Part shown: one piece after another, positions 1 through 52,103 of the stretch
How positions within the stretch are numbered: the stretch's first letter is position 1
Layout of the letters: every line of letters starts with the position of its first letter
From: Gemmatimonadaceae bacterium
GTDB lineage: Bacteria; Latescibacterota; UBA2968; UBA8231
Assembly (NCBI GenBank): GCA_002726335.1
Contig: PBSR01000118.1
Location: forward strand, 1 to 52,103
Length of the DNA: 52,103 nucleotides
Reading direction: 5' to 3'
The notes under the pieces: model-generated
What the model was told of the DNA's origin: nothing
Databases searched by the model: none
Seen by the model: the letters and a program-made list of their open reading frames with translations, nothing else
Program-made: the position numbers and the translations under genes

Positions 1-1222
1 GCGTCAGGGTGATCCGTGGACGTTTGCCTGGCTCAATACAGTTGGGATGACCCGGTGTCGTGTTGAGGCTGCGCAGCCGGTTGCCATAGGTGACACCCGC
101 CTGGCCGCCATCCATGCGGTGGGTGTCGACGTTGGCGCTGGGTGTGGCGGCCACGACATTCCCCCAGCGATCCGCAACGACACAAGTGGTGGTCCCCGGT
201 CCGCCAGGACGGAAGACACCGTCACTGACAACGGCCTGCATGGCGTGCGGATCGCCGGGCCGGGCCTCCGTGGAGGCAGTCTCCATGTCGATGAGGGGAC
301 GGCGTAGCTCGGTGTAGGCGTCACACAGCAGGGAGGCCAGCGGCACCTCGGCGAATTCGGGATCGCCGTAGTAGCGGTCGCGATCGGCGAAGGCGAGCTT
401 GAGCGCTTCGACGGCCAGGTGCACGTAGTCGGCGGACAGGTGTCCGACGCTTTGCACGTCAAAGCCTTCCAGCAGACGTAGTGCCTGCAGCAGTGCCGGA
501 CCCTGGGTCCAGGTGTCGCACTTGCAGACCGTGTAGCCGCGGTAGTCGGCCACGACGGGGTTCTCGACGCGTGTACGATGGGCCTGCAGATCGGCCAGGC
601 GCAGGAAGCTGCCGTGGCGGATGAACTCGGCTTCCAGCTCTTCACCGATATCGCTGCAACGCGGGTTGCGGCCGTAGAAGCGATCACAGGCCGCCTGCAG
701 CTTCTGTTCCCGGCTGTCGTCCGTGAGACTCTCCTCCTCGACCATCCGTCGCAGCGTGTGGGCCAGCTTCGGCTCCCATTCGCGCGTGCCGATATCGAGG
801 ATAGCCAGCGTCGGTGTCACGATCTGTTCCAGCGACAGGGTCCCGTAGCGCTGCATCGTCGTGATACACAGGCCTACGACAGATGGCACGGGGGCCATCT
901 TCATATCGCCCGGTCCGGGGATGCCGTTGGCCATGTACCAGTCGATGGCTGTCGGCGACAACGGCGAGCGGCCCATCCCTGAGAGCGATTTCACCTCTCT
1001 GCGCCCAGCGTCGTAGATCAGCAGGGGCACCTCCCCACCGATACAGCAGGCGACGTGGTCGGTGACCTGCAGGGCGAAGAGGGTTGCCGCGGCGGCGTCG
1101 GCGGCGTTACCCCCCGCCTCCAGAATCTGCATGCCGGCATCGACGGCGCCAGCGCCGCCGGCGGCGATAGCGCCCAAACTGCTTTCGGCCTGCCAGCCGA
1201 TTCCCTCGATGTTGCGACTCAT
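1..1222 (-). CDS. Gamma-glutamyltranspeptidase family protein (C-terminus cut by window edge)
   Basis: About 407 residues are visible, reading off the left edge without a stop. The N-terminus (GAIAAGGAGAVDAGMQILEAGGNAADAA) is the usual GGT large-subunit start. Near residue 344 the run TTTCVVADRWGNVVA matches the small-subunit N-terminus, where an autocleaved Thr is the nucleophile; the His usual in this motif is a Thr here. Members are Ntn-hydrolases acting on gamma-glutamyl compounds, often in the periplasm, but I see no signal peptide, so a cytoplasmic relative is possible. The ATG overlaps the upstream xthA stop as ATGA, so the two are probably translationally coupled. Family call firm; substrate unknown. 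Confidence 0.85.
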   Translation of the reverse strand, partial: MSRNIEGIGWQAESSLGAIAAGGAGAVDAGMQILEAGGNAADAAAATLFALQVTDHVACCIGGEVPLLIYDAGRREVKSLSGMGRSPLSPTAIDWYMANGIPGPGDMKMAPVPSVVGLCITTMQRYGTLSLEQIVTPTLAILDIGTREWEPKLAHTLRRMVEEESLTDDSREQKLQAACDRFYGRNPRCSDIGEELEAEFIRHGSFLRLADLQAHRTRVENPVVADYRGYTVCKCDTWTQGPALLQALRLLEGFDVQSVGHLSADYVHLAVEALKLAFADRDRYYGDPEFAEVPLASLLCDAYTELRRPLIDMETASTEARPGDPHAMQAVVSDGVFRPGGPGTTTCVVADRWGNVVAATPSANVDTHRMDGGQAGVTYGNRLRSLNTTPGHPNCIEPGKRPRITLT

Positions 1223-1998
1223 GTGGCAAACTCCGCGAAGACGGGCGCGTGATCGGAAGGACGCTCCCAGGTGCGTGGTTCGCGGTCGACGCGCGAGGCG
1301 GAGCAACCGTCGCGCAGGGCCGCCGAAACGAGAATATGGTCGATGCGCAGACCGCGGTTGCGGCGAAAGGCAGCCATACGGTAGTCCCACCAGGAAAAGG
1401 TGGCTGGCTCCTGATCGAACAGCCGGAAGGTGTCGGTGAGTCCGAGTTCGAGAAGCCGCTGGAACGCCTGGCGTTCGGGTCCCGAGAACAGGACCTGTCC
1501 CGTCCAGCCTTCCGGGTCGTGTACATCCTCGTTCTGCGGGGCGATATTGAAATCCCCGACGACGGCGAAACGCTCGTACTGCTGCAATTGCGCCTCGATG
1601 TAGGCGGCGCACCTGTCGAGCCAGCCCAGTTTGTAATCGTACTTGTCCGACCCCACCTCCGAGCCGTTGGGTACGTAGAGATCGAGAAAACGCAGGTCAC
1701 CCACACTGACGCCGAGAACACGCCGTTGGGGATCGTCCAATCCCGGCAGGTCGGTGACGACGTCAGTCGGTTCCGCCATCGTCTCACGCCGACTGAGAAC
1801 GGCGACGCCGTTGTAGGTCTTCTGCCCGGCGAAGATGACGTTGTACCCGGCGGCTTCGATGGCGTCGACGGGGAAGTTGTCGTCCACCAGCTTGGTCTCC
1901 TGCAGGCCGATGACGTCGGGTTTCTCGGATTGCAGCCACTGCAGCACCTGTGGCAGTCGGACCTTCAGGGAGTTGATGTTCCAGGAAGCGATCTTCAT
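1219..1998 (-). CDS. xthA: Exodeoxyribonuclease III (AP endonuclease, EEP family)
   Basis: A 259-residue endonuclease/exonuclease/phosphatase-fold protein, close to the usual ExoIII length. It begins MKIASWNINSLKVR and shows the metal-binding IGLQETK, the Tyr/Asp/Asn active-site segment VVGDFNIAP, the WWDYR strand and the C-terminal RIDHILVS and PSDHAPV motifs with the catalytic Asp-His. The enzyme nicks DNA 5' to abasic sites and has 3' exonuclease activity in base-excision repair. An in-frame ATG at 2043 would add 15 residues, but homologues start at MKIASWN. It overlaps the downstream GGT gene by 3 bp. Confidence 0.93.
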   Translation of the reverse strand: MKIASWNINSLKVRLPQVLQWLQSEKPDVIGLQETKLVDDNFPVDAIEAAGYNVIFAGQKTYNGVAVLSRRETMAEPTDVVTDLPGLDDPQRRVLGVSVGDLRFLDLYVPNGSEVGSDKYDYKLGWLDRCAAYIEAQLQQYERFAVVGDFNIAPQNEDVHDPEGWTGQVLFSGPERQAFQRLLELGLTDTFRLFDQEPATFSWWDYRMAAFRRNRGLRIDHILVSAALRDGCSASRVDREPRTWERPSDHAPVFAEFAT

Positions 1999-2076
1999 GG
2001 CGGCTTTCTGCAGGTGCTGGCGGGTGTGGTTACCGTTTGACATCGTTCATCCAGCAGGGGTAGCCTACCCCATGAG

Positions 2077-4158
2077 ATGAAGACTCGCTGGGACAAGATA
2101 CGGTCGGCCGAGCTCGACGCACCGGCGCGGGAGGAAATCGCTCGCCTGATTCGCGAGGAGAAGGCCAGCGAACCGGCACTCGAGCGTCAGGGTTCAGTGG
2201 TGGAATTCCGTCGCGGGGGCCAGTTGCTGTGCGGCTATCTGGCCGGTACTCCGCAGGGGCGTCTGCGCTACCGCGTGATCGGTGTCGACGGCCGTCCCTG
2301 TCGCCTGCGGCGCGACAAGATCGTGGACGTGTCACGCGAGCAGGTGTCCACCTGGCCCCCGGAGAATCGCCTGCGAAGTCTCCGGGTTGTCGACGAGAAC
2401 CGCGACAGAGCCCGACGCGACGTCGATCTGGCGACGCTGTGGCAGGTGGTGATCGAAGCCGATGCCGACCGTGTCTGGCGTCTGGACGAACTGTTGGGAC
2501 TGCACCACGCGATACCTGCAGACGCCACACAACGGGTAGGGCTGCTGCGGGCGCTGTGGCAGGATGATTACTTCGACCGCGATGGCGACGACTGGCGCCC
2601 CCGCACCCCGGCCGCCGTACAGCAGATGGACGCTGCCGCCGATCGAGCGGCAGAACGGAAGGCCCGACAGGACGAGCTGGCCACGTGGCTCCGTCGTGTG
2701 GCCGACGGGGGAGCCGTGGAACCCCGTCCCGCCGAGGCCGATGGCGCTGTCGTGTTGCTCGAAAAGGCCGCGGTCCAGCAGGAGACACCGGAGTCGGCGG
2801 CGCTGATGCAGGCCGCCCATCTCCACGGCGCCGGCAGCGCCTTCGACCTGCTGGTGCGACTCGGTCATTGGACTGCTGACGAAAACCGCGAACTGCACCG
2901 GCTCGGTGTGCCCGACGTTTTCCCGGAGCACGTGCTGGACAGCGTCCGGGAGATCGACATGGAAGCGATCGCTGCCAGCTGGTCCGGCCGCCGCCGCTGG
3001 GGTGGCGGTACATATGCCGCCGCCGATGGGGCGCGGGCGTATCGCCTGTGCCGCAGCCTGCGCCATCGGGCCGTGATCGACATCCATCTGGCGGCGCCGA
3101 TGCTGTGGGTGACAGAGGCGGACGCCATCGATGGTGAAGCCCTCGAGCGCGGCACGGCAGTACATCTGATCGAACGCGAGATCCCGCTGTTGCCGCCGAT
3201 GATCCAACAGGCCAGCCGACTGACACCGGCGGCCAGTCGACCGGCCCTGACTCTGACAGTGTGCCTCGACGAGGATCTGAACCCGCGATTTGTGGAGGTG
3301 AAGACCAGCCGTGTGCGGCCCCGGGCCAGACTCGATGACGAGTCATGTGCGGACGCAACGGCTCTGCAGAGGCTGGCTGAGCTGGCGATGGGACTGCATC
3401 AGTGCCGCCGGGCGGCAGGAGCCTGGCAGGATCTGAGGCCGACGCCCTGGATCGAGTTGCGGGACGGGCACTGCCGGCCAAAGCCCGAGACGCCAGCGGC
3501 ACAGATCGACAAGGAACTGAGCCTGCTCGCCGCCGAGGCGATCGGTGACTGGTGCCAGGCCAGGGACGTGCCCGCCATCTATCGGTCGCACGGTGCGGCT
3601 GCCGACGAGGTCCCGGAGGCCGACGTCGCGGCCAGCGCCGCCGACCGCGAAGCCCTGCGCAGCTTCCTGCTGGACGGGCGAGCCCCCCACCCGACGCACG
3701 GCATCACACTCGGTCGCCACGCCGGCCTGGGTCTGCGCCAGTACGCCGTCGGCGCCGATCCCGCGGCCAGCTACCTCGATCTGGTCATGCAACGCCAGCT
3801 GCTGGCGGTGACGGCGGGGGAGAAGAGCCTGCCGGCTGCGACGCTCGAGCGCGCTGTGCTGGACACGCAAACCGCCCACGAAGCGGCGCAACGTGTAGCA
3901 GCCAGCAGTCAGCGCTACTGGTGCCTCAAGTGGTTGGAGCAGTTCAACTGTGATGAGGGCGTCAGCTGTGTCGTGGTGGAACCCCGGGGACCAGGATACC
4001 TGGTACTGCTCGAAGGCGGCCCGGAAGCGGCGCTGGCCTGGGCGAGTCGCGGCGAGCGGATCGACGTTGCCGCAGGTCAGCGCCTGCGCCTGCGCATCGA
4101 GCAGGTATCGGCCCGGCGCAACGTGCTGCGGTTAATCGACCCACGACCCGAAGTCTGA
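2077..4158 (+). CDS. RNase II/RNB-fold protein, probably catalytically degenerate
   Basis: A 693-residue protein with the layout of cyanobacterial/plastid-type RNase II. Residues ~40-85 form a small beta-barrel (SVVEFRRGGQLL...), a helical stretch follows, then an RNB core from ~290 and an S1-like barrel at ~630-690. RNB landmarks are visible: LERGTAVHLIEREIPLLPP corresponds to the usual RGTSVYLPxRVIPMLP, and ASYLDLVMQRQL to RRYxDLVxHRQL. The Asp cluster DxxDARDFDDA that binds Mg2+ is replaced around residues 300-335 by segments without paired Asp, and the catalytic RRY Arg is AS. It may bind RNA without cutting it. The downstream gene is convergent, 10 bp away. Confidence 0.8.
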   Translation: MKTRWDKIRSAELDAPAREEIARLIREEKASEPALERQGSVVEFRRGGQLLCGYLAGTPQGRLRYRVIGVDGRPCRLRRDKIVDVSREQVSTWPPENRLRSLRVVDENRDRARRDVDLATLWQVVIEADADRVWRLDELLGLHHAIPADATQRVGLLRALWQDDYFDRDGDDWRPRTPAAVQQMDAAADRAAERKARQDELATWLRRVADGGAVEPRPAEADGAVVLLEKAAVQQETPESAALMQAAHLHGAGSAFDLLVRLGHWTADENRELHRLGVPDVFPEHVLDSVREIDMEAIAASWSGRRRWGGGTYAAADGARAYRLCRSLRHRAVIDIHLAAPMLWVTEADAIDGEALERGTAVHLIEREIPLLPPMIQQASRLTPAASRPALTLTVCLDEDLNPRFVEVKTSRVRPRARLDDESCADATALQRLAELAMGLHQCRRAAGAWQDLRPTPWIELRDGHCRPKPETPAAQIDKELSLLAAEAIGDWCQARDVPAIYRSHGAAADEVPEADVAASAADREALRSFLLDGRAPHPTHGITLGRHAGLGLRQYAVGADPAASYLDLVMQRQLLAVTAGEKSLPAATLERAVLDTQTAHEAAQRVAASSQRYWCLKWLEQFNCDEGVSCVVVEPRGPGYLVLLEGGPEAALAWASRGERIDVAAGQRLRLRIEQVSARRNVLRLIDPRPEV

Positions 4159-4168
4159 TCCTCGTGCC

Positions 4169-4672
4169 CTAAGAAAAGGCCAACCCCAGTCCGGCAAAGG
4201 CGTTGTTGAGGGCGTGAATGGAGGCCGTCACGCCTAGAGCGTGCCACAGGGAGACCTCCCGCCACACCAGGAACGCGGTGGAAAAGACGACGAAGGTCCA
4301 GAAAATGCACACCCCCCAGATCGGGGCGCTGAGAGAATGCAGGATGGCCCAGACCAGGGCAGAGCCGAGTACGGCGTAGCGTCGTCGTGGCAGGACACGC
4401 ACCAGCAGCGCCAGCAGGGGGGCCATGAGCAAGGTCTCGAGAATCGGGGCGACAAGGATGATCTGCACCAGCAGCATGCCGGTGGACATCTCGAAGAGAT
4501 TGCCCCACTGACTCTGGTCGAAGAGATGATCGGCTCCCACCAGCTGGGCGACGATGGAGGCGACCGTGGCGATGGCCAGCGTCGGTACGATGGCCACAGG
4601 CCAGGCGCGCAGGACGTAGTGGGCGGGATGAACCCGGCGGTCCAGCAACAGCAGACGGAGACTGGCGATCAA
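4169..4672 (-). CDS. CPBP-like intramembrane protease-family membrane protein
   Basis: About 167 residues with several hydrophobic segments. The second and third CPBP (CAAX protease and bacteriocin-processing) motifs are present: WAILHSLSAP and SIHALNNAF, supplying two His and an Asn. The first motif, normally EExxxR, is reduced to ETLLM, so protease activity is doubtful. I chose a TTG start at 4672 because it overlaps the aminotransferase stop (TTGA), implying coupling. The longer open frame to 4804 lies inside the aminotransferase gene and is Arg/Pro-rich shadow. Role unknown. Confidence 0.6.
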   Translation of the reverse strand: MIASLRLLLLDRRVHPAHYVLRAWPVAIVPTLAIATVASIVAQLVGADHLFDQSQWGNLFEMSTGMLLVQIILVAPILETLLMAPLLALLVRVLPRRRYAVLGSALVWAILHSLSAPIWGVCIFWTFVVFSTAFLVWREVSLWHALGVTASIHALNNAFAGLGLAFS

Positions 4673-5874
4673 TCCAGCAATCCCCGACGCTGCACCGCGG
4701 CCAGGGCCTCGTCGATGACGCCGAGGGCTTGGTCGACGTCGGCATCGGTGTGGGAGAAGTTGGGATAGACCACCGAATACAGAATCACGCCACGCTGCAG
4801 GCATTCTCCTTCAAGAGCGACACGCGCTTCGGCAGAGGGGAGCTCGATCTGACCGACAGGTGGCAATCCGGCCATGCCGACGGGCACTGCCCGACGTCCT
4901 GCGATGGCAGTGATACCCTCGTGCAACCTGAGGCCCCGGGCCCACAACGTGTCGATGACGTTCTCGCGTTCGTAGATGGCCATGACGGCCTGGGCTGCGG
5001 CCAGGCCCAGCGTGTCACCACCAAAGGTTGAGGAGATGACGACGTCACGCACCTTCTCCATGACGTCGCGTCGGCCCAGATAGGCTGACAGGGGAACACC
5101 GTTCGACATGCCCTTGGCGAAGACCGCCAGGTCGGGGGTCACGTCGAAGTACTGCTGTGCCCCACCACGGGCCAGGCGGAAACCGGTGACGATCTCGTCG
5201 AAGATGAGCAACGCACCATGGCGTTCGGTCAGATCCCGCAGGGCCGGAAGGAACTGGTGCCCCAATTCGATGTCGGCATAGGAGCAGGCGACGGAGACGG
5301 CGGCGATGTTGTCACTGCCCAGTTCGTCGAAGGCGGCTTCGAAAGGGGACAGGTTCCCCCAGGGCAGGGCGTGGTAGACGGAGTTGATCGCTTCCGGTAC
5401 GCCGGAACCGCCCATGGCATTAACCCAGCCATGATAGCCGCAGGTGAGGATGTGATCGCGTCCGGTGAAGCCCCGGGCCAGGCGGTGGGTGGCGGCCATG
5501 GCTTCGCCACCGGTCTTGAGAAAGCGTACGCTCTCGGCGCAGGGAATGATGTCGACGAGGTTTTCGGCGACCTCCACCTCCAGCGGATGGGCATAGCTGA
5601 AGACAACACCACCGACCAGCTGGCGGGCCACGGCCTCGTCGACCTCCGGGATCGCGTATCCCAGGGTGATGGGGCCAAGCCCGCAGCGGAAGTCGATGTA
5701 CTCGTTGCCGTCCACGTCCCACACACGGCAGCCCTTGCCGCGCCGCAGGTAACAGGGCTCGGTGCCACGCAGCACATCACGGGGCGCCTTGCTGTGGGTC
5801 TGCGTACCCATGGGAATGATAGCGCTGGCGCGGTCGTAGAGCGCCCAGGACTGGTCGACGGTGCGGTCGGTCAT
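4669..5874 (-). CDS. Class III aminotransferase, glutamate-1-semialdehyde aminomutase-like
   Basis: 401 residues, PLP-dependent fold type I. Visible are the N-terminal GKGCRVWDVDGNEYIDF strand, GGEAMAATHRLAR (phosphate loop), CGYHGWVNAMG, LLIFDEIVTGFRLARGG (Asp that contacts the PLP nitrogen) and FAKGMSNGVPLSAYLG with the Schiff-base Lys. The pattern is closest to HemL-type enzymes, but these often act as general aminomutases or aminotransferases when outside heme operons, and no heme genes are near. The frame stays open upstream to 6234 but that part is antisense to the cysteine hydrolase; MTDRT at 5874 gives the normal N-terminus. Divergent from the next gene over 67 bp. Confidence 0.85.
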   Translation of the reverse strand: MTDRTVDQSWALYDRASAIIPMGTQTHSKAPRDVLRGTEPCYLRRGKGCRVWDVDGNEYIDFRCGLGPITLGYAIPEVDEAVARQLVGGVVFSYAHPLEVEVAENLVDIIPCAESVRFLKTGGEAMAATHRLARGFTGRDHILTCGYHGWVNAMGGSGVPEAINSVYHALPWGNLSPFEAAFDELGSDNIAAVSVACSYADIELGHQFLPALRDLTERHGALLIFDEIVTGFRLARGGAQQYFDVTPDLAVFAKGMSNGVPLSAYLGRRDVMEKVRDVVISSTFGGDTLGLAAAQAVMAIYERENVIDTLWARGLRLHEGITAIAGRRAVPVGMAGLPPVGQIELPSAEARVALEGECLQRGVILYSVVYPNFSHTDADVDQALGVIDEALAAVQRRGLLD

Positions 5875-5941
5875 AGGCCATAGATTCGCCCAACCATCAG
5901 ACGTCAGCAAGGATGGTGGCCAAACAACATGGAGGCATCTC

Positions 5942-6718
5942 ATGGGTGCGTTGGATCTGACCGTACAGTACTTCCAAGTCAGCCCGGCAGAGGGTCTGTC
6001 CTGGCGTGAGGAGCACTTCGTGCGGCGAGATGTCGATATGCGTCTGCCCGTGGAGCAGACGGCGCTGGTCCTGGTCGACACCTGGGACAACCACTTCATC
6101 GAGAGTTGGCTGGAACGGGCCGAACAGGTGACCCGAGAGGCCGTGGTGCCCGTGCTGCATGCCGGCAGGGAGGCGGGCCTGACGATCGTCCATGCTCCCA
6201 GCCCCAAGGTGACGCCGGACTTCCCCGAGCACATGAAGCGACATAAGGCGGCACCGACGGGCTCTCCTCCGGACTGGCCGCCAGCGGAGTTCCGCGGGCG
6301 CCAGGGAGCCTACGCCGTTTTCCGGGGTCCCGGGGCGCAGCCCCCTGGCACCCCCAAGATCAACATCGGTATGTCCCCGCACATCGACATCGGCGACGAC
6401 GATTTCCTGCTGGAGACCGGCACGCAGCTGCACGAGCTGTGTCGCGAGCGCGGCATCCTGCATCTGGTCTACGCCGGCTTCGCGACGAACTGGTGCATCC
6501 TGAATCGTGACTACGGCATGCGTGCCATGGCGCGCTACGGCTACAATCTGATCCTGCTGCGGGACGCGACCATGGGTGTGGAGTTTCCGGACACGGTGGA
6601 CGAGTGCTTCGCCACCGAGCTGGCGATCCGTGAGGTGGAGACACAGCTGGGGTTCAGCGCCTCGAAGGGGGATTTCCTGGCGGCGTGCGCTGCTGCGGGG
6701 GGAGAGACACATGCGTAA
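5942..6718 (+). CDS. Isochorismatase-family cysteine hydrolase
   Basis: 258 residues. The alpha/beta hydrolase core includes ALVLVDTWDNHF (catalytic Asp), a nearby MKRHK segment, and GFATNWCILNRDYGMRAMARYGYNLILLRDATMG with the nucleophilic Cys. Family members hydrolyse amide or ether bonds in small molecules (nicotinamide, N-carbamoyl compounds, isochorismate). The ATG at 5942 has a GGAGG ribosome-binding site 7 bp upstream; the frame is open back to 5861 but lacks a site there. The stop overlaps the next gene by 8 bp, so the two are co-expressed. Substrate not deducible. Confidence 0.85.
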   Translation: MGALDLTVQYFQVSPAEGLSWREEHFVRRDVDMRLPVEQTALVLVDTWDNHFIESWLERAEQVTREAVVPVLHAGREAGLTIVHAPSPKVTPDFPEHMKRHKAAPTGSPPDWPPAEFRGRQGAYAVFRGPGAQPPGTPKINIGMSPHIDIGDDDFLLETGTQLHELCRERGILHLVYAGFATNWCILNRDYGMRAMARYGYNLILLRDATMGVEFPDTVDECFATELAIREVETQLGFSASKGDFLAACAAAGGETHA

Positions 6719-7937
6719 TCATCCGCTGGACGGCATCGCGCGGGAGGAGCTGAAGATCACCGATGTGCGCGTCCTGCCTCTCTCGTACGTCGATCCGGAC
6801 GGCGACCTGTGGCGTTGCGGAGCCTATCAGGTGTGGAAGACGGACGGCGCCATCACGCAGATCTTCACCGATCAGGGGCTGATCGGCATCGGTGAGGGTT
6901 CACCCTATGAGAATCCGGCCGACATCAAAGGATACACCGAACAGGTTATCCGGCCGCTGCTGCTGGGGAAGAACCCCTTTGACGTGGAGTTGCTCACGTG
7001 TCGCGGCAATGACTCGCGCCACAGCCGGGCCCCCTGGGCTGGCATCGACACCGCCTGCTGGGACCTGATCGGCAAGGCCAAGGGCCAACCGGTGTACGAG
7101 CTGTTGGCCACCGACGGTAACCCGGCGCGGGAGATCAGGATCTACGCCAGTGCCGGCGTCGAGCATGAATGGTATGACGACGGCGGCGATTTCCTGATCG
7201 CCGAAGCGCTGCGCTACAAAGAGCAGGGCTATGACGCCTTCAAGTTCCGACCGGGGACGGACTGGCAGCACGCGGGCATGACGCTGGATCGATACGTACC
7301 GATCCTCGAGCGCCTGCGGACCGCCGTCGGCCCGGAGTTCCGCCTGATGCACGAGGGCCTCGGAATGAACCTGGGCTCCCTGGAGGCGATCATCACGGAC
7401 TTTGCGCCGGTGCTCGAGGAGCTGGGGTTCTACTGGTTCGAAGAGGCCTTCGGTGGTACAAGACTCGATCACATCGAACTGTTCGTGCGGTTGAAGGAGG
7501 CCATGCCGACTGTGCAGGTGTCCGGCGGTGAACGCTTCCTCGAGCGCTTCGAGACCCAGCCGTGGCTGGATCGTGGTGCTCTCGACATCGTGCAGACCGA
7601 CTGCAATGTCACCGGTCTCACAGAGAACTGGTACATCGCGCGCATGGCACACCGGCGCGGCATCAAGAGCATTCCACACAACTGGCACGGTGGCGGTACG
7701 ACCATGGTGAACGCTCACTTCGTGGCCGCCATCGCCAACCGTGAGTACTGCGAACTGAATCAGACATACAATCCGCTGAAGGAAGGGATCTTCAGGGAGC
7801 CCCTGACGGTGGAGAACGGTGTGATGCGACTGCCGGACGGGCCGGGGTACGGTGTGGAGCTCATCGATGAGGTGGAGAAGGCGTTTCCTTATGTGCCCGG
7901 TTCGTACATGAAGCCGAATCCGAGAGTTGGCGGATGA
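6711..7937 (+). CDS. Mandelate racemase/muconate lactonizing enzyme family protein (enolase superfamily)
   Basis: 408 residues. An N-terminal capping domain (ITDVRVLPLSYVDPDG...) precedes the TIM barrel. Candidate catalytic elements are the K-x-R pair in DAFKFRPG, metal ligands in LMHEGLG, WFEEAF and SGGERF, and an Asp-His dyad in VQTDCNVTGL and SIPHNWHGGG. This resembles acid-sugar dehydratases or racemases of the MR subgroup, which abstract a proton alpha to a carboxylate. It overlaps the cysteine hydrolase by 8 bp, so both may act on one carboxylate or amide. Exact substrate unknown. Confidence 0.88.
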   Translation: MRNHPLDGIAREELKITDVRVLPLSYVDPDGDLWRCGAYQVWKTDGAITQIFTDQGLIGIGEGSPYENPADIKGYTEQVIRPLLLGKNPFDVELLTCRGNDSRHSRAPWAGIDTACWDLIGKAKGQPVYELLATDGNPAREIRIYASAGVEHEWYDDGGDFLIAEALRYKEQGYDAFKFRPGTDWQHAGMTLDRYVPILERLRTAVGPEFRLMHEGLGMNLGSLEAIITDFAPVLEELGFYWFEEAFGGTRLDHIELFVRLKEAMPTVQVSGGERFLERFETQPWLDRGALDIVQTDCNVTGLTENWYIARMAHRRGIKSIPHNWHGGGTTMVNAHFVAAIANREYCELNQTYNPLKEGIFREPLTVENGVMRLPDGPGYGVELIDEVEKAFPYVPGSYMKPNPRVGG

Positions 7938-7950
7938 GGAGTTGGCCGCG

Positions 7951-9447
7951 ATGAAACGAGTATCTCAGCTTCGCGATCTGTCCGAAGATCATCACCACGG
8001 CCTGGTTCTGGCGCGAAAGGCGAAGAGGGCCGCATCCGGTCCGGACGGGACTGTAACCGAGGTGTGGGCCGAGGTGGAGGCAGCCTTCAAGGGCGAGCTG
8101 GAATCGCACTTCGAGATCGAAGAGTCGTTCATCGGCGAGGCCCTGCGAGCGGCCGGCGAGTCACAGCTTGTCCAGCGACTTGCCGACGAGCACCAGGTGC
8201 TTCGGGGGCTCTTCATGCCCGGGCAAGGGCGGGCAGTGGACGATCTGCAGCGTTTTGGCGAACTCCTGGAGCGACACATCCGGTTCGAGGAACGGGAACT
8301 GTTCCAGGTCGCCCAGGACAAGCTGAGCAGCGACGAACTCGACGTCGTCGCGGCAGCCTGCAGCAAGAGACGGACAGAGCTGACGTTGGTGATCCACAGT
8401 CTGTGCAAGCAGGATCCCGAGCCCATCTCAACTGCCTTTGATGAGATCGGCTGGAACCGACCCGTGGCTCAGTACGAGACCTACCTGGATCAACAGGAGG
8501 CGGGCGATCTGCATGTGCTGGTGGCGACGGTGGAGGGCCTGTTCGCGGGATATGTCACAGTCAAGTGGGAGACGGACTATGCGCCGTTCGCGGATGCCGG
8601 AGTACCCGAAATCCAGGACCTCAATGTGCTGCCCCAGCACCGCCGTGGTGGGATCGGCACCGCCTTGATGGAGGCAGCAGAGGCGCTGGTCGGAGAGCGC
8701 TCGTCCACCGTTGGCATTGGCGTCGGCATGTACCCGGACTACGGCAACGCGCAGAGACTCTATGTGCTGCGCGGCTACGTACCGGATGGTCGAGGACTGA
8801 CCTACAATGGCAGGATACTCGAACCCATGGAGTCCACCGTGAACGACGACGATCTCGTTCTCTATTTCACGAAGGCACTGGTCCAGAGCGATGATGGCCT
8901 ACGGGAGTCGTCTCCTGAGTCGACGCCGGTGGGCCGCCTCATCTTTCGGCGCTGGCACCATCTGTATTCAAGATGTGGCTCCGGGCGTATGCGAGCCGAA
9001 GATCTGAGAATCACGCCCTTCAGCCCTCTGCATCAGTTGGCAACTCGCAAGCTGATCCTGGTGGGCCTGGGTGAGCACTGGGGCTGGATCGATGAGCACA
9101 TCAATACGGATCTCGAAGATATCGAGGCATCCTATGCCGGCGGCGATTTCGTCCTCGGTTGGCTGGGGGACAGGCTGGTCGCTACCGGGGCACTGATTCC
9201 CGAAGAGGAGCACACGAGACGGATTGTCAGGATGAGTGTGGCCAGGCGATTCCGCAGGCAGGGTTATGGGCACCAGATTCTTGACCATCTGCTGGCTATC
9301 GCGAAGAAGGCCGGGATAGGACGAGTGGTTGTGGAGACCACAGAGACGTGGGACGAGACAATCGCGTTTTACAGAGCGTATGGCTTTCAGATTGACGGGC
9401 ACCGCAGCGGCGATGTTCACATGTCACTTGATCTCGATCAGGCCTGA
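7951..9447 (+). CDS. Hemerythrin-like HHE domain fused to two GNAT acetyltransferase domains
   Basis: 498 residues in three parts. Residues 1-150 are a four-helix HHE domain with a His/Glu pattern (DLSEDHHHGL, LESHFEIEESF, LADEHQVL, LERHIRFEERELF) suited to a di-iron or other cation site. Residues ~165-320 are a GNAT domain with the acetyl-CoA loop PQHRRGGIGTALM. Residues ~355-498 are a second GNAT with RRFRRQGYGHQIL. ATG 7951 has GAGGAG 9 bp upstream and matches the usual HHE start; a TTG at 7927 would add 8 residues. The combination suggests an acetyltransferase gated by metal, oxygen or redox state, but that is inference. Confidence 0.85.
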   Translation: MKRVSQLRDLSEDHHHGLVLARKAKRAASGPDGTVTEVWAEVEAAFKGELESHFEIEESFIGEALRAAGESQLVQRLADEHQVLRGLFMPGQGRAVDDLQRFGELLERHIRFEERELFQVAQDKLSSDELDVVAAACSKRRTELTLVIHSLCKQDPEPISTAFDEIGWNRPVAQYETYLDQQEAGDLHVLVATVEGLFAGYVTVKWETDYAPFADAGVPEIQDLNVLPQHRRGGIGTALMEAAEALVGERSSTVGIGVGMYPDYGNAQRLYVLRGYVPDGRGLTYNGRILEPMESTVNDDDLVLYFTKALVQSDDGLRESSPESTPVGRLIFRRWHHLYSRCGSGRMRAEDLRITPFSPLHQLATRKLILVGLGEHWGWIDEHINTDLEDIEASYAGGDFVLGWLGDRLVATGALIPEEEHTRRIVRMSVARRFRRQGYGHQILDHLLAIAKKAGIGRVVVETTETWDETIAFYRAYGFQIDGHRSGDVHMSLDLDQA

Positions 9448-9452
9448 CCACT

Positions 9453-9908
9453 TTGGCCGCACGAGATATACGGTTTCAGGGGGCGATCGTGCAGGAGGAC
9501 CGCATGCTCATCCTTCGCTACAAGCCACCGGAGGATTTCCCGTTCTGGCTGATTCCTGGTGGAGGACGAGAACCCGGGGAATCAGAGACCGAGTGCGTTG
9601 TACGTGAAGTGCTCGAGGAGACCCATCTGGTTGTGCATGTTGCACGACTGATTCTCGAGGTCGCTGCTCCTCGAGGAGACACCTACAGACTATTGCGTAC
9701 GTATCTGTGCCACCCGTTGGACGGAGTGGCCAGCCCCGGATATGAACCGGAGGCAGAGGCCGCAGACGTGGGCGAAATCACAGAGGTTCGATGGTTGCCG
9801 CTGCACGACGAGCATGACTGGCCCGACGATCTACGACAGGATCATATCAGTTACCCGCAGATCCATGAGATACGACGGATATTGGGTTATCTCGGCGGCG
9901 AGGAATAG
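9453..9908 (+). CDS. NUDIX hydrolase
   Basis: 151 residues with a full NUDIX box, GGREPGE...REVLEETHL, fitting GX5EX7REUXEEXGU. Enzymes of this family cleave nucleoside diphosphates linked to another moiety. The TTG at 9453, five bases after the previous stop, is chosen because the first beta strand (DIRFQGAIVQEDRMLIL) lies before the ATG at 9504, although that ATG has the better ribosome-binding site. Stop codon is TAG. Same strand and close spacing suggest co-transcription with the HHE-GNAT gene. Substrate unknown. Confidence 0.85.
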   Translation: MAARDIRFQGAIVQEDRMLILRYKPPEDFPFWLIPGGGREPGESETECVVREVLEETHLVVHVARLILEVAAPRGDTYRLLRTYLCHPLDGVASPGYEPEAEAADVGEITEVRWLPLHDEHDWPDDLRQDHISYPQIHEIRRILGYLGGEE

Positions 9909-9945
9909 TGCGCGCCGCGTCTGCCGGGGACGGGAAGGGGAGTAC

Positions 9946-10302
9946 GTGTCATTTCTAGACGAAGAGATGCCAGACCTGCGCACCGAACGTCTTGTGATCC
10001 GTCGGTTCACGATGGAGGATCTCGAAGATTTCCACCAGGTCCTGACCGGCGACCAGGACTGGTGGGACGATTGCAGCCTGGAGGGTGCCAGGGACGCACT
10101 GGCGTTCCGCATTCGGCAGACAGCCTACCACAACCCTCCCCTCGGATACCGTGCGGTTATTCTGCAGGACGAGGACCAGTTGATTGGAACGGTCGGATAT
10201 GAGTGCTATTTCCTGGATGCAGAGGAACGGGCCTGGCCTGGCGTTTTCGGCATGATCGAACAGGGCGATTTTCACCAACACCGGAGGAAGCTTGATGGGT
10301 AA
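9946..10302 (+). pseudogene. Truncated GNAT acetyltransferase
   Basis: 118 residues beginning at a GTG preceded by GGGGAG. The start LRTERLVIRRFTMEDLEDFHQV is the classic RimJ/RimL-type GNAT N-terminus. The protein ends just after FLDAEERAWPGVFGMIEQG, before the acetyl-CoA pyrophosphate loop (Q/RxxGxG/A) and the second half of the fold; the family is usually about 170-180 residues. The end runs into the ribosome-binding site and start of the next gene, as if a deletion joined the two. Unlikely to be an active acetyltransferase. Confidence 0.6.
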
Positions 10303-10845
10303 GGTCTTCGACGAAATCACCCCTGAGTTGAGCCAATGGATCGAGCAACAGCACATGTTCTTCGTCGGCTCGGCGCCACTGCAGTCTGACGGCCACATCA
10401 ATTGCTCGCCGAAGGGCATGGACACTTTTCGAATCCTCGGGAAACAAGATGTCGCTTACATCGATATCACTGGAAGTGGTGCCGAGACGATCGCCCATCT
10501 TCGCGAGAATGGCCGGATCGTGTTCATGTTCTGTGCGTTTTCGGGGTCACCCAGGATTGTTCGCCTACACGGCCATGGAGAGGTTCTGACACCAGGCCAA
10601 CCAGAGTTTGCCAGCTTCTCGGAACGATTTCCCGATCACATCGCGTGAGAAGCATCATCTCATGCAAGGTTGGCCGCATCAGCGATTCGTGTGGCTATGC
10701 CGTCCCCCAGTATGAATTCGTGGGTGAGAGAGACGTCCTGACCAAGTGGGCGATCGCCAAGACCGAGTCGGGACTGGCGGACTACCGAAGAGAGAAGAAC
10801 GCCACAAGCATCGATGGTCTGCCCGGGTTTCCTGCTGATTCGTGA
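10295..10845 (+). pseudogene. Pyridoxamine 5'-phosphate oxidase-like protein, frameshifted
   Basis: The ATG at 10295 has GGAGG 7 bp upstream. Frame 1 gives 117 residues (MGKVFDEITPELSQWIEQQHMFFVGSAPL...) ending at a TGA at 10646-10648, straight after FPDHIA. Reading continues in the -1 frame from GTG 10645: VRSIISCKVGRISDSCGYAVPQYEF to GLPGF, the usual C-terminal part of this ~180-residue flavin-reductase/PNPOx-like family. One base missing around 10641-10645 would restore FPDHIGVRSII. Either a genuine frameshift or an assembly error. Substrate of the intact family unknown. Confidence 0.7.
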
Positions 10846-10965
10846 CGGAGCCAGGAGTCCGGTGACGACGACGCGCCCGTCGAGCCCAGACGGGCCGAAC
10901 ACACCTTGCCCGAGGGCTCCCGATTCACGTTACTGGGCTCTCACCCCGCTATCGATTCCGAGCCC

Positions 10966-12948
10966 ATGTCGCGTCATGCTTTAGTAGGTTGGCCCATCCT
11001 CTTGCTGATGCTGGCACCCTCGTGGGTGCAGGGCCAGGCCGACACAGCAGCGGGCACGATCCTCCGTGTCACTTCCACCGACCTGTTGCCCCTCACCGGC
11101 ACCTGGCGGTACAGCACGGAAGATGAGCCAGGGTTCTCGAGCCCCTCATTTGACGATCGAGCCTGGCCCGAGATCTCCACACCAGGGCAGTGGCACATCC
11201 TTGGAATCGACTCGGATGTCGTCTGGTATCGGCGGCACTTCCTTGTTGCAGAAACGCTTCGAGACACACCTCTCGCTCTGGAGATCCCACTGATCGCCGA
11301 CGCCCATGAGATGTACGTGAACGGTGTCCGGGTCGGAGGTCGCGGGAAGATTGCCGTCGATGGCACGCTGGAGCAGAGGAGCAACCGGCCCGGTGTGTAT
11401 CGGATCCCCCCAGGGGTGCTCCGCTTCGGGTCCCCTGTGAATGTGATCGCCATGCGGGTGGCGGACAACGTCGGCTGGGGGGGTGTGGTGCGGCCGGAGT
11501 TCTACATCGGGGGGGAGCGCCGGATCACGCGCGATTTCGAGCTCCAGCTCATGCGCCGGGCAGGGCTCTGTCTGGCGTTCCTGGTTACGGGGCTTCTCTA
11601 TCTGGTCTTCTATCTTGGGAGTCGTCAGCCCACCTACCTGTACTATGCTCTGTTCTCATCTCTGAGCGGTGTCGAGGCGGCGGCGCTCGCCTCGACGGGC
11701 TACTGGCTCAGCGATTCGTTTATCTTCAATCACATCCTGCAGCACGGCCCCTATCATCTGTTCGCCTTCGCCCTGACAGGCTTTCTCCACACGTTCTTCG
11801 AACTGGAAACGCGGGTCGCATTCTGGGTGCGGGTCGTGACGATTCCACTTCTCGTCGTCTTCGTCCTTGGATGTTTCAGTCTGACCTTCCTGAAGGTCTA
11901 TGCCCTCTACACCTTGCCGATCGTCCTCGGCCTGATCGTGCTTACCATGGGCTACGGGGCGTACGTGATCGTTTCGTCTGCGAGCCGGCTCGAGGCCGGC
12001 GCGCAGATCATGCTTGGGGGCCTCGTCGTGCTGGCCATGGCGATCTTGAACGACGTGCTCAACTACTTCAAGGTCTTCGATACGTTCCGCGTCGTGCCGG
12101 AAGGGATGTTGGTGTTCACCGGAAGCATGGGTGCCGCGGTGGCCTACCGATTCGCTGAGATCTATCAACGGAGCGAAAGGCTGAAGAGACAACAGCAGGA
12201 GGAACGGGCGCTGCTTGCCGCGCAGGAGGAGGAGCTACAGACCGCCCGCCAGATGCAGATGGGACTGATGCCGGCTTCGCCGCCCAGCGTGACGGAACTG
12301 GATGTGGCGGGGAGGTGTCAGACAGCCAACCATGTGGGCGGGGATCTGTTTCAGTATTTCACCAGACGGAATGAACTCTCGGTCGCCATTGCGGATGTCA
12401 CGGGCCATGCGATGGTGGCCGCCATCCCGGTGGTGATGTTCAGCGGCATCCTCGACCGGGAGATGGAATTGCAGATCGAGCTGGGTGATCGCTTTGGTGG
12501 CCTGAATCGTTCCCTCTGTCGCTCTCTCGGTGAGCGAACGTTCATCTGCTTCACGATGGCCGAGATCGATACTGACTCAAGGAGGCTCCGGCTCGCCTCC
12601 TGTGGTTCGCCCTACCCGCTGCACGTCCACAACGATACCATCACCGAACTCAAGATCGACGGCTACCCCCTTGGCGTAACCGAGAACTCGACCTACGACG
12701 TGATCGAGGCGCAGCTTTCAGCCGGCGACTATCTGGTGATGTACTCCGATGGCATCCCCGAGACGGTGAACGCCGATAAGACGATGTTCGGCTACGGGCA
12801 GACCATCAACACCGTACGCGAAGCGTGTGCCGAAGGGATCGCGGCTGAGGAGCTGGTGGATCGACTCATGTTGCGGGCGCGTCGTTTCGCCGGAGACGAA
12901 CCACAGTCTGATGACATGACGTGCGTCGTGGTGAAGGTGGAGGGATGA
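10966..12948 (+). CDS. 7TM receptor-like protein with SpoIIE/PP2C-type phosphatase domain
   Basis: 660 residues. A signal peptide (LVGWPILLLMLAPSWVQGQA) leads into an extracellular jelly-roll domain at ~25-185 similar to GH2 sugar-binding domains (LTGTWRYS, FDDRAWPEI, MYVNGVRVG). Then come seven hydrophobic segments at ~190-400, a short coiled coil (~405-440), and a SpoIIE phosphatase with GGDLFQ, IADVTGHAMVAA, YSDGIPE and QSDDMTC metal-binding Asp residues. Such proteins sense an external ligand and dephosphorylate an anti-anti-sigma factor (RsbU logic). ATG 10966 starts the signal peptide; a TTG at 10906 adds 20 unlikely residues. No partner switch genes are nearby. Confidence 0.85.
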   Translation: MSRHALVGWPILLLMLAPSWVQGQADTAAGTILRVTSTDLLPLTGTWRYSTEDEPGFSSPSFDDRAWPEISTPGQWHILGIDSDVVWYRRHFLVAETLRDTPLALEIPLIADAHEMYVNGVRVGGRGKIAVDGTLEQRSNRPGVYRIPPGVLRFGSPVNVIAMRVADNVGWGGVVRPEFYIGGERRITRDFELQLMRRAGLCLAFLVTGLLYLVFYLGSRQPTYLYYALFSSLSGVEAAALASTGYWLSDSFIFNHILQHGPYHLFAFALTGFLHTFFELETRVAFWVRVVTIPLLVVFVLGCFSLTFLKVYALYTLPIVLGLIVLTMGYGAYVIVSSASRLEAGAQIMLGGLVVLAMAILNDVLNYFKVFDTFRVVPEGMLVFTGSMGAAVAYRFAEIYQRSERLKRQQQEERALLAAQEEELQTARQMQMGLMPASPPSVTELDVAGRCQTANHVGGDLFQYFTRRNELSVAIADVTGHAMVAAIPVVMFSGILDREMELQIELGDRFGGLNRSLCRSLGERTFICFTMAEIDTDSRRLRLASCGSPYPLHVHNDTITELKIDGYPLGVTENSTYDVIEAQLSAGDYLVMYSDGIPETVNADKTMFGYGQTINTVREACAEGIAAEELVDRLMLRARRFAGDEPQSDDMTCVVVKVEG

Positions 12949-12984
12949 AGACGTCGGTCACCACTGTCCACACATCACATGATG

Positions 12985-13002
12985 AAGGAGGAACTGTCCA
13001 TG
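12985..13002 (+). promoter_or_regulatory. Strong ribosome-binding site and ATG upstream of an in-frame TAG
   Basis: AAGGAGG at 12985-12991 lies 8 bp before the ATG at 13000. The frame opened there reads MSDTSSKTIA, then TAG at 13030-13032, then CSGPMFSPGN without a frame change. The ATG at 13045 after the TAG has no ribosome-binding site. This site therefore argues that translation was meant to begin at 13000. Confidence 0.75.
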
Positions 13003-13962
13003 TCTGATACCAGCTCAAAGACCATCGCGTAGTGCTCGGGGCCAATGTTCTCGCCCGGCAACCTGTACACCGGAAAGAACATCGCCACGGTATTCGAGGA
13101 CGCGGACTACGCGACGTACCTGCCGCCGCGCGACGGTCTGGAGGTGGCAAAGATCATGAACCTGGGAAAGATGGGCTTCCCGGATGCTGGCATCATCAAG
13201 ACGCTCACCGACGACGTATACAAGGCCATTTTCGCCCTCGACGTCTATCAGCTCATCGAGCGGTGCGATGTACTGGTATTCAACATGAATGGCAGGGCCG
13301 CGGACGACGGCAGCATCTCAGAGACGGCAATGGCCTATGCCCTCGGAAAACCACTGGTCATCTACAAGGATGATCCCCGGTCAGAATTCAACGGCCGCGA
13401 CAACCCCTTGCTTACGGGCCTGAGCCTCACATTCGCCACCGAATCCTGTCAGGCCGACCTCCCCGGTGCCTTGAAAGCCGTGCAGGAGCAGTTCACGTTC
13501 CCGAGTACGGACCAGATCATGGCCAATCTCCCCGACACGGTACGTGGAGCGGTGGACGCGGGAAGAGCAATCTGGAACATCAAATGCGACTACGAGAAGC
13601 GAATCGGGGAGGACAAAGAGACGCCGTCCACAACATCAACCCTCGCGGGGCTGGTCAGCAGCGCCGTCCCGGCGCTTGGCGGGGCGGGCGCTGACAAGCT
13701 CGGGGAAATGATCCTTGCCGAGATCGTCGCTCTCGGGAAGAAACTCGGGATTCCGGGCCTTGATGGCGGGGAGAGCAGCATCAGTCAGGAACTGGGCAAG
13801 ATGCTCGCCATGCTGAAGCTGGGTCTGAAGGATCTCTACAAGATCTTCATCCTGCTTTTGGTCCTCAAGGATCACCTCAGCGAAGTCGAACTCATTCTGG
13901 CGTACTTCCAGACGTACAAGCTTCCGGACGCCGACAGTCTCAAGGACCCCTGCGCCGGCTGA
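13000..13962 (+). CDS. Nucleoside 2-deoxyribosyltransferase-like protein with in-frame amber at codon 11
   Basis: Residues after the TAG include GPMFSPGNLYTGKNIA, LPPRDGLEV and DDGSISETAMAYALGKP, which follow the family pattern (Y-L-A-G-P-L-F near the start; D-S-G-T-x-x-E-x-G-x-A-x-A-x-G-K-P later). The TAG falls exactly on the conserved first-strand Tyr, one base from TAC. The family exchanges or removes bases from deoxynucleosides, and relatives act in signalling. Residues ~200-321 form an extension with a hydrophobic stretch (LYKIFILLLVL). If the TAG is a true stop, only 13045-13962 (305 aa, without the first strand) could be made. It follows the SpoIIE phosphatase by 51 bp. Confidence 0.7.
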
Positions 13963-14063
13963 CTGACCCCCAAGAGGCTGGTTGCCGAGACGATCATTGG
14001 TCTCGAATTACTGAATAGGGGAGCGGGCCGTCCGGTCTGCGCAACAAAGCACAGGAGAACGGT

Positions 14064-15188
14064 ATGGCCATGACTCCACGGGAGCGGATCTTGCGAGCTC
14101 TGCACCGACAGCTGCCGGATCGGACACCTACCGATGGCTGGTTTCACCCCGTCGTTCAGACTCGACTCAAGCAACACTACCAGACCGACTCCTGGGAACA
14201 GGTCCTCGCCGAACTGGGGGTGGAAGGCTGGGCCGGCTGTGGCGTGGGACTGCGATTCCCGGAATGGGAGGAGCGCCGGACTGAACGCCCCGGGGCGGCG
14301 CCGGGTCAGCGCAATCTGTGGCTCGACGAGAACACCCACGAGGACGGCTGGGGAGTGCAGCATCGTATCGGCGCAGGTGGCTGGTACGAAGAGTGGGTGG
14401 ACGGTCCGTTGACACGGGCAGAGAGCGTGCGGGATGTCGACCAGTGCGGATTGCCCACGGCGGACAATATCGTCGAGCCGGACAACTACGAGGAACGGGT
14501 TGCCGACCTGAAGCAATCGGGGCAGTTCGTCAGCGGCGGCATCCCAAATCCGTACAAGATGGCGTGGATGCTGCGCGGCATGGACAACGTACTCGCCGAC
14601 TACCTGATCAACCGGCCCCTGCTCGAAGCGCTCTACGATCGGTTGTACGCGCTCTACACAGAGATGGCGGTGCGCATGACCCGTGGCGGTGTCGACATGA
14701 TCACGATCACCGGCGACATCGCCATGCAGGATCGAATCATCATGGGGCCGGACACCTGGCGGGCCGTCGACCGCCCCCGGCTGCAGGCGCTGATCGACGC
14801 CTGTCGCGCCGTGAACCCCGATGTGCTGCTCTACATCCACTCCGACGGTGATGTCACCGACCTGATGCAGGACTTCGTCGATATGGGCTTCGACGTGGTG
14901 AATCCGCTGCAGCCGGAGTGTATCGATCCGGCCGAGGTGAAACGCCTGTACGGTGACCGCATCGCCCTGCACGGTGGGGTGAGTCTGCAGAAGACATTGC
15001 CCTTCGGTACCACGGACGAGGTGCGCGACGAGGTCGAGCAGTTGATCCGCAGCTGTGGTTACGACGGTGGCCTGGTGGTGTTTCCGTCCAACGTCATCCA
15101 GCCCGATACGCCTATCGAGAACATCGTCGCCTGCTTTCATGCGGCGCGCGATTTCGACCTGGCCACCCTCGACGGTGTGCCTTCGTGA
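14064..15188 (+). CDS. Uroporphyrinogen decarboxylase-family protein (methyltransferase-like)
   Basis: 374 residues on the URO-D TIM barrel (MTPRERILRALHRQLPDRTPTDGWFH start). The C-terminal half has YIHSDGDVTDLMQDFVDMGFDVVNPLQP and RIALHGGVSLQKTLPFGT. The HxC zinc motif of corrinoid methyltransferases such as MtaA/MtbA is HSDG here, typical of a large uncharacterised subgroup. No heme genes lie nearby, so a heme role is unlikely. Its stop overlaps the GTG of the MttB-like gene by 4 bp, suggesting a paired methyl-transfer or one-carbon function. It is the first gene of the run to 24,839. Confidence 0.85.
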   Translation: MAMTPRERILRALHRQLPDRTPTDGWFHPVVQTRLKQHYQTDSWEQVLAELGVEGWAGCGVGLRFPEWEERRTERPGAAPGQRNLWLDENTHEDGWGVQHRIGAGGWYEEWVDGPLTRAESVRDVDQCGLPTADNIVEPDNYEERVADLKQSGQFVSGGIPNPYKMAWMLRGMDNVLADYLINRPLLEALYDRLYALYTEMAVRMTRGGVDMITITGDIAMQDRIIMGPDTWRAVDRPRLQALIDACRAVNPDVLLYIHSDGDVTDLMQDFVDMGFDVVNPLQPECIDPAEVKRLYGDRIALHGGVSLQKTLPFGTTDEVRDEVEQLIRSCGYDGGLVVFPSNVIQPDTPIENIVACFHAARDFDLATLDGVPS

Positions 15189-16600
15189 CTCACGGTTTTG
15201 GCTCATTGCAGGACACGCAGGCTGAACGGATCGATGCGCTGAGTCTGGAGATCCTTCAGCGCGTCGGTGTCGGTGTGGACGAGGCACTGGTGCGCTCACG
15301 GTTGGCCGAACGCGGGGCCCGCGTGGACGAGGGGGCAGGCCGTGTCTACCTGACCGAAGACGTCCTGCGCGGGCTGCTGGCCGACGCCCCCGCCGACGTA
15401 CGCTTCGGCCAGCGCACCGGAGACACGCATACTGTGGGGGCGTGCGCCGGGGGCACGGTCCGGTGGCCGGGCAACGCTCTGTACCTGGTGGATGGCGCCC
15501 AGCGACGAACGCTGACGGCCGACGACTTCGCCAGACTCACCAGGCTGGTGGACCGTCTCGACAACGTGCAGGGCATGGTCGGCGTGTCGGTGGGCGACTT
15601 CGAGCCGACGGTGAGAGACTTCTGCACGCTGCGACTCATGGCGCAGCACACGGGCAAACACCTGCGCCCGGTGATCACGTCCCTCTCCGGTGTCGATGCC
15701 GTCATGGAGATGACCGACGTGCTGGCAGCCGGTCGCGACGACTCTCCCATCAGCTTCGGCTACAGCGTCGTCAGCCCGCTGCGCTGGACGGCGACGGCGT
15801 TGCAACTGATCCAGCGCACATCGGGCCGTGGTCTGCCCTTCATGTTCAACGCTGAACCCCTGGCCGGCGGAACCTCCCCGGTGACGCTGGCCGGCTCGCT
15901 GGCCCAGGCACATGCCGAGACGCTTTCGGGAATCGCCATCGGCCAGGCCCTGGAGCCTGGCCGCCCCTGCCTCTACAACGCCGGCTTTGCCCACACACTG
16001 GATATGAAGAGCGCCGTCGCTCTGGGCGGGTCGGCGGAGGTGTTTCTCATGGCGACAGCCTCGGCCGACCTGGCACGGCGGTGGAGTCTGCCGTGTTCGA
16101 GCTGGGTCAGCTCGGAGGGGATGACGGAGGACGCCCAGGCTGCGGCGGAGAAGTCCATGGGGCTGACGCTGCACACACAGGCGGGGGTGAACCTGGTGTG
16201 GGGCATGGGCCAGCTCGAATCGCAGATGTCGATCTCGTTGGAACAACTCGTCATCGACGACGAGATCGCGGCCCAGGTGGACCGCCTGCAGCGGGGGATC
16301 ACGGTGGACGACGAGCATCTGGCGAGGCAGGTCCTGCTGGCCGATCCGGCTGAGCGCGGTGACCTGCTGGCCCACGAGCACACCCTGCGCTGGTTTCGCC
16401 AGGAGCTGGACGAGCTGCCCCTGGCAAACCGTACCCTGCGCGAGCGCTGGGAGGAAACCGGATCGCCGGATCTCAGGCAGCGCGCCATCGACCGGATCGC
16501 CGAGCTGCTGGCCGAGCCGGGCGAATCGTCCCTCACCGCAGACGAGGACGCCGAACTGCTGCGTATCGAGCAGAGCTTTCGGCGTCAGCTGGGGGGCTGA
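15185..16600 (+). CDS. Trimethylamine methyltransferase (MttB)-family protein, non-pyrrolysine type
   Basis: 471 residues. The start (DALSLEILQRVGVGVDEALV) and the core (FMFNAEPLAGGTSPVTLAGSLAQAHAETLSGIAIGQ) are MttB superfamily hallmarks. True trimethylamine enzymes carry pyrrolysine from an in-frame TAG; this frame has none, as in glycine-betaine-type MtgB relatives. Such enzymes move a methyl group from a quaternary or tertiary amine to a corrinoid protein. No corrinoid-binding protein gene is in this window. GTG start overlaps the URO-D-like stop (GTGA). Substrate inferred only as a methylated amine. Confidence 0.82.
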   Translation: MTHGFGSLQDTQAERIDALSLEILQRVGVGVDEALVRSRLAERGARVDEGAGRVYLTEDVLRGLLADAPADVRFGQRTGDTHTVGACAGGTVRWPGNALYLVDGAQRRTLTADDFARLTRLVDRLDNVQGMVGVSVGDFEPTVRDFCTLRLMAQHTGKHLRPVITSLSGVDAVMEMTDVLAAGRDDSPISFGYSVVSPLRWTATALQLIQRTSGRGLPFMFNAEPLAGGTSPVTLAGSLAQAHAETLSGIAIGQALEPGRPCLYNAGFAHTLDMKSAVALGGSAEVFLMATASADLARRWSLPCSSWVSSEGMTEDAQAAAEKSMGLTLHTQAGVNLVWGMGQLESQMSISLEQLVIDDEIAAQVDRLQRGITVDDEHLARQVLLADPAERGDLLAHEHTLRWFRQELDELPLANRTLRERWEETGSPDLRQRAIDRIAELLAEPGESSLTADEDAELLRIEQSFRRQLGG

Positions 16601-16610
16601 CGGGCAACCC

Positions 16611-19457
16611 GTGAGCCGCGGGGCAGTGACCTTGCCGCTGCCTCCGGTCCCGTCTACCATACTTCGAGTGTTCGGTCTCACCCTCCTTCTTCTTGTCTGG
16701 GGCGCCACGCGCCTCGAAGCCACCGGTACAGACGAACCCGTCCTTCTGCGCGCCGATGGCCTGCCGACGGTGACCAGTACCGCGGCCCTGGCCAACGCCC
16801 AGCGCGCCGTGTTGCGGGCCTTCCTGCGCGATCATCCGAACTATCGGATCGAGCCCTTCATGATGCCCGGTATCCAGGGGCAGGAGATGGACACGAGGCC
16901 GCTGATGGGCATCGCCTCGGGCAATCCGCCGCACGCGATCTACGTCAACTTTCGACAATCTTCCAGTTACATCAATCACGGGTTTCTCGAGCCCCTCGAG
17001 GTGCTGCTGGCACGGGTGCTGGCCGCCGACGAGCGTCAGCGTCAGGCCGATGCCGACGGCCGCTGGCTCGCCGATCCGGACTCGGCCCAGATCGAGGCCG
17101 CCCTGCAGGCGATCCTGGACCGCGTCGTAAGCCCGGTGTGGCCCGTCATCCATCGGGCGGCGGATGTGGACAAACCCGGAATTCCCCCCGGACGGCACGT
17201 ATGGGCCATGCCCACGTCGATCCTGGTGGGGGCCCTGCTCTACCGCAAGGACGTGTTCCAGCAGGCCGGTCTCGATCCTCGACGTCCTCCCCGCACGTGG
17301 GATGAGCTGCTCGACTATTCGAGGCGTATCAAGACGTTGCCGGGAAAATTCGGCATCACCTTCGCCGGCGGTCCCCTCATCAGCTGGGGAGCGTACAGCT
17401 TCCTCGCCTCCAACGGGGTGACCTATATGGACCGACGCCCCGACGGCAGGTGGCGTGCCGCGTTTGCCTCCCGCGAGGCGGCGGAGGCGATCTACTTCAT
17501 CCTGCGCCTTGCCCGTGAAACTTTCGAGGTGGACGGCGAGACATACCAGGGGGCGGCCTATATCGGCCTTCCTGGAAATGACGCCAGCCTTCGCTGGGAG
17601 CGGGGCCAGATCGGCATGCAGTTCACGACGCTGCGCGACGAGATGCTGGCCTCGCTGAACCCCGAGCTGGTCGGCATCGCGCCGCTGCCGATATCCCCCC
17701 GTGGGTCGCGTGGCGGCGAGCTGAACAGCACGATGATGGGTGTCTTCCACCAGACGACGCCGGCGCAGAAGATCGCCGTCATGCGCTACATCTGGTTCAT
17801 CACCAGCGAAGCGGCGCAGCGGATCCGTACGCGCGTGTTCGTCGAGAGCGGCTTCGGCCGCTTCGTACGGCCCGATCTGCTCGAACGGTTCGGCTATCAC
17901 GATGTGCTGCGCCAGGTCCCCTCAGGTTGGCAGGAGACCTTCCAGACGGCGCTGGAGTCGGGTGTTCCGGAGCCGTACGGACGGAACACGCAGTTCATCT
18001 ACACCAAGGTGTCGGAGCCGATCAACTGGGCCCTGCAGCAACCCCTGCTCGAGTTCTCCGAGGAGGAGGCCCTGCAGCGCATCGAGGCCATCCTCGCCGA
18101 CGCGGCGCAGCGCGTCGACAAGTACATGCTGGGGGAGATGTCGGCCGAGGAATGGGCCACGCGGCGCGGCGTCGGCGCCTCGGTGCTGCTGTTCATCGTC
18201 GTCATCTTCGCCGGGTCTCTGATCTGGGTGTGGCGGGAGTTCACGGCCCAGGAATCGGGAGGCACCAGCCGTTCGTGGTGGGCCTATCGCAAGGCCTACC
18301 TGCTGGTCCTGCCGGCTCTCTCGGTGGTCATGTTCTGGCAGTACCTGCCACTGCTGATGGGAGCACCACTGGCCCTGTTCGACTACGAGCTCGTCATCGG
18401 CTCGGCCTTTGTCGGTATCGACAACTTCGCCACCGTGCTCTACGACGAGCGCTTCTGGGCCTCGCTGGGGCGCACCTTCTACTGGGTACTGCTGACGGTG
18501 GGCCTCGGCTTCTGGCCGCCCATCTTCGTTGCCGTGCTGCTCGACGAGGTGCCCACGGGAGGGCTGAAGTACTTCTTCCGAACCGTGTTCTACCTGCCCA
18601 CCGTGGTCAGCGGCGTGATCATGGTGTTCCTCTGGCGGCAGCTCTACGAACCCTCGGAGTCCGGGTTCTTCAACCAGCTGTTGCTGTCACTCAACGACCT
18701 GGGTCCGGTGGCCGGCACCATCGTCAAGCTCGGGGCTCTGGGAGCCTGGCTGTCGCTGATCGGTCTGGTGCTGTCCCTCGCCATGCAGCTGCGCGAGCTG
18801 ACCTGGCCGGTGCGCGGGGCCATCGCCGTCTTCGGCGTCGCCCTGCTGGGAGCGACGCTGTCGCCCATCCTGTCGGCGTGGCACGGCCCGGGCAATCTGG
18901 TCATCGCGGCGCGCGGGCTGGACCCGGCAGCGGTGACGGGCTGGTCCGGGGTGGGTGCCTTCTTCGCCGGACTCGTAGGGTCTTTCTCCATTCAGCCCCT
19001 GTCCTGGATCGACGACCCGGATCTGGCCATGCTCTGCATCGTGTTGCCCACGGTGTGGGCCACGGCAGGTCCCGGCTGCATCATCTACCTGGCCGCATTG
19101 AAGACGGTTCCCGAGGAGCTGGTGGAAGCGGCCACCATGGACGGCGCCGGCATCCTGCAGCGCATGGCTTACATCACATTGCCCCGGATCAAGTTCCTGA
19201 TTCTCATCCAGCTCGTGGGGGCCATCGTCGGCGCCTTCAAGGGGGGCACGGACTTCATCCTGGCCATGACGGGTGGCGGCCCGAATGGGGCCACACGTGT
19301 CCTCGGCCTCGACATCTTCGAACGCACCTTCATGGAACTGCACTACGGTCTCGGTGCGGCCATGGCCTGGGTGCTTGGTGCCCTCGTCATCGTGCTGACC
19401 GCCTATCAGCTCAAGCGCATGTCCCAGGCGGAATTCTCCACCGCCGATACCAAGTGA
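16611..19457 (+). CDS. ABC importer: extracellular solute-binding protein fused to MalF-type permease
   Basis: 948 residues from a GTG 10 bp after the MttB stop. Residues ~18-35 are a signal/anchor. Residues ~40-500 form a family-1 (sugar-type) solute-binding domain (MPTSILVGALLYRKDVFQQAGLDP, RTWDELLDYSRRIK, WERGQIGMQF). A membrane segment lies at ~522-542, followed by a MalF-type permease from ~562 with the EAA loop EAATMDGAGILQRMAYITLPRIK at ~835. The upstream open frame overlaps mttB and is shadow. Fusing binder to permease tethers one receptor per transporter. No ATPase gene is adjacent, so a shared MsmK-like ATPase is likely. Confidence 0.85.
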   Translation: MSRGAVTLPLPPVPSTILRVFGLTLLLLVWGATRLEATGTDEPVLLRADGLPTVTSTAALANAQRAVLRAFLRDHPNYRIEPFMMPGIQGQEMDTRPLMGIASGNPPHAIYVNFRQSSSYINHGFLEPLEVLLARVLAADERQRQADADGRWLADPDSAQIEAALQAILDRVVSPVWPVIHRAADVDKPGIPPGRHVWAMPTSILVGALLYRKDVFQQAGLDPRRPPRTWDELLDYSRRIKTLPGKFGITFAGGPLISWGAYSFLASNGVTYMDRRPDGRWRAAFASREAAEAIYFILRLARETFEVDGETYQGAAYIGLPGNDASLRWERGQIGMQFTTLRDEMLASLNPELVGIAPLPISPRGSRGGELNSTMMGVFHQTTPAQKIAVMRYIWFITSEAAQRIRTRVFVESGFGRFVRPDLLERFGYHDVLRQVPSGWQETFQTALESGVPEPYGRNTQFIYTKVSEPINWALQQPLLEFSEEEALQRIEAILADAAQRVDKYMLGEMSAEEWATRRGVGASVLLFIVVIFAGSLIWVWREFTAQESGGTSRSWWAYRKAYLLVLPALSVVMFWQYLPLLMGAPLALFDYELVIGSAFVGIDNFATVLYDERFWASLGRTFYWVLLTVGLGFWPPIFVAVLLDEVPTGGLKYFFRTVFYLPTVVSGVIMVFLWRQLYEPSESGFFNQLLLSLNDLGPVAGTIVKLGALGAWLSLIGLVLSLAMQLRELTWPVRGAIAVFGVALLGATLSPILSAWHGPGNLVIAARGLDPAAVTGWSGVGAFFAGLVGSFSIQPLSWIDDPDLAMLCIVLPTVWATAGPGCIIYLAALKTVPEELVEAATMDGAGILQRMAYITLPRIKFLILIQLVGAIVGAFKGGTDFILAMTGGGPNGATRVLGLDIFERTFMELHYGLGAAMAWVLGALVIVLTAYQLKRMSQAEFSTADTK

Positions 19458-19481
19458 CCGCGTGATTCGACAGGACGCCAG

Positions 19482-21359
19482 ATGTCGGTACTGACCAAGT
19501 CAGAAGCGAAGTCGACCCGCGGCCTGCTGTTGCAGGCCGGGGTCACCCTGGCTCTCGTCGTCGGTGGTATGACGATGGTCTATCCCTTTCTGCTCATGCT
19601 GTCCGGCTCGGTGCGCAGCGAGATGGACGTGGCCGAAATGGACGTCGTACCGGAGTACCTCAGCAACGATGCTGTGCTGGTGCGCAAATTCCTGGAGATG
19701 AAGTACTGTCACGATGTCAGTACGATGAATCGTGTTCGCGGGTTTCAGGACTTCAGCTTTGCCCTGGCCACGGTGCCGGAGACGACGGTACCGGCGCGGG
19801 CGGCGGATCTGCGGCGTTTCGCCGATGCCGCCGACATTCCGCAGCACTGGTGGTTCCTCGGTGGCACCAAGCTGCTCAAACGAATCTCGTCGACCAATCT
19901 GCGTACTCTGCGAGCGCGGGTGTACGAGCGCTTTGACGGTGACCTGGCCGCCATGGGAGAGGATAGCGGCTGGCTGCTGAACACGTGGTCACAGCTGACT
20001 CTCGGCATTCCCGAGTGGACCGTTGCCCGCTACGACTACACACCGTCCGTGCTCTACGAGGAGTACTTCGCGCTGCTAGCGGAGCGCCCGCTGGCGGAGC
20101 GCGCCTTCGTGTCGGTGACGGGTACGTTCCTGCGGAACATGGTGGCTCCTGAATACGGCACCGAGAGCACCGATGCCTACAACGAAGCGCACTCGCAGGC
20201 GATTGCCGCCTTCGAGCACTTCGTCCTGCCGCGCCGCATGCCGGCAGCGGATGAGCCCGTACTGCGTGACGAGTGGATCACCTTCGTGCGCGAAGTGCTC
20301 AACGTCTCCTTTGTCCGGTCGGACGCGTCGGACGCGGACTATGTCGCCTTCCTGCGCGACAAGTACGGGAGCGTGGCAGGCTTGAACGAGCGCTGGCACA
20401 CCGAGCACACGGGCTTCGGGCAGGTGCGTCTGCCCGGTGAACGGGAGTGGATCGTGTCGGCCCAGCGGCAGGACTACCACGCCTTTTTGAAGACACGGAC
20501 GAACGAGAGCCTCTACCTGGTGGGCCCGGAGTATGCCTGGCGTGCCTGGCTGTCGCGTGTCTATGGCGCCGACCTGGCGGGGTTGAATGAGCGTCACCAG
20601 GCGCGCTACACGGACTGGGCGCAGATCCCGGTGCCCCTGGCCGAGCTCGAGATCGAACACGTGCTGGCGCACACAGGACGGCTGCGCTGGGAGTTTCTGA
20701 CGACGAACTTCGTCAACGTACTGTACGAGATCTTCGTGCAGGGACGGGCCTTCCTCAACACGGTGATCTTCGTGGTGCTGTCCCTGGCGCTGACGCTGAC
20801 CCTGCAGCCACTGGCAGCCTACGCCCTGTCGCGGTTCCGACCACCGGGTATGTGGAAGCTCATCCTGCTGTTCATGGCGACCATGGCCTTTCCACCCATG
20901 GTGGGCATGATCCCCCAGTTTCTCATCCTGCGGGAGTTGGGCCTGCTCAACACCTTCATCGCTCTCGTGTTGCCCATCGTCGTCAACGGTTATCTGATCT
21001 TCCTGCTCAAGGGCTTCTTCGACTCCCTGCCGCAACACCTGTACGAGGCGGCGCTCATCGATGGTGCCGGCGAGCTGCGCATGTTCTGGGAGATCGCCAT
21101 GTCCCTGAGCAAGCCGATTCTCGCCGTAGTCGCTCTGCAGACCTTCCAGCTGGCGTGGCTGATGTTTCTGTATCCGCTGCTGGTCTGCCCCGACGACAGC
21201 ATGCACGTGCTGGCTGTCTGGCTCAGTCAGTTTCAGCAGGAGGCGCCATCGGCGGCAGTGTTCGCCTCGATCCTCATCGTCAGTATTCCGACGATGCTCA
21301 TCTTCCTGTTAACCCAGCGCACGATCATGCGCGGTATCGCCGTGCCGGCGGAGAAATAG
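19482..21359 (+). CDS. MalG-type ABC permease with a large extracytoplasmic insert
   Basis: 625 residues, about twice the usual ~280. TM1 is at ~18-40, an insert of ~370 residues follows, and the remaining permease starts at ~424 (FLNTVIFVVLSLALTLTLQPLAAY), with the EAA loop EAALIDGAGELRMFWEIAMS at ~522. The insert carries three related segments at ~140, ~285 and ~353 (YERFDGDLAAM, RDKYGSVAGLNERW, SRVYGADLAGLNERH), each followed by a W or F and a Pro-rich turn, resembling the YGTIEALNEAW motif of GH42-type glycosidases. It may dock the tethered binder or a glycan. 24 bp after the partner gene; TAG stop. Confidence 0.85.
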   Translation: MSVLTKSEAKSTRGLLLQAGVTLALVVGGMTMVYPFLLMLSGSVRSEMDVAEMDVVPEYLSNDAVLVRKFLEMKYCHDVSTMNRVRGFQDFSFALATVPETTVPARAADLRRFADAADIPQHWWFLGGTKLLKRISSTNLRTLRARVYERFDGDLAAMGEDSGWLLNTWSQLTLGIPEWTVARYDYTPSVLYEEYFALLAERPLAERAFVSVTGTFLRNMVAPEYGTESTDAYNEAHSQAIAAFEHFVLPRRMPAADEPVLRDEWITFVREVLNVSFVRSDASDADYVAFLRDKYGSVAGLNERWHTEHTGFGQVRLPGEREWIVSAQRQDYHAFLKTRTNESLYLVGPEYAWRAWLSRVYGADLAGLNERHQARYTDWAQIPVPLAELEIEHVLAHTGRLRWEFLTTNFVNVLYEIFVQGRAFLNTVIFVVLSLALTLTLQPLAAYALSRFRPPGMWKLILLFMATMAFPPMVGMIPQFLILRELGLLNTFIALVLPIVVNGYLIFLLKGFFDSLPQHLYEAALIDGAGELRMFWEIAMSLSKPILAVVALQTFQLAWLMFLYPLLVCPDDSMHVLAVWLSQFQQEAPSAAVFASILIVSIPTMLIFLLTQRTIMRGIAVPAEK

Positions 21360-21377
21360 CACACACAGGAGCGCCTG

Positions 21378-22184
21378 ATGACAGCCACGGAGAAGCGAGA
21401 TTTCTTCGAAGAGCAGGGATATCTCGTGTTGGAAGACTTCATGAACGCCGAGGAGGTAGCCACCTGCGGCAACGAGATCGACCGCCTGCACGAGTTGGCC
21501 GCGTCCCTGCCCGATGAGGACCCGCGGCGCCGCGATTTCCAGATCGAGCCGTACGCCGGGAAAGAACAGGAGGGCGGGCGCCCGATTCTGCGCAAGATCG
21601 AACAGACCCGCGACTACTCTGCTATCTTCCGCCATCTCGCAGCTCACCCGAATCTGATCGACACGGTGCGGATCCTGCTCGGCGATGATCTGCTGCTGTT
21701 CCGCAGCACGTTGATGCTGAAGCCGGCCTATCACGGTTCGGTGCACGCCTTTCACCAGGACTCTGCGTACTGGCCGATGGATCCCCCGACACTGGTGACG
21801 GTGAGCATCGCACTGAACGACAGCTCAGAGGAGAACGGCTGCATCCAGGTGATTCCCGGGAGCCACAAGTGGGGAATGCAGGACTGGGGACTCATCGCCC
21901 AGGACAAGGACAAGCCCCTTACCGAGCGCGACGATCTCGATCTGAGCCGACTGACGACGGTGCCGCTGAAGGCGGGCAGTGCGCTGATGTTCCACAGCCT
22001 TGCCGTACACGGCTCCGGCGCCAACAGCAGTCCGAGGCCGCGGCACACGGCGCTCTACGCCTACTTCCCACCGTCGGTGCACTACCGTCCCCAACCAGGC
22101 GGCGCCCGGGAGAAGACGGTACCGGTGATTCACGGCCTCGACGGACCTACCGAGCTGACGCTGACGGCAGAGGTGGCAGCGTGA
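21378..22184 (+). CDS. Phytanoyl-CoA dioxygenase family protein (PhyH-1)
   Basis: 268 residues, Fe(II)/2-oxoglutarate-type double-stranded beta helix. The start (FFEEQGYLVLEDFMNAEEV) is typical; the HxD is in FHQDSAYWPMD and the distal His in SLAVHGSGANSS, with RxT (PRPRHTALYAYF) as 2-oxoglutarate anchor. Members hydroxylate diverse small molecules; few are true phytanoyl-CoA enzymes. An AGGAG precedes the ATG, 18 bp after the permease stop. First of three consecutive, divergent PhyH paralogues. Likely to act on the imported compound. Confidence 0.88.
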   Translation: MTATEKRDFFEEQGYLVLEDFMNAEEVATCGNEIDRLHELAASLPDEDPRRRDFQIEPYAGKEQEGGRPILRKIEQTRDYSAIFRHLAAHPNLIDTVRILLGDDLLLFRSTLMLKPAYHGSVHAFHQDSAYWPMDPPTLVTVSIALNDSSEENGCIQVIPGSHKWGMQDWGLIAQDKDKPLTERDDLDLSRLTTVPLKAGSALMFHSLAVHGSGANSSPRPRHTALYAYFPPSVHYRPQPGGAREKTVPVIHGLDGPTELTLTAEVAA

Positions 22185-22960
22185 GCGCCGCGCTGGCCGC
22201 TGCCTATGAACGTGACGGTTTCTGTCTGCACAGTGGAGCCGTCGTGCCGACGGATGTTCTCAGTGCAGCCCAAGCGTCCATGGCGGCGGTACGGGATGGC
22301 ACTTTCGACACGGGCCGGCCACCCTCCTCACATCCTGGGTACGATCCGGCGGTGCTGTGCAAGATCAACGATGCCCACCTGGCGGGTCGGGGGCTCTACG
22401 ACCTGGTCTGTCACCCGGCCTTCGGGAAACTGGCGGCGCAGGTCACCGGGGCCCGGCAGGTGCAGCTGTGGGCCTCGCAACTGCTGATCAAGCCGCCGGC
22501 GTCAGGAGAGCAGGGCCATGTCGGCTGGCATCAGGACAGGCAGTACTGGCGGTACTGGCAGGAGCCGGAAGGACTGTTCACCATGTGGGTCGCACTCAGC
22601 GATGTGACGGAGTCGAGCGGGCCCATCCGTTTTGTCTGTGGCTCGCAACGCTGGGGATATCTGGACGAAGGTGACTTCTTCGGCCGCGATCTGGCGGCGC
22701 AGCGGCAGCGGATCACCGTGCCGCCGGAGGAAAGCTGGGAAGAGGTCTCCGGTCTGCTCGATGCCGGTGGTGTCAGCTTCCACCACTGTCTCACCTACCA
22801 CGCCAGCGGGCAGAATACCTCATCGTCGCCCCGCTGCAGTCTCGCCGTACATCTGCGCACCGAACAGGCCCGACCCGTGGTGGGTGACGACAACTACTAT
22901 GTGTCACATCTCGACGATGCGGTATACAGTCCCGTGCTCTACGGCGCCAGTACCACGTGA
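22181..22960 (+). CDS. Phytanoyl-CoA dioxygenase family protein (PhyH-2)
   Basis: 259 residues from a GTG that overlaps the PhyH-1 stop (GTGA), which fits the N-terminus AAAYERDGFCLHSGAVVP. The metal triad is WHQDRQYW and the His in LTYHASGQNTSSS, followed by the Arg in SPRCSLAVHL. The frame stays open far upstream but that part is shadow of PhyH-1. The sequence is well diverged from its neighbours, so the three PhyH proteins probably catalyse different steps or act on different substrates. Cytoplasmic. Confidence 0.86.
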   Translation: MSAALAAAYERDGFCLHSGAVVPTDVLSAAQASMAAVRDGTFDTGRPPSSHPGYDPAVLCKINDAHLAGRGLYDLVCHPAFGKLAAQVTGARQVQLWASQLLIKPPASGEQGHVGWHQDRQYWRYWQEPEGLFTMWVALSDVTESSGPIRFVCGSQRWGYLDEGDFFGRDLAAQRQRITVPPEESWEEVSGLLDAGGVSFHHCLTYHASGQNTSSSPRCSLAVHLRTEQARPVVGDDNYYVSHLDDAVYSPVLYGASTT

Positions 22961-23820
22961 TGGATCTCGATACGATCATGACGGAATTCGACGAGCAGGG
23001 ATATTCGATCCTGCCAGGGTTGCTGCCTGCCGCCGCCATCGAAGCTGTGCGTGCCGACCTGGAGCGCTGGGTGGATGACGAGGCCACGATGCTGCAGGCC
23101 GATGGTGTCATCGAGAATCCGTTCGCCGACGAGTCTTTTGATCGACGCCTGGCCCGACTGTACGCCGGCCACATGGAACGGGCGCCCAAGAGCCTGCGCC
23201 AGCAGCTGCACTGGGAGGGGATGTACGGGCTGTTCTTCTGTCCCGCCGTGCTCGATGTGGTCGAGGGGCTGCTGGGTGCACCAGAGATTCGCCTGTACCC
23301 GAACTACACCGTCCGTCCCAAGTTTCCCGATGATCCGGCCACGGAGGTGCTGTGGCATCAGGATGCCGGCTATACCGCCAGCGGTCAGCACGGCCAGGAC
23401 GAGGCAGCCAGCGAACAGAGCGTCGAAACGCTGCGTATGGTCAACGCCTGGGCGCCGCTGGTGCCGGCGCGGCGGATCAATGGCTGCATGCAGTTCGTGC
23501 CGGGTACTCATCGCATCGGGCTGGCTACACACGAACGTCGCGAACACTACCTGGAGATCAGCCGCGACGAGATCGAATCTCACAGGACCGAGGCCATCGA
23601 CATCGAGTGTGACCCGGGGGATGTGATCCTCTTCAGCAACATGCTCTACCACCGCGGCCTGCCCAATGTCACCAGGACGATTCGCTGGAGCTGCGACTGG
23701 CGCTATCAGGATGCCGCTCAGTCGACGCTGCGCCAGGAGCGGGGTCACCTGGCGCGCAGCCGGATGCCGGGGACAGCGGTGTCCTCACCGCGGCAGTGGG
23801 CGTCCCTGTCGTTTCAGTGA
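22960..23820 (+). CDS. Phytanoyl-CoA dioxygenase family protein (PhyH-3)
   Basis: 286 residues from the ATG in TGATG, sharing one base with the PhyH-2 stop; a GTG three bases earlier is also possible. The metal-binding HxD is in VLWHQDAGYTA and the distal His in NMLYHRGLPNVT, with the Arg in TRTIRWSCDWRYQ. INGCMQFVPGTHRIG is the usual strand between them. Same operon as PhyH-1 and PhyH-2 and coupled to the esterase that follows. Confidence 0.87.
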   Translation: MDLDTIMTEFDEQGYSILPGLLPAAAIEAVRADLERWVDDEATMLQADGVIENPFADESFDRRLARLYAGHMERAPKSLRQQLHWEGMYGLFFCPAVLDVVEGLLGAPEIRLYPNYTVRPKFPDDPATEVLWHQDAGYTASGQHGQDEAASEQSVETLRMVNAWAPLVPARRINGCMQFVPGTHRIGLATHERREHYLEISRDEIESHRTEAIDIECDPGDVILFSNMLYHRGLPNVTRTIRWSCDWRYQDAAQSTLRQERGHLARSRMPGTAVSSPRQWASLSFQ

Positions 23821-24839
23821 ACGCCGAACCCGTGGCGGTCTTCGTCGGGACGCCACATGTGCCGGTGGATGGCAGCACCGACATCGAGGCGTACCAACGC
23901 TCCATACGGGCTGGACTGAAGCGGCTGCTGGGGGAGGCCCCCTTTGCGGAACCACCGGCGCTGAGGCTGCAGGTTCTGGAGAGCCACGACGACGGCGATC
24001 TGCACCGGCACAAGGTCCGCTACGGGAGCGAGGCGGATGACGTCGTCTGGGCGTGGTTGCTCATCCCCAAGGGGATCGATGCGCCGGTGCCGGCCGTGAT
24101 CTGTCTGCCCGGCTCCTTCATGACACCCAACTGGGGCAAGGATGCACCGGCCGGTCTCGCCGGTCCCCTGGTGGCGGGGGATCCGGAGGCGTACGGACGC
24201 GATCTGGCGTCGCTGGGGTTTGTCATCTTGTGTCCCGACTATCCCTGCTGCGGCGAGCGCACGACACCGGGGCAGCCCAGCCATGACACCACCGAACTGG
24301 ACGGACGCTTCCCTCAGTGGTCTCGTGTCGGTCTGTCCGCCTGGGATGTTTCACGCGCCGTCGATGTGCTCCAGGAACGCGAGGAAGTCGACAACTCACG
24401 CATTGGCACCTGCGGCTGGTCGCAGGGAGGCCAGATGGCCATCATCGGTGCGGCGCTGGACGAGCGCATCACTGCCGTGGTTTCCATCTGCGGCTGGGGA
24501 CCATGGCGCGGGGTCGGCGGCTCTCATGCCGCCAACTGGGCCAGGTCGTACAACTTTCCGCGGCTGGCAACCTGTCTGGAGCGAGGCGGGCCCCTGCCGC
24601 TCGACTTCGACGATATCGTTGCCTGTGTGGCACCCCGGCCTCTGCTCGATGTCAGGGCGGCGCAGGATGAGACCTTTCCGAACCGAACCGAACACGCCGC
24701 CGCCCTCGAGGATCTGGCCCAGCTGTGGGCTCAGGTCGGTGCCGGCGAACGGTTCCGCGCTGTCGAGGTGCCGGGGGAACATGCTCACGGCGTCGATTCC
24801 GCCCGGGAGGAACAGGCCTGGCTGCGACGATGGCTGTAG
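23817..24839 (+). CDS. Alpha/beta hydrolase (dienelactone hydrolase or acetyl-xylan-esterase-like)
   Basis: 340 residues from a GTG overlapping the PhyH-3 stop (GTGA). The core has VPAVICLPGS (oxyanion region), the nucleophile elbow GTCGWSQGGQ, the acid residue in LLDVRAAQDETFPN and the His in EVPGEHAHGVD. This arrangement is common for esterases that deacylate sugars or open lactones. No signal peptide is present, so it works in the cytoplasm on imported or oxidised intermediates. It ends the plus-strand run with TAG, 18 bp from the convergent oxidoreductase. Confidence 0.86.
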   Translation: MNAEPVAVFVGTPHVPVDGSTDIEAYQRSIRAGLKRLLGEAPFAEPPALRLQVLESHDDGDLHRHKVRYGSEADDVVWAWLLIPKGIDAPVPAVICLPGSFMTPNWGKDAPAGLAGPLVAGDPEAYGRDLASLGFVILCPDYPCCGERTTPGQPSHDTTELDGRFPQWSRVGLSAWDVSRAVDVLQEREEVDNSRIGTCGWSQGGQMAIIGAALDERITAVVSICGWGPWRGVGGSHAANWARSYNFPRLATCLERGGPLPLDFDDIVACVAPRPLLDVRAAQDETFPNRTEHAAALEDLAQLWAQVGAGERFRAVEVPGEHAHGVDSAREEQAWLRRWL

Positions 24840-24857
24840 TTCATGTCGCCGACGGGT

Positions 24858-25880
24858 TCACTCTTCCAGAACGCCGCGCCAGTCGGACACCGGCTGCACG
24901 ATGGCACCGGTCTCGGCCGACTCCATGGCGGCGAACAGCATGGCGAGAGAGTTCAGATTGTCGGCGGAGTGCGTCAGCGCCGGCTTCCGCGTCTGCAGAG
25001 CGTGGGCGAAGGCCGACCACGTACCGGGGTCGGGCGTAGGCGGATCGATCGTCAACGGCGATTGGCCGTCGGCGTGCCCCGAGCGAGTCTGCAGGCGCAG
25101 TCGATCACCGTCGATGGCCAGTTCGCCCTCACTGCCATGGATCCGAGCGGTGCACGTGTACCCCACAGGATCGAGCAGCTCGCGAATCGATGCGGTGTAA
25201 CTCACTGTCACCGGGCCGCTCAGATTGAGCACGGCGATGGCATCCGTGGCGGCGGTGATGTCCTGGCCTTTCTCCGGACTGGGCCAATCCTTCACGTAGA
25301 GGCTGTCGCACTCCTGACCGGTGAGGTAGCGGATCAGGTCGAAGTGGTGGACGGCCAGATCCTGCAGGATGAGATGGGGCAACTGGCAGCGGTACCCGCG
25401 CAGACAGACATCGGAATGCACGGAAAAATGGAAGTCGAGGCGACGCAGATCGCCGATCTCGCCAGCCTCGATCCGTCGACGCGCCTCGTGATGGCACGGA
25501 TGCCAGCGCAGCTGATGATGGATCATTAACATGCGGTCACGCTGAAGAGCGCTGAAGTGCATACGCGCCGCATCGGGCAGCGTCTCCGCCATCGGCTTTT
25601 CGCAGATGACGTCCAGTCCGGCCTCGAGGGCGGTCAGGGTCAGGGGCGCGTGGAAACGATCTGGCGTGGCCACCAGAGCGGCGCTGGCCTCAACAGCGCC
25701 GAGAGCCTCGTCGAGGTTGGAGAAGGCGGGCGTCCCAGTCTTTTCGGTAAAAGTGGCGCGCGCTTCCGCCTCGACATCGACACCCCCCACGGCGGTGAAG
25801 CCACCACAGTCGATGGCGGCGTTCCAATCGTGATGGCCCATGCCACCCAGGCCGATACACAGCAGACGAATCAAGGTCAC
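24858..25880 (-). CDS. Gfo/Idh/MocA family NAD(P)-dependent oxidoreductase
   Basis: 340 residues from a GTG with GGAG close upstream. The Rossmann motif is CIGLGGMGHHDWN; ICEKPMAET carries the catalytic Lys of the EKP motif; LAVHHFDLIRYLTG has the conserved Asp/His. The family oxidises or reduces sugars, inositols and similar polyols. It is divergent from the isomerase/epimerase at 25,921 over 40 bp, a usual pairing for sugar catabolism. Substrate not deducible. Confidence 0.88.
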   Translation of the reverse strand: MTLIRLLCIGLGGMGHHDWNAAIDCGGFTAVGGVDVEAEARATFTEKTGTPAFSNLDEALGAVEASAALVATPDRFHAPLTLTALEAGLDVICEKPMAETLPDAARMHFSALQRDRMLMIHHQLRWHPCHHEARRRIEAGEIGDLRRLDFHFSVHSDVCLRGYRCQLPHLILQDLAVHHFDLIRYLTGQECDSLYVKDWPSPEKGQDITAATDAIAVLNLSGPVTVSYTASIRELLDPVGYTCTARIHGSEGELAIDGDRLRLQTRSGHADGQSPLTIDPPTPDPGTWSAFAHALQTRKPALTHSADNLNSLAMLFAAMESAETGAIVQPVSDWRGVLEE

Positions 25881-25920
25881 AACTCCAGGTCAGATGAGTA
25901 TTTCATAAAGCGAGGGATAG

Positions 25921-26751
25921 ATGAAGCTGATCCTGTTCTCCAAGATGCTACAAGATCGCAGTATCGACGAACTGGCGGATCTGGCCGCTCGTCTCGGCAT
26001 CGACGGCTATGATCTGGCGGTACGTCCCGGTCATCCGGTGAATCCGGACAACGTCGGCGAGGCCCTGCCGCGGGCGGTTGAAACGCTCCGCGCCCGCGGC
26101 CTGGATATTCCGCTGATCACGGCCAACACGGACCTGGTCGATCCCGCGGCCGCGGGGGTGGATGAGCTGCTGGCGGCGATGGCCACCGCCGGCGTTCCGC
26201 GGGTGAAGCTCGGATACTACAAGATCGATCTGGGCGTCGACTACTGGGACCTCGTCGAGGAGTGCCGGCAGAAACTGGCAGCCTGGGGCGAAAAAGCGCA
26301 GAGCCACGGGGTGCAGGTCGTCTATCACACGCACTCCAATCGCTGTATGGGGCTGAATGCGGGCATGCTTGGACATCTGCTGCGCGGACTCGACCCGAAG
26401 GGTGTCGGCGCCTATCTCGACACCGGACATCTGACAGGGGAGGGTGAGGAGTTCGCCGTGGCCCTGGCCATGCAGCGAGAGCATCTGGCGGCGGTGTCGC
26501 TGAAAGACTTCCATCTGAGCCGGGAAGAGCACAACGGCCATGGGCGCAAGGGGCGCACGGTGGTCGAGGCGGGCCAGGGGATGACGGACTTCACCGCCGC
26601 CTTTGAATCTCTGCACGGTGTGGGCTACACCGGCCCCGCCTCCATTCACTGCGAGTTCGAGGTCGACGCCGCGGCATTCGACGCTGCCGTCGAACGAGAG
26701 GCGCGCTTCTTTGTCGCTCTGCGCCGTCGCGTCTACGGGGAGTCTCCTTGA
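25921..26751 (+). CDS. Sugar phosphate isomerase/epimerase (AP endonuclease family 2 fold)
   Basis: 276 residues, xylose-isomerase-like TIM barrel. Metal-site candidates follow the family order: VKLGYYKID, VVYHTHSNR, AYLDTGHLTGEGEE, VSLKDFHLS and IHCEFEVD. A GAGGG precedes the ATG by 5 bp. Members include IolE/IolI-like and tagatose epimerase-like enzymes. The divergent Gfo/Idh partner suggests 3-keto-sugar or inositol-type chemistry. Confidence 0.85.
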   Translation: MKLILFSKMLQDRSIDELADLAARLGIDGYDLAVRPGHPVNPDNVGEALPRAVETLRARGLDIPLITANTDLVDPAAAGVDELLAAMATAGVPRVKLGYYKIDLGVDYWDLVEECRQKLAAWGEKAQSHGVQVVYHTHSNRCMGLNAGMLGHLLRGLDPKGVGAYLDTGHLTGEGEEFAVALAMQREHLAAVSLKDFHLSREEHNGHGRKGRTVVEAGQGMTDFTAAFESLHGVGYTGPASIHCEFEVDAAAFDAAVEREARFFVALRRRVYGESP

Positions 26752-26779
26752 CCCCGGCCGCGGCGGGCGCGAACTTTTT

Positions 26780-26807
26780 TTGACCATCTGCCGATATACC
26801 ATATAGA
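26780..26807 (+). promoter_or_regulatory. Predicted sigma70-type promoter, nearly leaderless
   Basis: TTGACC at 26780-26785 and TATAGA at 26802-26807 are separated by 16 bp. Transcription would start near 26814, only about 3 bp before the ATG at 26817, and no Shine-Dalgarno sequence is visible. This would yield an almost leaderless message for the rod-like/LytM/bactofilin genes. Confidence 0.55.
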
Positions 26808-26816
26808 TAGATTCCC

Positions 26817-27161
26817 ATGCAAGCCTCTCTCCCTATCGCCGCCACCGGCCTGCGTCACGCCGACTCCCGTCAGCGCGCCACCGCACACGGCACCGCCAAC
26901 CTGGCAACGCCGGAGACGACCGTGGTTCGTGCGGTGGGTAGCGAACATCCTACCGGGCACGGGGTCGAGACATACTTCGAGGGGCGCGTCGAACGGCGCC
27001 CCCATCTCGGGGCCACCGGCCCGCCAACCCCGATCGCCTCGGCGCCAGCCGTCGGTCTCATGGTCGACCAGATCTCAACCGTCCATCAGGCCGGCACACT
27101 GGCCGATGTCGTGCGCACCACCGATGACATGCTTGGCTCCCTGATCGATATCCTCGGCTGA
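26817..27161 (+). CDS. Small flagellar basal-body rod-like protein (FlgC-type ends)
   Basis: 114 residues. The start (ASLPIAATGLRHADSRQRATAHGTANLAT) follows the rod/hook pattern sGLxaaxxrxxxxAxNxANxxT, and the end (VVRTTDDMLGSLIDILG) matches the FlgC C-terminal helix that packs with the N-terminal one. The middle is short and Pro/Gly-rich. No other flagellar gene is in the window. Small proteins with only the terminal coiled-coil segments occur in non-flagellated bacteria and have no known role. Next to a LytM protein and bactofilin, an envelope-scaffold role is possible. Confidence 0.6.
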   Translation: MQASLPIAATGLRHADSRQRATAHGTANLATPETTVVRAVGSEHPTGHGVETYFEGRVERRPHLGATGPPTPIASAPAVGLMVDQISTVHQAGTLADVVRTTDDMLGSLIDILG

Positions 27162-27180
27162 GCTGACAAGCAGATCACCG

Positions 27181-27933
27181 ATGCTTCCCGGCCGAAGGCT
27201 CACTCTCCTGATCATACCCGAGGAGGGTGGCAGTACTTACGAGTACAAGATTCCCCGCTTGCTGTTGTGGATCTGCCTGCTGTTGTCCCTCGGCGTCATC
27301 GCTCTGCTGGCAGTCGGAGCACACAGTTGGGTGGAGAACGACTATCTCGCCCGCCAGGTGGTGCGGCTCGAACGGGACAAGACGATCCTGGCTGAGGAAG
27401 TGCAGCTCATCGTAGAACTCGAATCGATGCTGCTGGAGCTGGAGCAGAGCAACCTCAAACTGCGCAATATGGCTGCCGAGGCCGTGGGCTTGAACACCCG
27501 TCCGTCGCCGGCACGCACGAGCCGTACCCGGGAGCAGTTCATCTCCATCCAGCGGCGACTCGAACACGGTGGGTTACGGACCGTGCCGACGCTGTCACCC
27601 GTGATGTTTTCCAGCTGGCGTGTCCTCGACAAGGGCGTGCTGCTGCGGGCCCCGAAGGGCAGTGCCGTGCAGGTCGCTGCCGCGGGCAAGGTGGAGAAGA
27701 TCGGTTACGATCGCGATCTGGGATACACGATCCTGGTCGATCACGGCAACGGCCTGCAGACACGGTATACCGGCGTCGGCACGCTCATCGCGGCGGCAGG
27801 CGCCCACGTGCAGAAGGGTCAGCCCCTCGGTCTGCTTGGCTGGCCCCGGAATGGGGCCACAACGGGCGTTCGCTTCTCCATCATCGAGAACGGTCGCGAG
27901 CGGACAGCGGACTACCGGTCACTGTGGATGTGA
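27181..27933 (+). CDS. LytM/M23-domain membrane protein, zinc ligands missing
   Basis: 250 residues. A single membrane anchor at ~25-47 (LLLWICLLLSLGVIALLAVGA) is followed by a coiled coil at ~55-105 and a LytM beta domain at ~145-245 (DKGVLLRAPKGSAVQVAAAGKV, YTILVDHGNGLQTRY, GQPLGLLG). The HxxxD and HxH zinc ligands of active M23 endopeptidases are absent: the first motif reads VLLRA and the last VRFSI. It is probably a regulator or structural partner, as EnvC/NlpD are for amidases. The stop overlaps bactofilin by 10 bp. Confidence 0.8.
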   Translation: MLPGRRLTLLIIPEEGGSTYEYKIPRLLLWICLLLSLGVIALLAVGAHSWVENDYLARQVVRLERDKTILAEEVQLIVELESMLLELEQSNLKLRNMAAEAVGLNTRPSPARTSRTREQFISIQRRLEHGGLRTVPTLSPVMFSSWRVLDKGVLLRAPKGSAVQVAAAGKVEKIGYDRDLGYTILVDHGNGLQTRYTGVGTLIAAAGAHVQKGQPLGLLGWPRNGATTGVRFSIIENGRERTADYRSLWM

Positions 27934-28250
27934 ATGTGAGTACGGGCGCCTTCCATACCGTGATCGGCCAGGGGAGCCTGCTCAAAGGCACTCTGGAGAT
28001 CAACCACGGTATCCAGGTGGATGGTGTGTTCCGCGGACGGGTGACGACGCCGACGGCGCTGCTGGTGAACGACGGCGGCGAGGTGGTTGCCGACGTTGTC
28101 GAGGTGGGCAGTGCCGAGATTCACGGCATCGTCAACGGCACGATCCGTGCCCGGGACTGGGTGCGGATCGGCGCCACGGGCCGGATTCGCGGAGGCGTTG
28201 AAACGCCACGACTCATCGTCGAGGAGGGGGCCTCCATCGTCGAGACCTGA
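27924..28250 (+). CDS. Bactofilin
   Basis: 108 residues from a GTG inside the end of the LytM gene. The sequence is a short right-handed beta-helix with the six-residue rhythm of DUF583/bactofilin (TVIGQGSLLKGTLEI, IQVDGVFRGRV, AEIHGIVNGTI, RIGATGRIRGGV). Bactofilins polymerise without nucleotide and position cell-wall enzymes. The LytM-bactofilin pairing is a known arrangement in cell-shape loci. No membrane segment; it would sit on the inner face of the membrane. Confidence 0.88.
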   Translation: MDVNVSTGAFHTVIGQGSLLKGTLEINHGIQVDGVFRGRVTTPTALLVNDGGEVVADVVEVGSAEIHGIVNGTIRARDWVRIGATGRIRGGVETPRLIVEEGASIVET

Positions 28251-28274
28251 CGGCAACAACAACAGAAACCAAAA

Positions 28275-28306
28275 ACGGGGGTCCGCTGTCGGTAGCGGAC
28301 CCCCGT
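28275..28306. terminator. Bidirectional rho-independent terminator
   Basis: A perfect 13-bp stem, ACGGGGGTCCGCT and its complement, closes a 6-nt loop (GTCGGT). On the plus strand it is followed by TTTCTTTT; on the minus strand by a T run (complement of CCAAAAA). It lies between bactofilin (+) and groEL (-) and would stop both. Confidence 0.93.
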
Positions 28307-28362
28307 TTCTTTTGCTGCAACTTTCAGCGAGACGAGCCGGACGAACCGCCGGCCGTTGTCGC

Positions 28363-29997
<1,635 letters not shown>

Positions 29998-30053
29998 CTA
30001 AGGGGTTGAAAGGGAGATACTTATAACTGCGTTTGAAGCTGATGATTTCGAGT

Positions 30054-30080
30054 GTAGCACTCATGGCCGGAGAGTGCTAT
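30054..30080 (-). promoter_or_regulatory. CIRCE operator (HrcA binding site) upstream of groEL
   Basis: On the minus strand it reads ATAGCACTC, nine bases, GAGTGCTAC. Each arm differs from the consensus TTAGCACTC-N9-GAGTGCTAA at one end base. It lies 69 bp upstream of the groEL ATG, where HrcA represses heat-shock transcription. Confidence 0.92.
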
Positions 30081-30298
30081 GTGTTGCTGATGAAACATCA
30101 AAGATACAGGTGAGGGTGTCTTCCGACAAGTGGTAAAATGGCGAATTTTCCCCGGCACGAGCGGGGGGTCCACACGGTTGCCGCTGGCCCGGCCTTCCGT
30201 TAGTTTCTCGACAGTGCCAGCAGTAAGCATCCTCCTATAACACAATGACTTACGACATCAATGCCGGCCTCAGGGCCGGTCGCCGGGAGACCCTGTAG

Positions 30299-31669
30299 AT
30301 GCTCGACCTGTTGACCATTGCACGAACCGAAGCCGAGGGTGGCGATCTCCTTGGCCTGCTCGAGGGTCTGTTCCAGCCCGCAGACGTCAGGCCCGAAGGG
30401 TATCCCGATGCCGTCATCTGGCAGGGAGGCAGCCACGACGGCACGGTGCATCCGGTGGCCCATTCCCTGACCGATGCCTACGCCCTGCTGGGTACGATCG
30501 CCGCCATCGATGTGCTGGGCCTGCCGTACTACGCCGTTCCCATGTGGGCCCAGTACCGGCACGATCTGAAGCTCGAGCCCCTGAGCTGGTTCGGGAACAT
30601 GCCGTGTACGTCGATCAAGTGGTCGACGGCGGGAGATGCCTGGGTAGACGACGGCCAGGGCGGCAAGGTTGTCGTCATGGGCAAGTCCGGCAATGCGCCG
30701 CTCAGGACACAGGCGGGGGTCTACTGTAATGTGCGCCCCTACGGCACCATTACCGTGGTTCGCTGCATGCCCTGTCTGCCGTATTCGCAGGACAAGGCGA
30801 AGTTCGACGTCTGTTCAGATACGGGGATCGTGCACTCCGAAATGAATACCCCCGGTGTGCAGATGGCCTACGCCAGTCGCCGCTTTCTGCAGATGGTACA
30901 CGAGACGGGCAAACTCGGTCGCGTCGCCTTCAAGCCGACCCAGGCGATGGAGGACGGGATCAACGCCGGGTTGCTGTCCTGGTTGTTGCAGGGCACGAAG
31001 TTCGAGGTGGGACGGAAGTATGCCGTCGACGGCTACGAGGAGCATCGCGAACGCGTAGATCGCATCATCGCCCTGCTACCTGATGATTTCAAGGCCGGTA
31101 TGGAGCACTGGGACGGTCGGGTCGAGCAGCACATTGCCGACACCAACTACGGTCTGCTGCTCTGGGACCTGATCGACAAACAGGACGCCATCGTGCTGGC
31201 CACCGACCTGGACGGAGATCGCCTCACAGACCTGCTCGCCGATGTCTCCGATCCCCTGCGACACTTCGGGCAGCTCGTCATCGACAAGGTGGGGGCCAGC
31301 GCCTCGATGGACGACCTGTGGACCGACATGGGGTATACGACGGGCAACGGTCGGGACATGACGTCGGTGATGTATCGCATGAATGGCCCGCCGATCCACG
31401 AGCAGACTCTCGGTTCGGCCGACGCCATGCTGCTGCGACTGCTCGATGGCGACGAGTCGATGGGCAGCACCAAGAGACCCTACGACCCACGCATCCACTT
31501 CGTCCTCATGCGCGACGCCTACGTCGACGCCAACCCGGACAACGACGGTCTGCGCACCTGGCTCGACGAAGCACTGGCGAAGTTTGACCAGGTCTACAGC
31601 GGCGACCGACCAGGGTTTCTCCAGGGATATGAGCAGCTGAAGACGGCGATCAAGCCCTGGGGTGAGTGA
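30299..31669 (+). CDS. Conserved-looking protein of unknown function
   Basis: 456 residues; I do not recognise the family. It has no signal peptide and no clear membrane segment, and looks like a soluble, mixed alpha/beta enzyme. There are five Cys at ~101-185, including VVRCMPCLPY, and conserved-looking WQGGSHDGTVHPVAH, WFGNMPCTSIKW and DTGIVHSEMN. GGGAGA precedes the ATG by about 9 bp. The frame is open to an ATG at 30245 except for one TAG at 30296, directly before this start. It is divergent from groEL and convergent (3 bp gap) with the SDR. Confidence 0.75.
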   Translation: MLDLLTIARTEAEGGDLLGLLEGLFQPADVRPEGYPDAVIWQGGSHDGTVHPVAHSLTDAYALLGTIAAIDVLGLPYYAVPMWAQYRHDLKLEPLSWFGNMPCTSIKWSTAGDAWVDDGQGGKVVVMGKSGNAPLRTQAGVYCNVRPYGTITVVRCMPCLPYSQDKAKFDVCSDTGIVHSEMNTPGVQMAYASRRFLQMVHETGKLGRVAFKPTQAMEDGINAGLLSWLLQGTKFEVGRKYAVDGYEEHRERVDRIIALLPDDFKAGMEHWDGRVEQHIADTNYGLLLWDLIDKQDAIVLATDLDGDRLTDLLADVSDPLRHFGQLVIDKVGASASMDDLWTDMGYTTGNGRDMTSVMYRMNGPPIHEQTLGSADAMLLRLLDGDESMGSTKRPYDPRIHFVLMRDAYVDANPDNDGLRTWLDEALAKFDQVYSGDRPGFLQGYEQLKTAIKPWGE

Positions 31670-31672
31670 CTC

Positions 31673-32464
31673 CTACTTCGCCGCCACTGGCGGCAGGGGC
31701 CAGTTGTCACCGGCCATGAAGCCGCCATCGATGTAGATACACTGCCCGGTGACGTAGTCCGACGCCGGCGCGGCGAGGAAGGCCACCGTACCCACCATAT
31801 CCTGAGGTGAACCCAGCCGGCCGAGGGCCACCCGGCTCTCACCCCAGGAACGCATGGTGTCGTCAGCCCACATCTTCTCGGTCAGCGAGGTGACGACGAA
31901 GCCGGGGCAGATGGCATTCACCTGGATGTTGTCAGCACCAAACTCCACCGCCTGCGCCTTGGTCAGTTGACCGACGGCGCCTTTGGTCGCCGTGTAGACG
32001 GAGACCTTGGCCAGGGCGTATCCGGTGGTCAACGAGCCGACGTTGATGATCTTGCCCTGCTGGCGGGTGCGCATGTCGCGGGCCACCTTCTGACTGAGAA
32101 AGTAGAGTCCCTTGAGATTCACCGTCATGATGCGGTCGTAGGCATCCTCGTCGACCTCGTCGATGGGTTGACGCACGTTCATGCCGGCATTGTTGAAGAG
32201 GATATCGATACGGCCGTGCTCGGTGATGACCTGCTGTACGCCGGCGTCGATGGATTCCATGTCCGCCATGTCCAGGGTGAGGGCGGAAGCCCGGCCGCCG
32301 GCGGCTTCGATGGCGGCTACCGCTTCGTCCAGCTCATTCTTCGTCCGTGAGGCACAGACGACGGTGGCGCCCTGGGCGGCGAGGCCTTCGGCGACGCCCC
32401 GCCCGATACCACGACCGGCACCGGTAACCAGGGCGATCCTATCCTCCAGCGAGAAAATGCTCAT
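31673..32464 (-). CDS. Short-chain dehydrogenase/reductase (SDR)
   Basis: 263 residues, classical SDR. The cofactor motif TGAGRGIGRG and NNAGMN are present; the catalytic set is Ser in NVGSLTTG, Tyr and Lys in VYTATKGA. INAICPGFVVTSL-type sequence (VNAICPGFV) and the C-terminal YIDGGF are typical. Likely an NAD(P)-dependent sugar or polyol oxidoreductase such as gluconate 5-dehydrogenase. AGGAG sits 10 bp before the chosen ATG; an ATG at 32521 lacks homology. Confidence 0.9.
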   Translation of the reverse strand: MSIFSLEDRIALVTGAGRGIGRGVAEGLAAQGATVVCASRTKNELDEAVAAIEAAGGRASALTLDMADMESIDAGVQQVITEHGRIDILFNNAGMNVRQPIDEVDEDAYDRIMTVNLKGLYFLSQKVARDMRTRQQGKIINVGSLTTGYALAKVSVYTATKGAVGQLTKAQAVEFGADNIQVNAICPGFVVTSLTEKMWADDTMRSWGESRVALGRLGSPQDMVGTVAFLAAPASDYVTGQCIYIDGGFMAGDNWPLPPVAAK

Positions 32465-32610
32465 CGGTGAGTGCTCCTGTTGTGATGTTGCGAGCCGGGG
32501 ATGGTGCCAGTCAGCGGGCAACGGTTATGTTCAGGTCTGTGGCAGTAACAAACAGGACTGTTGCCGGTGCTGACAAGGCGCCGGTCCTCCCCTTCTGATC
32601 GACAGGACCG

Positions 32611-33087
32611 ATGGCGGACAGACTGACCCATCTCGACAACTCCGGACGAGTGCGTATGGTGGACGTGTCCGCCAAGGACAGCAGCGAGCGGCAGGCCATC
32701 GTTCGTGGCGAGATCCTGATGGCGCCGGCGACGGTCGAACTCGTGGTCGACAATCAAGTGTCCAAGGGCAATGTCCTGGAAACTGCGAGACTGGCAGGGA
32801 TCATGGCGGCCAAGCGGACGTCCGAGTTGATTCCGCTATGTCATCCGCTGAACCTGAGTGCCGTGGAGGTGGATTTCACTGTCGGGCCGGATCGGATCGA
32901 GGTGGAGTCACAGGCGCGGGTCGACGATCGTACAGGCGTCGAGATGGAGGCGCTGACGGCGGCCACCGTGGCGCTGCTGACGATTTACGATATGTGCAAG
33001 GCGGTGGATCGAGGCATGGTCATCAGCCAGGTGCGGCTGCAGGAAAAAAGCGGCGGTCGCAGCGGCCACTACCGCCGCGAGGAGTAG
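32611..33087 (+). CDS. moaC: Cyclic pyranopterin monophosphate synthase MoaC
   Basis: 158 residues, standard length. LTHLDNSGRVRMVDVSAKD, KRTSELIPLCHPL and DRTGVEMEALTAATVALLTIYDMCKAVDRGM are diagnostic; the Asp and Lys of DMCKAVD are catalytic. With MoaA it converts GTP to the first molybdopterin intermediate. No other molybdenum cofactor gene is nearby. The TAG stop abuts the stop of the convergent OmpA-like gene with no gap (TAGCTA). Confidence 0.95.
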   Translation: MADRLTHLDNSGRVRMVDVSAKDSSERQAIVRGEILMAPATVELVVDNQVSKGNVLETARLAGIMAAKRTSELIPLCHPLNLSAVEVDFTVGPDRIEVESQARVDDRTGVEMEALTAATVALLTIYDMCKAVDRGMVISQVRLQEKSGGRSGHYRREE

Positions 33088-33876
33088 CTACTTCTCCGCC
33101 GGGGCAATACCTCCCGAAACGCTGCTGACGACCTCCGGCGGCAGTTCGTGCACCATGACGATGTCGACGCGGCGGTTGTGGAGACGACCCTCCTCGGTGC
33201 CATTGCTGGCGATAGGCCTCTCGTCGGCGTACCCCATGGCGAACATCTGCGTGCGAGGAATCTGCTGGATGTCGTGCAGGTACTGCTTGACCTGCGCCGC
33301 GCGGGACTGCGACAGCAGGGGATTCTTCTCCTTCTCACCCATGTTGTCGGTATGCCCCTCCACGACGACGGGAAAGTCGGGGAAATTGAGAACGAAACGG
33401 GCCGCATACCGCAGGCGTTCGTGCATGTCTTCGGAGAAGTCGGGCTTGCCGGAGCCGAAGTTGATCGTCTCCAGAAGTACGTGATGCGGAAATAACAGGT
33501 AGCCGCGCTGGATCGGCTCCGGCGACTCCACGTCCAGCTTGCGGTCGAGGTTGACGAGGCGCAGCGAGGCGGTGTCCCGGAAGACCTGCTCGACGCGGAG
33601 CAGGCCCACGTACGTCTGCGCCTTGTAGGCCTGGAAGATCGCCCCCGGTTTGACGCCGTCGCGAGAGCCGAAATTGGCGATGTATCGGGCATGACTGACG
33701 GCGACCTGGACGGCCCCCTCCGAATCGGGAAGATGGGTGCGCAGGATACCGTACTTGGTGATCGGTCGCTGGACGACGACGGCGGCCACCGAGTCGGAGT
33801 CGGCCGCTGCCGTCTCGGACTGGGCGTGGAGCGGCGCCAGGGCCAGCAGGCACAGAGCCGCCGCCCAACGGGTCAT
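33088..33876 (-). CDS. OmpA-family outer-membrane/peptidoglycan-associated protein
   Basis: 262 residues. A signal peptide (WAAALCLLALAPLHAQS) leads into a ~120-residue domain of unknown type, then an OmpA-like peptidoglycan-binding domain at ~135-245: INFGSGKPDF, VVVEGHTDNMG, LSQSRAAQVKQYL and GRLHNRRVDIVM, with the Asp and Arg that hold diaminopimelate. It would link the outer membrane to the wall. Its start overlaps the carbamoyltransferase stop by 4 bp, the last gene of the long minus-strand train. Confidence 0.88.
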   Translation of the reverse strand: MTRWAAALCLLALAPLHAQSETAAADSDSVAAVVVQRPITKYGILRTHLPDSEGAVQVAVSHARYIANFGSRDGVKPGAIFQAYKAQTYVGLLRVEQVFRDTASLRLVNLDRKLDVESPEPIQRGYLLFPHHVLLETINFGSGKPDFSEDMHERLRYAARFVLNFPDFPVVVEGHTDNMGEKEKNPLLSQSRAAQVKQYLHDIQQIPRTQMFAMGYADERPIASNGTEEGRLHNRRVDIVMVHELPPEVVSSVSGGIAPAEK

Positions 33877-34805
33877 GGCAGCAGGCCCGCCAGGGCCAGC
33901 AGGGCCGACTTCTGACTGTGCAGTCGGTTTTCCGCCTGATCAAACACCACCGAACGGGGATCGTCGACCAGTTCTCCTTCGATCTCGTAGCCACGGTGAG
34001 CCGGCAGGCAGTGCATGATGAGAGCGTCTGAGCCGCGCAGCAGCGCCCGGTTCAACTGGTACGGCTCGAACAGGCGGATGCGGCGTGCCTTCTCCTCAGC
34101 GTACTCCGGATCGTCGAAGTATTCCATGTCGAGCCAGGTGTCGGTGTAGACCACGTCGGCATTGGCCACCGCCCCCCGGACATCTTCGGTCTCGACGTAC
34201 CGATTCGACGCCCGAGCCTCGGCGAACAGGGCATCATCGACTGCGGATTCGTTCATCTCAGGGGCGACGACGGTGATTCGCATACCCGTGCGCAGTCCCG
34301 CCGTGATCAGCGAGTTGGTGACGTTGTTGTGGACCCCCACATAGACCAGATGCACACCCTCGAGGCGTCCCAGCTTTTCCTGTACGGTCTGCAGGTCGCA
34401 CAGTGCCTGCAGCGGATGATAGCGGTCGCAGCAACCGTTCATGACGGGAACGTCAGCGGCATCGGCCACGGTGACGACATCAGCGTAGGAGAGAAAGCGC
34501 GCGAGAATGAAGTCGAAGTACCTGGACAGGACGCGGATCTCGTCCGCCAGATCGGCGAGGCCAAAGTTCGTGGCGCGCCAATCGAGAAATACCGCCTGTC
34601 CCCCAAGCTGGAACATGCCGACCTCACCGGAGCACCGGGTACGTGTGGAGGTCTTCTGGAACAACATGGCCAGCGAGCGTCCCGCCAGTCGATCAGCGAA
34701 GGCGGCTGGATCGGCCTTGAGGCGAATGCCGGCATCGATCACGCGCCGAATCTCCTCGCCGCTCCAGCTCTGCAGGTTGACGAGATGGCGTGTCGCGTCG
34801 CTCAT
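33873..34805 (-). CDS. Ornithine carbamoyltransferase-family protein, substrate loop altered
   Basis: 310 residues, normal length. The carbamoyl-phosphate motif STRTR is in FQKTSTRTRCSG; YHPLQALCDL and HCLPAHRGYEIEGELVD match ornithine carbamoyltransferase, as does the end DQAENRLHSQKSALLALAGL. The ornithine-binding SMG loop, usually DVWxSMG, reads DTWLDME here, so the amino substrate may not be plain ornithine. No arginine genes are adjacent. ATGA overlaps with both neighbours suggest tight coupling. Confidence 0.82.
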   Translation of the reverse strand: MSDATRHLVNLQSWSGEEIRRVIDAGIRLKADPAAFADRLAGRSLAMLFQKTSTRTRCSGEVGMFQLGGQAVFLDWRATNFGLADLADEIRVLSRYFDFILARFLSYADVVTVADAADVPVMNGCCDRYHPLQALCDLQTVQEKLGRLEGVHLVYVGVHNNVTNSLITAGLRTGMRITVVAPEMNESAVDDALFAEARASNRYVETEDVRGAVANADVVYTDTWLDMEYFDDPEYAEEKARRIRLFEPYQLNRALLRGSDALIMHCLPAHRGYEIEGELVDDPRSVVFDQAENRLHSQKSALLALAGLLP

Positions 34806-35779
34806 GACAGCACCTGTTCGATGGCGGCCACGATGCGGGTGCGGACCTCTTCGAGGGTGCCGTCCTGCCGGCAGCCGGCAGCCCGCGAATGACCGCCGCC
34901 GCCGAAGATATGGGCGATGGCGCTGACATCGACGTCCTCGCGTGATCGCAGGCTGATGCGGTAGTGGTTTTCGGACTCCTCCTTGAACAGAGCCGTCACC
35001 TCCACGCCCTTGATCAGCAGGCCGTAATTGACGGCCGCCTCCGGGTCGCCACGCTGCATGTCCTGATACGACAACGACAGGGTCGCCACCCGCCCGCCAT
35101 GGTACAGGGCCATCGACTCGATGGCCTGGCCGATAAGTTTCACCGACTCGAAGGTGGCATTGTTGTACAGTCGGTCGGCGATGCGGTCGAGGCGGGCACC
35201 GCGACGGACGAGGTCGGCGCCGACCTCCAGGGATGTCGGTGTCGTCAGCGAGTAACGGAAACCGCCGGTATCAAACAGGATCCCAGTGTAGAGCTGCTCG
35301 GCGGTGGGAGGATCAATCTCCAGACCCATATGCACTGCCAGGTGATAGATCATCTCGCAGGTCGAGCAGACCGCGTCGTCGGTCAGATTGACAGCGCCGA
35401 AGCGGTCGTTGTCGTGGTGGTGGTCGATGTTGAGCAGCGTCGCGTCGGCCGAGAGATGGTGGCTGACGCGTCCGATGCGGTCAAAGTTGGGGCAATCGAG
35501 AATGACAGCACAGCCGTGCCGTGCCCCGGCCGTGTTGCCGATGGCGCCGATCTCTTCCCAGCCATCGAGGTAGGCGTAATTGTCGGAAGGGGCGTCCTGC
35601 AACAGGATCCGGGACCGCACGTCGAACTGGCGCAACAGCCCTGACAGGGCCAGGCTCCCGGCAATGCCGTCGCCGTCGGGGTTCACGTGCGAGGTGATCA
35701 GCAGATCGGATTGGGAGCGCAGGAAGTTGGCCGCCGCGTCGAGATCGCTGGTTGACAGACCTGCCGGGAGCAGGGACAT
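34802..35779 (-). CDS. DHH-family phosphoesterase (NrnA-like oligoribonuclease/pAp phosphatase)
   Basis: 325 residues. DHH domain motifs: SHVNPDGDGIAGSLAL, LDCPNFDRIG, NIDHHHDNDRFG; the DHHA1 domain ends with HIFGGGGHSRAAG. NrnA-type enzymes degrade nanoRNAs and 3'-phosphoadenosine 5'-phosphate. The ATG at 35779 has GAGAG-like sequence upstream; a GTG at 35785 is also possible. It follows the methyltransferase by a few bases. Confidence 0.9.
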   Translation of the reverse strand: MSLLPAGLSTSDLDAAANFLRSQSDLLITSHVNPDGDGIAGSLALSGLLRQFDVRSRILLQDAPSDNYAYLDGWEEIGAIGNTAGARHGCAVILDCPNFDRIGRVSHHLSADATLLNIDHHHDNDRFGAVNLTDDAVCSTCEMIYHLAVHMGLEIDPPTAEQLYTGILFDTGGFRYSLTTPTSLEVGADLVRRGARLDRIADRLYNNATFESVKLIGQAIESMALYHGGRVATLSLSYQDMQRGDPEAAVNYGLLIKGVEVTALFKEESENHYRISLRSREDVDVSAIAHIFGGGGHSRAAGCRQDGTLEEVRTRIVAAIEQVLS

Positions 35780-35787
35780 GCTCACTC

Positions 35788-36546
35788 TCAGGCCGGCCGG
35801 CGCAATACGAAGTGGATTCGATCGGAGCGTTCGGACCCCGGGCGCCGCGTGAAGCCATCGAGGGCCTCGAGCAACTCAAAGGGACTGGCGCCGATACAGG
35901 CGACCAAGTCGTCATGGGGGTAGATGCGCTGCACGTGGCTCTCCTGTCGGCGCGAACCGTTCTCGAGACGGATGTCAAACCTGTTGAACTGCAAACCCTC
36001 ATCCGCGTCGTAGTAGCTGTGTCTGGAGTAGGTAAATCCCGGTCCCTGCTCCGTGTCACGAACATCGCGGAAATGCTGCATGGAATTGCGCTCCGTGCAG
36101 ACATCGAAGATAAAGAGAGCACCTGGTGCAAGCACATCGTACACCTGGGTCAGCGCCAGGCCCACATCCGCCAGAGACAATAGATAGTTGAGGCTGTCGT
36201 AGAGGCAGATGGCAGCCTCGAAGTCGCCCACCCCACCGAGGTCACGCAGATCGCGCACTTCGAACTGCAGGTCCTGGCGGCTCTCGGCCTTCTCCCGGGC
36301 GACGGCGATCATCTCTTCGGAGGCATCATACCCCGAGACGACGTACCCCAGAGAGGCCAGGGCGCAGGCGGCGTTGCCCGTACCACAGGCCAACTCGAGA
36401 ACGTGATCAGCGTCGCCGTCGTGTCGACGCAGCAGTGACTGCACGTGCTGTGCCCAGTGCACGTAGTCCACGTGGCGCATCACATAGTCGTAGATCGGCG
36501 CCAGGCCTTCATACGGCCGGACTGGCACCGACTCAGGGCTCGTCAT
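35788..36546 (-). CDS. Class I SAM-dependent methyltransferase
   Basis: 252 residues. Motif I, VLELACGTGNAACALA, and GYDASEEMI (acidic ribose contact) identify the cofactor site; AAICLYDSLNYLLSLAD is the post-motif strand. Similar small methyltransferases act on diverse or unknown substrates. The start lies 14 bp inside the S4 gene, indicating coupling. Confidence 0.87.
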   Translation of the reverse strand: MTSPESVPVRPYEGLAPIYDYVMRHVDYVHWAQHVQSLLRRHDGDADHVLELACGTGNAACALASLGYVVSGYDASEEMIAVAREKAESRQDLQFEVRDLRDLGGVGDFEAAICLYDSLNYLLSLADVGLALTQVYDVLAPGALFIFDVCTERNSMQHFRDVRDTEQGPGFTYSRHSYYDADEGLQFNRFDIRLENGSRRQESHVQRIYPHDDLVACIGASPFELLEALDGFTRRPGSERSDRIHFVLRRPA

Positions 36547-36826
36547 CGAAGGAGAGCACCTCCCGGTCCAGCGGTTCCCGCCCGTGTTCAGTCAGGTAGC
36601 TGCCGCGTCGACTGCGTGCCACCGGACGTTCCGGCACGTCCAACACTTCAGCATCGATCCTGAAGCCTCCGGTCTCCACCAGCAGACGGGCCCCCACATG
36701 CACACTGCGTGATCCACGGGCCGCCTCGCCATCTATCTGCACGCGGCCTTCGTCGCAGGCCTTGCGCGCCTGGGTGCGGGCCTTGAACAGTCCGGTGTTC
36801 TTGAGGAACGCATCAAGTCGTGCCAA
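36533..36826 (-). CDS. S4-domain RNA-binding protein (Hsp15/RqcP-like)
   Basis: 97 residues. The N-terminal S4 fold reads RLDAFLKNTGLFKARTQARKACDEGRVQIDGE, followed by the loop VHVGARLLVE, and a basic C-terminal tail. Hsp15 and RqcP bind 50S subunits carrying stalled nascent chains. Here it lies between surA and a methyltransferase in the mfd train, where repair and folding quality control are already represented. It starts 22 bp after the surA stop. Confidence 0.85.
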   Translation of the reverse strand: MARLDAFLKNTGLFKARTQARKACDEGRVQIDGEAARGSRSVHVGARLLVETGGFRIDAEVLDVPERPVARSRRGSYLTEHGREPLDREVLSFDDEP

Positions 36827-36848
36827 TGGACAACTCTGGCCTTCTGGT

Positions 36849-38180
36849 CTAGGGCAGTCCGGCGGCGGTGGTCGGCTCAGAATCGGGTTGGCCGGCCGCT
36901 TCGAGGGGATCCCACAACCAGTCCACGCTCAAGCGCTCCTCGATGTGGATCTCGCCCCGGTAATCCTCGATCAGCTGTTCCATACGGGAGCCCACACGCT
37001 CTTCGCGAACCAGCGACTCGAGGGTTGCGTAGTCGTCGTTGATCTTGAGAATGTGTCCGCCGTCCTCAAGGAAGAAGGGCTGGCTGATATCACCCAGACC
37101 CAGGCCGCTGACGAAGGGCTCGAGAAAGGCAGGAATCGCGGTGCTGTCGATGATCTGCCACAGTCCGCCCTGCCGCGCCGTGCCAGGGTCCTCGGAGTGA
37201 TCTCGCGCCAACTGAGCGAAGTCCTCGTCGGACAGGGCACGGCGGCGCAGGTCGATGAGTTGATCACGAATCCGCCCGATATCGCCGTCGGTGGTTCGGG
37301 CGCGCACGAGGATGTGGCTGACGCACATTTCACTCTCACGTTTCTCGTGCAGCAGGATGAGATGGATCCCCAGCGGCGTCAGCACGGCCTGGCTGGTCTC
37401 GCCCGGTTTGAGGCTGACGGCAACCCGTTCGAACTCCGGCATGAACGTGCCCGGTGCGAAGCAGCCGAGGTCGCCGCCTTCGCCCACAGTTCCCGGGTCC
37501 TCCGAGAACTGACGGGCGACGGTGGCGAACTCGCCGCCGCTGTCGAGCTCCTGCTGGATGATGGCGACCTGCGCCCGCGCCCGTTCCAGCACCGAGTCGG
37601 CGGGGGTCACCTTCATGTTGATCTGGCTGATCGACACCTTCGGCGGCAGATCCGTGTCGAAGGAGTCACGGAACGCCTCGACGTCGCGCCGGGTGATGAA
37701 CTGACGATAGGCCAACTCGCTGACCATCTGCTCGAAGAGCAACCGGTGTCTGATCTGTTTGCGATACCGCTGCTTCAGCTGTCGCTCCGTCATACCTGAG
37801 CGCTCCAGCATGGCGGTCAGCTCGGAGGGCCCGATGTTGTCCTTGATGCGGTTGAACTCGACATCGAGGTGTTCCTCCACAAGGGTGGCATCGACCTCGA
37901 GGCTGTCCTTCTCCGCCTTCTTCACGACGACGAGTTCGTCCACCATCTCCTCGAGTACCCGGCTGTTTTCGGTGGACACCTCTGACTCGGTGAGGAACAT
38001 CGGGTTGCGTCTCTGAGACTGCAGTTCCATCTGCGTCCGCAGGCTCAGTTCCGACCACAACACGACCTGGTCGTCGACGACGGCAACGATACGGTCAAGC
38101 AACTCCGGGACCGCCTCAGCACGGACAGCGACGAGGCAGCAGAGCAACAGAAAGCGGCGCAGGTGGCGTCTACTTGTCAT
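36849..38180 (-). CDS. surA: SurA-like periplasmic peptidyl-prolyl isomerase
   Basis: 443 residues. Signal peptide (FLLLCCLVAVRAEA), SurA N-domain (LLDRIVAVVDDQVVLWSEL), then two parvulin domains at ~185-280 (KVSISQINMKV, ARQFSEDPGTVGEGGDLGCF) and ~285-380 (CVSHILVRART, ARDHSEDPGTARQGGLWQI). SurA chaperones outer-membrane proteins. ATGA overlap with the upstream lipoprotein gene. The gene pair downstream of mfd suggests an envelope biogenesis operon. Confidence 0.9.
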   Translation of the reverse strand: MTSRRHLRRFLLLCCLVAVRAEAVPELLDRIVAVVDDQVVLWSELSLRTQMELQSQRRNPMFLTESEVSTENSRVLEEMVDELVVVKKAEKDSLEVDATLVEEHLDVEFNRIKDNIGPSELTAMLERSGMTERQLKQRYRKQIRHRLLFEQMVSELAYRQFITRRDVEAFRDSFDTDLPPKVSISQINMKVTPADSVLERARAQVAIIQQELDSGGEFATVARQFSEDPGTVGEGGDLGCFAPGTFMPEFERVAVSLKPGETSQAVLTPLGIHLILLHEKRESEMCVSHILVRARTTDGDIGRIRDQLIDLRRRALSDEDFAQLARDHSEDPGTARQGGLWQIIDSTAIPAFLEPFVSGLGLGDISQPFFLEDGGHILKINDDYATLESLVREERVGSRMEQLIEDYRGEIHIEERLSVDWLWDPLEAAGQPDSEPTTAAGLP

Positions 38181-39016
38181 GGTCCGGCCAATCGGGTTTC
38201 GTCGATGGACCAGGTGTGCCCGGTACGCAGTCCGTTCACCAGTTCATCGAGGCGTTCGCGGTGTGTCTCACGTACCAGGGCCTCGAGTATCTGTTCACGC
38301 ACGGTGGGTTCCGTGAGATCGCGAACCGTGGCTGACTCCTTGCGGTCAGTGAGTCGTACGATGTGGTAGCTCCCGTCGAGGGACACGAGGCGGCACAGCT
38401 GGCCAGGCCCGGTGCCGGCACAGGCTTCCCAGATTTCGGGCCGATCGTCAGCGGTGAAGTAGCCCAGGTCTCCTCCTATGGTGTTGGTTTCGCGATCGGT
38501 GGACAGGTCGCGGACCTTGTCTTCGAAGATGGCGCCGCGCAACAGTTCATCGCGCAAGGACGTGGCGTCCCGCCGGGAACCGAGCAGGATGTGCTGGGCC
38601 CGAATCTCGGCGTCTGGCCGGCGAAAATCGTCGGCGTGCAGGTGGTAGTACCGTTCCACGTCCGGCTCGCTCACCTCGATCTGCCGATCGCCGAACAGAT
38701 CGTCGACGAAAGCGGCGATGACAAGATCCCGGCGGGTCTGTTCCACGAGCTGGCGCACCCGTGCAGTTTCATCGACCTCACGGGCCAGAGCCTCCTGATA
38801 GAGCAACTCCCGGCGTACCCAGTTCTCGACGAACAGCCGCCGTTGGGCCTCGGCCATGTCGGAGTCGGGTATCTGGTTGTCGAGCTGGGCCACGGTGAGG
38901 GCAGCATCGCCCACGCGGGCCACGACGGGTCCCTCTTCACGCTCCGGCCCGCAGCCTGGCAGGCCGACCAGACCGAGGCCGAGGATCAGCAGGACACTAG
39001 AGCAGCTCTTCGACAA
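38177..39016 (-). CDS. Parvulin-type peptidyl-prolyl isomerase lipoprotein
   Basis: 279 residues from a TTG that lies 20 bp inside mfd. A lipobox (LVGLPGC) puts the mature protein on a membrane, facing the periplasm. SurA/PrsA-like helices follow (ALTVAQLDNQIP, RLFVENWVRRELLYQEAL), then one parvulin domain at ~140-245 (IRAQHILLGSRRD, LSTDRETNTIGGDLGYFT). It would assist folding of exported proteins together with the adjacent SurA. Confidence 0.85.
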   Translation of the reverse strand: MSKSCSSVLLILGLGLVGLPGCGPEREEGPVVARVGDAALTVAQLDNQIPDSDMAEAQRRLFVENWVRRELLYQEALAREVDETARVRQLVEQTRRDLVIAAFVDDLFGDRQIEVSEPDVERYYHLHADDFRRPDAEIRAQHILLGSRRDATSLRDELLRGAIFEDKVRDLSTDRETNTIGGDLGYFTADDRPEIWEACAGTGPGQLCRLVSLDGSYHIVRLTDRKESATVRDLTEPTVREQILEALVRETHRERLDELVNGLRTGHTWSIDETRLAGP

Positions 39017-42000
39017 GATCCCGGGCCTTTTCCAGACGTTCCTGTTCGTCGGCAGCTCTCAGGAAGGTCTCAATGGACAGACGTTCGCCGACGTTGAACT
39101 CCAGTTGCGAGGAGGATTTCTCGACCAGACGCTGAATGTCTGCCGGAGCCACCTGCACGCTATCGGGAAAATGCAGACTGAAGCGTGATTTCTCCAATTG
39201 CACCGAGGCCAACCCCAACTGACGGGCCATCACCTTGATCTCCATGATGTGCAGCAATGATCTGGCCTGCCACGGGGCGCGGCCGAAGCGATCCTCCATC
39301 TCTTCCTTGATTGCCAGCAGGTCGACGACCCGCTGAGCTTCGGCGAGGCGCTGGTAGAACTCCATCTTCAGGTCGCCGTCCGGCACGTAATCTTCCGGGA
39401 TGTAGGCGGTGACGGCGATCTTGATGTCGGGATCGACCTGCTGTTCGACCTTTTCTCCCTTCAGTTCCCGGACCGCCTCGTCCAGCAGTCGCGTGTAGAG
39501 GTCGAAGCCCACGGCGGTGATGAAGCCGTGCTGCTGCGCCCCGAGGAGATTGCCGGCACCACGGATCTCCATGTCGCGCATGGCGATGTTGAAGCCCGAA
39601 CCGAGGTCGGCGAATTCCTCCACGGCACGCAGACGCAGACGTGACTTGCGTGTCAGCTTCTTGCCCTTGGGGATCAGCAGGTAGGCGTACGCCCGTTCCT
39701 TCGAGCGTCCGACTCGACCGCGGATCTGGTAGAGCTGCGACAACCCCAGCATATCACAGCGGTTGACGAGGATCGTGTTCACCGAGGGGATGTCGATTCC
39801 GGACTCGATGATCATAGTACTGACGAGGCAGTCGTACTTCCGTTCCAGGAAGTCGAACATGATCTGCTCGAGTTGCCGGGAGGGCATCTGGCCGTGACCG
39901 ACGGCGAAGCGCACCTGGGGCAACAACTCCTCGAGGAATTCCACGAGCCGGTGGATGGACTGCACACGGTTGTGGACGAAGTAGACCTGGCCGCCCCGAT
40001 CGATTTCACGTTGGATGGCCTCGACGATCCGGCCTTTGTCGAAGGCGATGATCTCGGTGTGGATCGGCAGGCGGTCCTCGGGAGGCGTGTTGATCACCGA
40101 CATGTCGCGGGCGCCCATCAGCGACATGTGCATGGTCCGCGGAATGGGCGTCGCCGTGAGGGTAACGACATCGACGAGATGCTTGAACTGTTTCAGGCGC
40201 TCCTTGTGCTTGACCCCGAAGCGCTGTTCCTCGTCGACGACGAGCAGGCCGAGATCTCTGAACTTCACGTCCTGGCTGAGGATGCGGTGGGTGCCGATCA
40301 GAACGTCCACCTTGCCATCCTTTACATCCTGAGCGACGGCCTTCAACTCCTTGGGCGTGCGGAAGCGGGACATGACCTCCACCCGCACCGGGAACGGGGC
40401 CATGCGTTCGGAAAAGGTCTGGTAGTGCTGCTGGGCGAGGATCGTCGTCGGCACCAGAACGGCGACCTGCTTGTGGTCGCACACCGCCTTGAAGGCGGCG
40501 CGCACGGCCACTTCCGTCTTGCCGTAGCCCACGTCGCCGCAGACCAGGCGGTCCATGGGGTGGGGGGACTCCATGTCCCGTTTCACCTCCTCCACCGTAC
40601 GCATCTGATCCGGTGTCTCCTGGAAGGGAAAGGCCGCCTCCAGTTCGCGCACCATGCCATTGTCGGCGGAGAACTTCGTACCCGGCAGGGACTTACGCTC
40701 GGCGTAGAGCTGAATCAGCTCGCCCGCCATCTTGAAGATCTCTTCCTTGGTGCGCTCCTTCAGCTTCTCCCAGGCGTTGGAGCCGAGCTTGTTGAGCAGC
40801 GGCACGGCCTCTTCGGTGCTGGAGTAGCGGCGCAGCAGGTCGAGTTGCTCCACCGGGATGAAGAGTTTGTCGGTGCCGTGGTAGGTGACCTCGAGACAAT
40901 CGTGGTCGCGATTGGCGATGGTCAGTCGGCGCAGGCCGATGTAGCGACCGATGCCGTGGTCGACGTGGACGACGAAGTCGCCGCGCTGCATGGCGTCGAA
41001 GGAAGAGATCGGCTTGGCAGACTTGAACCGGCGGTAACGGTAGCGGCTCTTCTGCCGCGAGAAGATCTCGTGGTCATTGAGAATGGCGACCTTGGCGGCG
41101 GGGAACACGAAGCCGCGGCTCAGAGCTCCGAGACCGAAGGTTATGTCGTCACTCCACGCGGAGAAGATCTCCTGCAGCCGGCTCGACTGGCCCTTGGTCT
41201 CGCAAAGGATGTGGACGGCGTAGCTCTCTTCGTCGAGGCGGCCGATCTCCTGCTTGAGTACGGCCAGTTCACCCTGCACAACACGCGGTTCGGTGGCGCC
41301 GAAGCGCACAGCAGCGTCGGCTTTGCCCACCGGTGCGGGGCGCAGTCTCGGGAGCGAGTCCAGACGCTCATGCAGCCAGTCACCGTCGCGCACCAGGTGG
41401 GCGGGGGGGACGTGAGTCTGGCGCTCGGCGTGCCGCTCCCAGTCACGGAGCGAGGGCCCCAAGGCCTTGTCGAGCTCGGCGTCGAGGTCGTCCGACTCCT
41501 CGCTGTAGATGAGAGCATCATCCGGCAGGTAGGCGAACAGCCCGGCATCGGCGCCGTAAAGAATGGCCATGACCATCTCGATGCCGTCGAGCGTGGTGGT
41601 GCCGAACTCGAGCTGGTCCTTCACTTCCGTCAGGTCGACGCCCGTCTCCTTCTCGACGCGCTCCAGATTGGGCACGTAGTCGTCGAAGAAGGGGCGATGG
41701 AGCACAACCTCGCGTGCCGGCAGGATCAGCGTCTTCTCAATGCCGCCGATAGAGCGCTGGGTGGTGATGTCGAAGGTGCGGATCGATTCGATCTCGTCGC
41801 CGAAGAACTCCAGCCGCACGGGGTGATCGAGGCCTACGGAGAAGATGTCGAGGATGCCGCCACGGGAGCTGAACTGACCGACACCGTCGATGACGGGTAC
41901 CCGCTCGAAGCCGGCGTCGACCAGGTGTGAGATGAGCTCGTCGAGAACCCGCTCTTCGCCTGTTGTCAGGCGCAGCGTGGCTCGTTCGAGAGCGGCGGCG

Positions 42001-42410
42001 GGCATGACCGGAGCCAACAGGGCCGCCGCCGGGGCGACGACGATGGCCGGCTCTTCGGCAGCCAGACGGGCGGCGGCCTCGATGCGCAGGCCGGAAACGT
42101 CGGCATCCGGCGACCGGCCATCGTAGAGGCCGACGTCCCACGCCGGGAAGTAATGCACGATGTCCTCGCCGGCGATGGCTGTCAGATCGTCGCGCCAGGA
42201 CTCGGCCTGGCTCTCGTCGGCGGCGATGACGACGACCTGGCGGTGCAGCTGGCGCTGCACCGTGGTCAGCAGAAAGGCACCCAGCGTGGCGGGCAGACCA
42301 TGGACCAGGACGTCCCGGTCGTGGGCGGCGATCCGTTCCAGCACCTGCCTGAAAGGGGCGCTCTGAGCGGTCGTGCGGGCGACGGAATCGAGGGCGGGCG
42401 CGACGGTCAT
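38997..42410 (-). CDS. mfd: Transcription-repair coupling factor Mfd
   Basis: 1137 residues, full length (E. coli 1148). UvrB-like domains lie at ~1-340, the CarD-like RNA-polymerase-interacting domain at ~465-540 (GDFVVHVDHGIGRYIG), and the translocase from ~590 with Walker A GDVGYGKTEVA at ~627 and DEEQRFG at ~728. Helicase motifs V-VI (IESGIDIPSVNTI, QLYQIRGRVGRS) and a C-terminal TRCF domain follow. It removes stalled RNA polymerase and recruits UvrA. It leads the minus-strand train down to 33,088. Confidence 0.97.
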   Translation of the reverse strand: MTVAPALDSVARTTAQSAPFRQVLERIAAHDRDVLVHGLPATLGAFLLTTVQRQLHRQVVVIAADESQAESWRDDLTAIAGEDIVHYFPAWDVGLYDGRSPDADVSGLRIEAAARLAAEEPAIVVAPAAALLAPVMPAAALERATLRLTTGEERVLDELISHLVDAGFERVPVIDGVGQFSSRGGILDIFSVGLDHPVRLEFFGDEIESIRTFDITTQRSIGGIEKTLILPAREVVLHRPFFDDYVPNLERVEKETGVDLTEVKDQLEFGTTTLDGIEMVMAILYGADAGLFAYLPDDALIYSEESDDLDAELDKALGPSLRDWERHAERQTHVPPAHLVRDGDWLHERLDSLPRLRPAPVGKADAAVRFGATEPRVVQGELAVLKQEIGRLDEESYAVHILCETKGQSSRLQEIFSAWSDDITFGLGALSRGFVFPAAKVAILNDHEIFSRQKSRYRYRRFKSAKPISSFDAMQRGDFVVHVDHGIGRYIGLRRLTIANRDHDCLEVTYHGTDKLFIPVEQLDLLRRYSSTEEAVPLLNKLGSNAWEKLKERTKEEIFKMAGELIQLYAERKSLPGTKFSADNGMVRELEAAFPFQETPDQMRTVEEVKRDMESPHPMDRLVCGDVGYGKTEVAVRAAFKAVCDHKQVAVLVPTTILAQQHYQTFSERMAPFPVRVEVMSRFRTPKELKAVAQDVKDGKVDVLIGTHRILSQDVKFRDLGLLVVDEEQRFGVKHKERLKQFKHLVDVVTLTATPIPRTMHMSLMGARDMSVINTPPEDRLPIHTEIIAFDKGRIVEAIQREIDRGGQVYFVHNRVQSIHRLVEFLEELLPQVRFAVGHGQMPSRQLEQIMFDFLERKYDCLVSTMIIESGIDIPSVNTILVNRCDMLGLSQLYQIRGRVGRSKERAYAYLLIPKGKKLTRKSRLRLRAVEEFADLGSGFNIAMRDMEIRGAGNLLGAQQHGFITAVGFDLYTRLLDEAVRELKGEKVEQQVDPDIKIAVTAYIPEDYVPDGDLKMEFYQRLAEAQRVVDLLAIKEEMEDRFGRAPWQARSLLHIMEIKVMARQLGLASVQLEKSRFSLHFPDSVQVAPADIQRLVEKSSSQLEFNVGERLSIETFLRAADEQERLEKARDLVEELL

Positions 42411-42554
42411 CTCGGCGGTGCGTGAGGCCGGAGCAAGGGCAGGTATGTGCTTGAGAATGAAGGTGTTGCGGCGAAGGACAAGAAGCTAAAGATAACCGGG
42501 GGCGTGGTCCTGTGTCAACGCACCGAACGGCGAATCGCGGGGTGCGTCATGGCG

Positions 42555-42878
42555 TCACCGGCGTCTGCGGCCCTTCTTTCTCTCCTTCGCCTCGCGGGCT
42601 TCCCGGGCCGCCTCGAGCCGGGCCTCGGTGGCCAACTCGCTCAGGGTCCGGATCTCCCGGCTGGCCTTGACCCAGAGCCACAGCGCGACCGCGGTGGAGG
42701 TGGACAGCATCAGCATGAGAGCCAGGCGTGGATAGAGCCACCGCGCCGGATCTTCAGGATCGTGCAGCAGCAGTCCGCTCGCGCACAGGACCAGAACGGC
42801 GCTGAGGGCGCCGATGAGGATATGGCGGAAGCGTCGCCACTGCTGGCGCATCCAGATGTAGTCTTGCAGATCAGGCAA
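42555..42878 (-). CDS. Small membrane protein with basic C-terminal tail
   Basis: 107 residues from a TTG, or 98 from the ATG at 42851. Two membrane segments are visible, ILIGALSAVLVLCASGLLL and LALMLMLSTSTAVALWLWV, followed by a long helical, highly charged tail ending KERKKGRRRR. No family recognised. It is divergent from the HD phosphohydrolase. Confidence 0.55.
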   Translation of the reverse strand: MPDLQDYIWMRQQWRRFRHILIGALSAVLVLCASGLLLHDPEDPARWLYPRLALMLMLSTSTAVALWLWVKASREIRTLSELATEARLEAAREAREAKERKKGRRRR

Positions 42879-42911
42879 GGGGCCTATAAAACGGACAAAA
42901 ACAACCTGAGA

Positions 42912-42941
42912 TTGACAATTTCACCGTCCGGCGAATATAGA
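42912..42941 (+). promoter_or_regulatory. Predicted sigma70 promoter for the HD phosphohydrolase gene
   Basis: A perfect -35 (TTGACA, 42912-42917) and -10 (TATAGA, 42936-42941) are spaced by 18 bp, ending 37 bp before the GTG at 42979. It is the closest match to consensus that I noticed in the window. Confidence 0.75.
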
Positions 42942-42978
42942 CTGACGCCGCGAGCCCGGGAAGGAACGGAAGGAATCA

Positions 42979-43566
42979 GTGGACAGCCCAAGTCATTTCT
43001 TCGCCTACATGGCGCGCATGAAGTACATCCAGCGCTGGGGTGTGATGCGCAATACGCACACCGAGAACATACAGGAACACAGCCTGCAGGCGGCGGTCCT
43101 GGCCCACGCCCTGGCCCTCATCGCCCGGGATCAGTTCGGCCGCGATGTCGATCCCGAGCGCGTCATGGCCCTGGCCGTGTTCCACGATGTCAGTGAGGTC
43201 ATCACGGGGGATCTTCCCAGCCCGATCAAGCACCACGACCCCGATCTCAGGTCGGCCTACGGACGCATCGAGGCGGCCGCCCAGCAGCGGCTGACGGCGA
43301 TGTTGCCTGAGGGTCTGCGGGAGGCATACCGGTCATTGCTCATCGGTGAGGATCGAGCCGAGCACGTGCAGCTGGTGAAGGCGGCCGACAAGCTGTGCTC
43401 TTACCTGAAGTGCCTCGAGGAGCTGAAGAGTGGCAATGAGGAGTTTACCTATGCCAAGGCGGCCATCGAGGGGGAGATCGAAGCTCTGGGGATGCCGGAG
43501 GTGGTCTGGTTCATGGAGCGCTTCGTGCCGAGTTTTTCGCTGACGCTGGACGAGCTAAATAGGTAG
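42979..43566 (+). CDS. HD-domain 5'-deoxynucleotidase, YfbR-like
   Basis: 195 residues from a GTG with GGAAGGA upstream. The HD metal-binding set is NIQEHSLQAA, FHDVSEVITGDLPSPIKH and KAADKLCSYLKC, in the order of E. coli YfbR, which dephosphorylates deoxyribonucleoside 5'-monophosphates. IKYIQRWGVMRN-type start (MKYIQRWGVMRNTHTENIQEH) also fits. Transcribed from its own promoter; stop TAG. Confidence 0.9.
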   Translation: MDSPSHFFAYMARMKYIQRWGVMRNTHTENIQEHSLQAAVLAHALALIARDQFGRDVDPERVMALAVFHDVSEVITGDLPSPIKHHDPDLRSAYGRIEAAAQQRLTAMLPEGLREAYRSLLIGEDRAEHVQLVKAADKLCSYLKCLEELKSGNEEFTYAKAAIEGEIEALGMPEVVWFMERFVPSFSLTLDELNR

Positions 43567-43717
43567 CGCTCGATGGAGCGGACGCGACTGCGTCGCGCCG
43601 CTCATCTCGCGAGCCGTGTTGGAGACCGACTCGCTGCCCTCGCGGCTCAACACGGCCCGGGGATTCACCCCCGCCCTACGCCCCAACTGCGAACTGCCAT
43701 GGCGACGTGAGGAGAAT

Positions 43718-44470
43718 ATGGATCCACGAATGATTGAGTTGGGCCTGGAGCCGGGCACGCTGACCGACGAACAGAGGCAGCAGCTCGACGAACAGAGTTT
43801 CACCATTCTGCCCGAGGTCATCGACCCTGGGTGGCTCGGTCGTCTGCGCCAGGCCTTCGATGCTATCTACGACGCCGAAGGCGCCGATGCCGGTAAGGAA
43901 GTCGCTCAGATGGAAGGCGTGCGGCGCCTTGCGGATCTGGTCAACAAGGGCGACGTGTTCGATGACGTCTACGTGCAGCCCCGGTTGCTGGCGGCCGTCT
44001 GGCATGTGCTGCAGCGGCCCTTCAAACTGCACTCCGTCAATGGCCACGACCCGTTGCAGGGGTACGGCCAGCAGGATCTGCACGCCGACTGGGGTGGGGC
44101 CCGCGACCCGGGTGTCTACCACGTGGTCAACTCGATGTGGATGCTCGACGACATGACCCCGGACAACGGCGCCACGCGGATCGTACCGGACAGCCATCTC
44201 CTGGCGGCATCCGTCCACGACGTGCATCCCGATCGTCAGGCACCCCATGCCGATGAGGTCTACCTGACGGCGCCGGCCGGGTCCGTGGGTGTCTTCAACG
44301 GCAGCGCCTGGCACAGCTGTACGCTGAATCGATCCGGTGCGCCCAGGAGGCTGCTCCACGCCGCCTTCATCGCCCGCGAGCATGCACAGCAGACCGACCA
44401 GCGCCAGCATCTGCGGCCCGAGACCGACGCCCGGCTGTCACCTCTGGCGCGGTATGTTCTGGATGTCTGA
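43718..44470 (+). CDS. Phytanoyl-CoA dioxygenase family protein (PhyH-4)
   Basis: 250 residues from the ATG at 43718, which has GAGGAG 5 bp upstream; the frame is open back to 43616 without homology. Metal-binding HxD in QDLHADWGG, distal His in SAWHSCTLNRSG, and an Arg in APRRLLHAAF. Separate from the 21-24 kb trio and distinct in sequence; no operon partner apart from the broken kinase that follows. Substrate unknown. Confidence 0.86.
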   Translation: MDPRMIELGLEPGTLTDEQRQQLDEQSFTILPEVIDPGWLGRLRQAFDAIYDAEGADAGKEVAQMEGVRRLADLVNKGDVFDDVYVQPRLLAAVWHVLQRPFKLHSVNGHDPLQGYGQQDLHADWGGARDPGVYHVVNSMWMLDDMTPDNGATRIVPDSHLLAASVHDVHPDRQAPHADEVYLTAPAGSVGVFNGSAWHSCTLNRSGAPRRLLHAAFIAREHAQQTDQRQHLRPETDARLSPLARYVLDV

Positions 44471-44534
44471 GAACACGACGGCGCCGTAGATCTTCCCGGC
44501 GACCTGCTCCGGTCTGATCGGGGGGGCATCACTC

Positions 44535-45321
44535 ATGCTCGCTGCCGCACAGCGCATACTGGGCGCATTTCTTGGCGCCGAGGCGGCTCGTGGCACGACG
44601 CTCGAGCCCATTCACGGCGGCGAGAGCGCGGCGTCCCTCTACCGGTTTGGCCACCGGGCAGACGCTCTGCCTGAGCGATATGCACGACGCGTCGGTGATC
44701 GAACGCCTCGCTCAACGGCTGAGTCGACTGCATCGCGCCAGCGTCGATGTCCCGACCGCAACGTCGCCCTTCGAGCGCTTCTACGGGTTTGAGCAACGCG
44801 CCATCGAGGGCGGACGGCCCTGGCCGCAGGCGATGACTCGCGCGGCCGAGTTCGTACGGCGCCTGGAGGAGGAACTGCAGCACACAACTCCGAGACCATG
44901 TCACCTAGACCTGCATGCGCGAAACATCATTCTCCCACCAGCGCAGGACCCAGTGTTCATCGACTGGGTCAATGGGGGGTTGAGTGATCCCGTGTCTGAC
45001 GTGGCGACTATCATCGCCTTCCTCGGTCTCCGAGATGGGCAACGAGACCACTTTCTCGCCAGCTATCAGAAGTCGATGGGCGAGGCGCTCGACATCGCCC
45101 GGCTCGAACTGCTGATGCCGATTCGTCCTTTTGTGGCGGCGGCCAGCAGTCTCGTCAACACCCCACTCGACGTCTCACAGTCTCAACTCGAACAGGAGCT
45201 GGCCCGAGCAGAGCTGCCGGGCCACGAACTCTACAGTATTCCGCATAGTGCTCGTCCTGAATGGCCGCGGTGGAAATGGGGCTTGATCGCACTCAAGATG
45301 GGTCTGTCACACCTGCCGTAG
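44535..45321 (+). pseudogene. APH/choline-kinase-type phosphotransferase, broken by deletion and frameshift
   Basis: Frame 1 from ATG 44535 gives the start of the kinase N-lobe (ILGAFLGAEAARGTTLEPIHGGESAASLYRF). The same family resumes in frame 2 at about 44655 with ATGQTLCLSDMHDASVIERLAQRLSRLH and runs to 45321, including the catalytic HLDLHARNI and metal-binding FIDWVNGGLSDPVSDVA. The stretch between, which should hold the rest of the N-lobe and the ATP Lys, is missing, so a deletion of roughly 100-200 bp seems to have joined the parts. A protein from the second frame alone (ATG 44572) would lack the N-lobe. Confidence 0.65.
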
Positions 45322-45347
45322 ATCACAGATCTGTCATGGGAGTCCCA

Positions 45348-47630
45348 TCAATAGGCCACACCAAGCGTCCGCTGCAGGCGTTCGTCACCAGCATCACCCT
45401 CGATCTCGACGCTGAGAATGTAGAGCCCGGGAGTCGCTCGACTGCTTCCGGTGCTGCCGTCCCAGACAAGATCTACCTTGCCGGCCATCGCCTCGCTGTC
45501 GAGCAGCTCCGCGATGGTCGCGCCGCCGAGATCGAAGAGCCGAACCCGCAGCCGTCGGGGCTCGAGGAGGCGCATCAGGTCGAAGCGAATATCCAGCCTG
45601 TCGTTCACGCCGTCCCCATTCGGCGTGATGACCGGGCTCGATAGCTCAAGGTTCTGCAGCATCGGTCCCCGCGTCGGCAGTGACACGGAAACCGTCTCAT
45701 TCTCGACGTCGGCCGAGGCGTCGCCCTCATCCACGCGCTGACGAACATCGGTGCCCAGGGCGCTGTTGAAGAGCACCGTCTCATAGCGCGTCCGGTTGAC
45801 GAAGACCGTGCTCTCGAAATCGATCTCCACCCGCGCATCCCGGCGCAGTCGATCATCCAACCGCAGCCGGAAGCCGTCCTGCTGGGGCGTCGCCGCGGCG
45901 GCCGCAGCCTCGCCATCGATTCGGATCCCGCGATAGTGCATGTCCGCCGAGGACGTGATCTCGATCTCGTCGAAGCCCCGGTCAGAGTCTTCCGTCACGA
46001 TCCTGAGTACGTAGGTGAACACGATGGGGGTGCCCGGCGTCGCTTCCGCCGGTGAGATCTCCGCTCGGGTCGCGGCCACCAGCGGTGGATGAAAGCGCAG
46101 CGACAATTCGTCGAGCTGCGCTGCTCGCTGCGGATTGTCCGATAGAAAGCGGGCCTCCATCTGCACGTATCGCCGAGGCCCCGGAGACAGGAAGGCCTGA
46201 CCTGGTTTCTGGTACGAACGGCTCCAGGCGCTCCAGTCAGAGCCGGCAGACCGCGTGGTGTCGACAGGACCCCGGAAAGACGGGATCAGCCGTTCCCACT
46301 TCCGCCGAGTCAGCTGTTTGCCATTCTTGTCGAAGTAGGTCCGTTCCTCCTGCAGCTGATTTCCGGTGCGGCTGCGAATATGGATGGCCGTTCCCCCAGG
46401 GAGCGACGCCTTCCAGTCTACGGCGGTCACGTTCTGTGCCACTCCGAGATCGAACAGCGGGGACCGCGAGACGACCTCTGCGGCGTAGCCCTCGCCGAAG
46501 ACCTGCATCTCGGCGGTCACCCCGGAAAGGGCGGCAGAGGTCATGCCGAACAGCAGACGAAGGTAGCGCAGTTTCCTCGGTTTGAAGGTCTCCTCAAAGT
46601 GCACGATGTCCCGGTGGTTGCGCGGACTCTCCGGCAGGTCACCAAGAGGCGTCCAGCGCAGCGTTCCATTCGGCGCCAGCGAGCCGTCAGAACCGGACAG
46701 CTGGTACCACAGGTAGTTGATCGAGCCGAAACGAGTGCGGGCCCGCTCTCCCGTCGTGGGCAGGCCGCTGAAGTCTCCGAGAAGGCGCGTGCGGTCGACC
46801 CAGAACAGCGCCCCCAGGTCGAGTGTAAAACGGGCGACGGGTACCGCGCCACGACCTTCCTTGCGCCCCCAGTACGTGGTGATATCGCCGTCGATGATCA
46901 GGCTGGAGAGGAACTCGGACTCCTCCCGCTCACGGTCTCCGGCGCCCAGCAGGCTGCGGACCTCGATACTGCCGCCACGCCCCAGTGCACCCAACGAAAG
47001 GTTGTCTCCGGGTGTGGCGACGCGCAGATCGGCCAGTCCGGCGCCCGGTCTCAGCCGGTCCGCCTGAATCCGGACATACCGGATCGGCACCAGGTTCAGA
47101 TCGATGTGAACGGTGTAGCTCTCGCTGTAACTGAAACGCTCGCGCCGGTTGTAGCGCAGAGTACCGTCGATGGCAACCCCGGCATTAGAAAAGAACGGCT
47201 CGCCGTCTGAGAAGAGAACGCGGAAAAACTCCAGCGGCACCGCTGTGCGATCGAAGTCGAGTTCGACGTAGTGGGCCGATACAACCCGCCCGAGGTCGAC
47301 CTCTATCCACCAGTCGTCCAGTTGGGTGGATTGATCCGGTCTCCAGGCGGAGATCGGATCCTCATCGATCAGCGCCGATGCCTGAGGCAGTGAGGCGCCG
47401 GCACCGCGTACACCGCCACCGAACTGGCCGGCATTGTCCACAGCGTCCATCCGGCTGCGAACGAAGGCCGGGCCGATGGCACCCTCAGCAATCAGCATGG
47501 CGTCTCCGGGTACCGACCAGCGTCGCCAGTCGGTGTCATCATCGACAACCAGTTCATCAGCGCCCGTGGGCGGGCCATAGAGGGTGCACACAATCATGTA
47601 CAACACAACGGGGGCGTTTCGCGTGGGCAT
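45348..47630 (-). CDS. Secreted protein with discoidin-like repeats and C-terminal FlgD-like Ig domain
   Basis: 760 residues. A weak signal peptide (VVLYMIVCTLYGPPTGA) precedes two F5/8-type C (discoidin-like) domains at ~75-205 and ~225-385 (WIEVDLGRVVSAHYVELDF; RFTLDLGALFWVDRTRLLG). Beta-rich regions follow, and residues ~665-755 form a FlgD/gliding-associated Ig domain (ITPNGDGVNDRLDIRFDL, VWDGSTGSSRATPGLYILSVE). Such C-termini occur on secreted proteins of FCB bacteria. It may bind glycans at the surface. No neighbour supports a more exact role. Confidence 0.82.
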   Translation of the reverse strand: MPTRNAPVVLYMIVCTLYGPPTGADELVVDDDTDWRRWSVPGDAMLIAEGAIGPAFVRSRMDAVDNAGQFGGGVRGAGASLPQASALIDEDPISAWRPDQSTQLDDWWIEVDLGRVVSAHYVELDFDRTAVPLEFFRVLFSDGEPFFSNAGVAIDGTLRYNRRERFSYSESYTVHIDLNLVPIRYVRIQADRLRPGAGLADLRVATPGDNLSLGALGRGGSIEVRSLLGAGDREREESEFLSSLIIDGDITTYWGRKEGRGAVPVARFTLDLGALFWVDRTRLLGDFSGLPTTGERARTRFGSINYLWYQLSGSDGSLAPNGTLRWTPLGDLPESPRNHRDIVHFEETFKPRKLRYLRLLFGMTSAALSGVTAEMQVFGEGYAAEVVSRSPLFDLGVAQNVTAVDWKASLPGGTAIHIRSRTGNQLQEERTYFDKNGKQLTRRKWERLIPSFRGPVDTTRSAGSDWSAWSRSYQKPGQAFLSPGPRRYVQMEARFLSDNPQRAAQLDELSLRFHPPLVAATRAEISPAEATPGTPIVFTYVLRIVTEDSDRGFDEIEITSSADMHYRGIRIDGEAAAAAATPQQDGFRLRLDDRLRRDARVEIDFESTVFVNRTRYETVLFNSALGTDVRQRVDEGDASADVENETVSVSLPTRGPMLQNLELSSPVITPNGDGVNDRLDIRFDLMRLLEPRRLRVRLFDLGGATIAELLDSEAMAGKVDLVWDGSTGSSRATPGLYILSVEIEGDAGDERLQRTLGVAY

Positions 47631-47774
47631 TGAGCAGCCGTCGGCGTATGTCAGCGGTACCGGACTTCGGGGCGAGATCGAAGTCTATTCTTTCGGCCCG
47701 GGGGCTGCCAATCGGTCGGCACAGAACGAGAAAGCGCAACTTCGTTAGAAAACACGGAGTTGCGTATCAGGACA

Positions 47775-47797
47775 TGGTGGAGCTGAGGGGAATCGAA
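47775..47797 (-). other. tRNA-Ala/tmRNA 3'-end fragment, probable attL
   Basis: On the minus strand these 23 bases give the T-loop and acceptor end of a tRNA-Ala-type molecule: TTCGATTCCCCT, then CAGCTCCACCA at the CCA end. The rest of the gene is absent: the sequence before TTCGATT (GGCTATGAT) cannot pair as a T stem, and no 5' acceptor strand follows. Tyrosine integrases often use exactly this part of a tRNA or ssrA gene and leave such a fragment at the far end of the element. The CCA faces left, so the element should lie to the right. Confidence 0.72.
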
Positions 47798-47852
47798 ATC
47801 ATAGCCTAAGTGCGTATGCCAACTGTATGTTAACGCGAATACACAACAAACA

Positions 47853-47875
47853 TACCCCGTAAAACTACCCCGTAA
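47853..47875 (+). repeat. Two direct TACCCCGTAA repeats near the att fragment
   Basis: TACCCCGTAA occurs at 47853-47862 and 47866-47875, start-to-start 13 bp, about 56 bp from the att-like fragment. Paired short repeats at this distance are typical of integrase arm-binding sites. Function is inference. Confidence 0.6.
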
Positions 47876-47962
47876 GCGGTGGCGGCGGTGCCAGGGTGCC
47901 CGCCCCCACGAGGGGGTGCCGGTCTTTTCTGTGCGGCGGGATCTGGGGCCCCATCTGTGGCC

Positions 47963-48122
47963 TGGTTGGGGCTGATTCCCGACCTCCGCCCTGTGGTCGC
48001 CCGTTACGTTCCATCTAGTAGCCGCCTAACGAACCGAAAACGGCGGAGACGTGGTGGGTCCCTCTACTCCACGGCCAAATCTCCCACACCAGCGATTCTG
48101 CAGGTCCTCGCTGTAATCAGCC
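47963..48122 (+). repeat. Diverged direct repeat, copy A (about 160 bp)
   Basis: Aligned by eye with 49573-49732 over its whole length, both starting GGTTGGGGCTG. Shared blocks include TTCCCGACCT, TACGTTCCAT, CCGAAAAC, TGGGTCCC and CCCACACCAGCGATT. I estimate about 70-75% identity. Copies flank the glycosyltransferase gene. No protein or known element recognised in it. Confidence 0.75.
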
Positions 48123-48199
48123 CCCCCCGGGCAAGCTTCCGTGGCCCACCGGCGCCGTTGTGGTCGTGGCAACCCCGTCGTCAGCCTATACTGAAGAGC

Positions 48200-49510
48200 A
48201 TGTTCGGAATCTATCCGGTCAATCCTGATGAATCCCTCTGCGCATCGATCGCCTGGAGTCTGTGGAGCGAAGGACGGCTGGCGACGACGCTGCTGCAGGG
48301 GGCCTTGCCGGGCATCGAGCACAGCGTCTATTGGACGCCACCACTCTACTACCTCGTGCTCGCCGGTTGGATGGGACTTTTCGGCCCCGGGCTGCTCGCC
48401 GTGCGCTCGCTGTCGCTGATCCTGGGGCTGGTTCTCATCGTCGTACTCTGGCAGAGACACCGCAGCGTCGGCGTCACCGCGTGGACGTCGTGCGCCCTGG
48501 TTCTGTTCGACCCATCGCTGCAGGGCGCCGCATCCATGGCGCGCATGGACATGCTGGCAATCACGCTTACTGCGGGCTCGCTGACGTGGCTTGAGGTGGG
48601 TCGTGACGAGCGTCGCTACCTGGGTGTGGGCGCCCTGGCGGCAGCGGCGATCCTGACGCATCCGTTGGGCGCCGCAGCCATGGCAGCTGCCGGCCTTACG
48701 AGTCTGCTGCGAGGACGTCGCCTCGTGCTCCTGTTTCTCGCCGGCAGTGTGCCCCTGCTGTTGGCCTGGGGGGTGTACATTGCCCTCGATGTGGACACAT
48801 TCGTGGCGCAAATGCAACTGCAGTTGGCGGTAAAATCGGGCAGGGCGCAGTCACCCCTTGGCAACCTGCAACGTCTGGCCGAACTCTCCGGGCCCCTCGC
48901 ACCGGTGCTGGCAGTGGCCTTTGTTGGTGGTCTGGCGGGGCTGATCGCAGGTTGGCGAGAGTTGCTCCCCTGGCTGATCGGCGCCGTCTGCCTGGCGCCG
49001 TTGGCGCTGTTTTCCGGGGAACTGGTCTACCCGGCGTACATGGCGCCGTTCACCGCCGTCGGGCTGGGCTACTGGCTGCAGCTGAGTCGCTGGGCGCGTC
49101 GTGCCGTGCTGGTGGCCGTACTGGCGCTTTCTATGGCCCTCATCATGGATCGGCCTCCTCTGGCAGGCATCGACCCGACGTACGAGCTCTACTGCAGCTA
49201 CCTCTCCGATCATATCGGGCCCGGCAACACCGTCCTGTTCGCCATTTTGCCCGATCCCTGGTTCGGCTTCCAACACCGCACCGATCTGCAGTTACGGGTC
49301 GCGCCGCCTGTCGTCATCGACATGCCACAACTGGACGCCTACGTGGGCGCCGCCGATCTGGTTCTGTTCGGTGGCTACAATCCGCCTGGATTCATCTCGA
49401 TCATCAAACGCTGGGACGAGGTGGCACATCCAGGGGAGCATCTGTGGATCCTGGAAGGGGGAGAACTGCACGACTTCGCCAATGTCCGGGACAGAGTGCG
49501 GTTTCGCTGA
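48200..49510 (+). CDS. GT-C-type membrane glycosyltransferase (family 39-like)
   Basis: 436 residues with about eight to ten hydrophobic segments. The catalytic acidic motif of GT-C enzymes appears as VNPDESL near residue 10, followed by YWTPPLYYLVLAGWMGLFG, typical of dolichyl- or polyprenyl-phosphate-sugar-dependent transferases. The TM helix normally before this loop is missing in this frame, where the upstream DNA is repeat copy A, so the gene may be 5' truncated. ATG at 48200 has GAAGAG upstream. It lies to the right of the att fragment, inside the proposed element. Confidence 0.75.
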   Translation: MFGIYPVNPDESLCASIAWSLWSEGRLATTLLQGALPGIEHSVYWTPPLYYLVLAGWMGLFGPGLLAVRSLSLILGLVLIVVLWQRHRSVGVTAWTSCALVLFDPSLQGAASMARMDMLAITLTAGSLTWLEVGRDERRYLGVGALAAAAILTHPLGAAAMAAAGLTSLLRGRRLVLLFLAGSVPLLLAWGVYIALDVDTFVAQMQLQLAVKSGRAQSPLGNLQRLAELSGPLAPVLAVAFVGGLAGLIAGWRELLPWLIGAVCLAPLALFSGELVYPAYMAPFTAVGLGYWLQLSRWARRAVLVAVLALSMALIMDRPPLAGIDPTYELYCSYLSDHIGPGNTVLFAILPDPWFGFQHRTDLQLRVAPPVVIDMPQLDAYVGAADLVLFGGYNPPGFISIIKRWDEVAHPGEHLWILEGGELHDFANVRDRVRFR

Positions 49511-49923
49511 GTGCGCGCACACCTGAGAAAGAGCCCCTCTACCGGGTACTGGCCGAGTACTTGGAGACCTTTGGTTGGGGCTGGTTCCCGACCTCGCCCC
49601 TACTGTTGGCCGCTACGTTCCATATAGAGGTAGCCTAATCGATCCCGAAAACAGCGATGCCGAGATGGGTCCCCCTACTCCGCACCCAAATTGCCCACAC
49701 CAGCGATTTCCGGTTCCTCGGCTGCAATCGCCCGTCGGACTAGCGGTTCAGCAAGACCGATTCAAGCCATTGCGCGGAGACTCACCAGCGTCGAGGGGTA
49801 GATTCCGGAGTCAAGAGTTGCTCACCCTGGGACGTGATGACCAGCCTCCAGGTTCCAGATCGCGTAGAAGACCAACCCCATTGCATGGGGCGAGATCGGC
49901 CTATACTGCTGTCGACTGCCACA
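49511..49923. other. 413-bp stretch with repeat copy B and no clear gene
   Basis: Apart from the second ~160-bp repeat it contains only short, unsupported open frames. After the repeat, CCTATACTG at 49900-49908 matches the CCTATACTG just before the glycosyltransferase, so a promoter-like element may accompany each repeat copy. Confidence 0.5.
49573..49732 (+). repeat. Diverged direct repeat, copy B (about 160 bp)
   Basis: Second copy of the repeat at 47963-48122, same orientation, 1.6 kb apart and separated by the glycosyltransferase gene. Differences are mostly substitutions with few small gaps, so the copies are old rather than recent. Confidence 0.75.
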
Positions 49924-50070
49924 TTGGTCGGTTGGCGAACGCCGCGGGATTGGTTCGGCCTATGGAGAATACTGGACTGGATTCCTGCTTCGGTCGCAAT
50001 GGTAGTTGCGGGGATCGCCATCCTCTTTGCCGACGAGAAAAGAGAGGACGAGGATGAACCGATGGCGTGA
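49924..50070 (+). CDS. Possible small single-span membrane protein
   Basis: 48 residues from a TTG, or 78 from a GTG at 49834. A Trp-rich start (WRTPRDWFGLWRILDWIP) leads into a membrane segment (ASVAMVVAGIAILFA) and an acidic tail (DEKREDEDEP). The TATACT at 49902 would favour the shorter form. No family recognised. It stands 30 bp before another small membrane protein. Confidence 0.35.
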   Translation: MVGWRTPRDWFGLWRILDWIPASVAMVVAGIAILFADEKREDEDEPMA

Positions 50071-50100
50071 TCGGTCGTCCCGAGTCGCCACGCCATCGGT

Positions 50101-50364
50101 ATGAACTTTGAAAGAGGGCTCCATCGGCTAGCGAAGGTTGCTGGCCTCCTTCTGGCCGGATGGGTCTTTCTGGTATGCGAAGCATTTGGAATCACGGCGG
50201 TCTTTACCTATGAACGGACGAGTGAGTTGTACCTTGGCGTCGCACTTATCGTCATTGGCGTGGTGGGCGCGGTTGCCGCCTATTATCTGATAGGGTGGCT
50301 ATCCACCGTCCTTCTCTGGATCATCCATGGATTCACCGAAGAGGATGTGAAGGCAGAGGATTGA
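50101..50364 (+). CDS. Small two-span membrane protein
   Basis: 87 residues. Two hydrophobic segments, VAGLLLAGWVFLVCEAFGI and LYLGVALIVIGVVGAVAAYYLIGW, followed by STVLLWIIHGF and an acidic end. A basic start (MNFERGLHRLAK) fits an inside N-terminus. No ribosome-binding site is clear. Function unknown; such small membrane proteins are common in mobile DNA. Confidence 0.5.
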   Translation: MNFERGLHRLAKVAGLLLAGWVFLVCEAFGITAVFTYERTSELYLGVALIVIGVVGAVAAYYLIGWLSTVLLWIIHGFTEEDVKAED

Positions 50365-50570
50365 TACGTGGCTACAGTCGTGCTCGCGGCCCTTACGCCG
50401 AAGGAAAACGCCTCTACGTGGATCTGGTGCGTTCTAGGCCGGTGCCTCAGTTCTGTGATGTGGGACCCCTATTCGGGGGACCCTTCCGCGGATGATATCC
50501 ATAGCTGGAATCATGGGACCTCTGCTGGGGGGAGGGGTCTGCGGAGCAGCAGCCTCCCTCACACAGAGGA

Positions 50571-51098
50571 CTATCCCTGGACGATGCGTTTTAGCTCTTC
50601 ATCCGACAGCGATGTCACCTCTGACTTGATCTCTTCTTCGATGGGCTTCACCCACCGCTCAGGTCGGCGTCTGTTGAGTACCCAGCGTCTGTCTGTGGGA
50701 TTGGACTCAGCGGCTTGCCACTGATGTTCCTCCAGGTCGTCGAGGACTTGATCCACAACATCCTCCCAGCGCCTACGAAACCCGTCGTCATGTTTCCGCT
50801 GGAGATAAACACCCGCAGTACCTGCCAGGCCGGTAGCCCGACAAGCTGCGGTAACGTTGAGGCCGTTCCTGCTCAGGAAGCGGAGGAACTCATCCTGGCG
50901 GTCCGGTGTGACGTAGTTCTTCCTGAACCTCGGCCTGAACACTTCACCGCTGTACATATCTATGAAGCTAGCACGAACGTGGAACCCGCGCCTGTCTAGA
51001 CGCGGCGGGGGGGTCCTCGGGAGCCACACGTCGCCATAATCGACGGGCAAGTCCTCTTTCGAGACACCAAGCTGCCCGAAGGGGCCCAAGGCGTCCAT
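50571..51098 (-). CDS. Phage terminase small subunit-like HTH protein
   Basis: 175 residues from the ATG at 51098, directly after the RepA-like stop; the frame is open to 51161. Residues ~85-175 read FLRFLSRNGLNVTAACRATGLAG, then a helical stretch (FRRRWEDVVDQVLDDLEEHQWQ) and LNRRRPERW. This is the usual order of phage terminase small subunits and transposon HTH proteins: a DNA-reading helix-turn-helix, W-x-x-A-type helix, and the RP-x-x-W end. No large subunit is in the window. It supports a mobile origin. Confidence 0.65.
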   Translation of the reverse strand: MDALGPFGQLGVSKEDLPVDYGDVWLPRTPPPRLDRRGFHVRASFIDMYSGEVFRPRFRKNYVTPDRQDEFLRFLSRNGLNVTAACRATGLAGTAGVYLQRKHDDGFRRRWEDVVDQVLDDLEEHQWQAAESNPTDRRWVLNRRRPERWVKPIEEEIKSEVTSLSDEELKRIVQG

Positions 51099-51100
51099 AT

Positions 51101-52103
51101 CTATATGTGGCCATCTTGGGCGTCTTGGGGGCCATCTTCCGGCCTCAACTCCCATGTCCACCCCTTATCGAACGCTGACTTTCGGATCTTGCAGACCCGC
51201 TCTTTTGCTCGTCGTAAGGTGCGCGGGGTGATTCCTGCCGACTCCGCTTCGGCCATAACGTCCTTGGCTGGCATTTGGCCATTGGCCAACGCCTCCCGGA
51301 GGAACTGTTCGGCCTCGTCCCTGGCGCTCAGATCAGAGGCGTCGCCTCCGCCCAGCACCTGCGAGGTCGTCAGTGTCGTCTCGCCAGTCCAGGTGAACCG
51401 CCCTTCCTTGATGGAGTAACCGAGAGGCGGGGCCTTGGGACCTAGGTTGGCCTTCTCGTGGAACAGGGCGCACCTATCAGGGTCGTCCGTATCGCTCCCA
51501 GCCAGCAGGGCAGATCGGGCAGCGTTGACGAAGTCTCCGGAGCCAAGGGCTCGGTGAACAGCCTTTGCCGTCTGCCCCTTGGTGACGTGCGTTGAGAGCA
51601 GGATGGCCGCTCCAGTGCGCTCCGCGACCTCGGATAGGGGTGCCAGGACGGCCCGCGTCTCATTTGCTCGGTAGAAGTCCACGCCCCGACCAAGGAACGC
51701 CACAACCGGGTCGATGATAGCTAGTTCCGCCTTCTTCTCGACGATCATGCTCTCGATGAACTGGATTCCATCTTCGTCGAGCCCAAATGGTTCGCCACAG
51801 GCGTAGATGTGTCGGGTGTCAGCGTCTATATCATCAAGGCGGCGGCGAAGCTCACCAAGTTGGTCCTCTCCTGTGAAGAAGATGGAGGCTGAAGCCCGTC
51901 CGGTGCCCTCGGCTCCGGGTAGCCCTGCCCCCGTTGAGAGAGCCGCAGTCATGGCCAGGCAGATGTGAGTCTTGCCGACGCCGCCGTCGCCAAACAGGAG
52001 GGTGAGGTAACCAGCCGGTATTCGAGGATACCACAGCCATGTCGGCTTCTCCGCCTTCACCTGGGAGAGTTGGACTACGACCTTGGTTCCTTTCGGCGGC
52101 CTA
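51101..52103 (-). CDS. RepA-like RecA-fold ATPase (5' end cut by window edge)
   Basis: The frame runs off the right edge; a GTG at 52060 gives 319 residues but the coding sequence continues upstream (KGTKVVVQLSQ). WLWYPRIPAGYLTLLFGDGGVGKT has Walker A; ELAIIDPVVAFLG is Walker B; LLSTHVTKG resembles motif H3 of hexameric RepA/DnaB-type helicases. The C-terminus (PAKDVMAEAESAGITPRTLRRAKERV) is a winged-helix-like module found in phage and plasmid primase-helicases. It is probably the replication protein of the element, possibly preceded by a primase domain outside the window. Confidence 0.75.
   Translation of the reverse strand, partial: RPPKGTKVVVQLSQVKAEKPTWLWYPRIPAGYLTLLFGDGGVGKTHICLAMTAALSTGAGLPGAEGTGRASASIFFTGEDQLGELRRRLDDIDADTRHIYACGEPFGLDEDGIQFIESMIVEKKAELAIIDPVVAFLGRGVDFYRANETRAVLAPLSEVAERTGAAILLSTHVTKGQTAKAVHRALGSGDFVNAARSALLAGSDTDDPDRCALFHEKANLGPKAPPLGYSIKEGRFTWTGETTLTTSQVLGGGDASDLSARDEAEQFLREALANGQMPAKDVMAEAESAGITPRTLRRAKERVCKIRKSAFDKGWTWELRPEDGPQDAQDGHI

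Follow-up and report, generated by a model that had tools for sequence, protein, structure and literature searches.

When an element inserts into the 3' portion of a tRNA gene, the original 3' end of that gene stays behind on the far side of the element, and crossover commonly takes place in the T-loop; sublocations within tRNA genes were reportedly described in a 2002 paper. Phage-inducible chromosomal islands carry an integrase, a replication gene, and a small terminase, have no full set of virion genes, and depend on a helper phage. In Islander (PMC4383910), which covers islands and prophages that tyrosine integrases place in tRNA and tmRNA genes, a displaced tDNA fragment is the standard signature of such insertions and is used to find them.

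Here we describe a locus that resembles these systems near the right end of a 52,103-nt stretch of DNA (hereafter the window, meaning the whole stretch that was analysed). Positions 47775-47797 match, on the minus strand and without a mismatch, the 3' end of a tRNA-Ala-type gene, and we estimate a probability of roughly 70% that this is a displaced chromosomal tRNA-Ala 3' fragment marking the distal end of an element inserted by a tyrosine integrase into a Latescibacterota chromosome. Like the Islander islands (PMC4383910), the window has a 3' tDNA fragment at what would be the distal end, oriented as expected and with mobile-type genes on the inside; it differs from them in that the integrase and the intact tDNA would lie outside the view, as the window would end inside the element. 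Two Islander criteria, that the tDNA fragment be displaced and that it lie outside the Pfam-domain part of a coding gene, both describe the situation at 47775-47797. Insertions of this kind are common and their mechanism is textbook, but a precisely placed attachment end with tRNA-Ala as its target would open a way into the mobile elements of a little-studied and under-sampled phylum. Passages from a few open-access papers that name the phylum describe no integrated element of Latescibacterota, and we make no firm claim that such elements are unreported.

The tRNA-Ala-type 3' end and its flanks

The 23 bases at 47775-47797 read TTCGATTCCCCTCAGCTCCACCA on the minus strand and run from the T-loop to the CCA end; we propose that they are the residual attachment-site copy. 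An exact scan of species-representative genomes with this 23-mer returned at least 118 stretches, and in the 118 listed it belongs to a tRNA-Ala gene in 107, to a tmRNA gene alone in three, to both in one, and to neither in seven. The corresponding counts for 22 viral stretches are 14 tRNA-Ala, one both, and seven neither. GGGG precedes the T-loop in all 140 of these stretches (the 118 listed genome stretches and the 22 viral ones), whereas the window differs there; past the CCA, the window shares no base with 120 of them, one base with 17, and two bases with three. Because the GGGG edge is absent from the window and at most two bases are shared past the CCA, the block of identity extends from the T-loop to the CCA. 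The next-best match to the 23-mer inside the window has seven mismatches, and ARAGORN predicted neither a tRNA nor a tmRNA gene anywhere in the 52,103 nt. The first-pass annotation had described these bases as the T-loop and CCA end of a tRNA-Ala or ssrA gene without the rest of the gene, and the comparison bears out both the extent of the fragment, with its sharp 5' edge, and the proposed origin. Between the two candidate genes, tRNA-Ala is much the likelier source because it accounts for 107 of the 118 listed genome stretches; an element inserted in ssrA would agree with the three tmRNA-alone contexts and the one shared context, and against that large tRNA-Ala majority we consider it extremely improbable.

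Of the seven genome copies assigned to neither gene, five sit where the fetched stretch ends, and the other two are real partial copies. The latter (L067, 5405-5427; L092, 4393-4415) are tRNA-Ala 3' ends that reach the anticodon stem without the remaining gene, and they are probably attachment-site copies of other elements.

The fragment is intergenic, between a gene that ends at 47630 and one that starts at 48200, and a 143-aa ORF that overlaps it (47378-47809) has no Pfam match. On the left it is adjoined by a 760-aa gene with a match to F5/8 type C (45348-47630), and the left-flank protein has no confirmed relative in viral contigs. Farther left are ordinary chromosomal genes, including those for OTCase, SurA-like proteins, and Mfd. 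Among the best 120 of 1995 matches to the Mfd protein, the window's sequence shares 89% identity with one named Candidatus Latescibacteria, and the matches at 67-69% include several named Latescibacterota; other named matches among the same 120 are Gemmatimonadetes (75% and 69%) and Handelsmanbacteria (68%). From this sequence likeness, the host is taken to be a member of the Latescibacterota. In the 12 genomes compared for kinship, Mfd is only 40-55% identical in its best piece.

The most likely history of the locus is that a tyrosine integrase inserted the element into a chromosomal tRNA-Ala gene. A crossover within the T-loop (TTCGATT) would have joined the host 5' part of the gene to a 3' end borne by the element, far to the right, while the old tRNA-Ala 3' end would have stayed at 47775-47797 beside its old downstream flank. 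Since the tRNA lies on the minus strand, the element should be located on the right-hand side of the fragment, with an intact minus-strand tRNA-Ala gene at its right end. As it extends rightward, its cargo would include the glycosyltransferase-like gene, the terminase-small-subunit-like gene, and an AAA_25 helicase gene of primase or DnaB type. The geometry, the sharp block of identity, and the break in codon usage described below together agree with this being a distal att end, with the element running to the right.

The fragment might instead be a tRNA-derived piece that arose without an integrase, for example by partial duplication, or an att remnant of an element elsewhere that was recombined into this position. 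In favor of such an origin, the visible 4.3 kb to the right contain no integrase, and tRNA fragments are known to arise in other ways, such as inside a CRISPR array, according to one study (PMC9897764). However, the block spans exactly the T-loop to the CCA, phage-type genes lie in the predicted direction, and the same study ascribes seven of eight fragment cases to integrating elements (PMC9897764); we regard this origin as highly unlikely.

Two small features beside the fragment would suit an attachment site, although neither is proof by itself. Just beyond the CCA end on the tRNA strand is a hairpin (47735-47764, minus strand) with an 11-bp stem and one mismatch, possibly the old terminator of the original tRNA gene. 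This stretch folds at -18 kcal/mol (z -1.76, with 11 of 200 shuffles equally good), a hairpin like it occurs in 34 of 1000 shuffles and at six further places in the window, and a terminator scan did not include it among its results. To the right of the fragment, at 47853-47875 on the plus strand, two direct copies of TACCCCGTAA start 13 nt apart, at 47853 and 47866, and could represent arm-type sites of the integrase. The pair had been pointed out in the first-pass annotation, and it is indeed there. No further copy occurs in the window with one mismatch allowed, and viral contigs contain no copy of the pair; among 2000 shuffles of the 570 bases around the pair, 33 had an exact 10-mer repeat at a spacing of 10-30 nt, as do five other places in the window. 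Both the pair and the hairpin are just mildly beyond chance. Elsewhere in the window, at 28275-28306, there is an inverted repeat whose 13-base arms pair perfectly around a loop of 6 bases.

Integrase matches beside the same 23 bases in viral records

Over the 4.3 kb visible beyond the fragment on its right, no integrase was detected among five proteins searched against Pfam and four searched against PHROGs, an absence to be expected only with the integrase at the opposite end of the element. The viral records that carry the 23-mer provide a precedent for the use of this target. A Phage_integrase match is present in 11 of the 22, seven of them over the family cut-off, and in 10 of these 11 no more than 1.5 kb separates it from the 23-mer (no more than 170 bases in eight; six of the 10 are over the cut-off). 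The eleventh record (L128) has its integrase match 41 kb away. Where the 23-mer stands beside a Phage_integrase match, as in L124 and L129, the shared sequence falls at or within the presumed attachment site, as it would in the window. The viral records with a partial gene differ from the window in that their identity goes deeper into the gene (CAGGGG and beyond), while that of the window stops at the T-loop.

Composition and gene content to the right of the fragment

On this side, the gene closest to the fragment (48200-49510, plus strand) encodes a PMT_2-like glycosyltransferase. Its product matches PF13231 with an E-value of 1.8e-5 and a score of 25.4 bits, just below the cut-off of 26.1, and the protein has no match among phage proteins. 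Either side of this gene stands one copy of an imperfect direct repeat of about 160 nt, at 47963-48123 and 49572-49733 on the plus strand, and the two copies are 78% identical (E 7e-29); neither the gene nor these repeats had been mentioned in the first-pass annotation. A blastn search of the window gave no third copy, the next-best hit having an E-value of 0.32. The ends of the first copy are partly complementary (47960-47977 with 48115-48132). A reading of the repeats as integron attC sites was rejected, as there is one RYYYAAC and no GTTRRRY in 47880-48200 and neither motif in 49500-49780. Rfam returned nothing at its gathering score anywhere in the window, and the one hit below it, BjrC68 on the second copy, scored 18.2 bits where 39 are required (E 0.19) and was taken as chance.

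For the analysis of codon usage, 20 ORFs picked from the left-hand side, not all of them, served as the host reference, and their length-matched pieces served for comparison. The PMT_2-like gene scored close to this reference (z -0.95), and the ORFs beyond it scored far below: -4.35 and -4.67 for the two small ORFs that lie between the PMT_2-like and terminase-like genes, whose status as genes is putative, -4.03 for the terminase-like gene (-3.45 for its conserved core), and -3.32 for the helicase gene. With the exception of the PMT_2-like gene, no host piece scored as low as any right-hand ORF tested; this holds for each of 129 overlapping pieces in the case of the terminase-like gene and for each of 38 in that of the AAA_25 gene. 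This break in codon usage supports the presence of foreign DNA on the right. Host-likeness calculated from 4-mers in intervals of 1000 bases was lowest at 49501-50500 (z -4.78) and also low at 47501-48500, around the fragment (z -2.86), while the intervals within 48001-49500 were near normal (z -0.88 and -0.04). This argues that the clear compositional start lies nearer 49.5 kb than 47.8 kb. Dips are present on the left-hand side as well, at 9001-11000 and 30001-31000 (z -2.4 to -2.8), and the former region, far from the proposed element, combines low GC with low host-likeness (z -2.6 to -2.8).

The first-pass annotation had placed the start of the element at the fragment and its body to the right. 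The type and orientation of the fragment, its T-loop edge, and the phage-type genes with non-host codons agree with that placement, while the host-like first gene inside and the lack of an integrase in 4.3 kb speak partly against it. These last two points leave some probability that 47775-47797 is a relic, or that the boundary of the element lies near 49.6 kb. The fragment would then be the scar of an older insertion that was lost or decayed, the PMT_2-like gene and the repeats would be chromosomal, and the foreign block would begin from about 49.6 kb, at or after the second repeat copy, having arrived by another route. The contrast in codon usage between the PMT_2-like gene and the ORFs to its right (-3.3 to -4.7) and the 4-mer profile, near normal up to 49500 and lowest directly after, are what such a history would produce. 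On the other hand, the host-like gene may be cargo acquired from a relative, all 23 nt of the fragment are intact, which fits a maintained or recent site, and the interval around the fragment is itself low in host-likeness. We therefore consider a scar rather unlikely and prefer an element that begins at the fragment and includes the PMT_2-like gene.

Terminase-like and helicase genes and their relatives

Farther right are two minus-strand genes that the first-pass annotation had called terminase-like and RepA-like from the sequence, and profile searches agree with both names. The product of the first (50571-51098 in its 175-aa form, with the conserved core from 50957 down) resembles the small subunit of terminase (phrog_4044, E 4.6e-7). 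This profile is matched by 12 of the 13 members of the protein's alignment, two of the 13 being the window's own protein at two lengths. The protein belongs to a cluster found on 12 contigs, of which the longest has 175,459 bases, and an identical protein (P0223) is listed for it; it has no match among phage proteins and no confirmed relative in viral contigs. Its predicted structure has a mean pLDDT of 42, and the best solved structure by sequence has an E-value of 0.26. The second gene (51101-52102), whose 5' part is cut by the window edge, encodes an AAA_25 (RepA-type) helicase (PF13481, E 3.5e-22). The 175-aa start of the terminase-like gene, at 51098, lies two bases past the helicase stop codon in an operon-like arrangement. 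By sequence, the solved structures closest to the helicase are RadA, ArsA, and RepA (E 4e-5 to 4e-3). Its five best relatives are 56-63% identical, and three of these proteins (P0002, P0004, and P0005) have an N-terminal DnaB_N domain. Among the matches listed, from 8000 scored candidates that shared the most words, none is identical to the helicase and the best is 63% identical. This may be explained if the full-length protein exceeds 1.75 times the length of the query, which was the limit of the search, and is thus a larger primase-helicase. The DNA at 47600-52103 has no match to phage DNA.

From the gene set of a tailed prophage (terminase, portal, capsid, and tail), the small-terminase-like gene is the one in view, and the others would lie beyond the window. 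Phage-inducible chromosomal islands combine a small terminase gene with a replication gene, and here the small-terminase-like and replication helicase genes lie near the tRNA attachment end, as seen from the part of the element within the window. The element might be a phage satellite of the Latescibacterota, an island of this type in tRNA-Ala that encodes a small terminase of its own, directly after a primase-helicase gene, and would thereby redirect packaging by some helper phage; we regard this as unlikely.

Matches to the helicase were found in 81 phage records, all below 60% identity, and in 14 plasmid records. In viral contigs, neither the single protein nor an alignment of eight rows as query gave a confirmed relative, whereas an alignment of 13 rows gave 83, of which 80 were kept; we studied 46 of these, from the top of the listing (L146-L191), and set aside the 34 below them. 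Among these 46, seven have a Phage_integrase match (six over the cut-off), three have a phrog_4044 match, one has a tRNA gene (tRNA-Arg) in the fetched stretch, and none matches the A3 profile in a search that had no positive control. As integrase, phrog_4044, and tRNA matches are so few among these distant relatives, the neighborhood is not a recurrent module in that collection. One further relative, with 29% identity, is encoded on a 13-kb phage contig from human feces (L142, region 9686-11669, with nine of the 23 listed ORFs scanned), where it stands directly before a gene of the integrase or invertase kind (phrog_95).
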